NCBI RefSeq assembly: GCF_008040105.1
Contig: NZ_VRMG01000008.1
Coordinates: 372,001-436,000, forward strand
DNA: 64,000 nucleotides
Source of the DNA: Lacisediminihabitans profunda
Lineage (GTDB): Bacteria > Actinomycetota > Actinomycetes > Actinomycetales > Microbacteriaceae
Direction: 5' to 3'
This document shows positions 1 through 64,000 of the stretch, one piece after another (the first letter of the stretch is position 1; every line of letters starts with the position of its first letter). The position numbers and the translations under genes were made by a program. A model generated the notes under the pieces. The model was given only the letters and a program-made list of their open reading frames with translations, searched no databases and was not told the DNA's origin.

Positions 1-99
1 CGGCTTCACCGGGGTGGAAGGGTCCACCGGAGCCGCGGTCGGTGCGGCGGCGGGGGTGGCGAGCTGCGATCGGATGTCGTCTTTTGCATACATTGTCAT
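1..99 (-). CDS. Unidentified protein, N-terminus only (cut by window edge)
   Basis: First 33 codons of a leftward gene that runs off the window. ATG at 99 has AAGGA about 10 nt upstream; a second in-frame ATG follows two codons later. The visible part begins MTMYAKDDIRSQ and continues into an Ala/Pro/Thr-rich stretch, too little to name a family. It lies 23 nt downstream of the BKACE gene on the same strand, so it is probably the third gene of the DUF6282-BKACE operon and takes part in the same pathway (inference). Confidence 0.6.
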   Translation of the reverse strand, partial: MTMYAKDDIRSQLATPAAAPTAAPVDPSTPVKP

Positions 100-122
100 A
101 ACGGTGCGATTCCTTCGTTGTT

Positions 123-1049
123 CTACAGAGTGGTCGTCTCGCCCTTGAGAGCGAGCAGCTTTCGGGCGTCGGCGGGGGTGGCGATCGTGCGTCCCAGGTC
201 TTCCACGACGGCGCGGATCTTCTCGACCTGTTGGGCATTACTCGTGGCGAGCTCCCCCTTGCCGATCCAGAGGCTGTCCTCGAGCCCCACGCGCACGTGG
301 CCGCCGAGCCACGCGCTGTGCGTTCCGAACTGGAACTGGTTGCGCCCCGACGCGAAGGCCGAGAACTGGTAGTCGTCGCCGAACAACTTGTCAGCGATGG
401 CGACCATGTGGGTCAGGTTTTCGTGGTCGGCACCGATGCCGCCGAGGATGCCGAAGACGCCCTGGATCATGAACGGCGGCTTGGCCAGCCCCTTGTCGAC
501 GAAATGCGCAAGCGTGTAGAGATGCCCGATGTCGTAGATCTCGTACTCGAAACGCGTTCCGCTCGCCCCGAGATTCGTGAGGATGTACTCGATCTTGTCG
601 AACGAGTTGATGAACGGGTTCTTGTACGTGTTGAGCACGTACTGCTTCTCCCAGTCGTGCTTCCAGGTGGTCACCTTGTCGGCGATGCCGGAGTAGACGA
701 AGTTCATCGAGCCCATGTTGAGCGAGGCGAGTTCCGGGCTGAAGCGCTTCGCCCAGGCCAGTCGTTCGTCCATGGTCATCGACGAGGCACCGCCCGTGGT
801 GATGTTGATGACCACGTCGACCTGGTCGAGGATCGCCGGGATGATCTGCTCGAAGACCTCGGCCTCGAATGCGGGTCGGCCGTCGGGGTGCCGGGCATGG
901 AGGTGGATGATCGCGGAGCCCGCCTTGGCTGCGCCGACGGCGGCGGCGACAACCTGCGCTGGCGAGAGCGGGATGTGGTCGCTCTGCGACGGCACGTTGA
1001 CGGAGCCGGTGACGGCGGTGCTGATGATGACCTGCTGTGCTTTCAGCAT
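123..1049 (-). CDS. Beta-keto acid cleavage enzyme (BKACE, DUF849 family)
   Basis: 308 aa, the usual length of the family (type enzyme: 3-keto-5-aminohexanoate cleavage enzyme Kce). Known family chemistry: a beta-keto acid plus acetyl-CoA gives acetoacetate and a CoA ester of the shortened acid, with Zn bound in a TIM barrel. Visible: the Zn-binding HLH at H49/H51 in IIHLHARHPDGRP, INITTGG near residue 81, SLNMGSMNF near 109, and the GLED glutamate at E257. Its ATG shares one base with the stop of the DUF6282 gene (TGATG), so translation is coupled. A CoA-transferase encoded in the facing operon could reactivate the acetoacetate. The substrate cannot be read from sequence, because BKACE members differ widely in side-chain specificity. 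Confidence 0.9.
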   Translation of the reverse strand: MLKAQQVIISTAVTGSVNVPSQSDHIPLSPAQVVAAAVGAAKAGSAIIHLHARHPDGRPAFEAEVFEQIIPAILDQVDVVINITTGGASSMTMDERLAWAKRFSPELASLNMGSMNFVYSGIADKVTTWKHDWEKQYVLNTYKNPFINSFDKIEYILTNLGASGTRFEYEIYDIGHLYTLAHFVDKGLAKPPFMIQGVFGILGGIGADHENLTHMVAIADKLFGDDYQFSAFASGRNQFQFGTHSAWLGGHVRVGLEDSLWIGKGELATSNAQQVEKIRAVVEDLGRTIATPADARKLLALKGETTTL

Positions 1050-1969
1050 CAGGGCTTCTCCTCCAGTCCGAGCAGGTATGCGGTGTTGTGGCAGATCATG
1101 GTGCGGATGTCCTTCTCTGGTACGCCGTGGTCGAGCAGCTGCCCGACGATGAGGATGTAGCCGTCGACCGGCAGCGGATTGGCCTTCTGCCCGAGGTCCG
1201 AGTTGATGACGGTGTGCTCTGGGCCGAACTTCTCGATGTACCCGATGAGTCGTTCAATCGGCCAGCGGGGTGCTTCCACCTGCGGGTGGTACATCGCGAT
1301 CTCGTGTTCGACGAAGGCTCCGAGGTCGATCGCTGCCTGGATCTCCTCGTCGGTGTCCTGCACGATGAAATCCGGGTGCTGCAGCATCATGCGCGTCACC
1401 CCGTTATCTCTGGCTGTCTGGAACAGCGCGAGCATGGATGGTCCGTCGAGGTGGCCGCTGGCGAGGAGTGCGCCGGCCTCGGCGACCTGCTGCGTCACTT
1501 TCACCGTGTCCGCCGAGACGGCGCCGGTGCCATCGAAGATGGAGACCTCGTGCTCGAGCAGGTCGAGCGCGGCGGCGGGGAATCCGTCATCGTGGTTGTG
1601 TGCCTTGAGGTGCTGTGCCGACGACACGGTCGGCGCCCAGACGGCGCGCCCGCCCATGCCGAGGCTCAGCGCCACGGCTGACGGGTTGATTCCGCCCTCT
1701 TCCGTGTTGAGCGCCACTCCGCCATAGACCGGCGTCGGCGACTCCGCCAACTGACTCTCCATGGCGAGCAGGTCCATCACCGTGTTGTGGTGGTGCGACT
1801 TCACGAGGATCGCCCGCATGTTGATGCGCGCGCCGTCCCAGGAGGCGTCGACGTGGTTGAGGCGCCGGGGGAAGGGGCTCGGGCCGGAATGGCAATGCAA
1901 GTCGACGACCCCGTCGAGCACCTTGAGTACGGCGGGGCTTGCTGTCAGCGCATCGTTCGCGACAAACAT
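1049..1969 (-). CDS. DUF6282 family metal-dependent hydrolase (amidohydrolase-like)
   Basis: 306 aa. ATG 1969 is chosen because AAGGAGG lies 5 nt upstream; an upstream in-frame ATG (2035) lacks a ribosome site. The HxH motif H25/H27 (VVDLHCHSGPS), the KSHHHNT cluster near residue 58, ASGHL, LQHPDF and INSDLG fit a metal-binding TIM-barrel hydrolase of the amidohydrolase/PHP type. No biochemical role is established for DUF6282 that I know of. It is first in the operon with BKACE and is divergent from a solute-binding protein, so it plausibly acts on the imported compound or a lactone/amide derived from it before the keto acid is cleaved (inference). Confidence 0.8.
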   Translation of the reverse strand: MFVANDALTASPAVLKVLDGVVDLHCHSGPSPFPRRLNHVDASWDGARINMRAILVKSHHHNTVMDLLAMESQLAESPTPVYGGVALNTEEGGINPSAVALSLGMGGRAVWAPTVSSAQHLKAHNHDDGFPAAALDLLEHEVSIFDGTGAVSADTVKVTQQVAEAGALLASGHLDGPSMLALFQTARDNGVTRMMLQHPDFIVQDTDEEIQAAIDLGAFVEHEIAMYHPQVEAPRWPIERLIGYIEKFGPEHTVINSDLGQKANPLPVDGYILIVGQLLDHGVPEKDIRTMICHNTAYLLGLEEKP

Positions 1970-1981
1970 GTGAACCTCCTT

Positions 1982-2016
1982 GTTCGGATTGTGACGTGCA
2001 GATTCATAATATGGAT
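1982..2016. promoter_or_regulatory. Candidate IclR operator pair A1
   Basis: Two 15-bp quasi-dyads starting 20 bp apart: GTTCGGATTGTGACG (1982-1996) and ATTCATAATATGGAT (2002-2016). They fit the pattern GTTC-N7-GAAC seen in four other promoters of this locus and sit just upstream of the DUF6282-BKACE operon start. The ten bases CGGATTGTGA recur at 2195-2204. Operator identity is inferred. Confidence 0.55.
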
Positions 2017-2191
2017 GCATTGCCGCGCTGTCCACTCGGACTCGAAAGCGGAGGGGAGAGCCGGTCCCGCCGCCGACGAATACCGGCCATTCCTCGATAT
2101 TTCGTGTCGTTTCGGCCGCAAAACCGGCAACTCCACCCCAACTGAAAGGGGCGGATGACCGGAAGAACGGCCACCCGAGGAGAGCGGATTT

Positions 2192-2226
2192 ATCCGGATT
2201 GTGAAGTTGATGATTGCAGAATGAAC
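2192..2226. promoter_or_regulatory. Candidate IclR operator pair A2
   Basis: ATCCGGATTGTGAAG (2192-2206) and GATTGCAGAATGAAC (2212-2226), again 20 bp apart, on the solute-binding-protein side of the divergent region. GATT-ACTGAAT-GAAC at 10750 matches the second element at 13 of 15 positions. The remaining sequence of 2017-2366 holds no gene I can support. Confidence 0.55.
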
Positions 2227-2366
2227 ACGAAGGAGCTTTACTGATGTCATCGAGTCAGCGGCTGCACCCCACGGCCACGTGGCTCGAGCCCTTGCACAGC
2301 CCGAGTCCGCCTTATCCCGGCCCCGGACCCAAGCGTCGGTCGTCAAGCCGACAGAAAGCGACAACG

Positions 2367-3470
2367 ATGTCTCTCAACAGCAGCAAGCGATGGCTCGCGC
2401 TCACGGCCGCGGCCGCCGTGGTGGGCCTCCTGGCCTCATGTTCCGGCACCCCGGCCGCCAAGCCCACAGCCTCGTCGAGCAGTGGCTCCGGAGCAGTCTC
2501 CACCGATCCGGTGACCCTCACCTACGTCTCTTACGGCGGAACGGGCCAACAGGCTCAGATCGACGCCTGGCAGAAGCCGTACACCGCACTGCACCCGAAC
2601 GTCACCTTCGTGAACAGCTCGCCGCCCGACCCCGCACAGGTGAAGGCCCAGGTGACGACCGGCTCCGTGCAGTGGAACATCGTCACGACCGCGCCCTACC
2701 TCGCCACGCAGAACTGCGGCACGCTGTACGAGAAACTGACCATTCCGAACCTGGACAAGAGCCAGTTCTCCCCGGGAACGATCGGCGAGTGCTACGTCAC
2801 CGACTTCAAGTACTCCCTCGTCTTCAGCTATAACGCCGACAAATGGCCAGACCCGGCGACTGCGCCCAAGACACTCGCCGACTTCTTCAACACGAAGAAG
2901 TTCCCCGGCAAGCGCGGGGTCGTACCGACCGTGCAGGACGGCTTCCTCGAGATCGCCCTCCTGGCCGACGGCGTCAAGGCGAACAAGCTCTACCCGCTCG
3001 ACGTGACCCGCGCCCTTAGCGAATGGGACAAGGTGAAGTCCGACACGGTCTTCGCGGCAAACCCCGGCGCCCTGCTGCAGGCCATCACCTCGAAGCAGGT
3101 CGACATGCAGATCCTCGTGCAGGCACGCAGCCAGGCCGTGCTCGACGCCGGAGTCAACGCCAAGGCCGTGTGGAGCCAAACGCTGACGAGTATCGACGGT
3201 CTGGCTATTCCGAAGGGCGCACCGAACAAGGAGGCGGCGGAGCAGTTCATCAGCTTCCTGCTGCAACCGGAACAGTCGGCGAAGATGGCATCGCTCGCCG
3301 GCGTCGCGCCCTCCAACAACAAGGCTGTTCCTACCTACACGGAGCGTGGCAACCTGGTGAACGCCTTCGGCAAGGCCAACACCGGAACGAACGTGCAGGC
3401 GAATGCCGCGTACTGGGGAGAACATTACAACCAGGTGCAGGCGCAAGTGACCGCATGGTTGAACGGCTGA
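2367..3470 (+). CDS. PotD/AfuA-type ABC solute-binding lipoprotein, copy 1
   Basis: 367 aa. Start ATG 2367 puts a clean lipoprotein signal at the N-terminus: SKR, a hydrophobic run, then lipobox L22-A-S-C25. The open frame extends further upstream but without a signal peptide. The mature part is an extracellular solute-binding protein of the spermidine/putrescine-iron class (YVSYGGTGQQAQ, DFFNTKKFPGKRGV, IAPxG-like SIDGLAIPKGAP). A paralogue lies at 13410-14519 with long near-identical stretches. First gene of the operon running to 7671; the ATPase follows after a strong hairpin. The ligand is unknown; the PotD fold also binds organic acids and phosphonates, and the neighbourhood suggests an organic acid. 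Confidence 0.88.
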   Translation: MSLNSSKRWLALTAAAAVVGLLASCSGTPAAKPTASSSSGSGAVSTDPVTLTYVSYGGTGQQAQIDAWQKPYTALHPNVTFVNSSPPDPAQVKAQVTTGSVQWNIVTTAPYLATQNCGTLYEKLTIPNLDKSQFSPGTIGECYVTDFKYSLVFSYNADKWPDPATAPKTLADFFNTKKFPGKRGVVPTVQDGFLEIALLADGVKANKLYPLDVTRALSEWDKVKSDTVFAANPGALLQAITSKQVDMQILVQARSQAVLDAGVNAKAVWSQTLTSIDGLAIPKGAPNKEAAEQFISFLLQPEQSAKMASLAGVAPSNNKAVPTYTERGNLVNAFGKANTGTNVQANAAYWGEHYNQVQAQVTAWLNG

Positions 3471-3489
3471 CCCAAGGGTGAGACCATCG

Positions 3490-3523
3490 CGTCGTGCCGC
3501 CGAAGCGATTCGGCGGCACGACG
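3490..3523 (+). other. Strong intra-operon hairpin after binding-protein gene
   Basis: A perfect 15-bp stem (CGTCGTGCCGCCGAA at 3490-3504 pairing with 3509-3523) with loop GCGA. No T-run follows, so it is not a standard intrinsic terminator. Hairpins of this kind behind binding-protein genes often stabilise the upstream mRNA or attenuate the ATPase, giving excess binding protein. That role is inferred here. Confidence 0.7.
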
Positions 3524-3564
3524 CGAATCCCTAGAAAAACCCAGCACGCACAATGAGGAGCGTA

Positions 3565-4704
3565 ATGACCACGACGAGCGCAACGACCACCCCGCGGATC
3601 GCAGTCCCCGGCACAGTGCTGCAGGGCACGCGGATCGGACTCGACAACATCCGCAAGGACTACGGCGGCGAGATCCCCGCAGTCGACGGAATCAACCTGA
3701 CCATCCAGCCCGGCGAGTTCATGACCCTCCTCGGACCGAGCGGCTCGGGCAAGACCACCACCCTGAACCTCATCGCCGGTTTCGAGACGCTCACCTCGGG
3801 CACGATCACGCTGAACGAGCAGGAAGTCTCCCGGCTTCCCCCGCACAAGCGCAACCTCGGCATGCTGTTTCAGAGCTACGCCCTCTTTCCGCACATGACG
3901 GTCGCGCAGAACGTCGCGTATCCGTTGCAGGAGCGCAAACTGCCGAAGGCGGAGATTCAGGAGCGGGTCACGCGGGTGCTTCAGCTCGTGCAGCTCACCG
4001 GCCGTGACGACAACTACCCTTCGCAGCTCTCCGGTGGTCAGCAGCAGCGCGTCGCCCTCGCCCGGGCCATCGTCTTCGAGCCCCGCGCCCTGCTGCTGGA
4101 CGAGCCACTCGGTGCGCTCGACCGCAACCTGCGCGCGGCACTGCAGGCTGAGATCCGCCGCATTCACCGCGAGGTCGGCGCGACCTTCGTCTTCGTGACG
4201 CACGACCAAGAAGAGGCCATGAACCTCTCCGACCGCATCGCGCTGTTCAACGCAGGCCACATCGAACAGGTCGGCACCCCGGAAGCGCTGTATCAGAAGC
4301 CCGAAACGCTGTTCGCCGCCCAGTTCTTCGGCGATTCGAATGTCTTCTCGCTGGGCGCGGGGCCAGTCACCGGCGGGGTCACCTGGCGCGGTCGCTCGTG
4401 GGCCGTCGACGGCTCGACCGTCGCCGAACGCGCGACAAGTCTGGACGGATCCACCGCACTCATGGTGCGGCCGGAGTCTCTGGAGATCGCCCACGCCGAA
4501 AAGGACGTGCCCGTCGGCGCGAACTTCGCGAGCGCCCGGGTGCGCGACATCGAATACATGGGGTCGTATCGCACCCTGCTACTCGACTTCGAGGGCAACG
4601 TAACCGGCAAAGCGCGACTCGACGCGGTCGCGGTCGACTTCGAGCCGGGTGACTCCGTCGTCGCCTGGTGGCGCCCGGTCTCCCAGCGGATCGTCGCTGC
4701 ATGA
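3565..4704 (+). CDS. PotA-type ABC transporter ATPase
   Basis: 379 aa. ATG 3565 has GAGGAG 4 nt upstream, a better start than the ATG twelve bases earlier. Visible: Walker A GPSGSGKTT, Q-loop FQSYALFPHMT, signature LSGGQQQR, Walker B LLLDEPLGALD, H-loop VTHDQEEAM, and a C-terminal TOBE-type regulatory region of about 120 residues. Energises the importer whose permeases are encoded at 8671-10443 behind an IclR gene, and probably serves both binding proteins. Its last base overlaps the next start in ATGA (4701-4704). Confidence 0.92.
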   Translation: MTTTSATTTPRIAVPGTVLQGTRIGLDNIRKDYGGEIPAVDGINLTIQPGEFMTLLGPSGSGKTTTLNLIAGFETLTSGTITLNEQEVSRLPPHKRNLGMLFQSYALFPHMTVAQNVAYPLQERKLPKAEIQERVTRVLQLVQLTGRDDNYPSQLSGGQQQRVALARAIVFEPRALLLDEPLGALDRNLRAALQAEIRRIHREVGATFVFVTHDQEEAMNLSDRIALFNAGHIEQVGTPEALYQKPETLFAAQFFGDSNVFSLGAGPVTGGVTWRGRSWAVDGSTVAERATSLDGSTALMVRPESLEIAHAEKDVPVGANFASARVRDIEYMGSYRTLLLDFEGNVTGKARLDAVAVDFEPGDSVVAWWRPVSQRIVAA

Positions 4705-5492
4705 TCGGGAACACTCTCGACAAGACGCTGGCGAGCGCCGCTCTGGCCGTTGCGGACATCCCCTCGGGAGCCTCCCTCGCCGTCGGTGGCTTCGGCGTCT
4801 GCGGAATCCCCTCCGCGCTGATCCGGGCGTTGCTCGACCAGGGCGCCAACCGGCTCGACGTGGTCTCCAACAACGCCGGCCTCGACGAGGTGGGACTCGG
4901 CCTCCTCCTTCGCGCCCATCGACTCGCTCGCATCACCGCGTCCTATGTCGGCGAGAACAAAGAATTCGAGCGGCAGTTCCTGTCGGGTGAGCTCGAAGTG
5001 GAACTCACGCCGCAGGGCACGCTCGCCGAGAAGCTCCGTGCAGGCGGGTCAGGCATACCGGCCTTCTATACGCGAGCCGGCGCGGGCACCTGGGTGGCCG
5101 ACGGCGGAATTCCGTGGCGCTACTCCGCCGACGGCACCGTCGCCGTGACCTCGCCAAGAAAACCGCAAGCGACCTTCAGCCTCGGCGGAGTGGAGGCCGA
5201 GTACGTGCTCGAGGAGTCCATCGTCACGGACTACGCGCTCGTGCGTGCCTCCGTCGGAGACCGGCACGGCAATCTGGTCTTCCACGAGAGCGCCCGCAAC
5301 TTCAACCCCGTCGCGGCGATGGCGGGAAAGATCACCATCGCCGAAGTCGAAACGCTCGTCGAGCCCGGCGAACTGCCCGCCGATTCCGTGCACCTGCCGG
5401 GCATCTTCGTGCACCGCGTCGTGCAACTTTCCGCCGACGAGGTGCGCGACAAGCCCATCGAGAAGCGTACGACGAAGGGTGCGACACGATGA
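4701..5492 (+). CDS. 3-oxoacid CoA-transferase subunit A
   Basis: 263 aa, starting inside the ATPase stop codon. The N-terminal pattern [21 protein letters not shown], then LDVVSNNAG and [29 protein letters not shown], is typical of the alpha subunit of family I CoA-transferases (ScoA/AtoD/PcaI). It transfers CoA, usually from succinyl-CoA or acetyl-CoA, to a short 3-oxoacid. Forms a heteromer with the next gene, to which it is coupled by ATGA. In this locus acetoacetate released by BKACE is the obvious acceptor (inference); 3-oxoadipate is possible, but no ring-cleavage genes are present. Confidence 0.9.
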
Positions 5493-6166
5493 CCGACGAC
5501 ATGCCCCCCACGGTGCTCAGCCGGGCACAGATGGCGGCACGGGCCGCCGAGGAACTGCGCACGGAGACCTACGTGAACCTCGGGATCGGCCTGCCCACCC
5601 TCATTCCCAACCATGTGCCCGAGGACGTCACGCTGGTGCTCCACTCCGAGAACGGACTGCTCGGCGTCGGGCCGTACCCGGACGAAGAACACGTAGACCC
5701 CGACCTCATCAACGCCGGAAAGGAGACGGTGACCGTGCTCCCCGGAGCCTCGTTCTTCGACTCGGCCGCGAGCTTCGGCATGATCCGCGGGGGAAAGGTT
5801 GACGCGGCCGTGCTCGGCGCCATGCAGGTGTCGGCGGGCGGCGACCTGGCCAACTGGATCATCCCCGGCAAGATGGTCAAAGGCATGGGCGGCGCCATGG
5901 ACCTCGTGCACGGAGCCAAACGGGTGATCGTGCTCATGGAGCACGTCGCGCGGGACGGCAGCCCGAAGATTATGACCGAATGCACCCTGCCGCTCACCGG
6001 CAAGCGAGTCGTCGATCGCATCATCAGCGACGTGGCCGTCATCGACGTGACCCGCGACGGACTCGTACTGCGCGAATACGCGCCGGGCTTCACACCGCAG
6101 GCCGTGCAGGCCCTCACGGCTGCGCCCCTCACCATCGCCGACGACGCGCACGAAATCGCGGTCTGA
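5489..6166 (+). CDS. 3-oxoacid CoA-transferase subunit B
   Basis: 225 aa, ATG at 5489 overlapping the subunit A stop (ATGA). Carries the catalytic glutamate in [12 protein letters not shown], then [20 protein letters not shown] and [23 protein letters not shown], all standard for the beta subunit (ScoB/AtoA/PcaJ). The glutamate forms the covalent CoA-thioester intermediate in this family. Full length with no missing motif. Together with subunit A it lets the cell reclaim the keto acid as a CoA ester for thiolysis. Confidence 0.92.
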
Positions 6167-6238
6167 CGTGACCGGAACCCTGCTCGGCATCCGCTCGACC
6201 TGAGCGACGTGCCATCCACCATGAAAGGACACCACCCC

Positions 6239-6685
6239 GTGCTCGCCTCGCAAGAGAACAAAGCCATCTTCACCGACATCATCGTGGCCATCTGGTACGA
6301 CATCGACCTCGGTGATTCCACCAATGTGCAGTACTTCTTCACGCCCGACGCCGTGCTGTCGTTCGACGGCCGGGAGATTCACGGGCGCGAGGCGATCCAC
6401 GAGGGCTACCTGACCCGCGCGAAGAGCAACCGACTCTCCCGCCACATCATCACCAACGTGCACGTCGTGCGCCAGGACGAGAACTCGGCGGATGTCGTCA
6501 ACACGCTCCATCTGTTCGCCGGCAACGGGGTCCCCGTGCTGCCGAACGCCGATCCGCTCTCGGTCACCGATACGTTCGACCACTTCGTCAAGAGCGAGGA
6601 CGGCACCTGGCTCATCGAGAACCGGCTGCTGCGCAACCTGTTCGTTCGCGAGGGTGCGACGTTCGTGGAACCACCGAGCAAGTAG
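6239..6685 (+). CDS. SnoaL/NTF2-like small protein
   Basis: 148 aa from GTG 6239, chosen because AAAGGA lies 9 nt before it; an ATG 30 bases upstream has no ribosome site. The pattern of a helix-rich start (IFTDIIVAIWYDIDLGD), FFTPDAVLSFDGREIHGREAIHEGY and a C-terminal GTWLIENRLLRNLFV matches the SnoaL-like/nuclear transport factor 2 fold. Such proteins act as cyclases, isomerases, dehydratases or unlinked helpers; the exact role here is open. Same strand and operon as the CoA-transferase. Confidence 0.75.
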   Translation: MLASQENKAIFTDIIVAIWYDIDLGDSTNVQYFFTPDAVLSFDGREIHGREAIHEGYLTRAKSNRLSRHIITNVHVVRQDENSADVVNTLHLFAGNGVPVLPNADPLSVTDTFDHFVKSEDGTWLIENRLLRNLFVREGATFVEPPSK

Positions 6686-6693
6686 CGATTGCG

Positions 6694-7671
6694 ATGAGTG
6701 TCACGTCGATGCGACAGGGGCGAGCCGTACGCATCAGCCGGTACGGCGGCCCCGAGGTGCTGGAGGTCGTCGACCACGTCGTCGACGACCCCGGCCCGGG
6801 CGAGGTGCTGCTCGGCGTGCGGGCGATCGGGCTCAACCCGGTCGACTGGAAGGTGCGCAACGGCTGGCGCAGTGAGGGGCACGACCTCGAGGGCCCCGTC
6901 ATCCTGGGGCTGGATGCCGCAGGCACTGTGCTCGCCGTCGGCGCCGGCGTCGAGTCCCCGGCTCTCGGCGACGACGTCATCGGATTCGACCTGCCGGGTG
7001 CCTACGCCAGCCACGTGCTCACGACGCCCGACCACCTCGCCGCCCTGCCCGTCGGGCTCTCCTTCGAGCAGGGCGCGGCGATCGGGGTACCGGTCGGCAC
7101 GGCTTACCAGGTGCTGCGAACTCTTGGCCTGACCGCCGGGGAGACGCTCCTCGTTCACGCGGGAGCGGGGGCGGTCGGGCAGGCCGCCATCCAGCTGGGC
7201 CGGGAATGGGGGGCGCGGGTCATCGCGACAGCGGGCGGCGCCAATCAGGCCCGCTTGCGCGAGCTCGGCGCCGAACCGCTGCTGTACGGCGACGGCCTGC
7301 TCGACCGCGTGCGTTCCCTGGCACCCGACGGCGTGGATGTGGTGCTGGACGGGGCGGGAACCCTCGATGCCCTGGAGGCCTCCCTGAGCCTGGTGCACGA
7401 CCGGCGGCGGATCGGCGAGATCGTCGTGAAGGAGTGGCGGGAGGAGTTCGGGATCTCCGCTTTCAGCGCCAGCAAGCCGGGCTACCTCAGTGATAACGAC
7501 ATCCGCCTACGGCACGAAGCGGTGCCCTATGCCGCGGCACTGGCCGCGGAGGGGCGCCTCGCGCTCGAGATCAGCCACCGGTTCTCGCTGGAAGACGTCG
7601 CTGCTGCCCACCGGCTGAGCGAGTCCCGCCATGTTCGGGGCAAGATAGTGCTGCTTCCGAAGCAAGCGTGA
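6694..7671 (+). CDS. MDR-family NADP-dependent oxidoreductase (quinone oxidoreductase-like)
   Basis: 325 aa. An N-terminal GroES-like domain (RISRYGGPEVLEVVD, GLNPVDWKVRNG) is followed by a Rossmann domain with VHAGAGAVGQAAIQLG near residue 152. No zinc-binding cysteine set is visible, so it belongs to the zinc-free quinone oxidoreductase/enoyl reductase branch. Starts 8 nt after the SnoaL-like gene without a clear ribosome site; a second in-frame ATG lies at 6709. Last gene of the rightward operon begun at 2367. Likely reduces a C=C or quinone-like intermediate (family inference). Confidence 0.85.
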   Translation: MSVTSMRQGRAVRISRYGGPEVLEVVDHVVDDPGPGEVLLGVRAIGLNPVDWKVRNGWRSEGHDLEGPVILGLDAAGTVLAVGAGVESPALGDDVIGFDLPGAYASHVLTTPDHLAALPVGLSFEQGAAIGVPVGTAYQVLRTLGLTAGETLLVHAGAGAVGQAAIQLGREWGARVIATAGGANQARLRELGAEPLLYGDGLLDRVRSLAPDGVDVVLDGAGTLDALEASLSLVHDRRRIGEIVVKEWREEFGISAFSASKPGYLSDNDIRLRHEAVPYAAALAAEGRLALEISHRFSLEDVAAAHRLSESRHVRGKIVLLPKQA

Positions 7672-7697
7672 TGGAAGTCGAAATGACGTTAGAAAGT

Positions 7698-7732
7698 GAT
7701 CACATTACGAACAACTCGTTCACCTTTCGCAG
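7698..7732. promoter_or_regulatory. Candidate IclR operator pair B1
   Basis: GATCACATTACGAAC (7698-7712) and GTTCACCTTTCGCAG (7718-7732), start-to-start 20 bp, upstream of the IclR1-permease operon. Fits the locus pattern GTTC-N7-GAAC; suggests autoregulation. Confidence 0.5.
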
Positions 7733-7794
7733 TAGGATCGTTAAATCATCCCGCCGTTGCTGGGAGGAAGCGGCCACTTGCCGCCGTGTTGAGT

Positions 7795-7829
7795 GTTCGC
7801 ATATTGAAACTGGTGTGTGTACAGTGAAC
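7795..7829. promoter_or_regulatory. Candidate IclR operator pair B2
   Basis: GTTCGCATATTGAAA (7795-7809) and GTGTGTACAGTGAAC (7815-7829), start-to-start 20 bp, 40 nt before the IclR1 start codon. The left arm of the first and the right arm of the second are the strongest, so the 35-bp unit is itself a dyad. Confidence 0.5.
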
Positions 7830-7868
7830 ATATTCGACCGCGCGCCCTCAGCGAAGAGAGTCAGCGAA

Positions 7869-8630
7869 ATGAGCATCACAGTGGATGACGTACCGGAGCC
7901 CGTTTCTGAGACCGACAAGGGCGCGATCCAGTCGATCGAGCGGGCCGGGCAGATTCTCTCGCTATTCGACCAGGACACCCTGAATCTGTCGGTCGCCACG
8001 GTGGCGGAACGACTCGGCCTCAATCGCACGACGGCGCATCGGTACCTGCTTTCGCTGCAGAGTTCCGGTTTTCTCGATAAGACGAACGCCCCTGGCCCGA
8101 TTCTCGATCAGCTCTCGGCTTTCATCTCGGGCCGGCGCAAAGTGCTGAGTCTGGCGCCGCCAATCATGCGTGAGCTGTCGGACAAGACGCAGATGACGGT
8201 CGTGATGAGTCTGCTCGGTCGCTCCGGCCCCGTCGTCGCCCTGGTGGAGGAGGCCGCTGTCGGCACGATCCTCGTCACGGTGCGTGTCGGCACAGTGCTT
8301 GCGCCCAAGTCGGCGCAGTCGCGGGTGCTCGTGGCATTTCAGTCAGAGCAGTCTGTGATCAGTCAGCACCTTTCGGGCATGACCGAGGTCGAGGCGCGGA
8401 TGGAGGAGGTCGAGCTGGGCAAGGTGCGGCGGGACCGACTGGGCTGGGCCGATCTCGGCCACCTCGGACTCGCCGCCGTCGCTGCGCCCGTGTTCGGCAG
8501 CAGGAACGTGCAGGCGGCCATCGCACTCATCGGTACCGCGAAGATGCTTCCCACGTCAGACAATTCGGTGCCGCTCGCGCGCGATTTACAGACGGCGGCC
8601 GCTCAACTCAGCAAGTTGGTCGGCGGATGA
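7869..8630 (+). CDS. IclR-family transcriptional regulator 1
   Basis: 253 aa from ATG 7869, the normal IclR length; the open frame runs upstream through the operator region, so longer starts are unlikely. The N-terminal winged HTH includes LSVATVAERLGLNRTTAHRYLLSLQSSGFL (about residues 40-70), followed by the effector-binding domain (GPVVALVEEA, ILVTVRVGTVLAP). The recognition helix GLNRTTAHRY is almost the same as in IclR2 (GLNRTTAYRY), so both may read the same operators. Cotranscribed with the two permeases 40 nt downstream. Probably senses the transported compound or its keto-acid product (inference). Confidence 0.88.
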   Translation: MSITVDDVPEPVSETDKGAIQSIERAGQILSLFDQDTLNLSVATVAERLGLNRTTAHRYLLSLQSSGFLDKTNAPGPILDQLSAFISGRRKVLSLAPPIMRELSDKTQMTVVMSLLGRSGPVVALVEEAAVGTILVTVRVGTVLAPKSAQSRVLVAFQSEQSVISQHLSGMTEVEARMEEVELGKVRRDRLGWADLGHLGLAAVAAPVFGSRNVQAAIALIGTAKMLPTSDNSVPLARDLQTAAAQLSKLVGG

Positions 8631-8670
8631 CGCCGACCCTTTTCTGGCTGGCAACTAGGAGGACAGACGC

Positions 8671-9555
8671 ATGACAATGACCAGACCACGTCTCCGTCAG
8701 GGACCGCGCGGCGGAGGCAACTGGCTGTTGCTCATTCCGGCGATCGCTCTCCTCGCGATCGTGCTGGGGGTGCCCCTCGTCGAGAACGTGGTGCGCAGCT
8801 TTCAAACACCCTTCGGCACGACGGGGGTCACCTTCGACAACTACGTGAGGATCTTCACTGTCCCGTCGACGCTGACGATTCTGTTGCGCACCCTGATCGC
8901 GGCGATCATCGTCACCGTGGTCGCCCTGGTGTTCGGGTATCCGTATGCCTATCTCATGACGCGGGTGGGACCTCGGGCTCGCGGGCTCATGCTTACGATC
9001 GTGCTCATCCCGTTCTGGACGTCGGCGCTCGCCCGCAACTTCGCGTGGATCATCCTGCTCGGCAACCATGCCCCGGTACAGCAATTCTTCGCGTTCTTCG
9101 GTAACCCGAACGTGGTGCTCTACGGCACGGCCGGCGGCGTGATCCTCGCGATGAGCCAGGTGCTGCTGCCGTTCATGGTGCTCCCCCTCTATGCGTCGCT
9201 GGGCGGTATCGATCGCCGCCTGCTGCTGGCCGCCCGTGGTCTCGGGTCGTCTCCGCTTGTCGCGTTCTGGAGAATCTATTGGCCGCTGTCCCGCACCGGT
9301 GTCGCATCCGGGCTGATCTTGGTATTCACGCTCGCATGCGGTTTCTACGTGACTCCTGCCCTCGTCGGTTCACCGCAGCAGTCCCTGGTGGCTCAACTCC
9401 TCGGGCAGGAGACCAACCAGCTGCTCGACTTCGCCGGAGCCGGTGCTCTCGGCACGTTCATCCTCATCGTCACTCTCGCGCTGGTTGCGTGGGCGAACCG
9501 AGTCGGCGGCTCGATCAACGCGATCGGCGCCGTCTCGGTGGAAGGAAGGAAGTAA
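8671..9555 (+). CDS. PotB-type ABC transporter permease
   Basis: 294 aa, ATG with AGGAGG upstream. An N-terminal hydrophobic segment (LLLIPAIALLAIVLGVPL) and five further membrane spans are visible, with the cytoplasmic EAA-type loop around AARGLGSSPLVAFWRIYWPLS that contacts the ATPase. Forms the membrane channel with the next gene. The operon carries IclR1 and both permeases, while the ATPase and binding protein 1 lie in the operon just before it. Confidence 0.9.
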   Translation: MTMTRPRLRQGPRGGGNWLLLIPAIALLAIVLGVPLVENVVRSFQTPFGTTGVTFDNYVRIFTVPSTLTILLRTLIAAIIVTVVALVFGYPYAYLMTRVGPRARGLMLTIVLIPFWTSALARNFAWIILLGNHAPVQQFFAFFGNPNVVLYGTAGGVILAMSQVLLPFMVLPLYASLGGIDRRLLLAARGLGSSPLVAFWRIYWPLSRTGVASGLILVFTLACGFYVTPALVGSPQQSLVAQLLGQETNQLLDFAGAGALGTFILIVTLALVAWANRVGGSINAIGAVSVEGRK

Positions 9556-9558
9556 CCC

Positions 9559-10443
9559 ATGACCAGTCTCGAGAACATCGAAACGCGGGCCGTTCCCGCC
9601 GTGCGCGGTCCACGTCGGGCGCAGCGGCCGGTGGATGCGGTTCCCGCGTGGTTGACGATCATTGGCATCATCGTCGCCTTGTTCCTTGTGCTGCCCACCC
9701 TGATCGTCATTCCGATGAGTTTCAGCGAGTCGACGACTTTCCAGTTCCCCCCTGTCGGCTTCACCTGGCACCTGTACTCGAACTTCTTCACCAATCCGGC
9801 GTGGCTCCAGTCCCTCGGCAATTCGGTGCTCGTCGCTGCGCTCACCGCGGTGGTGGCCACGTTGTGCGGTACGGCTGCCGCGCTCGGGTTGAACCGGTTG
9901 CACGGTCGGGCGGCTAACGCGATCAGGACTCTGCTCATGATCCCGCTGGTCACCCCAGCGATCGTGGTGGCCACGGCGGTCTACATCACGTTCCTGCAGT
10001 GGCACCTGACGGGCACGCTCATCGGGTTCGTGCTCGCACACACGGCAATCTCCCTGCCGTTCGTACTGGTCAATGTGACGGCGGCTCTCGGCAGCCTGGA
10101 TCCGGTGCTGTTGCGCGCGTCGACGTCTCTGGGGGCACCGCCGTCGAGGACGTTCCTTCGCGTGACCGCCCCGCTCATCAGCAGAGGCATCCTCACGGGG
10201 GCGATCTTCGCGTTCATCACCTCGTTCGATGAGGTGGTCATCGCGGTTTTCATCCACTCGCCGACGTTCCAGACCCTCCCCGTGCAGATGTACAACAGCG
10301 TCACGTCGGAGATCGACCCGACCATCTCCGCGGCGTCGAGCCTCATCGTCGTCGTCGTGACCTTGGCGTTCTTGGCACCGCAGGTGTTCCGCCGGAAGAA
10401 GAAGCCGGCGCTCAAGTCCCCTGCGGCCGCCACGGCCCCCTGA
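9559..10443 (+). CDS. PotC-type ABC transporter permease
   Basis: 294 aa, starts 3 nt after the PotB-type gene behind GAAGGAAG. About six membrane spans; the EAA-type loop is RASTSLGAPPSRTFLRVTAPLI near residue 190, then ITSFDEVVIAVFI, characteristic of PotC/AfuB-like permeases. Partner of the upstream permease and of the ATPase at 3565. No clear terminator follows before the operator region of the next operon. Confidence 0.9.
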   Translation: MTSLENIETRAVPAVRGPRRAQRPVDAVPAWLTIIGIIVALFLVLPTLIVIPMSFSESTTFQFPPVGFTWHLYSNFFTNPAWLQSLGNSVLVAALTAVVATLCGTAAALGLNRLHGRAANAIRTLLMIPLVTPAIVVATAVYITFLQWHLTGTLIGFVLAHTAISLPFVLVNVTAALGSLDPVLLRASTSLGAPPSRTFLRVTAPLISRGILTGAIFAFITSFDEVVIAVFIHSPTFQTLPVQMYNSVTSEIDPTISAASSLIVVVVTLAFLAPQVFRRKKKPALKSPAAATAP

Positions 10444-10556
10444 CGGGCTGCTCGCGGCGCGCTCACACGCCCACCTGCGCTCGCTCGCGCCCTCCGATTG
10501 CCGGCCACCTGCCGATGGACGGAGGCCAATTGGAAGGCTCGCATTTCGACGTTTGC

Positions 10557-10591
10557 GTTCGTAATTTGATGAGTGCGTTTGTAATATGAAC
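10557..10591. promoter_or_regulatory. Candidate IclR operator pair C1
   Basis: GTTCGTAATTTGATG (10557-10571) and GTTTGTAATATGAAC (10577-10591), start-to-start 20 bp; the clearest example of the repeat, since both copies share GTAAT-TGA. Lies 210 nt before the cyclase 1 start. Confidence 0.6.
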
Positions 10592-10684
10592 GCCTGCGCT
10601 GAGGATCAGGGCGTCCGACCGGCATGCATGGCATCCTAATTGCCCTTATTGCCAGCAATTTGCGCTCGTGTATGCTCGCAATCA

Positions 10685-10698
10685 GAACCATTTGGTTC
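10685..10698. promoter_or_regulatory. Perfect 14-bp inverted repeat
   Basis: GAACCA-TT-TGGTTC, a perfect dyad between operator pairs C1 and C2. It has the arms in the opposite order (GAAC...GTTC) to the 15-mers, so it may bind another factor or be chance. Confidence 0.35.
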
Positions 10699-10729
10699 AT
10701 GACATGACGTGCGGCTCGGGTCACAATCT

Positions 10730-10764
10730 GTTCACCATTCGAATCATCAGATTACTGAATGAAC
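10730..10764. promoter_or_regulatory. Candidate IclR operator pair C2
   Basis: GTTCACCATTCGAAT (10730-10744) and GATTACTGAATGAAC (10750-10764), start-to-start 20 bp, ending 38 nt before the cyclase 1 start. The second matches the 2212-2226 element at 13 of 15 positions. Confidence 0.55.
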
Positions 10765-10802
10765 AGTGACCGGAAGCCGCCGCCCTCGACGAGGAGGCGC
10801 TT

Positions 10803-11828
10803 GTGGTACTGGAACAACCCGAAGAACTCTGGAACGGCAAACAACTGCCGTCGTACGAAGACCTGGCGACGGCCAACCCGCCCGGGTCCGCCTGGGATTA
10901 CTTCGGGCGAGAGGACGAACTCGGCACCATCAATTTCCTCACCCCTGAGACTAGGAAACGAGCCGCGGGGTTGATCCGCTCGGGGCGCACAATCAATCTG
11001 GACTACACCCTGAGCGAGTTCGATCCGTTCCCCTCCGGCACCCGCCCCCCGAACCAGCATCACCTGTTCTCCAACAACCCGTGGCATTTCGACGACTGGC
11101 TGGACTCGTTCTACCTTCAAGGCACAACTCAGATCGACGCGCTGCGCCACATCGGCTACCCCGGCGAAGGGTGGTACGGCGGTCGCACCCGCGAATCGAT
11201 CCAGACCGATGGCCCCACGCTCGGCATCCAGCGCTGGGCAGAGACCGGAATAGTCGGCCGAGGCGTGCTGCTCGACGTCGAGAAGTATCTCGCGTCGGTC
11301 GGGCGACCGATCGACCAGTCGACGGTGACCGAGATCACACCGGAAGACCTCGACGCCACGGCCGAAGCGCAAGGAGTGCACTTCGAGACGGGCGACATCC
11401 TGCTGTTCCGCACCGGATGGGCCGAATACTGCCGCTCACACATGAACGAGGATGCGCGGCGCGTCTTCAAATCCGGCATGAAGGTGCCGGGGCTGGCCTC
11501 GACCCGGGCGATCGTCGCCTGGATCTGGGACCACCACTTCTCCCTGGTCGCCGCGGACAATCTGGGAATCGAAGCATTCCCGTACACGCCAGACAATGAC
11601 GTGACTCAACGAGGACAGGCCAAGCCCGAAAAGGGCGTCGACCACAATGGCGGGCTTCACCGGCCATTGCTGCCCCTGCTCGGGCTGGCTATGGGCGAGA
11701 TGTTCGCGCTCGATGAACTCGCTCGTGACTGCGCCACCGACGGCGTCTACGAGTTCTTCTTCACCGCGAAACCACTCAACCTGGTGGGGGGAGTCGGGTC
11801 ACCGGCCAATGCTATGGCCATCAAGTAA
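10803..11828 (+). CDS. PF04199 cyclase-family hydrolase 1
   Basis: 341 aa from GTG 10803 with GAGGAGG 6 nt upstream. A member of the cyclase family (kynurenine formamidase and isatin hydrolase superfamily), which hydrolyses cyclic amides, lactones or formamides using a metal. Visible: DPFPSGTRPPNQHHLF, DSFYLQGTTQIDALRHIG (Q106, Q110, D112, H116), GRGVLLDV, DILLFRTGW and DHNGGLHRPLLP. The usual HxGTHxD metal motif is here QGTTQID, with both histidines replaced by glutamine; D112 and H116 remain. The paralogue at 17902 has the same change. Heads the operon with the MFS transporter. Confidence 0.85.
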   Translation: MVLEQPEELWNGKQLPSYEDLATANPPGSAWDYFGREDELGTINFLTPETRKRAAGLIRSGRTINLDYTLSEFDPFPSGTRPPNQHHLFSNNPWHFDDWLDSFYLQGTTQIDALRHIGYPGEGWYGGRTRESIQTDGPTLGIQRWAETGIVGRGVLLDVEKYLASVGRPIDQSTVTEITPEDLDATAEAQGVHFETGDILLFRTGWAEYCRSHMNEDARRVFKSGMKVPGLASTRAIVAWIWDHHFSLVAADNLGIEAFPYTPDNDVTQRGQAKPEKGVDHNGGLHRPLLPLLGLAMGEMFALDELARDCATDGVYEFFFTAKPLNLVGGVGSPANAMAIK

Positions 11829-13200
11829 CGAAACGGAGGTCGAGGCTCGACATCCGCGCCGCCACCTCATCTTCTTCATCGTCTCGATCGCTCTGCTCAT
11901 GGCCTCCGTCGATCAGATGATCGTCGCCACCGCGCTGTCCCCCATCCAGCGAGAGCTTCACACCGGAGTGCAATGGGGTGGGTGGGTCATCACGGTCTAC
12001 GCGCTCGGACAGGTTCTGATCATGCCCATCGCGGGAAAGATCAGCGATATGTACGGCAGACGACGGATTTTTCTCCTTGCCGCGGTGATCTTCACGGTCG
12101 CCTCACTGCTGTGCGGCCTCTCGGTGAACATCTACATGATCGTCGCCATGCGCGCCGTGCAGGCGATCGGCGGTGGAGCGTTCATCCCGGCAGCGACGGG
12201 CCTCGTCTCCGACCATTACGGCGCGGGGAGGGATCGAGCCATCGGGATGTTCTCCAGCATCTTCCCGATAGGCGGTGTGATCGGGCCGGCGCTTGGCGGC
12301 ATCATCGTCACCTTCACGTCATGGCGATGGATCTTTCTCGTGAATGTGCCGATCGGAGTCGTACTCATCGTCCTCGGAGTGATCTTCTTTCCCAAGAACG
12401 TACCTGGCGAACGGCAGCGCTTCGACCTCATCGGCATCATCGCCTTGGGTGCGGCGATCATCGGCGGCATGCTCGGAATCACCTACCTCGGCGCCGCGGG
12501 TTCGAACCTGCTCAGCCCGTTCTTTCTCGTGCCCGAGCTCGTAGCCGTGCTGGCGCTGGCGTTCTTCGTGCGACACAGCCGACGCGCGCCCTCGGCGTTC
12601 ATCCCGGCCGAACTGTTGCTCGGGGGTGGTTTCGGCTCGATGAACGCCCTCAACTTCCTGTTCGGCGCCGCAATGCTCGGGCTGTCGGCGCTGCTGCCCC
12701 TCTACGCACAGGAGCGCTTCGGCATCCCCGTGCTCGGCGCGGGTACCCTCCTCACCGCTCGAGCGACAGGCATGATCCTCATCGCCGCCATCGCCACCTT
12801 CATGCTCCGGCGCACCGGCTACCGCATCCCGATGTTCATCGGCTTCGGGGCGATCGCGCTCGGCCTCGGTCTGATCGCCCTCGTTCCCCCACATGTGCCG
12901 GTATACGGCTGGCTGGCCATCGGCGCCTGCGTCACCGGGCTGGGCATGGGCCTCTCACTCCCCGCATCCAACAATGCCTCGCTTCACCTGCGCCCGCTCG
13001 ATGTCGCGGCGGTCAGCGGCCTGCGCGGCATGTTCCGCCAGGCGGGAGGCATCGCGGCCGTCTCCGTGGCCACCGCTATCGCCGCGCGCGGCTCGTCCCC
13101 CGGAGCGGCCCTCGGCGACATATTCCTCGCTTTCGCCGCGATTCTCGTGCTGTCGATGCCGCTCATCCTGCGCGTTCCGGAGCATCGCGGCAGTTGGTGA
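11809..13200 (+). CDS. MFS transporter, DHA2 (EmrB/QacA-like) type
   Basis: 463 aa if started at ATG 11809, which lies inside the last 20 bases of cyclase 1. No later in-frame ATG or GTG precedes the first membrane span, and the ribosome site is weak. More than twelve hydrophobic segments; motif A GKISDMYGRRRIF near residue 75; TSWRWIFLVNVPIG typical of DHA2 drug/metabolite antiporters. Could export an intermediate or import the substrate; being cotranscribed with a ring-opening-type hydrolase under the shared operators favours a pathway-specific role rather than general drug efflux (inference). Confidence 0.82.
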   Translation: MLWPSSNETEVEARHPRRHLIFFIVSIALLMASVDQMIVATALSPIQRELHTGVQWGGWVITVYALGQVLIMPIAGKISDMYGRRRIFLLAAVIFTVASLLCGLSVNIYMIVAMRAVQAIGGGAFIPAATGLVSDHYGAGRDRAIGMFSSIFPIGGVIGPALGGIIVTFTSWRWIFLVNVPIGVVLIVLGVIFFPKNVPGERQRFDLIGIIALGAAIIGGMLGITYLGAAGSNLLSPFFLVPELVAVLALAFFVRHSRRAPSAFIPAELLLGGGFGSMNALNFLFGAAMLGLSALLPLYAQERFGIPVLGAGTLLTARATGMILIAAIATFMLRRTGYRIPMFIGFGAIALGLGLIALVPPHVPVYGWLAIGACVTGLGMGLSLPASNNASLHLRPLDVAAVSGLRGMFRQAGGIAAVSVATAIAARGSSPGAALGDIFLAFAAILVLSMPLILRVPEHRGSW

Positions 13201-13228
13201 TTCCCACAGAAAACTTTCGGCAAAAAAT

Positions 13229-13263
13229 GTTCGCATAACGATCCCTAATGCCGCATAATGAAC
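13229..13263. promoter_or_regulatory. Candidate IclR operator pair D
   Basis: GTTCGCATAACGATC (13229-13243) and TGCCGCATAATGAAC (13249-13263), start-to-start 20 bp and sharing CGCATAA. Upstream of the second binding-protein gene. Confidence 0.55.
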
Positions 13264-13332
13264 AAAGTCGCGATGCGCTCGGCGATCCAGTGTCGGATCC
13301 TCTCGCAAATCATGGCCTGTCCCGCACCACGC

Positions 13333-13347
13333 GTTCACATAATGACC
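13333..13347. promoter_or_regulatory. Single IclR-type 15-mer
   Basis: GTTCACATAATGACC, same pattern as pair D (shares CATAATGA) but without a good partner 20 bp either side. 63 nt before the start of binding protein 2. Confidence 0.45.
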
Positions 13348-13409
13348 AGCATCGGCTGCGTATTCGCGCAGCCGCGCAAGCCGGCACAGCCGGCGAGGAA
13401 GGATCGAGA

Positions 13410-14519
13410 GTGACAAAGACGTCAAGACTTAGAGGAGTTCTCATCGCGACGAGCATCGTCGCCGTGGGTGCGCTGCTCACCGCCTGCAGTTCGAGCGGCG
13501 CATCGCCGAGCAGCTCACCCCACGCGACCTCCACGAAGGTGGCCCTGCCGACCGGCCCCGTGTCGCTCACCTTCGTCGGCTACGGCGGCGCCGGCCAACA
13601 GGGCCAGATCGACGCCTGGCAGACGCCGTACACCGCGGCGCACCCGAACGTGACGTTCCAGAACACGTCGCCGGCGAGTGTCGCTGGCGTGCAGGCCCAG
13701 GTGCAGGCGGGAAACATCCAATGGGATGTCGTCAACGTCGCCCCATACGCCGCAACCCAGAACTGCGGAACGCTCTTCGAGAAGCTCTCGGTGCCGAAAC
13801 TCGACCCGAAGGACTTCCCCGCGGGCACCATCGGCGAATGCTACGTCGGCAACTTCACTAACTCACCGATGGTGGCGTACAACGTGAAGGACTTCCCCGA
13901 TCCGTCGAAGGCGCCCAAGACCATCGCCGACTTCTTCAACACGAAGAAATTCCCGGGAAAGCGCGGGGTCGTGTCCGACCTGCAGGACGGCATGATCGAA
14001 TACCCGCTTCTCGCCGACGGCGTGAAAGCCGACAAGCTGTACCCGCTCGACGTGCCGCGGGCGCTCAAGAAGTGGGACACCATCAAGAGCGACACGATCT
14101 TCGCCCCCAACGTGGGTGTGCTGCAGCAGGATGTCGCGAACGATCAGGTCTCGATGTTCATCATGGTGGCCTCCCGCGTGCTCGTCGAACTCAACGCCGG
14201 CGTGCAGATCAAGCCGATCTGGGACACCACGGTGACGGCTCTCAACGCTTTCGCCGTGCCAAAGGGCGACACCAAGCTCGCATCCGCCGAAGACTTCATC
14301 CAGGCATCCGTGCAACCAGGGCCGTCTGCAGCGATCGCAGAGAAGGACGGCGTCTCGCCGATCAACCTCAAGAGCAAGCCGAACCTCAGCGCGAATGCCG
14401 CGCTGGTCAACGTGTTCGGCAAGTCGAACACCGGCAAGACGGTGGCACAAAACGTGGAATCCATCGCCAAGTACAACAACGCCGACACCCTGCTCATCAA
14501 CCAATGGCTGAACGGCTGA
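13410..14519 (+). CDS. PotD/AfuA-type ABC solute-binding lipoprotein, copy 2
   Basis: 369 aa from GTG 13410, with AGGAAGGA upstream and a lipoprotein signal ending in lipobox L23-T-A-C26. Paralogue of the 2367 gene: shared blocks include AATQNCGTLFEKL, GTIGECYV, DFFNTKKFPGKRGVV and LADGVKADKLYPLDV. Stands alone, with its own operator pair and a strong terminator, and has no dedicated ATPase or permease, so it most likely feeds the single PotABC channel of this locus. Having two receptors suggests two related ligands or two affinities (inference). Confidence 0.88.
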   Translation: MTKTSRLRGVLIATSIVAVGALLTACSSSGASPSSSPHATSTKVALPTGPVSLTFVGYGGAGQQGQIDAWQTPYTAAHPNVTFQNTSPASVAGVQAQVQAGNIQWDVVNVAPYAATQNCGTLFEKLSVPKLDPKDFPAGTIGECYVGNFTNSPMVAYNVKDFPDPSKAPKTIADFFNTKKFPGKRGVVSDLQDGMIEYPLLADGVKADKLYPLDVPRALKKWDTIKSDTIFAPNVGVLQQDVANDQVSMFIMVASRVLVELNAGVQIKPIWDTTVTALNAFAVPKGDTKLASAEDFIQASVQPGPSAAIAEKDGVSPINLKSKPNLSANAALVNVFGKSNTGKTVAQNVESIAKYNNADTLLINQWLNG

Positions 14520-14539
14520 GCCGCCGCATCCGCTGACGG

Positions 14540-14566
14540 AGCGCCCCGGGCATCGCCCGGGGCGCT
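14540..14566. terminator. Hairpin terminator between convergent genes
   Basis: AGCGCCCCGGGC (14540-14551), loop ATC, then the exact complement (14555-14566): a 12-bp GC-rich stem followed by CTTG. It lies between the convergent binding-protein 2 and PdxA2 genes and can serve both directions. Confidence 0.75.
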
Positions 14567-14590
14567 CTTGCGTGCGCAGCGGGGGCGAGC

Positions 14591-15628
14591 CTAGACCTGG
14601 GCCAGGGCGACTGCCTGGCGGAGGGCCTCGACCATGCTGCGGGTGTCCACCGTGCCCGTGCCTGCGATGTCGAAGGCGGTGCCGTGGTCGACGGACGTGC
14701 GGATGACTGGCAGCCCGACCGTGATGTTCACCCCGGACTCGATGCCGAGCACCTTGATCGGGCCGTGGCCCTGGTCGTGGTACATGGCGACGATGAGGTC
14801 GTAGTCGCCGCGTCCGGCCAGGAAGAAGGCCGTATCCGCTGGCAACGGACCGACCGCATCGATGCCATCCGCGACGACCGCCCGGATGCCCGGGGCGATC
14901 TTCTCCTCCTCCTCGCCATATCCGAAGAGACCGTTCTCCCCCGCGTGCGGGTTGATCGCACAGACTCCAATGTGCGGGCGGGCGATGCCCGCACGCCGCA
15001 GCGCTTCGTCGCCCCGACGGATCGTGCGCTCCACGAGCCCGGGTTCGATCCTCGCGATGGCGTCGATGAGACCGATGTGAGTGGTCACATGGATGACGCG
15101 CAGTCGGGGCGTCGAGAGCATCATCGAGACCTCAGCCACCCCCATGAGGGCAGCGAGCAGCTCGGTGTGCCCCGGGTAGTCGTGTCCGCCGGCGTGCAGC
15201 GCCTCCTTGTTGAGAGGTGCAGTGCAGATGCCCTGCACGACCCCAGCCATCGCGGCCTCGCAGGCGACGCGCACATAGTGGAATGCGGCATCCCCCGCGA
15301 CAGCGGACAGTCGCCCCCACGGCAGGTCGGCCGGGAGCAGACCGAGATCGATGACCTGGATGCGACGCGACGCCGGCACCGATCGCCCGGGCGAGTCGAG
15401 CTGCCCGGCGTCGTCGAGCTGCCGGATGTCGTCGAGCTCCTCGATCGCGACATCCAGTCCCAAGATGTCCGCGGCGAGTCGAAGCCGAGCGGCATCGCCG
15501 ATGATCACCGGGCGGCAGATCGCGAGGATGCCGGGGTCGACCACGGCGGCGACGCAGATCTCGGGTCCCACCCCCGCGCCGTCGCCCATGGTCACCGCTA
15601 TTACCGGCAGTCTCTCGTTCTCGGTCAT
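14591..15628 (-). CDS. PdxA2-type 4-phospho-(threonate/erythronate) dehydrogenase
   Basis: 345 aa. PdxA fold: VTMGDGAGVGPEI at the N-terminus, metal-binding histidines in ICTAPLNKEAL and YHDQGHGPIKVLG, and VIRTSVDHGTAFDIAGTG. True PdxA works in vitamin B6 synthesis, but PdxA2 paralogues paired with a DUF1537 kinase oxidise 4-phosphorylated four-carbon sugar acids, which then decarboxylate to dihydroxyacetone phosphate. This copy overlaps the kinase stop by ATGA, with AAAGGAT upstream, which supports the catabolic assignment. Confidence 0.85.
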   Translation of the reverse strand: MTENERLPVIAVTMGDGAGVGPEICVAAVVDPGILAICRPVIIGDAARLRLAADILGLDVAIEELDDIRQLDDAGQLDSPGRSVPASRRIQVIDLGLLPADLPWGRLSAVAGDAAFHYVRVACEAAMAGVVQGICTAPLNKEALHAGGHDYPGHTELLAALMGVAEVSMMLSTPRLRVIHVTTHIGLIDAIARIEPGLVERTIRRGDEALRRAGIARPHIGVCAINPHAGENGLFGYGEEEEKIAPGIRAVVADGIDAVGPLPADTAFFLAGRGDYDLIVAMYHDQGHGPIKVLGIESGVNITVGLPVIRTSVDHGTAFDIAGTGTVDTRSMVEALRQAVALAQV

Positions 15629-16971
15629 GCCGTGATCCTTTCGTTCGGGGGTCGCTCGATAAGATCGGGCCGCAGGTAGGCCACGATGTCGACGAGGCTG
15701 TGTGCGTCGCCGAAGCTGCCCGGTCGGGTGACGACGCGCGCATCGGCCGCCCGATGGCTGAGCACGACGCCGTGGGCGAGTTCGCCGTGGGGGTCGAGGC
15801 TCACCACGCCGAGTGCGTCAAGCACGCGTCGCGCGGTCTCCCCGCCGGTGAGCACCAGGTCGACGCGGCTCAGATCGGTCCCGGCGACCAGCGCCGCGGC
15901 GAGCGCCGCCACCGCATCGCGGTGCCAGTCGGATGCGCGGTCGAGGTGCACGACGACGAGCTCAGCGGCGGCCAGCGCGGCCGCAACGCGGCCTCCGAGG
16001 GCGGCCAGCGTGTCCGCTCCAGCAAGGTCGGGTGCCCGCACTGCCAGAGCAACAGCGCCGGCGTCGTGCAGCGCAGCGATCTGGTCGGTGATGCCGGAAG
16101 CGAGGGTGCCCGCGACCACGAGCACCGGCGAGCGCTGGCCGTCACGGCGGTGTGGCCGCACCTGCGCGCCGGTGATGCGCTGTCCGACCGCGCGGGCCAA
16201 GTCACCGGTGCCCACGAGGCCGATCGCACGGGACGGTGCGCTGAGGGCGATCGCCGCGTCGGCGATGCGGCGCAGGTCGTCCTGAGTCTCGGCGTCGCAC
16301 AGCGGGACGGCGCCATCGTCGAGCACGGCACGCAGCTGCGCGCCGAGGGCGGGGCCGCGCACGGTGGGGAGCGGCAGCACCACCGTGGGGATGCCGTGGA
16401 GCGCGACCGGAATGCTCTCTGGCGGCTCGGAGTGCTCGGCGCCCCAGGCATCCGTGCGGTGCAGCGGGATGCCGTCGAGGTGCACGACACCACCGACGAC
16501 GGTGCGACGCATCGCCGGGAGCGCGAAGGCCGCCACGATCGGCAGGCCAGTGGCGCGCAATTCGGCCAGTTCATCGGCGATGCGTCCGCGCAGCAGCGAG
16601 TCGACCTTTTTCATGATCAGGCGCGCGTGCGGTCGCGTGGCCAGTGCGGCACGCACAACGGATCGAGCGGCGCTGCCGGGCAGGTAACGCGAATCGGTGT
16701 CGACGACGAGCACGGTGCCCGGGGGCACTGCGCCATGGACACCGGGCTCAGGAGGCTCGGTCTCGGGGCGTGCGGATGCCGGGGGCACGAGGTCCGGGCG
16801 CGCGGCTTCCTGCGGCGCCGCGATCGGCGGCGTGCCGACGCGCGGCACGAACTGGAGGCGCGACGGCACGCCGACCGCGAGCGCGGCGGCGGCTTCGGCC
16901 GCTCCGGCGAGGTCGTCTGCGATGACGAGCACGTCGTCTGCGATAAGCCGAGGAGGGTGGTGGCTGACCAT
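15625..16971 (-). CDS. Four-carbon acid sugar kinase family protein (DUF1537)
   Basis: 448 aa. N-terminal substrate domain begins VLVIADDLAGAAEAAAALAVG (the family signature IADDLTGA) and includes KKVDSLLRG near residue 120; the C-terminal nucleotide-binding domain ends in LVLTGGETARRVLDALGV. Known members phosphorylate D-threonate, D-erythronate or L-threonate-like acids at C4. GGGAGG lies 5 nt before the ATG. First gene of the leftward operon with PdxA2, divergent from IclR2 and sharing its operator region. The exact sugar acid is not determined; the middle region is low in complexity (Ala/Pro-rich near 75-95). Confidence 0.85.
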   Translation of the reverse strand: MVSHHPPRLIADDVLVIADDLAGAAEAAAALAVGVPSRLQFVPRVGTPPIAAPQEAARPDLVPPASARPETEPPEPGVHGAVPPGTVLVVDTDSRYLPGSAARSVVRAALATRPHARLIMKKVDSLLRGRIADELAELRATGLPIVAAFALPAMRRTVVGGVVHLDGIPLHRTDAWGAEHSEPPESIPVALHGIPTVVLPLPTVRGPALGAQLRAVLDDGAVPLCDAETQDDLRRIADAAIALSAPSRAIGLVGTGDLARAVGQRITGAQVRPHRRDGQRSPVLVVAGTLASGITDQIAALHDAGAVALAVRAPDLAGADTLAALGGRVAAALAAAELVVVHLDRASDWHRDAVAALAAALVAGTDLSRVDLVLTGGETARRVLDALGVVSLDPHGELAHGVVLSHRAADARVVTRPGSFGDAHSLVDIVAYLRPDLIERPPNERITA

Positions 16972-16998
16972 CGATCCTCCCTGATCGCGACCCAGTAT

Positions 16999-17034
16999 GT
17001 TCGAAATGTGAAGTGTGGGCTACTTCATTTGAAC
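16999..17034. promoter_or_regulatory. Candidate IclR operator pair E1
   Basis: GTTCGAAATGTGAAG (16999-17013) and CTACTTCATTTGAAC (17020-17034), start-to-start 21 bp, between the divergent kinase and IclR2 genes. Strong left arm in the first, strong right arm in the second. Confidence 0.5.
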
Positions 17035-17072
17035 TTTATCGCATCCTTTCTGGTATTTTTTGGGAAGAAGGC

Positions 17073-17107
17073 TCTTCTAGCGCGAACGATGAGTTCATAG
17101 AGCGAAC
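17073..17107. promoter_or_regulatory. Candidate IclR operator pair E2
   Basis: TCTTCTAGCGCGAAC (17073-17087) and GTTCATAGAGCGAAC (17093-17107), start-to-start 20 bp. The second is a full GTTC-N7-GAAC dyad. It ends 16 nt before the IclR2 start, where binding would block its own translation start region or promoter. Confidence 0.5.
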
Positions 17108-17123
17108 AGAAAGCGTGCGGGAC

Positions 17124-17915
17124 ATGACCGGCGAGAGTGTGGACGAGGCGGCATCCGGCGACATCCAGGCGGTCGCACGGGTCGGGCAGATCTTCTCCCT
17201 GTTCTCCCCGGCGGTGACCGAACTCACGGCGGGTGAAGTCGCCGATCTGCTGGGGCTCAACCGCACCACGGCATACCGCTACTGCACCTCGCTGGTCACC
17301 GCCGGATTCCTTGAGCGCGGTGGGCGCCGCGGTTCCTTCGTGCTCGGCGGCCTCATGCTGCAACTCGGCATCCTCGCCCTGGGACGGCGACGCATCGTCG
17401 AGCTCGCGCCGCCGCATCTCGCACGTCTGAGCGATCGAGCGCACACTACCGCACTGCTCAGCCTCTGGGGAGCGCAGGGTCCGGTCGTCACCCGGGTCGA
17501 GGAGAACAGCGATCGGAAAGTACTCGTGACGGTGCGAGTCGGAGTTCAGCTCGATCTCAGCGCCGCACAGATGAAAGTGTTCCTGGCCTGGCATCCCGAC
17601 AGGTTCGCGGTCGAGCGCATCATCGGCCAACTCGCTGCCGGCGAGCGCGCTGCTCTGGAGCAGACGTTCGAAGAGATCCGGCGCACCGGCATCTGCATCG
17701 TCGACGAGATCGACGGACTGGTGGGTGCCGCAGCGCCGGTCTTCGACGAATACGGCATCTGCGCCACCGTGGCGCTGCTGGGCACGGACCGGATGTCGGA
17801 CTTCAGCCCGGGATCCCTCGCCATGAACGAACTCATGGCCACCGCCGCCGCCCTCAGCGACGAGGTCGGCGGCACCGAACGACGGATGACCAAAGGACGG
17901 TATGCAACCCGCTGA
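17124..17915 (+). CDS. IclR-family transcriptional regulator 2
   Basis: 263 aa from ATG 17124; longer in-frame starts would overlap the operators. Winged HTH with LTAGEVADLLGLNRTTAYRYCTSL (about residues 38-61), then the effector domain (GPVVTRVEENS, LVTVRVGVQLDL, DEIDGLVGAAAPVFDEYG). Clear paralogue of IclR1 with nearly the same recognition helix. Overlaps the start of cyclase 2 by 14 nt, so the two are cotranscribed. One of the pair may be an activator and the other a repressor, or each may answer to a different intermediate (inference). Confidence 0.87.
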   Translation: MTGESVDEAASGDIQAVARVGQIFSLFSPAVTELTAGEVADLLGLNRTTAYRYCTSLVTAGFLERGGRRGSFVLGGLMLQLGILALGRRRIVELAPPHLARLSDRAHTTALLSLWGAQGPVVTRVEENSDRKVLVTVRVGVQLDLSAAQMKVFLAWHPDRFAVERIIGQLAAGERAALEQTFEEIRRTGICIVDEIDGLVGAAAPVFDEYGICATVALLGTDRMSDFSPGSLAMNELMATAAALSDEVGGTERRMTKGRYATR

Positions 17916-18903
17916 TGGCACCACCTGGCCCACCTTCGACGAACTGGATGATGCCACCCCGCCCGGCACCAGCTGGGCCGCCTTCGGCGCGACGAGCGGC
18001 CGGGGCACCGTGAACTTCATCACCCCACGGGAGGTCGCGGCCGCGGCCGCGCTCGTGAAGCGTGGGGTGCCCATCGGTCTCGACTACAGGATTAACCGCT
18101 TCGACCCGTTCCCCTCCGGACTGCGCGGTGCAGCGCAGCACCATGTCTTCCAGAACAATCCGCTGCATCGGGACGACTACCTCGACTCCTTCTATCTGCA
18201 GTCCACCTCCCAAATCGACGCGCTGCGCCACATCGGTCACCCCGAGACTGGCTTCTATCTCGGCTTGAGTCCGGAACAGAACGATGCCCACCCAGAGCTG
18301 CTCGGCATCCACAACTGGGGCGAGTCGGGCATCGTCGGCCGCGGTATCCTGCTCGACGCCGCCCGCTGGGCCGCTGAGCTCGGGCGCCCGCTCGATGTCG
18401 AGGCCTCGGTATCCCTCTCCGTGGCTGATCTCGAAGCAATCGCCGCCTGGGAGGGTGTTTCGGTGAAGCCGGGTGACATCCTCATCCTCCGCACCGGGTG
18501 GGCGGAACACTACCTCTCGCTCGACGAGGATGCGCGGGCCGAGTTCAACCGCCGCAACGCATCCCCCGGGCTGGCCCAGAAACGCGAGATGCTGTGCTGG
18601 CTGTGGAACAACCGGATTGCGATGGTCGCCGCCGACAACCCCGGAGTGGAGTCGGATCCGGTGGTCGACTCCGACTTCGTGCTGCCGGACCAACCGCCGC
18701 CACACCGCGGCTTCAACCACAACGGGATGCTGCACCGCCCACTCATCGCGCAGCTCGGCATGGCGGTCGGTGAATACTGGAAGCTCGACGAGCTCTCTAC
18801 AGACTGCGCGACTGACGGCGTATACGAGTTCCTGCTCACGGTGAAGCCGCTCAACCTCGTGGGTGGCGCGGGTTCCCCGCCCAACGCGATCGCAATCAAG
18901 TAG
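17902..18903 (+). CDS. PF04199 cyclase-family hydrolase 2
   Basis: 333 aa, ATG 17902 with AAAGGA upstream, overlapping IclR2 by 14 nt. Paralogue of cyclase 1 with matching blocks DPFPSGLRGAAQHHVF, DSFYLQSTSQIDALRHIGHP (Q100, Q104, D106, H110), GRGILLDA, DILILRTGW and FNHNGMLHRPLI. It shows the same His-to-Gln changes in the canonical HxGTHxD motif. Probably acts on a related substrate or a different ring size. Convergent with IclR3; no terminator is evident in the 92 bp between. Confidence 0.85.
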   Translation: MQPADGTTWPTFDELDDATPPGTSWAAFGATSGRGTVNFITPREVAAAAALVKRGVPIGLDYRINRFDPFPSGLRGAAQHHVFQNNPLHRDDYLDSFYLQSTSQIDALRHIGHPETGFYLGLSPEQNDAHPELLGIHNWGESGIVGRGILLDAARWAAELGRPLDVEASVSLSVADLEAIAAWEGVSVKPGDILILRTGWAEHYLSLDEDARAEFNRRNASPGLAQKREMLCWLWNNRIAMVAADNPGVESDPVVDSDFVLPDQPPPHRGFNHNGMLHRPLIAQLGMAVGEYWKLDELSTDCATDGVYEFLLTVKPLNLVGGAGSPPNAIAIK

Positions 18904-18995
18904 CCCGCCCAGCCGCACCCCGCCCCCACCCCGGCACACATCAGCCGGTCATTCGGAAGGAGCAGTGGGTTGACGCGGATCCGGCGAGCGGGAGG

Positions 18996-19745
18996 TCAGA
19001 CCGAGAGCTCGCGTGATAGCGCCATCGCCGTCGCGCGCACCGTCGGGGCGAGGTGTCGCGCCTCGCGCGCATCCGTTGCCCCGGTCACGCTGATCGCAGC
19101 GACGACGTGGTGCGCTCGATCGAAGATCGGGGATGCCACGCAGAACAGCGCGGGTTGCGATTCCTCGAGGTCGTAGGCGACTTTCTCTTCGCGGATCTTC
19201 TCCAGCTGCCGCCGCAGCGCCACGGGGCTGACTATCGTGCGCGGGGCGAGGGGAAGGAGCTCGGCCGAGAGCACCGCCTCGATGACGACGGAATCGCTGA
19301 AGGCGAGGATGGCCTTGCCGAGACCGGTGCAGTAGAGGGGAAGCCGCCCGCCGGCACGCGAGTGCGGAACGGTGAGCGATCGGGTCGTCACCTTCTCGAT
19401 ATAGACGATCTCCGTGCCGTCACGCACGGCGACGTTGGCTGTCAGCTGGGTGACCTCGTTGAGGTTGTGCGCGAACGGGAGAGCGATGTCCCGCAGCTTG
19501 CGCTCGCGAGGCACGAGCGAGCCCAGCTCGAAGAGTTTCACCCCAAGCTGGTAGCCGGCCCCGCCGCGCGTGAGCAGCCCGCTGTCGGTGAGGTCAATGA
19601 CGAGCCGATGCGTCGTGGAGGTCGGAAGCCCCGATCGCCGGGCGAGCTCGCGCATGGTGAGAGCGTCGTCGCCGTCACGGAACATGTCGAGCAGTGACAG
19701 ACCCTTGGCCAGCGAACTGCTGTCCCGCACAGTGGGACGCGTCAT
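18996..19745 (-). CDS. IclR-family transcriptional regulator 3
   Basis: 249 aa, ATG 19745 with GAGGAGG upstream. HTH MRELARRSGLPTSTTHRLVIDLTDSGLL (about residues 31-58), then the effector domain with VAVRDGTEIVYIEKVTTR and YCTGLGKAILAF. Its recognition helix (GLPTSTTHRL) is of the common IclR type and unlike IclR1/2. Divergent from the LDH2-type dehydrogenase gene, with 54 bp between starts, so it most likely controls that operon. No GTTC-N7-GAAC pair is found here. Confidence 0.87.
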   Translation of the reverse strand: MTRPTVRDSSSLAKGLSLLDMFRDGDDALTMRELARRSGLPTSTTHRLVIDLTDSGLLTRGGAGYQLGVKLFELGSLVPRERKLRDIALPFAHNLNEVTQLTANVAVRDGTEIVYIEKVTTRSLTVPHSRAGGRLPLYCTGLGKAILAFSDSVVIEAVLSAELLPLAPRTIVSPVALRRQLEKIREEKVAYDLEESQPALFCVASPIFDRAHHVVAAISVTGATDAREARHLAPTVRATAMALSRELSV

Positions 19746-19799
19746 GGTGGTCCGCCTCCTCGCCTGCGAGCATCGACAACGTCAACAGGGAGATCGGCG

Positions 19800-20837
19800 A
19801 TGTCACTACCCAGCTTAATCGAAGACGAGTTCGTCACCGTCGATGCGCACACGCTCACCGACACCGTGCGTGCCGTTCTGCGCGCGAACGGGGCGGATGC
19901 CGCCGGCGCCCAGACGCAGGCGACCCACCTCATAGAGGCGGAGTTGCGCGGTCATCCCTCGCACGGCGTTCGCCGGCTCCCGATCATCGTCGAGCGGCTG
20001 CGCGCCGGCTTCATCGTGCCGGGCGTCGAGCCGGAATTCAGCTGGGTCACCGATTCGGTGCTGCGCGTGGATGGCCGCAACGGGTTCGGTCCTGCCGTGG
20101 CGTGGCGCACCGTCGAGCTCGTCGCCGCCCGGGCGGCCAGCACCGGCATCACCCTCGCCACGGTCTCTGCCGCCAATCACATCGGAATGCTCTCGCCCTA
20201 CGTCGAGGAGCTGGCGCTGGGCGGGTGGATTGCGATCGCCCTCACGACGAGCGAAGCGCTCGTGCACCCCTGGGGCGGCTCGCGGGCGCTCGTCGGAACG
20301 AACCCGATCGCGATCGCCGTGCCCTCCGCGACCGACCCGATCGTGCTCGACATGTCGACGAGCGCCGTCTCGATGGGCAAGGTGATCGAGCATTCGGCCC
20401 GCGGCATCCCGATTCCGGCCGGCTGGGCAGTCGACGAGCATGGCGAGTCCACCACGGATGCGACCGCGGCGACCTCCGGGGCGATCTCCCCGTTCGGTGG
20501 TGCAAAAGGCTTCGCGCTCGGCCTGACCCTGGAGGCGATGGTCGGGGTGCTCAGCGCGACCGCGCTCGGCCGCGACGTGCACGGCACCCTCGACGCCGAG
20601 CGTGCTGTGACGAAGGGCGACGTGTTCATCTGCATCGATGTCGAGCGCATCGGCGTCTCTGCCATGCTGCCGGTGCTCAGCCGCTACCTCGAGGAGGTGC
20701 GCGACTCGGGGGATGTCCGGGTGCCCGGCGACCGCTCGCGCGTCGAGCGCGCCCATCGTCTCACCCACGGAATCACCCTCGATCCCGCCCTCTGGGACCA
20801 GCTCACCTCACTCACCGAAGGAGTTCACCATGACTGA
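19800..20837 (+). CDS. Ldh/LDH2-family NAD(P)-dependent 2-hydroxyacid dehydrogenase
   Basis: 345 aa, GGGAGA 7 nt upstream of ATG. Member of the malate/L-lactate/ureidoglycolate/sulfolactate dehydrogenase type 2 family: catalytic His in ELRGHPSHGVRRLPIIV near residue 56, NHIGMLSPYVEE near 125, GTNPIAIAVPS near 170, and PFGGAKGFALGLTLE near 235. Oxidises a 2-hydroxyacid to the 2-oxoacid; the specific acid is not readable. First of three genes; its end overlaps the next start by 8 nt. Confidence 0.87.
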   Translation: MSLPSLIEDEFVTVDAHTLTDTVRAVLRANGADAAGAQTQATHLIEAELRGHPSHGVRRLPIIVERLRAGFIVPGVEPEFSWVTDSVLRVDGRNGFGPAVAWRTVELVAARAASTGITLATVSAANHIGMLSPYVEELALGGWIAIALTTSEALVHPWGGSRALVGTNPIAIAVPSATDPIVLDMSTSAVSMGKVIEHSARGIPIPAGWAVDEHGESTTDATAATSGAISPFGGAKGFALGLTLEAMVGVLSATALGRDVHGTLDAERAVTKGDVFICIDVERIGVSAMLPVLSRYLEEVRDSGDVRVPGDRSRVERAHRLTHGITLDPALWDQLTSLTEGVHHD

Positions 20838-22053
20838 CACCGCCAACGGGCTGCTTCGCCTGCCGGCCCAGATCGCGTTCGGCCTGAACAGCCTCGACGG
20901 GCTGGCCGGCACGGTCTCCGCCCTCGGGAGGCGGGCTTTCGTGGTCGTCGACCCGTTCATCCGCGGTACCGCGCTGTTCGGCGAGGCGATGGAGTCTCTC
21001 TCCGCGGCTGGCGTCGAGGTGGCCATCTGCAGCGAGGTAGTCGCGGAGCTTCCCGTTCCCGCGGTCGAGGCAGCCGGTGAGATGGCGCGCGCCTTCGCCC
21101 CGGATGTCGTGGTCGGCTACGGCGGCGGCAGCGCCATCGACCTGGCCAAGTTGGTGGCCCTGCTGGCGCGCCAGCCCTCGCCGCTGTCGCTCTACTACGG
21201 CGAGAACAAAGTCGGGGCCGATGTCGCTCCCCTCGTCGCCGTGCCCACCACCGCAGGCACCGGTTCCGAGGCCACTCCGGTTGCGGTCGTCTCCGACTCC
21301 GAGCGAGAGCTGAAGGTGGGGGTCTCGAGCCCCTATCTGGTTCCGCGGGCGGCGATCGTCGATCCGCGGCTGTCGCTCGGCGCCCCGGGCACGGTCACCG
21401 CCTACGCCGGCATCGACGCACTCGTGCACGCGATCGAGTCCTTCACGGCTGCCCCGTGGTCGGCGGCGTGGGGCGACACCCTGCCGGTGTTCGTCGGCCG
21501 CAACCGGCTCAGCTCCCTGCTCGCCCTCGAGGCGGCATCGACCATATTGGGCAGTCTGCGCACGGCGGTGTCGTCGCCGCTCGACCTCCCAGCGCGCGAA
21601 GCCATGTCGTACGGCAGCCTGCTGGCGGGCATGGCGTTCGGAGGTGCGGGCACGCATTTGAGCCATGCCCTGCAGTACCCGATCGGCGCCCTGTCGAAGA
21701 CCCCGCACGGTCTCGGCACCGGCCTGCTGCTGCCCTATGTAATGGAGGCGGCGTTCGCGGAGACGATGCCGGAGCTCGCCGCGATCGCCGTGGCCTGCGG
21801 TCACCGCGGCGGCTCGGACGAGGCGCTCGCGATGCAGGCCATCGACGATGTCCGCTCTCTGTCGAAGGACATCGGCATCCCGAATACTCTGGCCGAGATC
21901 GGCATAACCGCCGGTCAGCTGCCGAGAATCGCGGAGCTCTCCCTGACGGTGAAGCGACTCGCAAACAACTCGACCCTCGAACCCACGCACGACCTCTTCA
22001 TGACCATCCTCGAGGCAGCTCTGACCGGCGACCGGTCGCGGCTGTCGCGCTAG
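20830..22053 (+). CDS. Iron-containing alcohol dehydrogenase (group III)
   Basis: 407 aa from ATG 20830 with AAGGAG upstream and an 8-nt overlap with the previous gene. Typical motifs: GGGSAIDLAKLVALL near residue 99, VPTTAGTGSEATPVAVV near 138, and metal ligands in IVDPRL, AGIDALVHAIES, GTHLSHALQYPIG and PHGLGTG. Such enzymes reduce aldehydes or oxidise alcohols, including 4-hydroxybutyrate. Followed by an aldehyde dehydrogenase of the succinate-semialdehyde type, so an alcohol-to-acid route is plausible (inference). Confidence 0.88.
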   Translation: MTDTANGLLRLPAQIAFGLNSLDGLAGTVSALGRRAFVVVDPFIRGTALFGEAMESLSAAGVEVAICSEVVAELPVPAVEAAGEMARAFAPDVVVGYGGGSAIDLAKLVALLARQPSPLSLYYGENKVGADVAPLVAVPTTAGTGSEATPVAVVSDSERELKVGVSSPYLVPRAAIVDPRLSLGAPGTVTAYAGIDALVHAIESFTAAPWSAAWGDTLPVFVGRNRLSSLLALEAASTILGSLRTAVSSPLDLPAREAMSYGSLLAGMAFGGAGTHLSHALQYPIGALSKTPHGLGTGLLLPYVMEAAFAETMPELAAIAVACGHRGGSDEALAMQAIDDVRSLSKDIGIPNTLAEIGITAGQLPRIAELSLTVKRLANNSTLEPTHDLFMTILEAALTGDRSRLSR

Positions 22054-22076
22054 CTCCACCCGAAAGGAATCATCCG

Positions 22077-23504
22077 ATGCCGCTTATTTCCGACCTTTTC
22101 ATCGATGGCCAGTGGGTCGCCGGTTCGACCGACGATCGCTTTGCCGTGATCGACCCCGCCATTGGCGAGCCGATCGCCCAGTTCGCGGTCGCCACCCTCG
22201 ACGACTGCGAACGCGCGGTGGATGCCGCCGCCGCGGCCCTGCCCGCCTGGTCGGCGAGTTCGCCCCGCTCCCGCTCGGAGATCCTGCGCAGAGCGTTCGA
22301 CATCCTCACCGCCGAGCGCGAACAGCTCGCCGAGGTGATCGTGCGCGAGAACGGCAAAGCGTGGAGCGACGCGATCGGCGAAGCGACCTATGCGACGGAC
22401 TTCTTCCGCTGGTTCGCGGAGGAGGCGGTGCGCGTTCCGGGTGACTTCCGGCTCTCCCCCGCCGGTGACAAGCACATCGTCGTGACCCACCAGCCGATCG
22501 GTGTCTCGCTGCTGATCACTCCGTGGAACTTTCCGGCCGCGATGGCAACCCGCAAGATCGCCCCGGCGCTCGCCGCCGGCTGCACGGTGGTGCTGAAGCC
22601 CGCGCGCGAGACGCCGCTCACCGCGGCGTACATCGTCGACGCGCTGCAGCGCGCCGGCGTACCGAAGGGTGTGGTGAACCTGGTCACGCCGCAACCGACC
22701 GGGCCGGCCGTCGAGGCGATGCTGAAGCATCCAGCGATGCGCAAACTCTCGTTCACCGGCTCGACCGAGGTCGGTCGCACTCTGCTGCATGAGGCAGCCG
22801 ACCACGTCATCAGCAGTTCGATGGAGCTCGGCGGCAATGCGCCGTTCCTCGTGCTGCCGGGTGCGGATGTCGAGAAGGCGGTCGAGGGAGCCATCGTCGC
22901 GAAGATGCGCAACGGCGGTTCCGCGTGCACCGCCGCAAACCGGTTCTACGTGCACGGCTCCGTGCACGACGAGTTCGTCTCCGCGCTCACTCGCGCCATG
23001 GGCGAGTTCCGCGTCGGCTCCGGCTTGGACCGCGAGAACACCCTCGGCGCGCTGGTCTCCATCGGCGAGCGCGACAAGGTTGCCGCACTGGTGTCGACGG
23101 CCGTCAGCGAGGGCTCCACGGTCGAGTTCGGCGGCAAGCCGCTCGACGTGGGCGCGTTCTACGAGGCGACGGTGCTCTCCGGCGTGAAGCACGGCGACAC
23201 CATCAACACGACCGAGATCTTCGGGCCGGTCGCCGCCGTCGTGAAGTACGACGATATCGATGAGGCCGTCCGGATGGCCAACGACTCAATCTACGGACTC
23301 ATCGCCTACGTCTACGGCGAGCATGGCGCGGCGATGTCCACTGCGCTGCGGCTGGATGCCGGCATGGTCGGCGTGAACCGTGCGGTGCTCAGCGACCCGG
23401 CCGCCCCGTTCGGCGGCATGAAGCAGAGCGGACTGGGCCGCGAGGGCAGCTTCGAGGGCATCCTCGAGTTCCTCGAGGCCAAGTACATCGGCATCGACAT
23501 CTAG
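22077..23504 (+). CDS. NAD(P)-dependent aldehyde dehydrogenase, GabD-like
   Basis: 475 aa from ATG 22077, AAAGGA 8 nt upstream. Complete ALDH: ITPWNFPAAMATRKIAPALAAG near residue 143, FTGSTEVGRTLL near 226, general-base Glu in MELGGNAPF near 250, catalytic Cys in NGGSACTAANRF near 285, and EIFGPVAAV near 380. Closest in pattern to succinate-semialdehyde dehydrogenases. Last gene of the IclR3-linked operon. With the two dehydrogenases upstream it would turn a hydroxy-aldehyde or hydroxybutyrate into a dicarboxylate for the TCA cycle (inference). Confidence 0.9.
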   Translation: MPLISDLFIDGQWVAGSTDDRFAVIDPAIGEPIAQFAVATLDDCERAVDAAAAALPAWSASSPRSRSEILRRAFDILTAEREQLAEVIVRENGKAWSDAIGEATYATDFFRWFAEEAVRVPGDFRLSPAGDKHIVVTHQPIGVSLLITPWNFPAAMATRKIAPALAAGCTVVLKPARETPLTAAYIVDALQRAGVPKGVVNLVTPQPTGPAVEAMLKHPAMRKLSFTGSTEVGRTLLHEAADHVISSSMELGGNAPFLVLPGADVEKAVEGAIVAKMRNGGSACTAANRFYVHGSVHDEFVSALTRAMGEFRVGSGLDRENTLGALVSIGERDKVAALVSTAVSEGSTVEFGGKPLDVGAFYEATVLSGVKHGDTINTTEIFGPVAAVVKYDDIDEAVRMANDSIYGLIAYVYGEHGAAMSTALRLDAGMVGVNRAVLSDPAAPFGGMKQSGLGREGSFEGILEFLEAKYIGIDI

Positions 23505-24103
23505 GTCGAAGCTCACCCGGTCTACGCGCAGCGGACGCCCGATAGGCAATCGAGTAAATACTGATTGGCAAAGAGTTGTTCTCTGCCAACGCCCCAGGAT
23601 GTGGCTCGAGCAGGATGTTGACATGCTGCGGCGCGCCACCATCGCTTGCCAGCACTTCGACGACGTCCAGACCCAGTTGGAGCTTGTCCTGGACCGCGTA
23701 TCGGGCAAGCTCTGCACGGTCGCGCATGACGGCTCCTTTGGATGTACTGGCCGGCCTGTCTGTTCAGCCAGGCCTGCGGCCCGGCGGCCCGCGTCAGCAC
23801 CTAACCGCCCAGCCGAACCGGCGCGACCAAAACATCCAGCGGAGCACGCGGACAGCGAGGCCCGATCAGAGCTGCCCGCGGCAAGAAAATCGGATCACGT
23901 GAAGAGCCGGCACCCGCCCCACACGGTTCGGTGGATCGAGGCTAAGAGTTCGCTTGGTCGAAAGCCACTGCGGATTGAACTCGGCCGCACCCAGGACCGC
24001 AATCTATTCAGGCGGCGTCGCACGCTACCGGACGATCAAACGACGCGAACCCGTTCGTTGGATCGGGACCGGCCGGGCACGGCGGGCAACTTGGCGCGTA
24101 GGT
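23505..24103. other. 600-bp stretch without a convincing gene
   Basis: Separates the aldehyde dehydrogenase from the convergent C39-family gene. The only candidate is a leftward frame with ATG at 23727 and a good AAAGGAG 5 nt before it, whose first 60 or so residues (MRDRAELARYAVQDK...) have balanced composition. It then runs into the antisense of the aldehyde dehydrogenase, so it looks like a truncated remnant. No hairpin terminator, repeat or operator was seen. Confidence 0.5.
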
Positions 24104-25201
24104 TCAGCTGCCCGGGACGACGATGACGCCCCGGTATTCGCGGGTGCCGTACCGTGTCATGGTGTCGACATCCTCCAGCGAGAGTGGCAGTTCGTGCGCA
24201 TCAACCCAGGTCTCGCCAGTCTCCGAATCGATCCACGGGTCCTGCACGAGCACGTGTCGCCCGTTGAAGGCGTGCGCGAAAACCCAGTGCGGCGTCGGAT
24301 CGTCATTCATGTAGGCGTCATCGATGAGCAGGAGCAGTCCGTTGCCCGCAGCAAGCTGCGTGCGCAGGTCGTCGACAGTCATCCAGTCGCGATGCACCGG
24401 GATGCCCAACTGCCGGGCGCGGTCGAGTGATTCCCGCTGCAACTGCGCGCGAAGCCCTGCCAGCTCTGGCGCCACGAGATCCACGAGGATCGGTTCGTCC
24501 GTGCTCAAATGGACCTCGGGCAGCACAGCGCGGCCGCCCGCGCGCAGTCGTTCGGTCGTCGCGACCACGAGACCCAACGGCTCGCACGCCGGAAAGTTTG
24601 TGGCCTGACGCCACAGCGACAACTCGACAGCGCGGCGCTCATCGTCGGGTGCCGAGCTCAACGTGGCGATACCCGCACGCTCCAGTGCGGCCAGGGCCGC
24701 GATGGCACCACAGGTGAAGTCGGTGGTCTGCCCGTAGTACGCCAGCTGGGGGTGCATCCACGGGGTGTCCCAGCGCACCCAGCCGCCGACACCGCCGCGC
24801 GTTCCGGCGGAGGAAGACAGTGGGTCCGCCAGCGGAGTGAAGCCGAGGTCCGCAAGCACCGCGGAGGTCGCGATCCACCGCGACCACGGGTGGATCTCTA
24901 CCTTCACCCCGGCGAACGACGAATCGTGCGCGTCGCGGATGATCGCACCCAGTATCTCGGACACTCCTTTCCCGCTGCCATCCGAGGCGATGTCCACCAC
25001 CTTGCGGTAGGCGGTGTGCGGCCGTCCGGAGGTGAGGGCCGCCGCGCGCAGGCCGCCAGCATCCCGGGCGAGCCAGAGTCGCGGGCGGTGGTAACCGCGC
25101 GGGAGTTCCCAGGCTTTGCGCTGGTCTGCGGAAAGCAGGGCGACAACGTCGGCTGGCAGGGCATCCCGGACTTCAAGCGTCTCGATAACGACAGCTGGCA
25201 T
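24104..25201 (-). CDS. GNAT-like plus peptidase C39-like protein
   Basis: 365 aa from ATG 25201 (GGGAGAAAG upstream). The N-terminal 135 residues resemble a GNAT acyltransferase fold (PRLWLARDAGGLRAAALT, EILGAIIRDAHDS). The C-terminal part is a C39-like papain-fold domain with catalytic Cys C164 in QTTDFTCGAIAALAAL, His H305 in PTPHWVFAHAF and Asp D321 in VQDPW. No signal peptide, so it is cytoplasmic. Last gene of the oligopeptide importer operon, 13 nt after the ATPase; it may trim or modify imported peptides (inference). The C39 domain here is not fused to an exporter as in bacteriocin systems. Confidence 0.78.
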   Translation of the reverse strand: MPAVVIETLEVRDALPADVVALLSADQRKAWELPRGYHRPRLWLARDAGGLRAAALTSGRPHTAYRKVVDIASDGSGKGVSEILGAIIRDAHDSSFAGVKVEIHPWSRWIATSAVLADLGFTPLADPLSSSAGTRGGVGGWVRWDTPWMHPQLAYYGQTTDFTCGAIAALAALERAGIATLSSAPDDERRAVELSLWRQATNFPACEPLGLVVATTERLRAGGRAVLPEVHLSTDEPILVDLVAPELAGLRAQLQRESLDRARQLGIPVHRDWMTVDDLRTQLAAGNGLLLLIDDAYMNDDPTPHWVFAHAFNGRHVLVQDPWIDSETGETWVDAHELPLSLEDVDTMTRYGTREYRGVIVVPGS

Positions 25202-25214
25202 GTCTTTCTCCCGG

Positions 25215-26780
25215 TTAAGATTGGTCACGGCGGGCAGCCGCGACCAGTCGTTGAGTGTAGGGATGGGTCGGTTCGGCAAGCACGGCGCCGCTGTTTCCAT
25301 GCTCGACGATTCGTCCGTGATTCATGACGTAGAGCCGATCGCTGACTTCGCCGACGACGGCCAGGTCGTGAGAGATGAAGAGGATCGATATGCCGAGCCT
25401 CTCCCGAAGCTCGCCCAACAGCGCGAGGATCTGCGCCTGCACCGAGACGTCGAGCGCAGACACGGCCTCATCGCAGATGAGCAATTCTGGCTGGGGCGCC
25501 AGGGCACGCGCGATCGCCACGCGCTGACGCTGGCCGCCAGACAGCCGCGCGGGCCGCCGCGTAGCGAAGTCCCGGTCAAGACCGACTGTATCCAGCAGTG
25601 GGCCCACGTCGCCCCGCCCGCGGCCCGCAGCGCGCAGTGCCTCCGCGAGCGTCTGGCCGACGGTCATCATCGGGTTGAGGGTCGAGTACGGGTCCTGGAA
25701 CACGATCTGGATCTGCGACGGCCTGCGATACCTGCGACCTGGGGGGAGAAGTTGCCCAGAGAAGCTGAGCTTGCCCACATCCGGACGCTCGAGTCCCGCG
25801 ATGCAGCGGGCGAGCGTGCTCTTGCCCGATCCGCTCTCCCCAACGATGGCGACGATCTCACCCCGACCGACCGTGACGTCGACGTCGATGAGTGCGGCGT
25901 GCGCTCCGAACGATATTCCGAGTCCGGAGACCTGCAGGAGTGCCGTGGTGTCGTCGTGCGCCGCCTCTGCCGGTCGCAGTCGGTCGAGGCTCGGGCTGGC
26001 GTCGAGCAGCGCGCGCGTGTAATCGTGCGCCGGGTGCGAGAGCACGGATGCCGTGGTTCCGCGCTCGAGGATCTCGCCATCTCGCATCACCAGTACTTCG
26101 TCGGCACGACCGCGCACCAAGCCGAGGTCGTGGGAGATCAGAAGCATCGACATCCCGTGGCGAAGCTGGAGGCTGCGAAGCAAATCGAGCACCTCGCCCT
26201 GGTTCGAGGCATCGAGCGCGGTGGTCGGTTCATCCGCGATGAGGAGGTCGGGCTCGGTCGCTAGGGCGGCCGCGATCGCGACGCGTTGCCGCATCCCGCC
26301 CGATAGTTCATGCGGGTACATCCGCGCGACCCGCGCAGGCAGGCTCACCTCGGTCAGGCGGTCGATCACTTCGGCGTCGGCTTGCTGCAGCCGTTCGCGC
26401 CGGCCGACCTTGTCGGTGCCGCGCAACTCGTCGCGCGCGAGGACACTCGCCCTGATCTGCGTCCCGCAGCGGTGCACGGGGCTGAGGCTCGTGAACGGGT
26501 CCTGCAGCAGAAGCACTGCTCGGATTCCGCGGATGCTGCGCCATGCGGCAGTCTCCGCGGGCAACTCGATGCGCTCACCCGCGTAGCTGACCACGCCAGT
26601 GGCGTGCACGCCACCGGGCAACAGCCCGGTGATCGCCTTCGCTGTCATCGACTTTCCCGATCCGGATTCGCCGATGATGGCAAGTGACTTGCCGCGCTCG
26701 ATCTCGAAGCTCGAGTCGCGCACAATGATGCCGGCGGCGCTGGACACCGACAGACGTTCGACCCGGATCCCGTCGCTCAC
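25215..26780 (-). CDS. Fused DppD-DppF oligopeptide ABC ATPase
   Basis: 521 aa with two complete ABC domains. Domain 1: GESGSGKSMT near residue 38, LSGGMRQR, LLIADEPTTALD. Domain 2: GESGSGKSTLAR near 310, LSGGQRQR, LLICDEAVSALD, with Ala where most copies have Pro. GTG 26780 is chosen because GAGGAG precedes it and it overlaps the permease stop (GTGA). In most bacteria these are two genes; single-chain fusions are common in actinobacteria. Powers the DppBC channel encoded just upstream. Confidence 0.92.
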   Translation of the reverse strand: MSDGIRVERLSVSSAAGIIVRDSSFEIERGKSLAIIGESGSGKSMTAKAITGLLPGGVHATGVVSYAGERIELPAETAAWRSIRGIRAVLLLQDPFTSLSPVHRCGTQIRASVLARDELRGTDKVGRRERLQQADAEVIDRLTEVSLPARVARMYPHELSGGMRQRVAIAAALATEPDLLIADEPTTALDASNQGEVLDLLRSLQLRHGMSMLLISHDLGLVRGRADEVLVMRDGEILERGTTASVLSHPAHDYTRALLDASPSLDRLRPAEAAHDDTTALLQVSGLGISFGAHAALIDVDVTVGRGEIVAIVGESGSGKSTLARCIAGLERPDVGKLSFSGQLLPPGRRYRRPSQIQIVFQDPYSTLNPMMTVGQTLAEALRAAGRGRGDVGPLLDTVGLDRDFATRRPARLSGGQRQRVAIARALAPQPELLICDEAVSALDVSVQAQILALLGELRERLGISILFISHDLAVVGEVSDRLYVMNHGRIVEHGNSGAVLAEPTHPYTQRLVAAARRDQS

Positions 26781-27631
26781 CGGTCGCTCCTCTGGCTGAT
26801 GACTTTTCCCAGCCAGTCGCCGATCAGGTTGATGGAGCAGGCGACGGCGATGATCAGGATCGCTGGCACGATGACTGCGGCCGGATTGTCGAGCATGATC
26901 GAGCGGCCATCGGAGATCTGGCGGCCCCAGTCGGCTGCACCCGGCGCGACGCCGAGGCCGAGGAACGAGAGTGACGACAGCGTGACGAGTGCGATCGCGA
27001 TGTTGAGCAGGAGGTTCGTGATGATGAGCGGCAACACATTGGGGAGGATGTGCCGGAACATGATGCGCCAGCGCGAGAGCGACAGCATCTGCGCGGCTTC
27101 GACATATGGTCGCGGAGCCTGCTCGAGCACGCCAGCCCGCACGATGCGCACATCCGACGGGCTGAACAGGAAGACCAGGAGCAGCACGGTGATCCAGTAT
27201 CCGCTGCCGAAGATCCCCGCGACGACAATTGCCAGGAGCATCACCGGCAGGGCAAGGAGCAGGTCGGTGGCGCGCCCGATCACGAAGTCGAGTGGCCCGC
27301 GGTGGTAGGCGCCGAGGGAGCCGAACAGGATGCCGATCAGCATCGAACCGAGGGCGATGCAGGCGGGACCGACGAGGGCGGAGCCGGTGCCCGCGATCGT
27401 GAGCAGCAGGATGTCGCGACCAAGCTCGTCCGTGCCGAGGATGTGGCCGGGGCTTCCCGGGGGAAGCAGCCCGTCGAGGATGTTCTGCGCCGTGGCGCCA
27501 GCGCTCACGAAGGGCGTGAGGGCGATCGCGACGAGGCAGAGCGCGATCAGCACGAACGAAACGACCAGGCTGCCCGGGATGCGTCGACCGGCGGCGGCGG
27601 CGCGGCCACCGAGCAGGGAGAGATTTGTCAC
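26777..27631 (-). CDS. DppC-type peptide ABC permease
   Basis: 284 aa from GTG 27631 (GAAGGAG upstream; GTGA overlap with DppB). Six hydrophobic segments; DELGRDILLLTIAGT near residue 70 is the classic DppC motif before the permease core, and the EAA loop is AAQMLSLSRWRIMFRHILPNVLP near 180. Forms the channel with the preceding gene. Confidence 0.9.
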   Translation of the reverse strand: MTNLSLLGGRAAAAGRRIPGSLVVSFVLIALCLVAIALTPFVSAGATAQNILDGLLPPGSPGHILGTDELGRDILLLTIAGTGSALVGPACIALGSMLIGILFGSLGAYHRGPLDFVIGRATDLLLALPVMLLAIVVAGIFGSGYWITVLLLVFLFSPSDVRIVRAGVLEQAPRPYVEAAQMLSLSRWRIMFRHILPNVLPLIITNLLLNIAIALVTLSSLSFLGLGVAPGAADWGRQISDGRSIMLDNPAAVIVPAILIIAVACSINLIGDWLGKVISQRSDR

Positions 27632-28617
27632 CGGCCCAGCTCCTTCGCCCGCACGCGCGGGTCGAGGAGCAGGTAGCTGAGGTCGACGACCAGGGTGATG
27701 ACGGCAATGAGCAGGGCCACCATCAGGGTGAGTGCCTGGACGACACCGATGTCTTTGTAGAGAACGGACGAATCGAGAAGCGTGCCGAGGCCCGGCAGGG
27801 CGAAGATCGTCTCGACGAGGATCGTTCCTCCAATGAGGTAGGTGAGCACGAGCCCGGCGCTCGTGGTGATCGGGATGGCCGCGTTGCGCAGCGCGAGACG
27901 ATTGACCCGCGACTCGCGCATACCGCGGGCGCGGGCGAACAGGATGTAGTCGGCATCAAGTTCGCGCAGCACGGTCGTGCGGGTGAGTCTCATGAGGATG
28001 GCGCCGAGTCCGAGCGCGAGCGCGATCGAGGGCAGCACGAGGTGGTACAGGGTGTCGATCGGCCCGACCCCGCCGCCGTAGACCGGGAAGATCGGAAGGT
28101 AATAGGCAAAGGCATAGAGCAGCAGAAGCCCTATCGCGAACGACGGTGCGCTGAGTCCGACGAGCGAGACGGCAGTGACGGACCGGTCGAGCCAGCCATC
28201 CGGGCGCACGGCGCTGAGAACACCGAGAGGCACTGCCACGACAACGGCGAGTGCGAATGCCAGCGCGCAGAGCGCGAGCGTTACACCCGTTCGCGACGCG
28301 ATCACGTCGATGACCGGCGCCTGCATACGGATCGACTGCCCAAAGTCGCCGATGAGCGCGCGTGTCAGCCAACGCCAGTATTGCAGGGAGAGCGGATCGT
28401 CAAGATGGTATTGAGCACGGATGGCCGCGATTACTTCCGGCGACGCCGGCCGGTTGCCGATGAGATTCTTCACCAGGTCGCCCGGGGCCAGGTACAACAG
28501 CCCGAAGACCAGCATGGAGATGATGAGGAGGATCGCGACCATTCCCGCGACGCGCAGCAGGATCATCCGCACAAGGGGTGCGATCCACGGGGGGCGCGCG
28601 GGGATGGTCACGGTCAC
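27628..28617 (-). CDS. DppB-type peptide ABC permease
   Basis: 329 aa from GTG 28617. N-terminal span (ILLRVAGMVAILLIISMLVFGLLYLAPGD), then DFGQSIRMQAPV, and the EAA-type loop FARARGMRESRVNRLALRNAAIP, all standard for DppB/OppB. Thirteen nucleotides after the binding-protein gene and coupled to DppC by a GTGA overlap. Confidence 0.9.
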   Translation of the reverse strand: MTVTIPARPPWIAPLVRMILLRVAGMVAILLIISMLVFGLLYLAPGDLVKNLIGNRPASPEVIAAIRAQYHLDDPLSLQYWRWLTRALIGDFGQSIRMQAPVIDVIASRTGVTLALCALAFALAVVVAVPLGVLSAVRPDGWLDRSVTAVSLVGLSAPSFAIGLLLLYAFAYYLPIFPVYGGGVGPIDTLYHLVLPSIALALGLGAILMRLTRTTVLRELDADYILFARARGMRESRVNRLALRNAAIPITTSAGLVLTYLIGGTILVETIFALPGLGTLLDSSVLYKDIGVVQALTLMVALLIAVITLVVDLSYLLLDPRVRAKELGR

Positions 28618-28629
28618 GGTGTGATGCCC

Positions 28630-30237
28630 CTACTTGCCGCGGTAGAGCGTCGTCGGCCAGGAGCTGAGGAAGGCGAACGCGCTGACTTTCTTGATTCCGA
28701 GCGTCGAGCTGAATGCCGTCGCAGACTGGCCCCACCACAGCGGAACGTTGATGACATCCTTCGCCTGCTGTGTCTCCGCCTTGATCAGCAGCGCGACCCG
28801 GGCCGCAGGATCCTGGGTTGCGCTTGCCTGGGTCAGAAGCGAGGTCACCTTCGCGTTCGAGTACCCGGAGATATTGCCCGCACCGAGCAGATATGTCGGC
28901 ACCTCCGCGGGGTCTCCCGTGGTCGAGAAGTACCACATGTAACCGACACCATGCTTGCCGTCGCCGATAGTCGCGAGCCACTGCTCGATCGGTACCTCCT
29001 TGACGTTGAGCGTGATGCCGATCTTGGCGAGATTGGCAGCGAGCGCCTGTGCTGCGGTTCCGAGCTGCGGACCGGTTGCCGGGTAGACGAATTCAGCCGT
29101 GAACCCGGAGGGATGTGTCGACGCTGCTATGGCGGCCTTCGCCTTCTTCAGGTCAAACGTGTACTGCGGAATGGCCGCGAGTTTGGCATGAGCTTCTGTG
29201 GTCGAGTAGGCCTTGCTGAGCGATTCCGGCGTCATCATTGCGGTTGCGACTTCCCCATGGCCACGAAGGAGGCTCTTGACGGTTGCGGCCTTGTCGACGC
29301 TGTAGGCGATCGCCTCACGTACCTTCGGATCGTCGAACGGCGCGATGCGCGTGTCGAAGTTGAGACCGACGTAGGAGAGGTCGTTGGCATATTCCACCCG
29401 CATGTTCTTCAGGGCTTCCCACTGCCGCGTCTCAGCGAGTGGCACGTTGAATGCCACATCGATTTCGCCCTTCTTGGCGGCGAGAAAACGTGTGTTCTCG
29501 TCGGGGATGAACTTGACCGTGATTGTCTTCGTCTTCGGCAGAGTGCCCCACCACGTGTTGACGCGCTCTAACGTCACCGAGGAATCAGGCGAGAACGACG
29601 TGACCTTGTACGGTCCTGTGCCCATGATGAGCGCCGCGCTGGTACCGACCTTGCCCTTGTTCGCCTCCCAGAAGCTCTTCTCTGTGACGAAGAGGGCGCC
29701 AGCAGTGCTCAGCGTGGTGATGAAGGCGGCATCCGGAGCCGTGAGCTTAACGGTGACCTCGTGCTCACCCGTGGCGGTCGCCGAGGCGACGCCGGCCAAG
29801 GAGAAGGACACGCCGGGCGACACGGTCGCGTCCTCGGCCTGCTCGATACTGAAGACAACATCGGCCGCGGTGACGGGATTGCCGTCCTGGAACTTAGCGT
29901 CGCTCCGCAGCGTGTACACGTAGGTCAAGGGATCCGGCTGTTTCCAGCTCTTCGCAAGGCCTGGCTGGATCTTGCCGTTCGCATCGACGCTCACAAGGCC
30001 CTCCTGTGATATCGACGCGATGTAGTAGTTGAGGATCCCCGCCTCGGTGCCCGGATACAGGTTACTGAGGGAACCGGGAAGGGCGACGGTGACGTTGGCG
30101 ATCGCCGCGCCGGTGTCGGTCAACTGTGCTGACGTTGCGGTGGGGCCGGCCGCGGAACAGGCGCTGAGAACGAGTGCCGCCCCGCTCGCGAGGGCGATGG
30201 CGGAGGCCCAACGTCGGGTGGCTGATGTGCTGTTCAT
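28630..30237 (-). CDS. Family 5 peptide/nickel-type ABC solute-binding lipoprotein (DppA-like)
   Basis: 535 aa from ATG 30237 (GGAGGATC upstream). Signal peptide ATRRWASAIALASGAALV with lipobox L24-S-A-C27. The family signature is seen in LAKSWKQPDPLTYVYTLRSDAKFQDGNPVTAADVVFS near residue 95 and in the later domain-II regions. Receptor of the operon; ligand probably a peptide, though family 5 proteins also bind glutathione, nickel-chelates and sugars. Divergent from the LysR gene. Confidence 0.9.
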   Translation of the reverse strand: MNSTSATRRWASAIALASGAALVLSACSAAGPTATSAQLTDTGAAIANVTVALPGSLSNLYPGTEAGILNYYIASISQEGLVSVDANGKIQPGLAKSWKQPDPLTYVYTLRSDAKFQDGNPVTAADVVFSIEQAEDATVSPGVSFSLAGVASATATGEHEVTVKLTAPDAAFITTLSTAGALFVTEKSFWEANKGKVGTSAALIMGTGPYKVTSFSPDSSVTLERVNTWWGTLPKTKTITVKFIPDENTRFLAAKKGEIDVAFNVPLAETRQWEALKNMRVEYANDLSYVGLNFDTRIAPFDDPKVREAIAYSVDKAATVKSLLRGHGEVATAMMTPESLSKAYSTTEAHAKLAAIPQYTFDLKKAKAAIAASTHPSGFTAEFVYPATGPQLGTAAQALAANLAKIGITLNVKEVPIEQWLATIGDGKHGVGYMWYFSTTGDPAEVPTYLLGAGNISGYSNAKVTSLLTQASATQDPAARVALLIKAETQQAKDVINVPLWWGQSATAFSSTLGIKKVSAFAFLSSWPTTLYRGK

Positions 30238-30324
30238 GGGCGCTGATCCTCCAGGTGGGCGAGAGTGCGGGGACAACGGGCCGCGAAAGTATCTCGCCCG
30301 TTGGCTAACACTCCCAAAGTGTAG

Positions 30325-30348
30325 ACATTCGGGCAATGACCAGAATGT
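30325..30348. promoter_or_regulatory. LysR-type dyad between divergent genes
   Basis: ACATTC (30325-30330) and GAATGT (30343-30348) form a perfect inverted repeat with a 12-nt spacer, the layout expected of a LysR recognition site. It lies between the divergent peptide-binding-protein and LysR genes, 48 nt from the LysR start. Confidence 0.55.
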
Positions 30349-30395
30349 TTGGTGAAGTATTGCGTAACCTTATGGACTTGCACCTACGATGACGC

Positions 30396-31331
30396 ATGAT
30401 CGAAATCAAACACCTCCGGCTGCTGCAGGCCCTCGCCGAGGAGGGAAGCCTCTCGGCAGCGGCGAGGTCACTCGGTTACTCGCAACCCGCGGTGACCCAG
30501 CAAATCCAGCGCCTCGAGGCCGATCTCAACACGCCACTGCTAACCCGCGCCCACACTGGCGTGCGCCTCACCGGCGCAGGCGAGGTGCTGCTGCGGCATG
30601 GTGCATCCGTGCTTTCAACGCTCGCGCTCGCTCGAGCCGAGGTCGAGGCCGTGGCGGGGCTCCGTGCCGGAATGGTCCGCGTCGCCTCGTTTCCGAGCGC
30701 AGCGGCCACGGTAATTCCGCACGCATTTGCCGCCGTGACCCAACGCCATCCGGGCATCGCGTTCACACTGCTCGAGGCGCTGCCAGACCAGGCGCTCGAG
30801 CTGCTGCGCAATGGCGAATGCGACCTCGCTGTCGTGTATGAGTATTCGACCGGGTTTGAGACGGAACCGCTGCCCACCTCAGCGGCCGCAGACGAGATGA
30901 GCACTGAGTTGCTGCACGAAAACGTCTATATCGCCCTCCCCCGCGAACACCCGGCAAGCCGCCGCCGCCAGGTCGCCATGCGCGACCTCAGCGCCGAACG
31001 GTGGATCGCGGGCTGCCCTTCCTGCCGCGGCAACCTCACCACCGCTTGCGCCGCCGCGGGCTTCGAACCGGATGTCGCCTTCGAAACGGATGACTATGTC
31101 GCGCTCCAGGGTCTGGTGGTGGCCGGTCTCGGTGTCGCGATGGTTCCGGACCTCATGCTGGCCGCCGTGCACCCGGACGAGTCCCTCGTACTGAGGCGGC
31201 TGTCGCCCGCGCCCATGCGAAGGACTTCGGTGGTGACATCCGCCTCGCTGATGAAGGTGCCCGGCATCAGGCAGACCGTCGAGGCTCTGCGCACCGCGGC
31301 CCAGTGCCTGCGGCTCGTCACGGTGGCGTGA
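30396..31331 (+). CDS. LysR-family transcriptional regulator
   Basis: 311 aa. N-terminal HTH: EIKHLRLLQALAEEGSLSAAARSLGYSQPAVTQQIQRLEADL (residues 3-45), then the effector-binding domain with ALPREHPASRRR near 185. ATG 30396 has no clear ribosome site, so a short or leaderless mRNA is possible. Divergent from the peptide importer and followed 129 bp later by a PLP enzyme, so it probably controls the importer and perhaps the PLP gene. Confidence 0.9.
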   Translation: MIEIKHLRLLQALAEEGSLSAAARSLGYSQPAVTQQIQRLEADLNTPLLTRAHTGVRLTGAGEVLLRHGASVLSTLALARAEVEAVAGLRAGMVRVASFPSAAATVIPHAFAAVTQRHPGIAFTLLEALPDQALELLRNGECDLAVVYEYSTGFETEPLPTSAAADEMSTELLHENVYIALPREHPASRRRQVAMRDLSAERWIAGCPSCRGNLTTACAAAGFEPDVAFETDDYVALQGLVVAGLGVAMVPDLMLAAVHPDESLVLRRLSPAPMRRTSVVTSASLMKVPGIRQTVEALRTAAQCLRLVTVA

Positions 31332-31460
31332 AGTGCCCGTCAACTTAGGGACATAAGCGTGATGAATGCTTGATCAAAGTCTTTAGGTCTTCTCCCAATG
31401 GATACTCTGGGCCATCGTTGATACGGAAGCGGGCACTCCGCAGCCAGAGAGAGACCAACG

Positions 31461-32561
31461 ATGCGCTCGGAAACACACACCTGGGTGCTTGAGTCGATTC
31501 GCAAGCTCGAGGCCGAGGCGAACAGCACCCCTGAAACGCCGCTCCACCTGTTCCCGCTTCCTGCGGATTGGGAGATCGACCTCTACCTCAAAAACGAGTC
31601 AGTGCAGCCGACCGGGTCGCTCAAACACCGGCTGGCCCACTCGCTGCTGTTACACGCACTGGTCAACGGAGACCTGACCCCCACCACGACTCTCGTCGAA
31701 GCATCCAGCGGCTCGACCGCGGTCTCCGAAGCCTATTTTGCTCGATTGCTTGGGCTCGACTTCGTGGCCGTCGTTCCTGCCAGCACCAGCAGGTCCAAGC
31801 TCGCCCTGATTGAACAGTACGGTGGGCGCTGCGAACTCGTCGCCGACCCGCACACCGTATATGCCGAGGCAGAGCGGCTCGCGGCCCCGCCAGGGTGGTT
31901 TTACCTCGACCAGTTCAGCAACGCGTCGAGTGCAACTGATTGGCGGGGAAGCACAAATATCGCGCATTCGATCTTTGCCCAGCTGCGACTCGATCGCTAC
32001 CCCGAGCCAACCTGGATCGTCGTCGGCGCCGGTACGGGCGGCACGAGCGCGGCCATTGGCAGGCACTGCCGCTATCGAGGGGCACGAACCAAGGTCGCGG
32101 TCGTCGATCCGGAGGGCTCGGCCTTCTATCGCGCCTGGGCGGAACACCGGCGTGACATCACCGCCGTTGGATCACGCATCGAGGGAATCGGGCGCCCGCG
32201 CGTCGAGCCGTCTTTCATTCCCGGCGCGATCGATGAGGTAGTGCAGGTTCCGGATGCGGGATCCATCGCCGCGATGCGCCTGCTCGCCGAAACGACCGGG
32301 CTCCGCGCGGGCCCGTCCACCGGCACGAACCTCTACGGTGCCCTGCTCCTGATAGCACGGATGCTCGCGGCGGGAGAAACTGGGAGCGTGGTCACGGTTA
32401 TCTGCGACAGCGGTGACCGCTACCTCGACACCTACTATTCCGACGAATGGGTGGCCGCGGAGGAGTTCGACCTCGCGCCGCATACCGCAATGCTCGCCGA
32501 GGCCCTTCGCACTGGCCGGTGGGAGTCCGAGACGGCAAACTCCGCAGGGGCCGGCCGCTAG
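31461..32561 (+). CDS. PLP-dependent cysteine-synthase-family protein, Cds1-like
   Basis: 366 aa with AGAGAG upstream of ATG. Fold-type II PLP enzyme: Schiff-base lysine K55 in PTGSLKHRLAHS, substrate loop EASSGSTAVSEAYFA near residue 76, and phosphate loop VGAGTGGTSAAIG near 190. The SGST loop and the overall sequence resemble mycobacterial Cds1, which degrades cysteine to pyruvate, ammonia and sulfide, more than CysK/CysM. Placed next to a peptide importer and protease-like gene, it may take sulfur amino acids from imported peptides (inference). Confidence 0.78.
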   Translation: MRSETHTWVLESIRKLEAEANSTPETPLHLFPLPADWEIDLYLKNESVQPTGSLKHRLAHSLLLHALVNGDLTPTTTLVEASSGSTAVSEAYFARLLGLDFVAVVPASTSRSKLALIEQYGGRCELVADPHTVYAEAERLAAPPGWFYLDQFSNASSATDWRGSTNIAHSIFAQLRLDRYPEPTWIVVGAGTGGTSAAIGRHCRYRGARTKVAVVDPEGSAFYRAWAEHRRDITAVGSRIEGIGRPRVEPSFIPGAIDEVVQVPDAGSIAAMRLLAETTGLRAGPSTGTNLYGALLLIARMLAAGETGSVVTVICDSGDRYLDTYYSDEWVAAEEFDLAPHTAMLAEALRTGRWESETANSAGAGR

Positions 32562-33548
32562 AGCTACGTTCACGCCCGCCCCGGGCAACGAGGGCGCAAA
32601 TGATGTGCTGCTTCCCGAGCGAGCGAAGTATCTGCCCCGTAACTGCAGTGGAGACGAACAACGCCGCTCCGCTTTCCACCTGCGAACTATAGTTGGGGTC
32701 ACGCCAGGTACTCCCCCTGCGACCCGGCATCGATGGCCGCCTACCTCGGATTCGAAACAACTGTCTACGCGAGGCTGCAAGCGCGGTCATTTGTGTAGCA
32801 AGTGCATCTCCCCAGGCCTGGCCTAGTGCCTGTTCGACCCGGGCGTGGGGCATCAGTCGGGACTACCGGCGATTTAGTGACTCATCGACATGCCCTACGG
32901 TTTGGTACCCGACCGGTGTCACCCGAAGGGAATGACGGGCAATTCAACCTGGGCGGCTCCCTGGATTCGGGGACAAGACGCCGTACGAGGCTTCAGCCCA
33001 CGCGGCCATGATCCCTAGAGTGCCGAATGCGGCATGTATGAATGCGTCGAACTTCCGGACGAGGCGGATTCGAGCGGAGTTGGTTCAGTCGGGGAGTGCC
33101 CGGCCTAGGCGAATCGTTTGCCCGTACGACGTCTGCGTGACCCGGCGAGAAGGGTGTCGAACTCGTCCGAAGTATCCGCTTCATCCTGGAATCAGGCCTC
33201 GCCGAGAGAGTGGTCCTCGAAATCCTGAGGGAACGAACCGCCGTAGGACAGAAAGGGCCTGCCGCTCTCAATCCAACGGCATCCCCGTGGGCCACGATGC
33301 GAGCCCGAACATGTGCCCGACTCCCCGCGCCGACGGCCTCGAAGGCCGCCGATCGAACGCACGGCGACCATCAAGCGCAACGGCGTCGAGGCGATCTTCG
33401 CGACGGCCCTCCAAAATGGCGCACTTGCCGCACCTTATCCAGCTGACGGCGCATGTCTCGATGACAGGCGGTGACACCCAGGGTGTTGACTAGCCAATCG
33501 ATGTAGCGCTCGGAGGTTGAAATACGAATGGGTACCGGCCGAACAACG
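32562..33548. other. About 1 kb without a convincing gene, beside tRNA-Gln
   Basis: No frame here has both a ribosome site and a recognisable protein. Two leftward frames look partly gene-like: ATG 32853 (MPHARVEQALGQAWGD...) and the stretch around 33400-33520 (ISTSERYIDWLVNTLGV...); neither matches a family I know. Stop codons are more frequent than in neighbouring genes. The stretch ends at the terminator of the tRNA-Gln gene, the position where integrated elements often end, so it may be a decayed island end (inference). Confidence 0.45.
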
Positions 33549-33575
33549 AAAAAAGCCCCGGACAACCGGGGCTTT
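33549..33575 (-). terminator. Intrinsic terminator of tRNA-Gln
   Basis: On the minus strand AAAGCCCCGG, loop TTGT, CCGGGGCTTT, then a run of T: a textbook rho-independent terminator 11 nt past the tRNA 3' end. Confidence 0.9.
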
Positions 33576-33586
33576 CACGAATACTG

Positions 33587-33658
33587 CTGGGGTACCTGGA
33601 CTCGAACCAAGAACAAAAGAATCAGAATCTTCCGTGTTGCCAATTACACCATACCCCA
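33587..33658 (-). tRNA. tRNA-Gln (anticodon CUG)
   Basis: Reads on the minus strand: acceptor TGGGGTA pairing with TACCCCA, D arm GTGT-AATTGGCA-ACAC, anticodon stem GAAGA/TCTTT around loop TTCTGAT (anticodon CTG), T arm CTTGG-TTCGAGT-CCAGG. The discriminator base is G at 33587; CCA is not encoded. Reads CAG codons. Since actinobacteria generally lack GlnRS, it is expected to be charged with glutamate by the nearby GluRS and amidated by GatCAB (known for the group). Confidence 0.96.
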
Positions 33659-33689
33659 CCGGGCCAAGCCGAAGCCGGGCCGACTAGTC

Positions 33690-33718
33690 ACTCTAACCTA
33701 CGTTCGGATGGTCGGCAA
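33690..33718 (-). promoter_or_regulatory. Promoter of tRNA-Gln
   Basis: TTGCCG (-35, 33718-33713), 17-nt spacer, TAGAGT (-10, 33695-33690), about 32 nt before the tRNA 5' end. Good sigma-A type match. Confidence 0.6.
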
Positions 33719-33729
33719 AATGGGGCGGT

Positions 33730-34671
33730 GTGTGGCCGCCACAGTGGCAGAATTTGAACACCGTCCCGAACGAATCGAGCCCAGCCACGCCTCCCCTGAT
33801 CACCTTCCTCACGACCTGGCACGTCGATCCGGTGGCCATCGTCGCTATCGTCGCGGCCGGCGGACTCTACGCCACCGGGGCGTGGCGGCTCGCGCGCCGC
33901 GGCATCCGCTGGCCCGTCGCCCGCACGCTCGCCTTCCTCGTGCTCGGCCTCGGATCGTTTGCCGTGGTGCAGTTCGGTTTCCTCGGCGTGTACAGCGGGG
34001 AACTGCGCTGGGCCTTCAGCACTCGCGTGGCGCTGCTGCTCTTCGCCGTACCGGGCCTGGTGAGCCTCGGCAGGCCGGTGACCCTGTCCCGGCTCGTGCT
34101 GAGCGGGGCCCCGCTGCGAGTGATGGATGCCGTGCTCGCCTCCTGGCCGGTGCGCCTCGCCGGCAATGCCGTCTTCGCACCGGTCTTCGCCTTCGCCGCC
34201 TTCTGCGTCTTCCTCACGCCGCTCGCGGGGAGCCTGCGCGAGTCACCGACGGCGGGCGGCATCCTGACCCTGGCAGTGCCCCTCGTGGGGCTGCTCATGG
34301 TGCTTCCCATCGTGGAGCACACCACCCAGCGCACGAGCTTCTTCATCACCGTGGAATTTCTGCTCGTGTTCGTGGAGCTGGTGATGGATGCCATCCCCGG
34401 TATCCTGCTGCGGCTCAATGACTCGGTGCTCGACCGGGTCGGCCCGGTGCTCGGCGCCGTGCCCGGCTGGTTCCCCAACGCGCTGCACGACCAGCACCTG
34501 TCCGGGGACCTGCTCTGGTTCATCGCCGAGATCGCGGACGTGCCAGTGCTCATCCTGTTGTTCATCCGCTGGTCGCGGGTGGACCGCCACGAGGCGAAGG
34601 CGCTCGACGAGCTGAGCGACGAGGAGATGGCGGCGCTCACGCGCGAGCACCTGCGCAACCGGCCCCAGTGA
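33730..34671 (+). CDS. CtaG-type cytochrome c oxidase assembly protein
   Basis: 313 aa from GTG 33730, though the first residues could be untranslated; a TTG at 33754 is an alternative. Seven or so membrane spans with the Caa3-CtaG family layout: LARRGIRWPVARTLAFLVLG near residue 54, LRVMDAVLASWPVRL, a histidine/threonine patch PIVEHTTQRTSFFI near 196, and ALHDQHLSGDLLWFIAEIADVP near 255. These proteins help build the copper centre of terminal oxidases. Stands alone between tRNA-Gln and the convergent reductase. Confidence 0.82.
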   Translation: MWPPQWQNLNTVPNESSPATPPLITFLTTWHVDPVAIVAIVAAGGLYATGAWRLARRGIRWPVARTLAFLVLGLGSFAVVQFGFLGVYSGELRWAFSTRVALLLFAVPGLVSLGRPVTLSRLVLSGAPLRVMDAVLASWPVRLAGNAVFAPVFAFAAFCVFLTPLAGSLRESPTAGGILTLAVPLVGLLMVLPIVEHTTQRTSFFITVEFLLVFVELVMDAIPGILLRLNDSVLDRVGPVLGAVPGWFPNALHDQHLSGDLLWFIAEIADVPVLILLFIRWSRVDRHEAKALDELSDEEMAALTREHLRNRPQ

Positions 34672-34678
34672 GGCGCGG

Positions 34679-35608
34679 TCAGTGGCGCGGGATGCCGATC
34701 AGGTCGCGGTTGATGGTGGCGGCGACGCGAGCCCCGGCACCCGCGGCGACGATGAGCTGTTGCGGTCCCGGTGCGGTGGAGTCGCCTGCGGCGTACACGC
34801 CGGCCACGCTCGTGCGGCCGTCGGCATCCGTCTCGAGGAGGCCCCAGCCGTCCGTCCCGAGGCCGAGGCCCTCGACGTAGCCGAGGGCGGCATCCCAGCG
34901 CGGGCGCACGAAACCGCCGTCGACCGGGATCGACCCACCGTCCGCCAGCAGCACGGCGGAGACGACGCCGCGGTCCCCCACCACGTCCGCGATCTCCCGG
35001 CGCTCCACCCGGACGCCGCGGTCGGCGAGCACCGCCTCCTGGGTCGGGCTGACCCGGCCGACGCCGTTCGTGAAGACGATCAGGTTGTGACTCCACTGGG
35101 CGATGAGCAGCGCGCGCGACGCCAGGTCGCTCGTCTCGCCGATGAGGGCGAGCGGTCTGTCACCATACTCGTAGCCGTCGCACTCGATGCAGCTGAAGAG
35201 GCCGAGTCCGTAGAACGCCCGGATGCTCGGCAGCGCCGGCAGCGTCTCCCTCAGCCCCGTGGCGATGAGAACGCGGGACGCGGTGACCGAGCGGCTCGGC
35301 GACGCGTTGACGCCCTTCGCCTCGACCGCGAACCCCTCGTCGGAGTCGACGTTCGTCACTCTCAGCACGGTCGCGAGCTGCAGCTCGGCCTCCGGATACT
35401 GGGCGAGTTCCTCTCGTGCGAGCCGGCGCAACTCGTGCGGCGCGACCCCGTCCCGGGTGAGGAAACCGTGGGAGACGAGCGTGGCGGCATTGCGCGGCCG
35501 GTTGGCGTCGAGCACGAGCACGCGACGCCGGGCCCGGGCGAGGTTGAGGGCTGCGCTCAGCCCGGCCGGCCCCGCCCCGACCACCACGACGTCGTAGTCG
35601 TGGGTCAC
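34679..35608 (-). CDS. Thioredoxin-reductase-like FAD/NAD(P) oxidoreductase
   Basis: 309 aa from GTG 35608, overlapping the gltX stop by GTGA. FAD motif [20 protein letters not shown] (residues 7-26), NAD(P) domain in the middle, and a redox-active pair C140/C143 in [13 protein letters not shown]-terminal FAD motif [14 protein letters not shown]. The length and CxxC place it in the TrxR-like class; the physiological disulfide partner is unknown and no thioredoxin gene is adjacent. Confidence 0.85.
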
Positions 35609-37089
35609 AGTCGTGCCGCGAGCCTCTCGATCCGGGCGATCGTGGACTCCTTGCCGATGATCTCCATCGACTCGAAGAGCGGCGGGCTGATGCGGCGGCC
35701 GCTGATCGCCGTGCGCAACGCCCCGAAGGCGACACGGGGTTTGAGTCCGGCGCCGTCGATGAGCTCGGCGCGCAGCACGCGCTCGATCTCCTCGTGCGAC
35801 CAGTCGTTGAGCTGCTCGAGCGCGCCCACGGCGGCGTCGAGGATGAGGTCGGCGCCGGCGCCGGGCAGGGCGTCCGCGTCGTACTCGAGGGCGTCATCCG
35901 GGGTGAACAGGAATCCGAGCAGCGCCGGTGCCTCGCCGAGCAGTTGCATGCGCTCCTGCACGAGCGGGGCGGCCTCGCGAAGGATCGCCTCCTGCTCGCC
36001 GGTCGGCGGATCGGCGAGGTAGTCGCCGAGGTACGGGATGAGCCGCCGGGTGAAGTCCTCCACCGGCAGCAGCCGGATCTGGTCTCCATTGATCGACTCG
36101 GCCTTCTTCAGGTCGAAGCGGGCCGGGTTGGGGTTGACGTCGACCACATCGAACGCGGCCACCATCTCCTCCATCGTGAACACATCGCGGTCGTGGCTGA
36201 GCGACCAGCCGAGCAGGCTCAGGTAGTTGAGCAGGCCCTCCGGAATGAAGCCACGGTCGCGGTGGTGGAACAGGTTCGACTCGGGGTCACGCTTTGAAAG
36301 CTTCTTGTTGCCGTCGCCCGTCACGTACGGCAGGTGGCCGAAGCGCGGAATGGCGCTGGCCAGTCCGATGTCGATGAGGGCGTGATAGAGCGCGATCTGG
36401 CGAGGGGTGGAGGAGAGGAGGTCCTCGCCGCGCAGCACGTGGGTGATGCCCATGAGCGCGTCGTCGACTGGGTTGACGAACGTGTAGAGCGGAGCGCCGT
36501 TCGGGCGCACGACCACGAAGTCCACGAAGGAGCCGGCCGGGAAGGTGATCTCGCCGCGGACGAGGTCGTCGAAGGAGAGGTCGGTGTCCGGGACGCGCAG
36601 GCGCAGGGCCGGCTCGCGGCCGGCCGCGCGCAACGCGATCCGGTCCTCGTCGGTGAGGTCGCGCTCGAAGTTGTCGTAGCCCTGCTTGGGGTCTCGGCCG
36701 TTCGCGATGTTGCGGGCCTCGATCTCCTCGGCCGTGGCGAAGCTCTCGTAGAGGTGTCCGCTCGCGCGAAGGGTCTCGATCACCTCGGTGTAGATTCCGG
36801 CGCGCTGCGACTGGCGGTACGGCTCGTGCGGGCCGCCGACGCCGATCCCCTCGTCCCAGTCGATGCCGAGCCAGCCGAGCGCGTCGAGCAGCTGCAGGTA
36901 GCTCTCCTCGCTGTCGCGGGCGACATCCGTGTCTTCGATGCGGAACACGAGCGAGCCGCCGGTGTGGCGCGCATACGCCCAGTTGAACAGGGCGGTGCGG
37001 ATGAGACCGACGTGCGGAGTGCCGGTGGGCGATGGGCAGAATCGGACGCGAACGTCGGGACCGGTGGCTGTAGTGAACATAGTTGGCAT
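35605..37089 (-). CDS. gltX: Glutamyl-tRNA synthetase
   Basis: 494 aa, full length. Class I signature in [26 protein letters not shown] (HIGH-type PHVG) and [11 protein letters not shown] (KMSKS-type). ATG 37089 or the ATG three codons later could start it; neither has a strong ribosome site. Charges tRNA-Glu and, in bacteria without GlnRS, tRNA-Gln as well, whose gene lies 2 kb away. Followed by the TrxR-like gene in the same operon. Confidence 0.96.
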
Positions 37090-37192
37090 GGCCCGTCAAT
37101 CCTACCGGCGGCAGTCGGCGGGGGTCGGGGCGTGCGGCGCTCGTGCCTTCCCGGGAGAGTTACCGTTCGGTCCGCCCTTCCCAGACCGCGAG

Positions 37193-37252
37193 TGTGCCCG
37201 TTTGTCGCTTTTGTGCCGGGTCGAGCGGAACCACTCGCGACGAACGGGCACA
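37193..37252. repeat. Short palindromic intergenic element, copy 1
   Basis: Arms TGTGCCCGTTTGTCGC (37193-37208) and GCGACGAACGGGCACA (37237-37252) match at 15 of 16 paired positions around a GC-rich middle containing GTGCCGGGTCGAGCGG. A second copy lies inverted at 55374-55431. Both lie between genes, like REP elements. May also end transcription between the convergent-facing flanks. Confidence 0.75.
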
Positions 37253-37288
37253 GTCACTGCGGCGGGGTCGCTCAACACTGCGCCTCGC

Positions 37289-38305
37289 TCAGGAGAGGTA
37301 GACGAGCCCCAGCGAGAGGCACAGGATGACGCCCCAGGACACGAGGCCGGCCGCCAGCGCCCGCGCGCCGGACCGCGCGAGCTCCTCGAGCCGCAACGAT
37401 GCCCCGATCGCGAAGAGTGCGCAGGCGAGCAGCGCAGACTGCAGGACGCCCGCCGCGACGAGCACCTCCGCCGGCAGGGGCACGAACGACCGGATGAGCA
37501 CGGCGGCGAGGAACCCCACGATGAACAGGGGCACCACCGCCGGCAGCGGAATCGAGCGATCCGCCCCGGCCGCGCGCCGCCGGGTGACCAGCGAGGTCAC
37601 GGCCACCATCGGCGCGAGCATGAGCACCCTCGTGAGCTTGACGACGACCGCCACGGCGAGCGCGGCGGCCCCTGCGGTCTGTGCGGTCGCGACGACCTGC
37701 CCGACATCGTGCACGCTCGCACCCACCCAGTGGCCGAACTGCTGATCGTCGAGGTGGAGCAGGGACGCGAGGAAGGGAAGGACGACGATGGCGAGCGTGC
37801 CATAGAGCGTCACGAGAGTGACCGGCGTCGCGGTGTCCTTGTCGTCGGAGCCGCGCGCGGCCGCCATCGCCCCGACCGCGGACACCCCGCAGATGGAGAA
37901 CCCGGCGGCGAGCAGCACGGGCTGGTCGCCCTCGAGCCGGAACAGCCGGGCGATGAGCAACGTCAGCAGGAAGCTCACGACGACGAGCGCCACGATCGAG
38001 AGGATGGCGACCCAGCCGAGCGCGGCGATGTCACCGAGGCTGAGGCCAAGTCCGAGCACGACGATGCCGAGGCGCAGGAGCCGCCTGGAGGCGATCGCCA
38101 GTCCCGGCCGGAGAACTCCGCCGAGCGCCGGCCGGAAGACGGGGAGGGACCCGACGATCACGCCGAGCACCAGGGAGGACGTGAGCCAGGGGATCGCCGG
38201 GACCAACGCATGGATGCCGTAGCCGGCCGCGGCGCCGACGGCCGCGAGCGCGAGTCCGGCCGACCATCCCGGGCGCCGTCGCGGGGTGGATTCGCTGCGA
38301 CTCAC
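37289..38305 (-). CDS. YeiH family (UPF0324) putative sulfate exporter
   Basis: 338 aa from GTG 38305, matching the family length; the frame extends upstream only into the palindromic element. About ten membrane segments; LGIVVLGLGLSLGDIAALG near residue 90, LLAAGFSICGVSAVGAMA near 135, HWVGASVHDVGQVVATA near 195 are family blocks. The family is predicted to export inorganic anions such as sulfate; evidence is thin. A single gene with no obvious partners. Confidence 0.82.
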   Translation of the reverse strand: MSRSESTPRRRPGWSAGLALAAVGAAAGYGIHALVPAIPWLTSSLVLGVIVGSLPVFRPALGGVLRPGLAIASRRLLRLGIVVLGLGLSLGDIAALGWVAILSIVALVVVSFLLTLLIARLFRLEGDQPVLLAAGFSICGVSAVGAMAAARGSDDKDTATPVTLVTLYGTLAIVVLPFLASLLHLDDQQFGHWVGASVHDVGQVVATAQTAGAAALAVAVVVKLTRVLMLAPMVAVTSLVTRRRAAGADRSIPLPAVVPLFIVGFLAAVLIRSFVPLPAEVLVAAGVLQSALLACALFAIGASLRLEELARSGARALAAGLVSWGVILCLSLGLVYLS

Positions 38306-38370
38306 ACGCTCGAGCCTAGCCCCGACCGGCGAACGGCCGCCTCGCTTCGGGCGGCATCCCGGCCCACGCC

Positions 38371-38459
38371 CTCCCGAAAACGCAGGAGTTTTCGCGAAAT
38401 GGCGTCGGTTGTGCGGCGTGTTGCGCGGGGACACGTCGAATCCCCTGCGTTTTCGGGAG
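38371..38459. repeat. Palindromic intergenic element of a second type
   Basis: CTCCCGAAAACGCAGG (38371-38386) and its exact complement (38444-38459) flank 57 bp that contain TTTTCGCGAAA near the left arm. Lies between the convergent-side YeiH start and the FAH gene end. Sequence differs from the 37193 element. Only one copy in the window. Confidence 0.6.
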
Positions 38460-38494
38460 AGGGAGGGGGAGGGGGAGGGCGCGAGCGGCGGTGC

Positions 38495-39271
38495 CTAGAC
38501 GCGGTTCTTGGCGGGATTGCTCAGGGTGCCGATGCCCTCGATCGTGATGTCCACGGTCTGGCCGTCGACGAAACCGCCGAGGCCGGCCGGCGTGCCGGTG
38601 AGGATCACGTCGCCCGGCAGGAGCGTCCAGACGTCCGACACGTACTCGATGAGCTCCGGGATCTTGTGGATCATGTCCCTCGTGTTGCCGTGACGGCGCG
38701 GTTCGCCATCCACGTAGGTCTGGATCTCCAGGTTGCTCCAGTCGAGCTCCGTCTCGATCACGGGCCCGAGAGGGCAGAACGTGTCGTAGCCCTTCGCCCG
38801 GGCCCACTGCCCGTCCGCGAACATCTGGTCACGCGCCGAGACATCGTTCGCGATCGTGTAGCCGAAGATCACGTCGGCGTAGTCCGCCGCCTTCACCCGC
38901 TTGGCGATGCTGCCGATCACGATCGCGAGCTCGCCCTCGTGCACGATGCGGCCCTCGACCGGCGGAATCTGGATGGTGTCCCCCGGGCCGATGACCGCGG
39001 TGTTCGGCTTGAGGAAGAGGAGGGGCGCCTCCGGGCCCTTTGCGTCATCCCGCAACTCGTCGCGGTGGGCGGCGTAGTTGAGACCGATGCAGACCACCTT
39101 GGAGCGCGGGATCACCGGCGCGAGCAGCTTCGCCCGGTCGACCGGTACCCTCTCGCCCGTGGTGTCGAAGCCGCGGAACATGGGATCGCCCGTGAGCACC
39201 ACGTACTCGTCACCGTCGAGAATTCCGTACCGGGGGTCTCCGCCGGCGACGCTGAATCGTGCGATCTTCAC
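38495..39271 (-). CDS. Fumarylacetoacetate hydrolase family protein
   Basis: 258 aa from GTG 39271. FAH fold: VVCIGLNYAAHRDEL near residue 60, metal-binding acidic residues in IVHEGELAIVIG and DVSARDQMFADGQWARAKGYDTFCPLGP, and GDVILTGTPAGLGGFVDG near 225. Family members hydrolyse or decarboxylate acylpyruvates and 2-oxoacid enols. It sits between ilvE and YeiH, 9 nt after ilvE, as commonly seen in this bacterial family, so it may clear a side product; the function is not established. Confidence 0.85.
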   Translation of the reverse strand: MKIARFSVAGGDPRYGILDGDEYVVLTGDPMFRGFDTTGERVPVDRAKLLAPVIPRSKVVCIGLNYAAHRDELRDDAKGPEAPLLFLKPNTAVIGPGDTIQIPPVEGRIVHEGELAIVIGSIAKRVKAADYADVIFGYTIANDVSARDQMFADGQWARAKGYDTFCPLGPVIETELDWSNLEIQTYVDGEPRRHGNTRDMIHKIPELIEYVSDVWTLLPGDVILTGTPAGLGGFVDGQTVDITIEGIGTLSNPAKNRV

Positions 39272-39280
39272 TACGGCAGC

Positions 39281-40390
39281 CTAGACGTCCAAACGAGTGA
39301 GCCAGTGGTGACGGTCGGGCACGCGCCCGTACTGGATGTCGGTGAGCTCCTGGCGAAGCGACATCGTCAGCTCGCCCGCCGGGGCATCCGCTGACCCGAT
39401 CTCGAATCCCTCGCCCTTGAGCAGGGCGATCGGGGTGACGACCGCGGCCGTGCCGCACGCGAACACCTCGGTGACGTCACCGGATGCCACGCCGTCGCGC
39501 CACTCGTCGAGGGTGACCTTGCGGCGCTCGATCGTGTGGCCGCGGTCCTCGGCGAGCTGCAGGATGGAGTCCCGGGTGATCCCCTCGAGGATGCTGTCGG
39601 ACTCGGGGGTGACCAGGGTGCCGTCTTTCTTCACGAGCACGATGTTCATGCCGCCGAGCTCCTCGAGGTACTTTCCCTCCACGGCATCGAGGAAGAGCAC
39701 CTGGGCGCAGCCGTGCTCGTAGGCCTCGGCCTGGGCCACGAGCGACGACGCGTAGTTGCCGCCCGTCTTGGCCGCCCCCGTGCCGCCCTTGCCCGCACGC
39801 GCGTAGTTCGTGGAGAGCCAGATCGACACCGGCGCGACACCCCCGGTGAAGTAGGCACCCGCCGGGCTCGCGATCACGTAGTAGTTCACCTTCTCGGCCG
39901 GTCGCACTCCGAGGAACGCCTCCTTGGCGAACATGAACGGCCGAAGGTACAGGCTCGTCTCCGGGGCGGACGGCACCCAGTCGCCGTCGACGGCGATCAG
40001 CTGGCGCAGCGATTCGATGAAGTACTCGGTGGGCAGCTCGGGCAGCGCGAGTCGCTTGGCCGAACGCTGCATCCGGCGCGCGTTCGCCTCGGGGCGGAAG
40101 CTCCAGATGGAGCCGTCCGCGTGCCGGTAGGCCTTGAGGCCCTCGAAGATCTCCTGCGCGTAGTGCAGCACAGCCGCGGCCGGGTCGAGCGCGATCGGAC
40201 CGTACGGCTGCACCCTCGGTCGGTGCCAGCCGCCCTTGACCGACCAGCAGATGTCGACCATGTGGTCGGTGAAGTACTTGCCGAACCCGGGGTTGGCGAG
40301 AATCGCTTCCCGCTCCGCCGCGCTCCTGGCCGCGGGGTTCTTGATCACACTGAAGGTGAATGCGGCTGGTGCGAGGAGATTGGTGATCAT
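39281..40390 (-). CDS. ilvE: Branched-chain amino acid aminotransferase
   Basis: 369 aa, ATG 40390 with GAAGGAC upstream. Class IV PLP aminotransferase of the long actinobacterial type: [32 protein letters not shown] near residue 75, PLP-lysine in [13 protein letters not shown] near 205, [10 protein letters not shown] near 245, and [14 protein letters not shown] near 315. Last step of Leu/Ile/Val synthesis. Forms a leuB-ilvE-FAH leftward group. Confidence 0.94.
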
Positions 40391-40444
40391 CGGTGGTCCT
40401 TCGATTGTCCTAGGGGATATTCTGCGCCTGTATTCGCGGGCGGG

Positions 40445-41491
40445 CTAAATCAGGGCCGCGATGGCGTCGCCGATCTGGGATGTGGAGCGGCCGTTCGCGC
40501 CACGGGAGGCGAGATCGGCGGTCACCGCCGCCGTGACCCTTGCCGAGGCATCCGCCAGCCCGAGGTGGTCGAGCATGAGCGCCACGGACAGGATCGCCGC
40601 GGTGGGGTCGGCGAGTTGCTTGCCGGCGATGTCCGGAGCCGACCCGTGGACGGGCTCGAACATGCTCGGGAATGCTCCGTCGGGGTTGATGTTTCCCGAC
40701 GCGCCGAGCCCGATGCCGCCGCTGATCGCGGCGGCCAAATCGGTGAGGATGTCGCCAAAGAGGTTGTCCGTGACGATCACGTCAAACCTACTCGGATCGG
40801 TGACCAGGAAGATAGTGGCGGCGTCCACGTGCAGGTAGTCGACAGCGACCGAGGGAAACTCCGCCGCGACCCGGTCGACCGTGCGCTGCCACAGGCCGCC
40901 CGCGTGGGTGAGCACGTTGGTCTTGTGCACCAGGGTGAGCTTCTTGCGCTCCCGTCCGGCGGCGGCGCCGAACGCGTAGCGGACGAGCCTCTCCACGCCG
41001 AACGCCGTGTTGACGGAGACCTCGTTGGCGACCTCGTGCGGGGTGCCGACGCGGATCGCTCCCCCGTTGCCGACGTACGGACCCTCCGTGCCCTCCCGCA
41101 CCACGATGAAGTCGACGGCACCCGGGTTCGCGAGTGGCGACACGACGGAGGGGAACAGTCGGGATGGGCGCAGGTTCACGTAGTGGTCGAGGGCGAACCG
41201 CAGCCTGAGCAGCAGCCCGCGCTCGATGAGCCCCCCGGCCAACCGCGGATCCCGGGGGTCACCGCCGACGGCTCCGAGCAGAATCACGTCGTGCTTGGCG
41301 AGAGCGGCGAGGCCCTCGTCCGGCAGGATCTCGCCCGTCCGAAGGAAGTGGGTCGCGCCGAAGGGGTACTCGGTGGCGTCGACGGTGACGTCGCTCGGGA
41401 GCACCGCCGTGAGCACTTTGACCGCCTCCGCGACCACTTCGGGACCGATGCCGTCTCCGGCAATCACTGCGAGGTTGATGGTGCGCGTCAT
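40445..41491 (-). CDS. leuB: 3-isopropylmalate dehydrogenase
   Basis: 348 aa from ATG 41491 (CAGGAG upstream; longer frame lacks a ribosome site). Motifs: [13 protein letters not shown], substrate arginines around [30 protein letters not shown], catalytic Lys in LVHKTNVL, Mg aspartates in [14 protein letters not shown], and NAD-binding [14 protein letters not shown]. Oxidative decarboxylation step of leucine synthesis. serA, often its neighbour in related genomes, is 8 kb away here. Confidence 0.95.
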
Positions 41492-41664
41492 CCGGGCTCC
41501 TGTGTCTCCAACGGCTAGGCTCATCCCAGCGTACTGGCAGGGAGATCTCGGCGATTCTGGCCCCCGAACTGGGGACATCGGAGTAGGATCCGGGTGATGG
41601 ATATCTGCGCTCCGAAGCGAACCCTCGCCCGGAGTTACGCGTAACCGAACGGAAGGGCTCCATC

Positions 41665-41913
41665 ATGGGGATTGGTTCAGGGATTTTTCTTTTCGTCGTC
41701 GGCGCGGTTCTGGCTTTCGCACTCAATATCCAGGTCACCTGGATCGACATTCACCTCGTGGGGTACATCCTGATGGGCGCGGGAGTGCTCGTGTTCATCA
41801 TCTCGCTCGTGCTGGTGCTTCGTAAGCGCCAGACGATCTCGACTACCCGCACGGTGGATCCCAACGGCGGCGACCAGGTAGTACAGCACGAGACAAAAGG
41901 CGACGTTCTCTGA
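41665..41913 (+). CDS. DUF6458 small membrane protein
   Basis: 82 aa, GAAGGG upstream of ATG. Two membrane spans (IFLFVVGAVLAFALNI and LVGYILMGAGVLVFIISLVLVL) and a polar tail with TVDPNGGDQVVQHE. Matches the DUF6458 pattern, widespread in Microbacteriaceae; function unknown. Single gene. Confidence 0.8.
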   Translation: MGIGSGIFLFVVGAVLAFALNIQVTWIDIHLVGYILMGAGVLVFIISLVLVLRKRQTISTTRTVDPNGGDQVVQHETKGDVL

Positions 41914-41977
41914 GTAACGTCGCGTAACCTTAAGACCGGCGCGCCCCGCTTCTGATTCGGGTTCAGTGTGGGGCGCG
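41901..41977. terminator. Two hairpins after the DUF6458 gene
   Basis: CGACGTT/AACGTCG (41901-41907 and 41916-41922) overlaps the stop codon; CGCGCCCC/GGGGCGCG (41940-41947 and 41970-41977) follows with a 22-nt loop and then CCCTTT. Lies between convergent genes; probably a weak bidirectional terminator. Confidence 0.45.
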
Positions 41978-42003
41978 TCACCCTTTCCGGGTGACGCCGA
42001 GCG

Positions 42004-43545
42004 TCAGATGTCGAGCACGAGTTCCGGCGTGGTCGCGCGCGAGACGCAGGGGTACATCACGCCGAGACGGTCCTTCTCCTCGTCGTCGACCACCGAGTCC
42101 AGGTGCTCGGGGAGACCTCCCACCACGCGTACCTCGCAGGTGCCGCACACGCCCTTCCGGCACGAGCCCATCACCGGCAGGCCGTTCTGCTCGAGGGCAT
42201 CGAGGATGCTCTGGCCGGACGGCACTGCGAAGTCCTTCCTGCTCTTGCGGCAGGTGACCCGCACGGACTGAGGAGCGCCGATCGCCGCGCGTTCGACGGG
42301 CGTGAAACGCTCGAGGTGCATCCTTTCGCGGGGCACGACCGAGGCGACTCTCGCCATCAGCGACTCCGGGCCGCAGCAGTAGACGTCGGCGTCGACGGTC
42401 GAGAGCAGGTGTTCGATGTCGAGAGCCGTCGCGTTCTCGTCGCTCGCGTGCACCCAGACCCGGCCGGGATACTCGGCCGCCAGCTCGTCGGCGAAGGCCA
42501 TCGACCGGCGGCTTCGCCCGAAGTAGAGAAGGTGCCAGTCCCGGCGGTCCGGCAGGGATTCGATCATCGATTTGATCGGAGTGATGCCGATCCCGCCCGC
42601 CACGAACAGATAGGAGAGGGCCGGCTCGAGTTCGAAGTGATTGAGCGGCCCGGTCACCTCGAGCTGCACTCCGGGCCGCACGTTGGCGTGGATCCAGCTG
42701 CTCCCACCCTGGGAGTCCAGGGTTCGCAGGACGGCGATGTCGAAGTGCGACCGGTCGGCCGGGTCCCCACAGAGCGAATACTGCCGTTCCAACCCGTTCG
42801 GCAGGGCGACGGTGACGTGGGCGCCCGGCCGCCAGACGGGCAGAACCGTGGCGGCGCTCGGCACCAGCCGAATCCCGAGCACCTCGTCCGAGACCCGGAA
42901 TGTCGCCGACACCCGCATGGTGACCCCCCGACGGACCGGCGCCGACCCGGGCCGTTCGCGCCGCACCGCGTCGCTCCGGCCCGGGGCTCGGTTGCCGGCG
43001 ACGCGGTTTCCGGCGGCGCGGTTTCCGGCAATGACGCGCACGAGCACCGCGATCACCGAGAGGCCGATGATGGAGATCGCCACGACGCGGTACCAGAGTG
43101 CCCCGACGTCGGTGCCGGTCAGGCCGGCGTGAAAGGAGACGAGAACAACCACGAGGTAGCTCGCGTAGTGCACCCCCTTCCAGAACCGGCGCGGCAGCAG
43201 GCGCATGAGCAACGAGGAGCCCTGCACGGCGAGGAGCAGGTAGAAGGCGAGGATGCCGATGGCCACCGGAAGTGCACGATAGTCCGTGGCGAACGGCACG
43301 AGCACGGCGGCCGCCGAGAAGTGCAGCCAGCCGTCGAGCATGAGGCTGACCATGTGGGCGACGACCATGACGATCGCCGTCCCGCCGAGGTAGCGGTGGA
43401 GGTCCTGCAGCCAGGACGGGTTGTCGACCTTGCGCAGCACCCGCGTGGACAGCAGGGTCCCCCAGACGACGGACAGGGTCATGAGCGCCCACGCGATGAT
43501 CGCGCTGGCCCGGGTGATGTACCACCAGAGGTGGGGAGAGGTCAC
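42004..43545 (-). CDS. Membrane ferric-reductase-like / FAD-NAD(P) / 2Fe-2S oxidoreductase
   Basis: 513 aa from GTG 43545, overlapping the ApbE stop (GTGA). Residues 1-180: six membrane spans with histidines in LHRYLGG, VVAHMVSL, KGVHYASYL and VVLVSFHAG, suiting a b-type haem ferric-reductase domain. Residues about 215-420: ferredoxin reductase with RQYSLCGDP (FAD) and GGIGITPIKSM (NAD(P)). The C-terminus is a plant-type ferredoxin, CRKGVCGTC then PCVSRA. A short linker repeats AGNR (AGNRAAGNRVAGNRAPGR). Likely moves electrons from NAD(P)H across the membrane; partner ApbE suggests a flavinylated acceptor. Confidence 0.87.
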   Translation of the reverse strand: MTSPHLWWYITRASAIIAWALMTLSVVWGTLLSTRVLRKVDNPSWLQDLHRYLGGTAIVMVVAHMVSLMLDGWLHFSAAAVLVPFATDYRALPVAIGILAFYLLLAVQGSSLLMRLLPRRFWKGVHYASYLVVVLVSFHAGLTGTDVGALWYRVVAISIIGLSVIAVLVRVIAGNRAAGNRVAGNRAPGRSDAVRRERPGSAPVRRGVTMRVSATFRVSDEVLGIRLVPSAATVLPVWRPGAHVTVALPNGLERQYSLCGDPADRSHFDIAVLRTLDSQGGSSWIHANVRPGVQLEVTGPLNHFELEPALSYLFVAGGIGITPIKSMIESLPDRRDWHLLYFGRSRRSMAFADELAAEYPGRVWVHASDENATALDIEHLLSTVDADVYCCGPESLMARVASVVPRERMHLERFTPVERAAIGAPQSVRVTCRKSRKDFAVPSGQSILDALEQNGLPVMGSCRKGVCGTCEVRVVGGLPEHLDSVVDDEEKDRLGVMYPCVSRATTPELVLDI

Positions 43546-44507
43546 GCGTAGTCCCGCCAGTTTGCCGATTCGAGCATGGTGCCGGAGGCGTCGATGATGC
43601 TCCCGGCCGCTCCGACGGAGGGCAGCCAGGCGAGAAAGTCCTGCGGGGGGCGCACGAACGCCGGTTTGGTGAGGATCTCGGCGTACCAGCCCTGGGCAGC
43701 GATCACCGAGACGGTCTGCACGTCGGTGACGGCGCTTCGTCGGCTGCGGGAATCGATGAGGTGGTGCACCTCGGTCTGGCCGGCCTGCCACCGGCGTTTG
43801 AGCTGGCTCGACGTGGCGATGGCTCCCGTTCCCAGCCGAACGATCGTCGCGAACTGCTCGTCGCGGAACGGGTCTTCGACCCCGATCCGCCAGCCCTGGG
43901 CCTCCGGGGAGTCCCCGGCCACGACCACGTCGCCGCCCATTTCCGCCATCACGCCCCAGGCTCCCTCCGCGAGGGCGAACTCGCAGACGACGTCGGCGGC
44001 GAGTCCCTTGCCGATGCCGCCGGGGTCGAGGGTGGTTCCCCGAGGCAGGGTGATGGCGTCCCCCTCGATGACCATGCCGGCGATTTCGCCCGGAGCCCTC
44101 GCCGAGAGCGGCAGGGTCGTCTCCCTCGACGGATCGACGACGGACCTCGTGTAGCCGGCGGCCAGCAGGTCGGGAAGGAGCGTGGGGTCGAAATCACCGG
44201 CAGTGCGGGCGAAACCGGAGAGCATCGCCGTTGCCAGCCGAACGGTGAGCGGGTCGACGGCGATGGTCGCCCCCTCCGCCCAGTTCAGCCGGGTGATGTC
44301 GCTCGAGAGGATGAAGCGGCTCCAGAGCCGCTCGCAGCGGTGGGCCAACTCGAAGCAGGCATCGAGAAGCCGGGGCGACCCGCCGACGAGCGTGATGGTG
44401 CTGTGGCCGCCCATATGCGCCTCGCGGCGCGACGCCGACATCGGCTGGCTGCCGGTGAGTTCGAACACGGCTCGGACGGCGTCGCCCGAGATGGATCGTG
44501 CTGCCAC
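43542..44507 (-). CDS. ApbE-type FAD:protein FMN transferase
   Basis: 321 aa from GTG 44507 (GGGAGG upstream). Motifs: FILSSDITRLN near residue 66, TAGDFDPTLLPDLLAAGY near 108, LDPGGIGKGLAADVV near 165, GGDVVVAGDS near 195, IATSSQLKRRW near 230, HHLIDSRSRR near 245. Attaches FMN covalently to Thr/Ser of extracytoplasmic acceptor domains. The normal acceptor (an FMN-binding-domain protein) is not seen in the window. Coupled to the reductase on one side and close to two small secreted proteins on the other. Confidence 0.87.
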   Translation of the reverse strand: MAARSISGDAVRAVFELTGSQPMSASRREAHMGGHSTITLVGGSPRLLDACFELAHRCERLWSRFILSSDITRLNWAEGATIAVDPLTVRLATAMLSGFARTAGDFDPTLLPDLLAAGYTRSVVDPSRETTLPLSARAPGEIAGMVIEGDAITLPRGTTLDPGGIGKGLAADVVCEFALAEGAWGVMAEMGGDVVVAGDSPEAQGWRIGVEDPFRDEQFATIVRLGTGAIATSSQLKRRWQAGQTEVHHLIDSRSRRSAVTDVQTVSVIAAQGWYAEILTKPAFVRPPQDFLAWLPSVGAAGSIIDASGTMLESANWRDYA

Positions 44508-44511
44508 TCGG

Positions 44512-44844
44512 TCAGCCTCCCGAGCCACCCGTTGACCCGTGCACGGGTGCCGGGGCGGGCGCGGCAACCGGAGGTGCCACCGGTTTGGGCGCCGGGGCGG
44601 GAGCCGCGGGGGCTGCCGGGGCCGGAGCCTCCGGAGCGGGAACGGCGGGCGTCGGCGCGCTGCCGAGGGGTGACGCGCTGGGCGAAACGGTCGGGGTCGA
44701 CCCGCCCCGAGGGGCGTCGGACCGCTCAGCGCCCTGGGCGTTCGCGGCCATCTGGAGCCCGGCCACGATGCCCACGAGGGCGACGACCGACGCCGCCCCC
44801 GTGAGTGCACGCGCCCGGCGAGCCGGGTGGTTCGTCCTAGTCAT
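44512..44844 (-). CDS. Small secreted/anchored Ala-Pro-rich protein
   Basis: 110 aa. N-terminal TRTNHPARRARAL, one hydrophobic segment (GAASVVALVGIVAGLQMAANA), then a long Ala/Pro-rich tail ending GSTGGSGG. No known domain. It sits 4 nt before ApbE and overlaps the previous gene's stop by 8 nt. Being first among the ApbE-reductase genes suggests a wall- or membrane-anchored partner of that electron chain (inference). It lacks an evident FMN-binding domain. Confidence 0.65.
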   Translation of the reverse strand: MTRTNHPARRARALTGAASVVALVGIVAGLQMAANAQGAERSDAPRGGSTPTVSPSASPLGSAPTPAVPAPEAPAPAAPAAPAPAPKPVAPPVAAPAPAPVHGSTGGSGG

Positions 44845-45211
44845 CGTGCTGGTCGGAACCGGAGTGCGAGTCGTCTCCTTCGCGCTCGTGCGTCGGCTCG
44901 GGTGACGGGGTCGAGGTGTGCTCGTCGCTCTCGTGGGTCTCTGTCGCCGCGTGGCTCGGCTCGACCGCCTCCGGCGTCTTCGCCGGCTCCGGGGTCTCGG
45001 TGGCCTCCGGCGCCTGGGTCGAGTCGTCTCCGGCCTTGCTGGGTGTCGGTGTCGGAGTCGCCGTGGGGATGAGCACGCTCGTGGCGTCGCCCGGCGTCTG
45101 GGACGACGTCAACGACAGCGTGCCCGAGTTGACGGCCATTGCCGCCCCCGCCGTGCCGAGTACCGCGATGACGGTGAGAATCGTGATTGCCGGAGTCTTC
45201 ATTGTTTTCAT
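44837..45211 (-). CDS. Small secreted Thr/Glu/His-rich protein
   Basis: 124 aa. Signal peptide KTMKTPAITILTVIAVLGTAGAAMA, then a low-complexity tail rich in Thr, Pro, Glu, Asp and, near the end, His (SHAATETHESDEH, HEREGDDSHSGSDQHDD). The His/Asp-rich end could bind metal ions; no domain is recognised. First gene of the leftward operon to the ferric-reductase-like protein and divergent from the response regulator. Confidence 0.65.
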   Translation of the reverse strand: MKTMKTPAITILTVIAVLGTAGAAMAVNSGTLSLTSSQTPGDATSVLIPTATPTPTPSKAGDDSTQAPEATETPEPAKTPEAVEPSHAATETHESDEHTSTPSPEPTHEREGDDSHSGSDQHDD

Positions 45212-45332
45212 GCTTCAAACCTAGGAATCCCGCTCCCCACATTCGGCCGACGGTCATCCAAGATCTGTCAAAGATTGTCCGGCTGAGCACCGCATCCATC
45301 GCTCGACCAGCATTGGGCCGCAGAATGGAGCC

Positions 45333-46007
45333 ATGCGGGTGCTGGTGGTCGAGGACGATGCCGCGGTGGCCGACGGGATCATCGACTCTCTGACACACTC
45401 CAACTTCGAATCGCTGCTCGTGGTCACCGGTCAGGGCTGCCTGGACGCCATGCCGTCGTTTCGGCCGGACATCGTGCTTCTCGACCTCGGCCTGCCGGAC
45501 ATCGACGGCACCGACGTGTGCCGCGCCATCCGACGTGACTCGCAGACCCCGATCATCGTCGTCAGCGCCCGAGCCGACGAGATCGACCGTGTCGTCGCCC
45601 TCGAGATGGGGGCCGACGACTTCGTCGTCAAGCCGTTCGGGATGCGGGAACTGGTGGCCAGGATGCGGGCCGTGGTGCGCCGCACGGGCTCGAGCGACGC
45701 CGCGGCGCCCGTGCCGGCGAAACGGTTCGGGCACCTGACCATCGACCCGCGGGCGCAACGCGTGACGGTGAGCGACATCGAGGTGTATCTCACCCCCAAG
45801 GAATTCGAACTGCTCGCCTTCCTCTCCGGCGACCCGGGAGCCGTCTTCCGCCGGTCGGAGATCCTGCACAGCGTGTGGGACACCAACTGGTACGGCACCA
45901 CGAAGACCCTCGACACCCACATCGCCTCGATTCGCAAGAAGCTCGGCGACTCACGGTGGATCGAGTCGGTGCGCGGAGTGGGCTTCCGTTTCGACGTGCC
46001 CGGATGA
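45333..46007 (+). CDS. OmpR-family response regulator
   Basis: 224 aa. Receiver domain: acidic D8/D9, phosphoacceptor D51 in DIVLLDLGLPD, conserved Lys in FVVKPFG. C-terminal winged HTH with LTPKEFELLAFLSGDPGAVFRRSEIL and KTLDTHIASIRKKLG. Coupled by ATGA to the histidine kinase. Divergent from the secreted-protein/ApbE/reductase operon with 121 bp between, so that operon is the probable target. Confidence 0.93.
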   Translation: MRVLVVEDDAAVADGIIDSLTHSNFESLLVVTGQGCLDAMPSFRPDIVLLDLGLPDIDGTDVCRAIRRDSQTPIIVVSARADEIDRVVALEMGADDFVVKPFGMRELVARMRAVVRRTGSSDAAAPVPAKRFGHLTIDPRAQRVTVSDIEVYLTPKEFELLAFLSGDPGAVFRRSEILHSVWDTNWYGTTKTLDTHIASIRKKLGDSRWIESVRGVGFRFDVPG

Positions 46008-47392
46008 AGTGGCGGTTCACGGCCGTTCTCATGATCGTGGCGCTGCTCGTGGTGCTCGTGCAGGACATTCCCCTGAGCAACCAGCTGCGGGTGGTCGAGC
46101 GCGACCGGATCGTCACCTCCCTCGAACGCGACGCGTTCGTTCTCGCCGGGCGAAGCGAGGAGTCGCTCGAGGCCAACACCTCGACCGACCACGCCGTGAT
46201 CACCGATCTCGCCCGCCAGTACCGGGCGGCGGGCGGAGCGCGGGTCGTGATCACCGACTCGGCGGGTATCGCGCTCGTCACGAGCGACGACGACCGCTCG
46301 GCGGTCGGCAGCTCCTACCTGTCGCGCCCGGAGATCGCGAAGGCCATCACCGGTCAGATCGCGACCGGCGAGAGGTACTCGGACACGCTTCAGGAGCAGC
46401 TGCTCTACGTGTCCGTTCCGGTGTTCGGCGGCGCGAAGATCCACGGAGCGGTGCGCCTCACCTACCCGGCCCAATTCGTGACCGATTCGCTCAACCGCCG
46501 GCTGTTCACGCTCTGGCTCGTGGCGCTCACCACCGTGCTGCTGGCCGGCATCGTGGGGCTCGTGCTCTCGACGACGATCACCCGAACCCTCAAGCGTCTC
46601 AAGGAGACCACCGAGCACCTCGCGGAGGGCCGGCTGCACGTGCGTGCGGACGAGACGATGGGGGCCCCGGAACTGCGTTCGCTCTCCCGGTCGTTCAACA
46701 TCATGGCCGAGAGGCTGGATGCCCTGCTCGAGCAGCAGCGCACCTTCGCCTCCAACGCCTCCCACCAGTTGCGCACCCCGCTCACCGCGCTCAGGCTGCG
46801 ACTCGAATCCGCCCGCGCCCTGATCGAGACGGACCCGCAGGGGGCCGCCGGCCGGTTGCTCAGCGCGGAGACCGAGGCAGATCGCCTGGGCGGGATCATC
46901 GAGGGCCTGCTGCTGCTGAGCCGCACCGAGTCGAGTTCGGCGCCGGTGGAGCCGGTCGACCTCGACGAGATCGCCCGGGAGCGGGTGGAGCACTGGCGTC
47001 CGCTCGCTCGGGAATCCGGAGTCGCCCTCGAGGTCGAGGCGCACTCCTCCCGGCCTGTGCTCGCCGTGCCCACGGCGGCCGAACAGATCATCGACAACTT
47101 CATCGACAACGCCCTCACGGTGAGCTCGCCCGGCGGGTCGATCATGGTGCGCGTGCTCGACGATCGCCGCTGGACCACCGTTCACGTGCTCGACGAGGGG
47201 CCGGGGATGCCGCCGGAGGAGACCGAGCGGGCGTTCGAACGCTTCTGGCGCGGCAGCGCAGACGGCGCCGGCCACGGCCTGGGGCTCGCCATCGTCGCCC
47301 AGCTGGCGTCGGCGAGCGGGGCGACGGTGCGGCTCACCAACCGACCGGAGGGCGGCCTCGACGCCTCGGCGCGGTTCGTCAACGATCGCTGA
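46004..47392 (+). CDS. Sensor histidine kinase
   Basis: 462 aa from ATG 46004 inside the regulator's stop. Membrane span 1 (AVLMIVALLVVLVQDI), an extracytoplasmic sensor region of about 130 residues, span 2 (LVALTTVLLAGIVGLVL near 170), HAMP, HisKA with phospho-His in FASNASHQLRTPLTALRL, then HATPase boxes DNFIDNALT, DEGPGMP and GHGLGLAIV. The signal is unknown; redox or metal is plausible given the neighbours. Its 3' end overlaps the convergent sigma-factor gene by 14 nt. Confidence 0.92.
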   Translation: MKWRFTAVLMIVALLVVLVQDIPLSNQLRVVERDRIVTSLERDAFVLAGRSEESLEANTSTDHAVITDLARQYRAAGGARVVITDSAGIALVTSDDDRSAVGSSYLSRPEIAKAITGQIATGERYSDTLQEQLLYVSVPVFGGAKIHGAVRLTYPAQFVTDSLNRRLFTLWLVALTTVLLAGIVGLVLSTTITRTLKRLKETTEHLAEGRLHVRADETMGAPELRSLSRSFNIMAERLDALLEQQRTFASNASHQLRTPLTALRLRLESARALIETDPQGAAGRLLSAETEADRLGGIIEGLLLLSRTESSSAPVEPVDLDEIARERVEHWRPLARESGVALEVEAHSSRPVLAVPTAAEQIIDNFIDNALTVSSPGGSIMVRVLDDRRWTTVHVLDEGPGMPPEETERAFERFWRGSADGAGHGLGLAIVAQLASASGATVRLTNRPEGGLDASARFVNDR

Positions 47393-48614
47393 CCGCTCGC
47401 CGACGGAGCCGCTCCCCCGCTCGCTCGTAATAGCGGAGAACGGCCAGATTGCGTTCGCCGGCCGAGGCATCGGCGAGGGCCGCGAGGGCCTCGGGCACCG
47501 CGCCGCGGCGTTCCTCCACGTCCGCGAGGGCGGCGCTCACCCTGCGGTCGATGTCGGACGACCCGGTGCCGCGCAGCGCGCGGAGCTCGTCGGCCGCGCG
47601 GTCGAGTTCCCGCTCGCCGAGGTGACTCCTGGCGATGATGCCGCCGAGACGCGCGATCGGCGCGGGCCAGACGCGGGTGAGTCCGTGGTACAGGGTGGCG
47701 ATGGCGCCCCAGTCGGTCTCCTCCCAGCTCGGCGCCGCGCTGTGCAGGCCGGCGATTCCGGCCTGCAGGGCGAAGCGCCCACCACCGGGGAGGGCACGCG
47801 CGGCGAGGTCGAGCCCGTGCCGGATGCGCCGCCGGCCCCAGGCCGACCGGTCCACCTCGGCGAGGGTGAGAGGCATGCCGTCCGCCGTGGTCCTCGCCAC
47901 GCCCCTCGCCTCGCCGAGCTCGATCAGCGCGAGCAGACCGAGCACCTCGGTGTCGTCCGGGTACTCTGCGGCGATCGAGCGGGCGAGCATGAGGGCGAGG
48001 TGGGCGAGCCGCTCGTCCGTGAGCGCGTCCCCCGCCGCCGCCGTGTGCCCGAGGGTATAGACGCCGTAGGTGGTGGTGAGGGCCTGGTCGAGTCGGGCGG
48101 CGCGGTCGCGGGCGTCCGGCCAGGCGAAGCGCTCCCCCGAACGGGCGATCGCCTGCTTCGCCCGGGTGAGGCGCGCGGCGACGGTGGCCTCCTGGCTGCC
48201 GAAGAAGGCGGCGATGTCGACGGTGGGCACACCGCACACGATGCGCAGGGCGAGGGCGATCTGCTGCTCGGGCGAGAGCAGCGGATCGCACGCGACGAAG
48301 ATCAGGCCCAGCCGGTCGTCGACGGGGACCGCCTCGGTTTCTGCCGGGTCATCCGTGCCCTGCGGTTCGAGCAGCAGCGGCAGCTTCGACCGGAGCACCC
48401 GGTCGTGGCGCAGCGTGTCGACCGCTATCCGCCGTGCAGCGGTCGTGGCCCACGCCCCGATGTTGTCGATGCGTTCGCCGGCGGCGAGGCGCTCCGCCAC
48501 CCGCACGAAGGCCTCCTGCGCGCTCTCCTCGGCGAGGTCGACGCTGCCGTAGGCGCGCAGGGTGGCCCCCACCACACGCGGCCACTCCTCGGCGAACGCC
48601 GCCTCGAGACTCAT
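47379..48614 (-). CDS. ECF42-type RNA polymerase sigma factor
   Basis: 411 aa. Sigma region 2 with VDLAEESAQEAFVRVAERLAAGERIDNIGAWATTAARRIAVD, region 4 with LSPEQQIALALRIVCGVPTVDIAAFFGSQEATVAARLTRAKQAI, then a long helical C-terminal extension (residues 190-411, DUF6596/TPR-like) in place of an anti-sigma factor. That layout, plus the YciI/DGPF gene 25 nt upstream, is the ECF42 signature. The regulon usually includes the DGPF gene itself. Confidence 0.9.
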   Translation of the reverse strand: MSLEAAFAEEWPRVVGATLRAYGSVDLAEESAQEAFVRVAERLAAGERIDNIGAWATTAARRIAVDTLRHDRVLRSKLPLLLEPQGTDDPAETEAVPVDDRLGLIFVACDPLLSPEQQIALALRIVCGVPTVDIAAFFGSQEATVAARLTRAKQAIARSGERFAWPDARDRAARLDQALTTTYGVYTLGHTAAAGDALTDERLAHLALMLARSIAAEYPDDTEVLGLLALIELGEARGVARTTADGMPLTLAEVDRSAWGRRRIRHGLDLAARALPGGGRFALQAGIAGLHSAAPSWEETDWGAIATLYHGLTRVWPAPIARLGGIIARSHLGERELDRAADELRALRGTGSSDIDRRVSAALADVEERRGAVPEALAALADASAGERNLAVLRYYERAGERLRRRAVSDR

Positions 48615-48639
48615 GAGCCATTCTCTTAGGCGATCACCG

Positions 48640-49005
48640 CTACATTCCGGGCAGGTCCCAGATGGGGTGGAGCTCGAGCCGGTCGCCGGTGGGGCAGAGC
48701 GCGGCCAACTGCTTCGCCTGCTCGAGCGAGTCGGCCTCGATCAGGTAGTAGCCGCTCAGCACCTCGGTGGTCTCGGCGAGCGGACCGTTCGTGAAGACCG
48801 CGGGCTTGCCGTCCCTCGCTGGAGTGATGCGCACCGAGGCGGACGCCGACTGCAGCGCCTCTCCGCCCAGGATCTTCGCCCCGGCCGCCGCGACCGCCGC
48901 CGCGAACGCCCCGTGGGCCTTGGATGCCTCCTCCAACGCGCCCTCCGGGATCAAGGCCGGGTCCCAGCTCGGCTCGATGATGAGGATGAGGTACTTCTCG
49001 GACAT
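48640..49005 (-). CDS. YciI/DGPF-domain protein
   Basis: 121 aa from ATG 49005 (GGGAG upstream; a GTG two codons earlier is less likely). Ferredoxin-like YciI fold with KYLILIIEPSWDP at the start and the DGPF-type motif in VFTNGPLAETTEVLSGYYLIEADSLEQAKQLA. Companion of ECF42 sigma factors across actinobacteria; its biochemical role is not known. Confidence 0.9.
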   Translation of the reverse strand: MSEKYLILIIEPSWDPALIPEGALEEASKAHGAFAAAVAAAGAKILGGEALQSASASVRITPARDGKPAVFTNGPLAETTEVLSGYYLIEADSLEQAKQLAALCPTGDRLELHPIWDLPGM

Positions 49006-49095
49006 GTGCACTCCCTGTGTCGGGGAACCTCGCGGTCCCGGTCAATCAGAAGAACGACGAACGAGCACGGACGGAATCGACAGCGCGGGAGAAAT

Positions 49096-50685
49096 CTACT
49101 CGGTGATGTCGATCTCGCGCAGCAGGTCGGCGTCGATGGCCACGCGCACGGACTCGAGCAGGGCATCCGGGGCCGGCGAATCGACGGTCAGCACGCTGAG
49201 TGCCTGGCCGCCGGCCTCGCGCCGGCTGATCTGCATGCCGGCGATGTTGATGCCGGCCTCGCCGAACTCCTTGCCGTAGACCGCGACGATTCCCGGGCGG
49301 TCGGTGTAGACCATCACGATGAGGTGCTCGGCGACGGGCACCTCCACGTCGTAGCCGTTGATCTCGACGATCTTCTGCGTCTGCTTCGGTCCGGTGAGGG
49401 TGCCGGAGACGGAGATCTGCTCGCCGTCGCTCAGGGCGCCGCGGATGGTGAGCAGGTTGCGGTACTCGTCGCTCACCGCATCGGTGACGAGGCGCACGGC
49501 GATGCCGCGCTGCTCGGCGAGCAGCGGCGCGTTCACATAGCTCACGGATTCGCTCACGATGTTCGTGAAGATGCCCTTCAGCGCGGCGAGCTTGAGCACG
49601 CTCACGTCGAATTCGACGATCTCGCCGCGGATCTCCACGTCGATGCTCGTGATGGGGCTCGAGGCGATGCCGGCGAACAGCTGCCCGAGCTTCTCCATCA
49701 GCGGGATGCCGGGGCGCACCGTGGGATCGATCACTCCGCCGGCGACGTTGACGGCATCCGGAACCAGCTCGCCGGAAAGCGCGAGACGAACGGACCGCGC
49801 CACCGAGACGCCGGCCTTCTCCTGCGCCTCGTCGGTCGACGCGCCGAGGTGGGGCGTGACGACGATGTTCGGCAGGGAGAGCAGCGGCGATCCGGTCGGG
49901 GGCTCGTGCACGAAGACGTCGAGGCCGGCGCCGGCGATGGTGTTGTTCGTGAGCGCCCGGTGCAACGCGTCCTCGTCGATGAGGCCGCCGCGCGCGACGT
50001 TGACGATGAACGCGGTGGGCTTCATGAGCGCGAGCTGTTCGTCGCCGATCATGCCGGTGGTCTCCGGCGTCTTCGGCATGTGGATCGTGATGAAGTCGGA
50101 CTGGGCGAGCAGCTCGTCGAGGGTGAGCAGGGTCACGCCGAGCTGCTGGGCGCGGGCGGCGGTGACGTACGGGTCGTACGCGACGACCTTGGTGCCGAAG
50201 GCCTGCATCCGCTGGGTGATGAGGGCGCCGATGCGGCCGAGGCCGATGATGCCGATGGTCTTCTCGTAGAGCTCCACCCCCGAATACTTGGACCGCTTCC
50301 ACTGCCCGTCGGCGAGCGCGCCGTGCGCCGCCGGGATGTGGCGGGCGAGGCTCAGGATGTGGCCGACGGTGAGCTCGGCGGCCGAGATGATGTTGGAGGT
50401 CGGGGCGTTGACGACCATGACTCCGGCCTCGGTGGCCGACTTGATGTCGACGTTGTCGAGCCCGACACCGGCCCTGGCGATCACCTTGAGGTTCTTCGCC
50501 GCCGCGATCGCCTCGGCGTCGAGCTGGGTCGCCGAACGGATGAGGATGGCGCTGGCCTCGGCGAGGGCCGACAGCAGCACCGGTCGATCGGTGCCGTCGA
50601 GAGACCGCACGTCGAAGTCGGGCCCGAGGGCCTCGACGGTAGCTGGGGAGAGTTCTTCGGCGATCAACACGATCGGCTTTGCCAC
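49096..50685 (-). CDS. serA: D-3-phosphoglycerate dehydrogenase
   Basis: 529 aa from GTG 50685 (GAAGGAC upstream), the long actinobacterial type. NAD-binding GIIGLGRIGALITQRM near residue 147, RGGLIDEDALHRAL near 235, catalytic His in TPHLGASTDEAQ near 280, then an intervening domain and a C-terminal ACT domain (TDRPGIVAVYGKEFGEAGINIAGMQ) for serine feedback. First step of serine synthesis. Confidence 0.96.
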   Translation of the reverse strand: MAKPIVLIAEELSPATVEALGPDFDVRSLDGTDRPVLLSALAEASAILIRSATQLDAEAIAAAKNLKVIARAGVGLDNVDIKSATEAGVMVVNAPTSNIISAAELTVGHILSLARHIPAAHGALADGQWKRSKYSGVELYEKTIGIIGLGRIGALITQRMQAFGTKVVAYDPYVTAARAQQLGVTLLTLDELLAQSDFITIHMPKTPETTGMIGDEQLALMKPTAFIVNVARGGLIDEDALHRALTNNTIAGAGLDVFVHEPPTGSPLLSLPNIVVTPHLGASTDEAQEKAGVSVARSVRLALSGELVPDAVNVAGGVIDPTVRPGIPLMEKLGQLFAGIASSPITSIDVEIRGEIVEFDVSVLKLAALKGIFTNIVSESVSYVNAPLLAEQRGIAVRLVTDAVSDEYRNLLTIRGALSDGEQISVSGTLTGPKQTQKIVEINGYDVEVPVAEHLIVMVYTDRPGIVAVYGKEFGEAGINIAGMQISRREAGGQALSVLTVDSPAPDALLESVRVAIDADLLREIDITE

Positions 50686-50880
50686 GAATCGGGTCCTTCG
50701 GATTGGGGGATGCCGTGACGAACATGCCGTCGGCACTTGAACTTTATCCCAGCGACGGCAATGACTCCGAACGCGTGACGCCGCATTGCACGGGCGACCC
50801 CCGGACGGCTGGGACATTGGTGGGGTGACCCCCGCCGGAGCGGCCCGATTCTGATTGCCGTCGCCTGACCGGCGCCTCGC

Positions 50881-51297
50881 TCAGGCGAGCGCGACGAGGC
50901 TCGCGGACATCGCGGCGACCGCGGTGAGCCCCACGAGCAGGAGCACGGCCAGCACGAGGGAGCGGCGCCGTGCGAGGAGGAACGCGGTGACATAGACGAC
51001 CGGAGCGATGGCCAGGTCGATCACCAGCAGCGTCCAGGGGGTGGGGACGGGGGCGAGATCCACCGCCTTGCGCACGCCGTTCGTCGCGTTGATCTGGGTC
51101 ACGACTCCGACGACGTTGGAGATCGCCTCGAACAGGTCGTAGGCATAGAACAGGCCGATGACGATCGCCACGCCGATGCCGACCCAGCCGAGCCGCGCCG
51201 CGGGCCGACTCGTGTCGGTAGCCGGCGCCCCGGACGTCGGCAGGCCGGACGTCGGCGGGCCGGTCGTGGACTCCGGCGTGCTCGCTGCATCGGTCAT
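50881..51297 (-). CDS. Small membrane protein, function unknown
   Basis: 138 aa from ATG 51297, overlapping the previous stop by ATGA. A Thr/Pro/Ser-rich N-terminus, then three hydrophobic spans (LGWVGIGVAIVIGLFYAYDLF; LLVIDLAIAPVVYVTAFLLA; LVLAVLLLVGLTAVAAMSASLVAL). No family recognised; cotranscribed with the next-listed membrane protein. Confidence 0.7.
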   Translation of the reverse strand: MTDAASTPESTTGPPTSGLPTSGAPATDTSRPAARLGWVGIGVAIVIGLFYAYDLFEAISNVVGVVTQINATNGVRKAVDLAPVPTPWTLLVIDLAIAPVVYVTAFLLARRRSLVLAVLLLVGLTAVAAMSASLVALA

Positions 51298-51701
51298 GAG
51301 CGCCCCACTACGAGGATGAAGGGCCACGGCGCGAGGAGGACCACCCCGAGCAGCAGCCAGAGGATTCTGGCCCAGGCCGCTTGATCGCGGGCCAGGAAGA
51401 GCACGCCGACGAACCAGGCGGCCGGGGAGGCGATCGCGAGCACCTCACCGAGCCGATACATGAAGTCGAAGAACGGGTTCGCGATCGAGAGCGTGTCGCG
51501 TTGCACGCCGATGATCCAGCCGACGACGAAGAGCAGGAACACCCCGCCGAACACCCCGTAGGTCACGAGCAACGGCGAGCTGATGCCGACCGGCCCCTCG
51601 GGGTGGTCCCCGGGCTCCGGCTCCTCGACGAGGGCGTCGACGTGGGTGGGATCGGTCTCGCCGCCCCAGGTCAGGCCCTCGTCATCCGGATGAACAGTCA
51701 C
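51294..51701 (-). CDS. Membrane protein, function unknown
   Basis: 135 aa from GTG 51701, with no clear ribosome site. An acidic N-terminus (HVDALVEEPEPGDHPEGPVGISSPLLVTYG), then three to four hydrophobic spans including GVFGGVFLLFVVGWIIGV and ILWLLLGVVLLAPWPFILVV. Paired with the next gene; divergent from the FAD subunit of the molybdenum hydroxylase. Confidence 0.7.
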   Translation of the reverse strand: MTVHPDDEGLTWGGETDPTHVDALVEEPEPGDHPEGPVGISSPLLVTYGVFGGVFLLFVVGWIIGVQRDTLSIANPFFDFMYRLGEVLAIASPAAWFVGVLFLARDQAAWARILWLLLGVVLLAPWPFILVVGRS

Positions 51702-51785
51702 GCCAAAACCCTAGCCGCCCGGCGGAGCTCGTCGTGGCACGGCCCGATCCGCCCGGCTGGGAGGATGCCGACAGCGGCCGAAAGC

Positions 51786-51801
51786 GTTACAAGCCCGTCA
51801 C
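51786..51801. promoter_or_regulatory. Weak GlnR-like site before the Mo-hydroxylase operon
   Basis: GTTAC-AAGCCC-GTCAC: first half fits the GlnR consensus (gTnAc-n6-GaAAc), the second half only in part. Nineteen to thirty-five nt before the start of the FAD subunit. Confidence 0.3.
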
Positions 51802-51820
51802 ATTGATGATGTTGACTCTG

Positions 51821-52651
51821 ATGACAATGGACCTCATCGACGTGCGCGAGATCCGGGTGCCGAACGCCCGTGACGGACTGGTCTTCGCCCCCGGCGAGCG
51901 ACCCCTCGGCGGCGGCACCTGGCTGTTCTCGGAGCCGCAGCCCGGGCTCACCGGGCTCGTCGACCTCACCGCGCTCGGCTGGGATCCGATCCGGCGCACG
52001 GAGGCCGGCCTGGAGATCGCCGCGACCTGCACGATCGCCGAGCTCGCCGCCCTCACGCCCCGGGAGTCTCGCGACCCGCGGCCAGGCCAGGCCGCCGACG
52101 CGCTCTTCTGGCAGTGCGCCGGCTCGCTGCTCGCGTCGTTCAAGATCTGGAACGTGGCGACCGTCGGCGGCAACGTCGCCCTGGCCCTGCCGGCCGGGCC
52201 GATGACATCCCTCGCCGCCTCCCTCGACGCCGTCGCCGTCATCTGGACGGCCGACGGCGGCGAGCGCCGCACGCCCGTCGCCGAGCTCGTCACCGGGGTG
52301 CGCAGCACGGGGTTGACCCATGGGGAGGTGCTGCGGTCTCTCGAGATTCCGGAGTCGAGCCTCGCCGCCCGCACCGGATTCCGCCGCATCGCCCTCTCGC
52401 CCCTCGGCCGCGCCGGCACCGTCGTGATCGGCAGGGTCGACTCCTCCGGCGAGACGGTGATCACGGTGACCGGCGGCACGACCAGGCCGCACCAGCTGCG
52501 CTTCGACGAAATTCCCGGGGAGCGCGCCCTCGCCGACGCGGTGGACGGGATCGACGACTGGTATTCGGATGCCCACGGCACGCCGGACTGGCGGCGGGCG
52601 ATGAGCCTGCTCTTCGCCGAGCAGCTGCGGGGGGAACTGGAGGCGACATGA
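51821..52651 (+). CDS. FAD-binding subunit of a molybdenum hydroxylase (XdhB/CoxM-like)
   Basis: 276 aa from ATG 51821 (ATG 51827 equally possible; no ribosome site, so perhaps leaderless). FAD-binding motifs: PLGGGTWLFSEPQ near residue 29, TCTIAELAAL near 70, VGGNVALALPAGPMTSLAASLDA near 115. Passes electrons from the iron-sulfur centres to NAD+ or another acceptor. Overlaps the next gene by ATGA. Substrate class is purine/aldehyde/heterocycle, as judged by the neighbouring deaminases. Confidence 0.86.
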   Translation: MTMDLIDVREIRVPNARDGLVFAPGERPLGGGTWLFSEPQPGLTGLVDLTALGWDPIRRTEAGLEIAATCTIAELAALTPRESRDPRPGQAADALFWQCAGSLLASFKIWNVATVGGNVALALPAGPMTSLAASLDAVAVIWTADGGERRTPVAELVTGVRSTGLTHGEVLRSLEIPESSLAARTGFRRIALSPLGRAGTVVIGRVDSSGETVITVTGGTTRPHQLRFDEIPGERALADAVDGIDDWYSDAHGTPDWRRAMSLLFAEQLRGELEAT

Positions 52652-55335
52652 GGTTCGAGGTGAACGGAGAACCGGTCGACGCCGAACCGCACCCCGGCCA
52701 GGTTCTGCGCAGCCTGCTGCGGGAGCTCGACCACTTCGAGGTGAAGAAGGGCTGCGACTCCGGCGACTGCGGCGCGTGCTCAGTGCTGCTCGACGGCGCG
52801 CCCATCCACTCGTGCATCTACCCCGCGCACCGGCTGGAGGGGGCGGCCGTGACCACGGTCGCCGGACTCGGCACGCCGGAGCACCCGCATCCGCTTCAGG
52901 AGAGCTTCGTCGCGGCCGGCGGATTCCAGTGCGGCTTCTGCACCGCCGGCCTGATCGTGACGGCGTCGACCTTCACCGAGGACGACCGGCACGACCTGCC
53001 CCGCCTGCTCAAGGGCAATCTCTGCCGCTGCACCGGCTACCGGTCCATCGAAGACGCGATCCGCGGAGTCGCCAACACCGAGGCCGCCCCGACGGGCGAT
53101 CTCACCGGACGTTCCGTCGCCCCGCCGGCGGCCCTGCGGGTGGTCACCGGCACCGAGGGCTACACGCTCGACCTCAGGACCACCGGGCTGCTGCACCTCG
53201 CCGTGCTCGGCAGCCCGCACGCGCACGCCAGGATCGTCTACCTCGACACGAGCGCGGCCGAGGCGATGGACGGGGTGCACGCCGTGCTCACCTACCGCGA
53301 CTCGCCGGCCACCCTCTTTTCCACCGGTCGGCACGAGCAGCGCACCGACGACCCGGATGACACCCTCGTGCTCGACCCGGTGCTGCGGTTCCACGGCCAG
53401 CGCGTCGCCGCGGTGGTCGCCGATAGCGTGGCGATCGCCGAGCGCGCCCTCGCCGCCATCCACGTCGGGTACGACCTGCTGCCCGCCGTCTGGGACCCGG
53501 AGGAGGCCCGCTCCCCCGGCGCGCCGCTGCTGCACGCGACGAAGGGGCCGGAGTCCCGCATCGCCGACCCCGCGCGCAACACCGTCGCCGAGTTCCACCG
53601 CGAGACCGGCGACGTCGAGGCGGCGCTCGCCACGGCCGACGCCGTGGTCACCGGCACGTGGCGCACCCAGCGGGTGAACCACGCCGCGCTCGAGACGCAC
53701 GCCACCCGCGGCTGGCTCGATGCCGACGGACGGCTCGTGCTTCGCACCTCCAGCCAGGTTCCGTTCCTCGTGCGCGACGAGCTGTGCCACATCTTCGGCC
53801 TCGACACCGACCGCGTGCGGGTCTTCACCGCCCGGGTCGGCGGCGGCTTCGGCGGCAAGCAGGAGCTGCTCACCGAGGACCTCGTCACCCTGGCCGTGCT
53901 GCGCACCGGCCGCGCGGTGCAATACGAGTTCACCCGGGAGGACGAGTTCCGCACGGCCCCGCCGCGGCATCCGATGCGCGTCACCGTCACCCTCGGGGCC
54001 AGCCGCGACGGCGTGCTCACCGCGATGGCCGTCGACGAGCTCGCGGACACCGGCGCGTACGGCAACCACGGCATCGGGGTGATGTACCACAGCATCCACG
54101 AGTCGACGAGTGTCTACCGCTGCCCCAACAAGCGGGTGGATGCCCAGTCGGTGTACACGAACAACCTGCCGTCCGGCGCCTTCCGCGGCTACGGTCTCGG
54201 GCAGGTGATCTTCGCGGTGGAGTCGGCGATGGACGAGCTGGCGCGCACGCTCGGGATCGACCCGTTCGAGCTTCGACGGCGCAACGTGATCGTGCCGGGC
54301 GACCCGATGATCGTCGCGGACGCCGACGAACGCACGGACCTGCTGATCGGCAGCTACGGCCTCGACCAGTGCCTGGACCTCGCCGAGGCCGCACTGGCGA
54401 GGGGCAACGGGGTGGGCGCGCCAACCGGTGACACCTGGGCCGTCGGCACGGGGATGGGCATCGCGATGATCGCGACCGTCCCGCCCCGCGGCCACTTCGC
54501 AGACACGAGCGTGAGCCTGCTCGACGATGGGCGCTTCGAGGTGAACGTGGGCACCGCCGAGTTCGGCAACGGCACCACGACGGTGCACGCCCAGTTCGTG
54601 GCGACCGCCCTCAACACGACGGTGGACCGCGTGGTGATCCTGCAGTCGGACACGGATGTCGCCCGGTACGATACCGGCGCCTTCGGCTCGGCCGGTGTCG
54701 TCGTGGCCGGCAAGGCGCTGCTCGCGGCCAGCGGCAAGCTGAGGGAGCGCATGCTCGCCCGGGCAGCGTCGCTCGGCTATCTGGGCGGCGTCGTCGAGGG
54801 CGGCGGCGTGCGTGCCGGGGACATTCTCGTTCCGGCAGAGAAGCTGCTCGCGGCCGGCCCGCTCATCGCCGACGGGAGCCACGACGGAACGCCGCGATCG
54901 GTCGCCTTCAACGTGCACGCCTTCCGGGTGGCGGTCGACCGGGCGACCGGCGAGGTGCGAATCCTGCAGTCGATCCAGGCCGCCGACGCGGGAACCGTGC
55001 TCAATCCCGAGCAGTTGCGCGGGCAGATCGAGGGCGGGACGGCCCAGGCGATCGGCACCTCCCTCTACGAGGAGCTGCGGCTCGACAACGAGGGAACCGT
55101 CACGACCGCGGCGTTCCGCAACTATCACGTGCCCCAGTTCGCGGACATCCCGCACACCGAGGTCTACTTCGCGTCCACGCACGACCCGTTCGGGCCGCAC
55201 GGCGCCAAGTCGATGAGTGAGGCCCCGTACAACCCGGTCGCCCCCGCCCTCGCGAACGCCGTGCGCGACGCCCTCGGCATCCGCCCGTTCGAGCTTCCGA
55301 TGTCGCGCGACCGGGTGTGGCGGCTCGGCGAGTAA
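52648..55335 (+). CDS. Fused 2Fe-2S / molybdopterin subunit of xanthine-dehydrogenase-type hydroxylase
   Basis: 895 aa from ATG 52648 (GGAGG upstream). Residues 1-155: plant-type 2Fe-2S (CDSGDCGACSVLLDGAPIHSC) and the second [2Fe-2S] fold (GGFQCGFCTAGLIVT ... GNLCRCTGY). Residues 165-895: molybdopterin domain with LETHATRGWLDADGRL, RVGGGFGGKQELL, SGAFRGYGLGQVIF, a GAKSMSEAPYNPVAPALANAV C-terminus containing the expected catalytic Glu. Two-subunit layout with FAD separate, as in some aldehyde/purine oxidoreductases, instead of three subunits. No Moco-insertion gene (XdhC) is in the window. Confidence 0.9.
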   Translation: MRFEVNGEPVDAEPHPGQVLRSLLRELDHFEVKKGCDSGDCGACSVLLDGAPIHSCIYPAHRLEGAAVTTVAGLGTPEHPHPLQESFVAAGGFQCGFCTAGLIVTASTFTEDDRHDLPRLLKGNLCRCTGYRSIEDAIRGVANTEAAPTGDLTGRSVAPPAALRVVTGTEGYTLDLRTTGLLHLAVLGSPHAHARIVYLDTSAAEAMDGVHAVLTYRDSPATLFSTGRHEQRTDDPDDTLVLDPVLRFHGQRVAAVVADSVAIAERALAAIHVGYDLLPAVWDPEEARSPGAPLLHATKGPESRIADPARNTVAEFHRETGDVEAALATADAVVTGTWRTQRVNHAALETHATRGWLDADGRLVLRTSSQVPFLVRDELCHIFGLDTDRVRVFTARVGGGFGGKQELLTEDLVTLAVLRTGRAVQYEFTREDEFRTAPPRHPMRVTVTLGASRDGVLTAMAVDELADTGAYGNHGIGVMYHSIHESTSVYRCPNKRVDAQSVYTNNLPSGAFRGYGLGQVIFAVESAMDELARTLGIDPFELRRRNVIVPGDPMIVADADERTDLLIGSYGLDQCLDLAEAALARGNGVGAPTGDTWAVGTGMGIAMIATVPPRGHFADTSVSLLDDGRFEVNVGTAEFGNGTTTVHAQFVATALNTTVDRVVILQSDTDVARYDTGAFGSAGVVVAGKALLAASGKLRERMLARAASLGYLGGVVEGGGVRAGDILVPAEKLLAAGPLIADGSHDGTPRSVAFNVHAFRVAVDRATGEVRILQSIQAADAGTVLNPEQLRGQIEGGTAQAIGTSLYEELRLDNEGTVTTAAFRNYHVPQFADIPHTEVYFASTHDPFGPHGAKSMSEAPYNPVAPALANAVRDALGIRPFELPMSRDRVWRLGE

Positions 55336-55373
55336 CCCCCGCCCCGCCGTCGTGCCCGGCCCGCCCCGCCATC

Positions 55374-55431
55374 GTGCCCTTTTGTCGACATTGGGCCCGC
55401 TCGAGCCGGCACAGACACGACAAACGGGCAC
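55374..55431. repeat. Short palindromic intergenic element, copy 2 (inverted)
   Basis: GTGCCCTTTTGTCG (55374-55387) and CGACAAACGGGCAC (55418-55431), one mismatch. Its reverse complement aligns along its full length with the 37193-37252 element, sharing GTGCCCGTTTGTCG, TGTGCCGG and TCGAGCGG. Runs into the hexamer array. Confidence 0.75.
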
Positions 55432-55491
55432 CGGCACGGGTACCGGCACCGGCACCGGCACGGGTACCGGCACGGGTACCGGCACGGGTAC
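55426..55491. repeat. Hexanucleotide tandem array, 11 units
   Basis: Eleven consecutive hexamers of the form (C/G)GG(C/T)AC, mostly alternating CGGCAC and GGGTAC, between the Mo-hydroxylase stop and the amidohydrolase start. Contains no start codon and no sign of being translated in either direction as a real gene. Length is likely to vary between strains. Confidence 0.9.
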
Positions 55492-55568
55492 CGGATGCCC
55501 TCTGGCGGGCGGGCGCGGCGACGCTGGCACGACATCAGCCCGACACATCGGCGTGCTAGGAACTGACC

Positions 55569-56858
55569 ATGCTCACTCTCTCCGGCGCCCTCCGCATCGT
55601 CATCGACGAGACCACCGAGCGCGAGGGCGATCTCGTCGTCGACGACGGGGTCGTCGTGGCGGCGGCGCGCACGGGCGGCGAGACCATCGACGTCTCGGGC
55701 TGCGTGCTCACCCCCGGGCTCGTCAACGCCCACCACCACCTGCTGCAGACCGCCTTCCGCACCCTGCCGGGCACCCGCGGGGTGCCGATGGCCGACTGGC
55801 TGCCGACGATGGCCGCCGCCTACTCCCGGGTGGGAGTGGATGCCGAGCTCGCCCACGCTGCCGCGTCGGTCGGCGTCGCGGAGGGCCTGCTCAACGGCGT
55901 GACGACCGTCGCCGACCACCACCTCACCTGGCCGGCCGGAGCGGACACGGTCGCCATCGCGCGGGCGACGGCGGGGGCGGTGCGCGGCCTCGGCGCCCGG
56001 CTCGCCTTCGTGCGCGGCTCCGCCCGCGACGACCCACAGGAGGCCGCGGCCTCCGCCGAGGCCATCGTCGCGGCGCTGCTGCCCGGCGCTGCCGGTGGGG
56101 TGAGCGCCGACGGGATGCTCCAGCTCGCGGTGGGGCCGGCCGGGGTGCACAGCGACTGCCGCGAGACCTTCGAGCTTTTCGGCGAGTTCGCCGCGCGGCA
56201 CGGGCTGCGCCGTCGCACCCAGGCCAACGAACAGGTGGATGTGGCGATCGCGCTGGAGAGGTACGGCCGCCGCCCGATCGACCTGCTCGAGGAGTGGGGC
56301 TGGCTCGCCCCGGACGTGACGCTCGCCCACCTCTGCGACCTGACCGGCACGGAGATCGCGCGCCTCGCCTCCGCCGGCATCACCGCCACCCACGCCCCGG
56401 GCTGCGACCTGCCGATGGGCTGGGGGATCGCCCCGGTGGCCGCGTTGCGCGCCGCCGGCATCACCGTGGGCCTCGGCACCAGCGGGGGCGGCAGCAACGA
56501 CGCCGGCCACCTGCTCGCGGATGCCCGGCTCGCCATGCAGGTGGCCCCGCTCGTCGGTCCGCCGATCGACGCCCGCTCGGTGCTCGCCATGGCGACGGCC
56601 GGCTCCGCCGCCGGACTCGGCCGGCCGGAGCTCGGGCATCTGCGCGCGGGCGCGGCCGCCGATCTCTGCGTCTGGGACGTGTCGGGAGCCGCGGATGCCG
56701 GGGTGGCCGACCCGGTGGCGGGCCTGCTCTGGGCGAACCCCGGCCGCCGTCCCCGGCACGTGGTCGTGGCGGGGCGGGTCGTCGTGCGCGACTACGAGCT
56801 CGTGCACGAGGACGAGCGGGAGCTCGTCGCCACCCTCCGGGAGCGGATCGACCGCTAG
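55569..56858 (+). CDS. Amidohydrolase, 8-oxoguanine-deaminase-like
   Basis: 429 aa. Metal motif HHHLLQT in TPGLVNAHHHLLQTAFRTLPG near residue 57; further ligands in GPAGVHSD, LAHLCDL and ATHAPGCDLPMGWG, then TSGGGSNDAGHLLADARLAMQVA near 305. Fits the SsnA/8-oxoguanine-deaminase/hydroxydechloroatrazine branch that removes ammonia or amines from heterocycles. ATG 55569 lies 6 nt after AGGAACTG. Follows the Mo-hydroxylase in direction, separated by the palindrome and hexamer array. Confidence 0.85.
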   Translation: MLTLSGALRIVIDETTEREGDLVVDDGVVVAAARTGGETIDVSGCVLTPGLVNAHHHLLQTAFRTLPGTRGVPMADWLPTMAAAYSRVGVDAELAHAAASVGVAEGLLNGVTTVADHHLTWPAGADTVAIARATAGAVRGLGARLAFVRGSARDDPQEAAASAEAIVAALLPGAAGGVSADGMLQLAVGPAGVHSDCRETFELFGEFAARHGLRRRTQANEQVDVAIALERYGRRPIDLLEEWGWLAPDVTLAHLCDLTGTEIARLASAGITATHAPGCDLPMGWGIAPVAALRAAGITVGLGTSGGGSNDAGHLLADARLAMQVAPLVGPPIDARSVLAMATAGSAAGLGRPELGHLRAGAAADLCVWDVSGAADAGVADPVAGLLWANPGRRPRHVVVAGRVVVRDYELVHEDERELVATLRERIDR

Positions 56859-57051
56859 CCGTACTGCCCAGGCAGGTTGGTCGATTGGGCATGACGACTC
56901 GCTTCACTTTGCGGTCGTGGTCGTCGCCCCGGACGCCCTCCGCCGCATGTCGGTCGGGCCCTGTTCAGCAGGACGGGCCCCAGAGGTGTGGGTGCCCGAG
57001 CCGTCCTGCACAACGCGCGTGGCTCCACGAATTCAATCACCGCTAGACGGA

Positions 57052-58002
57052 CTACAGGTCGAGCACGAGCCGCGGTCCGGCCGCGCGGGAGACGCAGATG
57101 TACATCACCGTGTTCTCCGCCTGCTCGTCCGGCGTGAGAATCGAGTCCCGGTGGTCGACCTCGCCCTCCAGCACCACCGTCTCGCAGGTGCCGCAGGTTC
57201 CCTCGCGGCAGCTCGACAGCACGAAGGCGCCCGCCTCCTCCGCGAGATCGAGGATGCTTCGCTCCGGCGGCACCGTCACCGTCACTCCCGTGCCAGCGAG
57301 TTCCACCTCGAACGCCTCGTCGAGCACGGGCGGGCCGAGGGTCTTCGCCTCGAAGCGCTCGACGTGCAGCGGCCTGCCCGCCGCGGCGGTCTCGACCGCG
57401 TCGATGTAGTGGGCCGGACCGCAGCAGTAGACCACGTAGTCCGGATCGAGGTCGGCGAAGAGGGAGTCGAGATCGAGTCGGTCCCCCTCGTCGGAGGCGT
57501 GCACGACCACGCGGCCCTGGTGGGCCGCGCTGAGCTCGTCCACGAGCGCCATCGAGCTGCGGGACCGCCCGGAGTAGTGCAGGGTGAAGTCGACTCCCGC
57601 CGCCGCGGCCGCGTCGACCATCGCCGCGATCGGCGTTATCCCCACTCCGCCGGCCAGGAACAGGGAGCGGGTGCCGGCCGGCGGCGCGAAGGCGAAGTGG
57701 TTGCGGGGGCCGCGCACGCGCAGGGCAGCGCCGACATCCAGCGCGGAGTGCAACCAGGCCGAGCCTCCCCGACCGGTCGGCTCGCGAAGCACGCCGATGC
57801 GCCACGATCCGGCGGGGGCCGGCACCAGCGAGTACTGCCGTTCGCCGATGCCGGGCAGGATCACGTCGATGTGCGCGCCGGGGGTCCAGGCGGGCAGCGC
57901 CGCCCCGTCCGGGGCGCGCAGCTCGAAGATGTCGACGTCGTCCGACGCACGGCTGCGCCCGACCACGACCGTGTCGAGTTCGGTCTCGTGGTGATCCGTC
58001 AC
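57052..58002 (-). CDS. PDR/VanB-type oxygenase reductase
   Basis: 316 aa from GTG 58002, coupled by GTGA to the XRE-cupin gene. FMN domain with RQYSLVPAPAG near residue 54, NAD domain LAGGVGITPIAAMV near 115, and YCCGPAHYIDAVE near 195, then C-terminal plant-type ferredoxin CREGTCGTCETVV ... MYICVSRA. This architecture reduces Rieske oxygenases (phthalate, vanillate). No oxygenase is in the window, so the partner lies outside or the protein serves another acceptor. C-terminal third resembles the 42004 protein. Confidence 0.88.
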   Translation of the reverse strand: MTDHHETELDTVVVGRSRASDDVDIFELRAPDGAALPAWTPGAHIDVILPGIGERQYSLVPAPAGSWRIGVLREPTGRGGSAWLHSALDVGAALRVRGPRNHFAFAPPAGTRSLFLAGGVGITPIAAMVDAAAAAGVDFTLHYSGRSRSSMALVDELSAAHQGRVVVHASDEGDRLDLDSLFADLDPDYVVYCCGPAHYIDAVETAAAGRPLHVERFEAKTLGPPVLDEAFEVELAGTGVTVTVPPERSILDLAEEAGAFVLSSCREGTCGTCETVVLEGEVDHRDSILTPDEQAENTVMYICVSRAAGPRLVLDL

Positions 58003-58598
58003 AGTCGTACCGGCTTCTCTTTCACCACGAAGAGCCGATAGCCGTCGGCGTCGATGGCGCTCCAGCGGTGCGGCGTCCCGCCCACGTAGTAGAGCGAGTC
58101 GCCCTCGCGCAGGGTGGACGTGCCATGCTCCGCGAGGTCGATCACCACGGTGCCTGCCACCACGTGCACGAACTCGTCCTCGGCGTGAACGAAGTACTCG
58201 CCGGCGTCGAGATTGTCGCCCGTGAACTCCATGGGGTGGAACTTGCGCCTGCCGTGCACGAGCAGCCGCCCGGTGCCGCCGCCGTACGGTCCGCGGGTGC
58301 CCTCGTCGGCGCGCACGAGCACGGTCGGGGACTCGGTCGACTCCGCCTCGTCCTCGGCCGCCGCCATGAGCTCGAGCTGGCTCGACCCCAGGGCTCGCGC
58401 GATCTTCTCCAGCGACACCATGCTCGGGCGGGCGCGGCCGCGTTCGAGCTGGCTGAGGAACGGATGCGACAGCTGGGCCAACGCCGCCAGCTGAACGAGC
58501 GTGAGGCCGCGGGCCCGACGGAGGGCGCGGATGCGACCGCCGATTGCCGCGGCCTGCTGGTCGATCGCGGTCTCGAGCGGGGGGTCGAGCGTGCTGAC
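57999..58598 (-). CDS. XRE-family HTH plus cupin regulator, start codon not evident
   Basis: Up to 199 codons are given. The protein has a full XRE HTH (GGRIRALRRARGLTLVQLAAL then AQLSHPFLSQLERGRARPSM) and a C-terminal cupin (ADEGTRGPYGGGTGRLLV, HAEDEFVHVVAGTVVIDLAEHG, SLYYVGGTPHRW). Between the in-frame stop upstream and TTG 58481 there is no ATG, GTG or TTG; TTG 58481 would cut the HTH in half. A perfect AGGAGG (58609-58604) stands 5 nt before a GTC codon at 58598, as if a GTG start had changed to GTC. The coordinate uses that GTC. Cotranscribed with the reductase; divergent from the deaminase operon. Confidence 0.6.
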   Translation of the reverse strand, partial: VSTLDPPLETAIDQQAAAIGGRIRALRRARGLTLVQLAALAQLSHPFLSQLERGRARPSMVSLEKIARALGSSQLELMAAAEDEAESTESPTVLVRADEGTRGPYGGGTGRLLVHGRRKFHPMEFTGDNLDAGEYFVHAEDEFVHVVAGTVVIDLAEHGTSTLREGDSLYYVGGTPHRWSAIDADGYRLFVVKEKPVRL

Positions 58599-58693
58599 GT
58601 TGTCCTCCTGGTCTGCGATTGGGCCGGCCTCCGGCGGGCCCGGAGTCCACTATCGCCGCACCGGCGGGATCGGCGGCGGCCTTCTCCCGGCAA

Positions 58694-58730
58694 TTTACAC
58701 GTCGAAACGGGGCCGTTACACGCCGGAAAC
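58694..58730. promoter_or_regulatory. Candidate GlnR nitrogen-control box
   Basis: TTTAC-n5-GAAAC-n6-GTTAC-n6-GAAAC: four half-sites of the actinobacterial GlnR consensus (gTnAc-n6-GaAAc, twice), of which the right pair (58715-58730) fits exactly. Located between the XRE-cupin gene and the deaminase-ABC operon. Whether this organism has GlnR is not shown here. Confidence 0.5.
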
Positions 58731-58750
58731 GCGCGGTGCCTAGCCTCGAC

Positions 58751-58771
58751 AATGTTGAGGTTATCAACATT
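58751..58771. promoter_or_regulatory. 21-bp perfect dyad, likely XRE-cupin operator
   Basis: AATGTTGA-GGTTA-TCAACATT: perfect 8-bp arms with a 5-nt spacer, between the divergent XRE-cupin and cytosine-deaminase-like genes. An ATGTTGA half-site also occurs at 51809-51815 before the FAD subunit. Confidence 0.6.
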
Positions 58772-58833
58772 CGCGTGTAACCGGCTCAGCGCTGCGGTGG
58801 CTGCACACCCCCTTGGATTTAGGGAGGCCGCCC

Positions 58834-60102
58834 ATGCCCACGCTTCCCCGTCGACTGACCCTGCTGACAAACGCCGCGCTCCCCGACGGCTCGCTGGTCG
58901 ACGTCGAGCTCGACGGCGACACCGTGTGCAGCGTCTTCCCGGCCGGCACCGGTCGACCGGCCACCGCCCATCTGCCGGGTGCCTCCCTCGATCTCGACGG
59001 CTTTCTGCTCCTCACCGCGCCGGCCGAACCGCACGCCCACCTCGACAAGGCGCTGTCCTGGGACCTGATCAACCCGCCCATGGGCGACCTGGGCCTGGCG
59101 ATCGCCTCGTGGAAGGACTACTCCTCCGTGATGACGGTGGAGAGCATCGCCGATCGGGCCAGGGAGGCCGCGCTGCTCATGCTGCGGCAGGGCACGACCG
59201 CGGTGCGCAGCCACGTGGACATGCTCACCGGGGACGACCCGCTGCGCGGCGTGCACGCCCTCTGCCGGGTGCGGGACGAGCTCGCCGGCCTCATGGACAT
59301 CGAGCTCGTCGCCCTCGCCGGCTGGAACACGATGGACTCCACCATCGAGCAGGCGCTCGACCTCGGCGTGGAGCTGGTGGGCGGGGCCCCTCATCTCGCC
59401 CCGGAGCCGCACGACGACCTCGGCCGTCTGCTCGCGATCGCCGAACGCCGAGGCGTCGGCGTCGACATCCACACGGACGAGGGCCTGTCCGGCGAGCCCA
59501 CGATCATCGAATTCGCCAGGATCGTGCGGGACTGGCCGGCCACCCGGCCCGCCTCGGCCGGGCACTGCGTGCGCCTCGGCACTCTCGAACCCGATGTGCT
59601 GCAGGCGGTGATCACCGAGGTGCTCGCGAGCGACATCGGAATCATCTCCCTGCCGATCACGAATCTCTACCTGCAGGGCTGGCAGCACGAGGTGTCCACG
59701 CCGCGCGGCCTCACCGCCCTGCGCGCGCTGCTGGATGCCGGAGTGCGGGTGGGGGCCGGCGCGGACAACGTGCGCGACCCGTTCAACCCGGTGGGGCGCA
59801 GCGACGCTCTCGAGACGGCGTCGCTGCTCGTGACCGCCGGCCACCTCACGCTCGACGAGGCGTACGCCGCGGTGAGCTCCGGGGCGCGCTCGGTGATGTC
59901 TCTCCCCCTCGCCGGCGTCGAGGTAGGGGCCCGGGCGGAGCTGCTCGCCGTGCGCGGCGCCTCCCTCTCGGATGTCGTGGCCAACGCCTCGGCCGACCGT
60001 TTCGTGATCCACGCCGGCAGCCTCGTCGCCCAGAGCCGGGTGACCTACGAGGTGGCCGCGCCCTCCCCCGCTCCGCTAACCAGAAGAGAGGTGATGCTGT
60101 AG
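58834..60102 (+). CDS. Cytosine-deaminase-like amidohydrolase (CodA/AtzC family)
   Basis: 422 aa from ATG 58834 (GGGAGG upstream). Metal and substrate motifs: PAEPHAHLDKALSW near residue 61, RSHVDML near 124, DIHTDEGLSG near 209, AGHCVRLGTL near 240, GAGADNVRDPFNPVGRSD near 305. Known members deaminate cytosine, isopropylammelide or related rings. First gene of the operon with a NMT1/Tau-type ABC importer, so it likely acts on what that importer brings in. The exact ring is not determined. Confidence 0.87.
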   Translation: MPTLPRRLTLLTNAALPDGSLVDVELDGDTVCSVFPAGTGRPATAHLPGASLDLDGFLLLTAPAEPHAHLDKALSWDLINPPMGDLGLAIASWKDYSSVMTVESIADRAREAALLMLRQGTTAVRSHVDMLTGDDPLRGVHALCRVRDELAGLMDIELVALAGWNTMDSTIEQALDLGVELVGGAPHLAPEPHDDLGRLLAIAERRGVGVDIHTDEGLSGEPTIIEFARIVRDWPATRPASAGHCVRLGTLEPDVLQAVITEVLASDIGIISLPITNLYLQGWQHEVSTPRGLTALRALLDAGVRVGAGADNVRDPFNPVGRSDALETASLLVTAGHLTLDEAYAAVSSGARSVMSLPLAGVEVGARAELLAVRGASLSDVVANASADRFVIHAGSLVAQSRVTYEVAAPSPAPLTRREVML

Positions 60103-60882
60103 ATGTCCGCGACAGCTCCCGTGCGGCCCACCGCCGCGTCCCGGTCCGCCGGAACCCTGCTCGACTTCACCAACGTGGAGATGACCTTCCCCAACGGCAC
60201 CGTCGCCCTCCGCGGGGTCGATCTCACCGTGAAGCGGGGCGAATTCGTCACCGTTGTCGGCCCATCGGGCTGCGGCAAGTCGACGCTCCTGCGCATCGCG
60301 TCGGGTCTCGAGGTGTCCTCGGAGGGCAGCGTCGTCGTGGACACCGATCGCATCGGCTACGTCTTCCAGGACGCGACGCTGCTGCCCTGGCGATCCGTCG
60401 CCGACAACGTGGAGCTGCTGGCCGAGCTGAACGGCATGAAGGCGAAGGAGCGCCGGGCGAAGGCGCAGGAGGCCATCGATCTGGTCGGGCTCGGCGGCTT
60501 CGAGAAGAACCTGCCCAAGCAGCTGTCCGGGGGCATGAAGATGCGCACCTCGCTCGCCCGCTCTCTCACCCTCGAACCGGAGCTGTTCCTCTTCGACGAG
60601 CCGTTCGGCGCCCTCGACGAGATCACCCGCGAGCGCCTCAATGACGAGCTGCTCCGGCTCTTCGTGGAGAAGCAGTTCGCCGGTCTCTTCATCACCCACT
60701 CCGTCTCCGAGGCCGTCTACCTGTCGACCAAGGTCGTGGTGATGTCGGGCCGGCCCGGGTCGATCGTGGGCACCTTCGACGTGCCTTTTCCCATGCCGCG
60801 GGATCCGGACATCCGCTTCACCCCGGAGTTCGGAGCCCTCGTCGGCGAAGTCTCGCACGCTCTCCGAGAGGGGCACCGCTGA
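60103..60882 (+). CDS. NitT/TauT-family ABC transporter ATPase
   Basis: 259 aa; ATG directly follows the deaminase stop, with AGAGAGG upstream. Walker A GPSGCGKSTLL near residue 52, Q-loop VFQDATLLPW, signature LSGGMKMR, Walker B LFLFDEPFGALD, H-loop FITHSVSEAVYLS. Family takes up taurine, sulfonates, nitrate, pyrimidine precursors and related compounds. Confidence 0.9.
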   Translation: MSATAPVRPTAASRSAGTLLDFTNVEMTFPNGTVALRGVDLTVKRGEFVTVVGPSGCGKSTLLRIASGLEVSSEGSVVVDTDRIGYVFQDATLLPWRSVADNVELLAELNGMKAKERRAKAQEAIDLVGLGGFEKNLPKQLSGGMKMRTSLARSLTLEPELFLFDEPFGALDEITRERLNDELLRLFVEKQFAGLFITHSVSEAVYLSTKVVVMSGRPGSIVGTFDVPFPMPRDPDIRFTPEFGALVGEVSHALREGHR

Positions 60883-61733
60883 TGGCGTCCGTCGACCAAC
60901 TCGCCCTCGCGACCGGTCGCGTGGCCCGGGACGCCCGCATCCGTCGGGTCTACGCCAGGCGAAGCGCCCAGTGGTGGCCGCCGATCGCCGTGCTGGCGTT
61001 GCTCGTGGGCTTCTGGTACCTCGTTGCCGCCTACTACGACAGGGTGCAGGGCCTCGCCTTCCTGGTTCCGTACCCGCACCTCGTGCTCAAGGCCGCGTTC
61101 GCCGATCCGCTGTTCTCGCCGCAGCTGGTGCAGGACCTCGGCAACTCGACCCAGGTGGCGCTCACCGGTCTGGTCGTGGCGATCATCATCGGAGTGGCCT
61201 GGGCGATCCTGATGTCCCAGGCGAAGTGGATCGAACGTTCGCTCTATCCCTACGCGGTGATCCTGCAGTGCATCCCGATCCTCGCCCTCGTGCCGCTCAT
61301 CGGCGCCCTCTTCGGCTACGAATTCCTCTCCCGAGTGATCGTCACGGTGATGATCTCGATCTTCCCCATGGTCTCGAACACCCTGTTCGGGCTGCAGTCG
61401 GTGGATCGGGCGCAGCGCGAGCTCTTCACCCTCCAGGGCGCCGGTCGCTGGACCACGCTCACCAAGCTGCAGTTTCCGGCCGCGCTGCCGTCGATCTTCG
61501 TCGGGCTGCGCACGGCGGCCGGCCTCTCGGTGATCGGCGCGATCGTGGGCGACCAGTTCTTCCAGCGCGGCACCCCCGGCCTCGGTGTGCTCATCCAGGT
61601 CTCCACCTCGAGGCTGAACGGCGCGGGCACCTACGCCGCCATCCTCACCGCGTCGGCGCTCGGCGTGGTCGTCTTCCTCGTCTTCGGACTGCTCGGCCGG
61701 CTGGTCGTCGGCAAATGGTACGACTTCGGCTGA
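60882..61733 (+). CDS. NitT/TauT-family ABC transporter permease
   Basis: 283 aa, ATG 60882 overlapping the ATPase stop (TGATG). Six membrane spans; EAA loop QGAGRWTTLTKLQFPAALPSIFVGLRTAAGLSVIGAIVG near residue 190 is the typical SsuC/TauC pattern. Forms the channel for the next gene's binding protein. Confidence 0.9.
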   Translation: MASVDQLALATGRVARDARIRRVYARRSAQWWPPIAVLALLVGFWYLVAAYYDRVQGLAFLVPYPHLVLKAAFADPLFSPQLVQDLGNSTQVALTGLVVAIIIGVAWAILMSQAKWIERSLYPYAVILQCIPILALVPLIGALFGYEFLSRVIVTVMISIFPMVSNTLFGLQSVDRAQRELFTLQGAGRWTTLTKLQFPAALPSIFVGLRTAAGLSVIGAIVGDQFFQRGTPGLGVLIQVSTSRLNGAGTYAAILTASALGVVVFLVFGLLGRLVVGKWYDFG

Positions 61734-61801
61734 TCTGCCCGGTTTCCCCCGCAATTTCCACCCGCACCACCCTTCGCACCCCACCACCAAGAGGAGTAGC
61801 A

Positions 61802-62980
61802 ATGCACAGAACAGCAGTCCGCTCCACCATCGCCGTCGGCATGGTGTTCGCTGCGGGAATCGCCCTGGCCGGTTGCGCGAGCAGCCCGTCCAGCAGCAGT
61901 AGTTCGGCACCGACCGCCGCAGCAGGCGCCGTCGACCTGTCCGCCGTCTGCCCGGCGACCGTCATCATCCAGACCGACTGGAACCCGGAGGCCGACCACG
62001 GCCACCTCTACCAGCTTCTCGGACCGAATCCCGTGATCAATGCCGACAAGAAGTCGGTGAGCGGCGACCTCTACTCCGGCGGCAAGTCCACCGGGGTCAA
62101 GGTCGAGGTACGCTCGGGCGGCCCGGCCATCGGCTACTCCACCGTGAGCTCGGAGCTCTACAAGGACAAGGACATCACCCTCGCCTACGTCTCCACGGAC
62201 GAGGCCGTGCAACTGTCGGCGACCCTGCCGACCACCGCGGTCTTCGCCGAGAACAACATCTCCCCGCAGATGATCATGTGGGACCCGTCGACCTATCCCA
62301 AGGTCAAGACCATTAAGGACCTCGGAGAGGCGCTCAAGGCGGACGGCGGGGTCGTGCGCTACTTCCAGGGTGCCGCGTACATGGGCTACCTGCAGGGCTC
62401 GGGGATCCTCCCGGAGGCGCAGACCGATGGCGCCTACGACGGCACCCCGGCCAAGTTCGTCACGGCCAAGGGCAAGGACGGCCAGCAGGGCTTCGCCACC
62501 GCCGAGCCGTACATCTACCAGAACGAGGTGAGCGCGTGGGGCAAGCCGGTGGACTTCCAGCTGATCAACGACACCGGCTACCCGATCTACCCGGAGGCCG
62601 TCTCGGTGCGCAGCGGTGACCTCGAGAAGCTCGGCCCGTGCCTCAAGAAGCTCGTGCCGGTGCTGCAGCAGGCCGACGTGGACTACATCTCGAAGCCGGC
62701 GGCCACCAACAAGCTCATCGCCGACCTCGTCACGGCCTACAACAACGGCTGGGTCTACTCCGAGAAGGTCGCGGACTTCGGCGTCGGCCAGATGACGAAG
62801 CTCAAGATCGCCTCGAACGGCGACAACGCCTACGTCGGAGACTTCGACGTGGCACGGGTGCAGAAGGTCATCGACATCGACACCCCGCTGTTCACGAAGA
62901 CCGGGTCTGCCCCGAAGGCCGGCCTCAAGGCGACCGACCTGTTCACCAACGAATTCATCGACAAGACGATCGGATTCTGA
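61802..62980 (+). CDS. NMT1/THI5-like ABC solute-binding lipoprotein
   Basis: 392 aa from ATG 61802 (GAGGAG upstream). Signal with lipobox L22-A-G-C25, Ser-rich linker, then an NMT1-like periplasmic binding domain (VIIQTDWNPEADHGHLYQLLG near residue 57, FAENNISPQMIMWDPSTYP near 150, YISKPAATNKLIADLV near 295). Proteins of this type bind pyrimidine and thiamine precursors or aromatic acids. With the deaminase in the operon, a pyrimidine-like ligand is favoured (inference). Confidence 0.87.
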   Translation: MHRTAVRSTIAVGMVFAAGIALAGCASSPSSSSSSAPTAAAGAVDLSAVCPATVIIQTDWNPEADHGHLYQLLGPNPVINADKKSVSGDLYSGGKSTGVKVEVRSGGPAIGYSTVSSELYKDKDITLAYVSTDEAVQLSATLPTTAVFAENNISPQMIMWDPSTYPKVKTIKDLGEALKADGGVVRYFQGAAYMGYLQGSGILPEAQTDGAYDGTPAKFVTAKGKDGQQGFATAEPYIYQNEVSAWGKPVDFQLINDTGYPIYPEAVSVRSGDLEKLGPCLKKLVPVLQQADVDYISKPAATNKLIADLVTAYNNGWVYSEKVADFGVGQMTKLKIASNGDNAYVGDFDVARVQKVIDIDTPLFTKTGSAPKAGLKATDLFTNEFIDKTIGF

Positions 62981-62987
62981 CCCCCTC

Positions 62988-63749
62988 ATGAATGATCCAC
63001 TGGTGACGGCGACCGGGCGGCTCGCGGGCAAGCGCGTCGTCGTCACCGGTGGGGCACGAGGCATCGGCGGCGCGATCGCCGGCCGATTCGCGTCGGAGGG
63101 CGCGAGCGTGGCGATCCTCGACCGGCTCGTCGACGAGGGATCGCGCCTCGCCGTCGCGCTCGGCGGCAGCTTCCACTCCGTCGACCTCGTCGACCCGGTG
63201 GACACGATGGCCGCCACCGAGGCGGCGATCGCCGGACTCGGCGGCATCGACATCCTCGTCAACAGCGCCGGCATCCTGCGCCTCCTGCCGTTGCTCGAGG
63301 TGACCGTCGCCGACTGGAACGAGATGTTCTCCATCAACACCCGGGCCATGCTCAGCACCATGCAGGTGGCCGCGCGGTGGATGATCGCGGCCGGCGATGG
63401 CGGCAAGATCATCAACCTCGCGAGCATGGCGGCGAAAAAGGGCGGGGCCGGCGAGGGCCACTACGCCGCCTCGAAGGCGGCCGTCGTCGCCCTCACCCGC
63501 GTCGCCGCGCTGGAGTGGGGCGAGCACGGCATCGTAGCGAACTCGCTCTGCCCCGGCTACGTTCTCACCGACATGGGCGCCGCCACCCGCACCGACGACG
63601 ACGTGAAGACCTGGTCGTCGTACTCCCCGCTCGGCCGTCTCGGCGAGCCGTCCGATGTGGCGGGCGTCGCCCTGTTCCTCGCGTCCCAGGACGCCAACTA
63701 CCTCACCGGCCAGGCGATCAACGTCACCGGCGGCATGGTCATGCACTGA
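62988..63749 (+). CDS. SDR-family NAD(P)-dependent oxidoreductase
   Basis: 253 aa. NAD(P) motif VVVTGGARGIGGAIA near residue 15, NSAGILR near 92, catalytic Ser/Tyr/Lys in INLASMAAKKGGAGEGHYAASKAAVVAL, and CPGYVLTDMG near 187. Seven nt after the binding-protein gene without a strong ribosome site (GTG 63003 is an alternative). Likely oxidises an alcohol intermediate of the pathway. Confidence 0.9.
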   Translation: MNDPLVTATGRLAGKRVVVTGGARGIGGAIAGRFASEGASVAILDRLVDEGSRLAVALGGSFHSVDLVDPVDTMAATEAAIAGLGGIDILVNSAGILRLLPLLEVTVADWNEMFSINTRAMLSTMQVAARWMIAAGDGGKIINLASMAAKKGGAGEGHYAASKAAVVALTRVAALEWGEHGIVANSLCPGYVLTDMGAATRTDDDVKTWSSYSPLGRLGEPSDVAGVALFLASQDANYLTGQAINVTGGMVMH

Positions 63750-63772
63750 TGCCCGATCCAAAGGAAATCCCC

Positions 63773-64000
63773 ATGAACGACACCCTCACGGCACTCGAAA
63801 CCGAACTCCGCGGCATCCTCGGCGACAAGGGGGTCAGCGCGGAACTCGTCGCGCGCGAGCGCGCGTCGGTGGACGGGTCCCGGCTCTCCCCCGTGATCAC
63901 CGAGCAGCTGCCCCTCGGCCTCGCCGACCTCGTGGCGTGGCCGACCACCGCCGAGCAGGCCGCCCTCGTGGTGGCCGCCGCGGTTCGTCACGGAGTGCCG
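63773..64000 (+). CDS. FAD-linked oxidase (FAD_binding_4/GlcD-like), N-terminus only
   Basis: Start ATG 63773 has AAAGGA 9 nt upstream; 76 codons are visible before the window ends. LADLVAWPTTAEQAALVVAAAVRHGVP is the start of the PCMH-type FAD-binding domain of glycolate/D-lactate oxidases and related enzymes. Last visible gene of the deaminase-ABC-SDR operon; could oxidise a 2-hydroxyacid product. Confidence 0.75.
   Translation, partial: MNDTLTALETELRGILGDKGVSAELVARERASVDGSRLSPVITEQLPLGLADLVAWPTTAEQAALVVAAAVRHGVP

Follow-up and report, generated by a model that had tools for sequence, protein, structure and literature searches.

We report that a box composed of four GlnR half sites, located at positions 58694-58730 of a 64,000-nucleotide stretch of the Lacisediminihabitans profunda genome (from here on the window), is almost certainly a real GlnR docking site in the promoter of a predicted nitrogen-scavenging operon. 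We hold with high confidence that this box is a functional GlnR element which would activate the deaminase-ABC-SDR operon, and that a palindrome downstream of it would serve as the operator of a divergently encoded XRE-cupin repressor. The original prediction had placed the deaminase-ABC operon under nitrogen control, and this proposal gains support at the sequence level, as GlnR is encoded in the genome and the motif occurs at nitrogen genes. The features of the locus are collected in Table 1.

Table 1. Features of the deaminase locus (positions in the window)
Feature	Position	Strand	Remarks
2Fe-2S ferredoxin reductase	57052..58008	-	same operon as the XRE-cupin gene, whose end it overlaps
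Divergent XRE-cupin regulator	57999..58598	-	HTH_31/HTH_3 and Cupin_2; apparent start GTC
Shine-Dalgarno AGGAGG of the XRE-cupin gene	58604..58609	-	5 nt before the GTC start
GlnR box, a-b-a-b	58694..58730	+	TTTAC-n5-GAAAC-n6-GTTAC-n6-GAAAC; unique in the genome, scored high by a matrix made from glnA promoters only, conserved at orthologous deaminases
Inferred -10 hexamer TAGCCT	58741..58746	+	same spacing and hexamer as glnA of the same genome
Probable operator palindrome TGTTGAGGTTATCAACA (TGTTGA-n5-TCAACA)	58753..58769		intact with the XRE-cupin gene, decayed or gone without it
Shine-Dalgarno agggagg of the deaminase gene	58821-58827	+	
Cytosine-deaminase-like amidohydrolase	58834..60102	+	first gene of the operon; PF07969/PF01979
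ABC transporter ATPase (nitrate/taurine type)	60103..60882	+	
ABC transporter permease (SsuC/TauC type)	60882..61733	+	
ABC substrate-binding lipoprotein	61802..62980	+	by position and conserved synteny
SDR-family oxidoreductase	62988..63749	+	conserved next gene

The best solved relative of the deaminase is the cytosine deaminase of E. coli, and its scores lie below the NCBIfam equivalog cut-offs. The substrate-binding protein is conserved in relatives and had no Pfam or NCBIfam match at E 0.001. Further upstream, at 51827-56858, the window encodes a molybdenum hydroxylase (xanthine-dehydrogenase-like) with its Fe-S and Mo domains fused into one 895-aa protein, a FAD subunit and an 8-oxoguanine-deaminase-like enzyme (55569-56858), the gene of which adjoins the deaminase locus in most relatives. 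The molybdenum hydroxylase is separated from the 8-oxoguanine-deaminase-like gene by a stretch which holds a tandem array of about 6 copies of the 12-bp unit ACGGGTACCGGC (55424-55494).

The GlnR box and its counterparts at nitrogen genes

Direct reading of the plus strand gives TTTAC-acgtc-GAAAC-ggggcc-GTTAC-acgccg-GAAAC, with the half sites a1 at 58694-58698, b1 at 58704-58708, a2 at 58715-58719 and b2 at 58726-58730, so that the position and the spacings originally proposed are right. The box is on the coding strand of the deaminase, 103 bp upstream of its ATG at 58834. Both b sites and a2 match the GlnR consensus exactly, which bears out the claim that the right half is exact, and the description of the whole as near-canonical is a fair one: its departures are a first spacer of 5 instead of 6 bp and a T in place of G at the start of a1 (TTTAC), and both of these are common to most orthologous deaminase promoters. 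With the shorter first spacer the box does not have the 6-bp spacers throughout which would define a GlnR-regulated promoter strictly. In M. smegmatis the spacing tested was AC-n9-AC and only changes of 3 bp were tried (PMC3662644); the n5 spacer departs from this spacing, which we counted against GlnR. We nevertheless treat n5 as a variant and not as an exclusion from GlnR-regulated promoters, because it is conserved in the orthologs and because the layout of published GlnR sites also varies (PMC10704036).

A degenerate pattern of the box matched the window once, with 0 mismatches, while the number of matches expected by chance with up to 3 mismatches allowed is 0.03 per window. Across the 4.0-Mb genome, where scans were made by pattern only, the box was the sole match of the n5 pattern with 0 mismatches; the next two matches had 3 mismatches and the reversed-pattern control gave 1. 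The strict n6 pattern found only glnA at 1 mismatch in the whole genome, and the window site needs 3 under this pattern because its first spacer is n5. When the right half box together with the -10 was searched genome-wide only the window site was returned and the wider regulon was not recovered, amtB being missed because its a2 is displaced. An independent matrix of 54 columns, covering box, spacer and -10, was built solely from the glnA promoters of 28 other genomes and takes in nothing from deaminase promoters. On the window it scored +27.8 bits at 58694 with n5 spacing, against -4.4 for the next-best unrelated position and -1.4 for the best position in 12 shuffled windows. In two sets of deaminase upstream regions 96% and 83% of the real sequences reached a box score of 14, compared with 0 dinucleotide shuffles.

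The regulator on which the original prediction depends is present: a GlnR ortholog is encoded at G000:C85:71820-72509 on the minus strand, as one of 14 Trans_reg_C proteins. Among solved structures it is closest to 8hih (E 2.6e-81) and 8hig, and the isolated domains 8hml, 4o1i and 4o1h come next. The record of 4o1h is labelled "Transcription regulator GlnR"; 8hih, the M. tuberculosis GlnR transcription complex, is recorded only as "Transcriptional regulatory protein". GlnR was found in 53 of 60 related genomes (E <= 1e-60). The expectation that the same box would precede both glnA and amtB held well for glnA and in part for amtB. The glnA promoter of this genome reads GTAAC-n6-GAAAC-n6-GACAC-n6-GAAAC, followed after 10 bp by TAGCCT, and matches 17/18 consensus bases; the amtB promoter is weaker (13/18), with three good half sites (GTAAC-n6-GAAAC and, in register, GAAAT), a poor a2, and CAAACT after a further 10 bp. 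The box is carried by the glnA, amtB and deaminase promoters of relatives alike. Best box scores of the family promoters averaged 16.6 of 18 for glnA and 14.2 for amtB (29 each), against 10.3 and 10.4 for dinucleotide shuffles. At amtB (G000:C106:347948-349138; L029/L080) a GTGAC is present 3 bp upstream of the expected place of a2, and a weak a2 is also seen in the amtB promoters of relatives, unlike in those of glnA.

Promoter geometry across orthologous deaminase genes

The -10 hexamer of the deaminase begins 10 bp after b2, and both the hexamer and the gap are identical at glnA; a -35 element of the conventional kind would overlap the stretch from a2 to b2. Deaminase relatives were drawn from the Microbacteriaceae (Glaciihabitans, Frigoribacterium, Lacisediminihabitans, Herbiconiux, Subtercola, Galbitalea and others) and, further out, from Psychromicrobium and Kineosporia. 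About 38 Microbacteriaceae-type loci have the box in front of the orthologous deaminase gene, always 10 bp before the -10, which takes the form TANNNT with positions 1, 2 and 6 nearly invariant. Kineosporia has the right half box only, and the GlnR box is absent from the most distant deaminase homologs (L137 and L143), both of which we weigh against the GlnR reading. Over 40 distinct loci the information per column was 1.05 bits for the box, 1.40 for the -10 and 0.92 for the palindrome, with 0.20 and 0.27 for the flanks. The right half box and the -10 served as anchors of this alignment, which thus partly selects matches there; the left half box and the palindrome were unselected by the anchoring, yet they are conserved too. 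For the first spacer n5 gave the better fit at 28/40 loci and n6 at 3/40, with 9/40 tied, and on these counts the shortened first spacer is, as read from the alignment, a trait of the deaminase promoter family; n5 is usual there as opposed to the 6 bp of glnA and amtB. The geometry of the -10 identifies what would be a promoter of the activator type. In the amtB promoter of S. coelicolor a2 occupies the -35 position and recruitment of polymerase by GlnR has been proposed (PMC5826061).

The palindrome and the divergent XRE-cupin gene

The palindrome, with GGTTA between its two arms, lies at about +1, its first base being 12 bp downstream of that of the -10. It has no second perfect copy in the genome; a one-mismatch copy occurs at C139:204133, at a stringency at which matches to the reversed-pattern control outnumber those to the pattern itself. 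The palindrome is intact in every one of the 37 distinct loci where a divergent XRE-cupin gene is adjacent, and its offset is nearly constant, the exception being L126 where it lies at +23. In each of the six loci without the XRE gene (L012, L013, L014, L116, L117, and L136) it is degraded or absent, and these same loci retain the GlnR box, in whole or at least in its right half. From counts entered by hand (35/0 vs 0/6) a Fisher test gives 2e-7, a value which is overstated as the loci are related and go back to perhaps three independent losses. In Kineosporia both have changed together: the recognition helix reads THGFLSK instead of SHPFLSQ, and the operator has TGTTCC/GGAACA in place of TGTTGA/TCAACA, with a perfect palindrome retained. 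The regulator carries PF13560/PF01381 and PF07883 above cut-off in one protein, and its match to NCBIfam PuuR is far below cut-off. XRE-cupin proteins are known as local repressors of adjacent metabolic genes that act through palindromic sites (PMC7901475), and here the palindrome is intergenic and beside the regulator's own gene, as for a local repressor. The palindrome is thus probably the operator of the divergent XRE-cupin regulator, and its position at about +1 suggests repression of the adjacent genes.

The XRE-cupin gene itself apparently starts at a GTC codon (58596-58598, minus strand). From the upstream stop codon to the middle of the HTH there is no in-frame ATG, GTG or TTG. In relatives the matching codon is GTC, GTT, ATC or ATT, with a Shine-Dalgarno sequence ahead of it, in L009, L010, L011, L015, L017, L018, L021, L022, L028, L111, L114, L119, L121, L123, L127, and L131, and ATG or GTG in others; a canonical in-frame start before the HTH is likewise missing in L011, L015, L022, L111, and L119. 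Two other explanations of the reading frame were considered and rejected: an internal start at the TTG at 58481 would remove the first part of the HTH, and for a frameshift from another frame there is no upstream start that is consistent across the relatives. There is precedent in sigR of Streptomyces, where a GTC start was tested and GTT is present in two species (PMC5472188); as there, AGGAGG is followed by GTC or GTT and the second codon specifies a small residue. The present, predicted case differs in that another gene family and bacterial family are concerned and that ATC and ATT also occur in relatives. If real, these non-canonical starts would be one more well-conserved case of something for which tested examples are very few, and automatic annotation would misplace the start of the gene.

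Two predicted inputs and alternative explanations

In the mechanism we propose, subunits of GlnR, an OmpR-family protein, would occupy the four half sites in head-to-tail order across the -35 region and, under nitrogen shortage, recruit RNA polymerase to turn on the deaminase-ABC-SDR operon. The XRE-cupin protein would sit at the start point and keep transcription off until a metabolite of the pathway is bound by its cupin domain; expression of the operon would then require both a shortage of nitrogen and the presence of the substrate. As a second operator lies at the inferred start of transcription, nitrogen is probably just one input out of two to this promoter. Both deaminase-type enzymes, that of the operon and the 8-oxoguanine-deaminase-like one, would release ammonium, which fits nitrogen control. 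We also lean, with rather less assurance, towards a conserved gate in which the n5 GlnR box and the operator at +1 would be combined with a gatekeeper made, in many Microbacteriaceae, from non-canonical starts, either at a low level or under control by initiation factor 3 as in Streptomyces sigR.

That the box is a chance match has a negligible probability. One short spacer and one non-consensus base could be cited in its favor; it was rejected on the glnA-matrix score, the uniqueness in the genome, the low expectation per window and the orthologs, which conserve the box and not its flanks. Another OmpR-family regulator such as MtrA could be the main binder of the box, with GlnR in a minor part: in Streptomyces the two proteins compete at nitrogen genes (PMC10704036) and one of the Trans_reg_C proteins is MtrA-like (L003), by resemblance only. 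Against this, glnA promoters have the same GAAAC b-sites and -10 geometry, and the decisive part at nitrogen genes is assigned to GlnR in the same review (PMC10704036), which makes a leading role for MtrA very improbable. Scarcely more probable is that GlnR binds as a repressor, or that its target is the divergent XRE-ferredoxin reductase operon and not the deaminase. Some targets are indeed repressed by GlnR (PMC10704036) and the region is divergent, but the gap from box to -10 is fixed at 10 bp on the deaminase strand in all relatives, is kept even where the XRE gene is missing, and equals the arrangement at glnA. For the palindrome, a site of another regulator or a structural element is unlikely, though less so than the foregoing; the correlation with the XRE gene comes from few independent losses, but the palindrome both co-occurs with that gene and co-varies with the recognition helix. 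We therefore retain activation by GlnR, with the palindrome as the XRE-cupin operator, as the preferred reading.

The box resembles other actinobacterial GlnR boxes, for which the S. coelicolor consensus from glnA, amtB, and nasA is gTnAC-n6-GaAAC-n6-GtnAC-n6-GAAAC (PMC10704036), in its a-b-a-b order, the exact b2, the coding-strand orientation, the -35 overlap, and the presence of an encoded GlnR; it differs in the n5 first spacer and the T at base 1 of a1, both conserved in deaminase promoters. In M. smegmatis GlnR is already known to control nucleobase uptake and deamination; the regulon there includes xanthine/uracil permeases, a dihydropyrimidinase and the deaminase MSMEG1298 (PMC3662644), and n5 is a mild variant. 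The predicted GlnR control described here likewise concerns genes for nucleobase uptake and deamination in nitrogen scavenging, whereas the transporter is TauABC-like and the enzyme cytosine-deaminase-like; an operator at the start point was not sought in M. smegmatis. The XRE-cupin regulator is similar to PsdR, ErfA, and PauR of Pseudomonas (PMC7901475) in combining XRE and cupin domains, in being divergent to a metabolic operon and in having an intergenic palindrome, and dissimilar in being actinobacterial and paired with a GlnR box; repression and its ligand are in our case inferred. The less expected parts are the two-operator design and the start codon of the XRE-cupin gene.

In the literature searched, little beyond M. 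smegmatis was found on GlnR control of purine genes in actinomycetes and almost nothing on GlnR in Microbacteriaceae. By our prediction an uncharacterized operon for nucleobase-like uptake and deamination joins the nitrogen regulon of this family, and the linked operator predicts how the global nitrogen state and a specific substrate signal may be combined. The matrix and the geometry can be used for finding further GlnR targets in Microbacteriaceae. About 41 kb downstream of the window site (G000:C150:473000-476500; L041) there is a protein which by resemblance is like the nitrate regulator NnaR and combines a uroporphyrinogen-III-synthase-like part with an OmpR-type winged helix.
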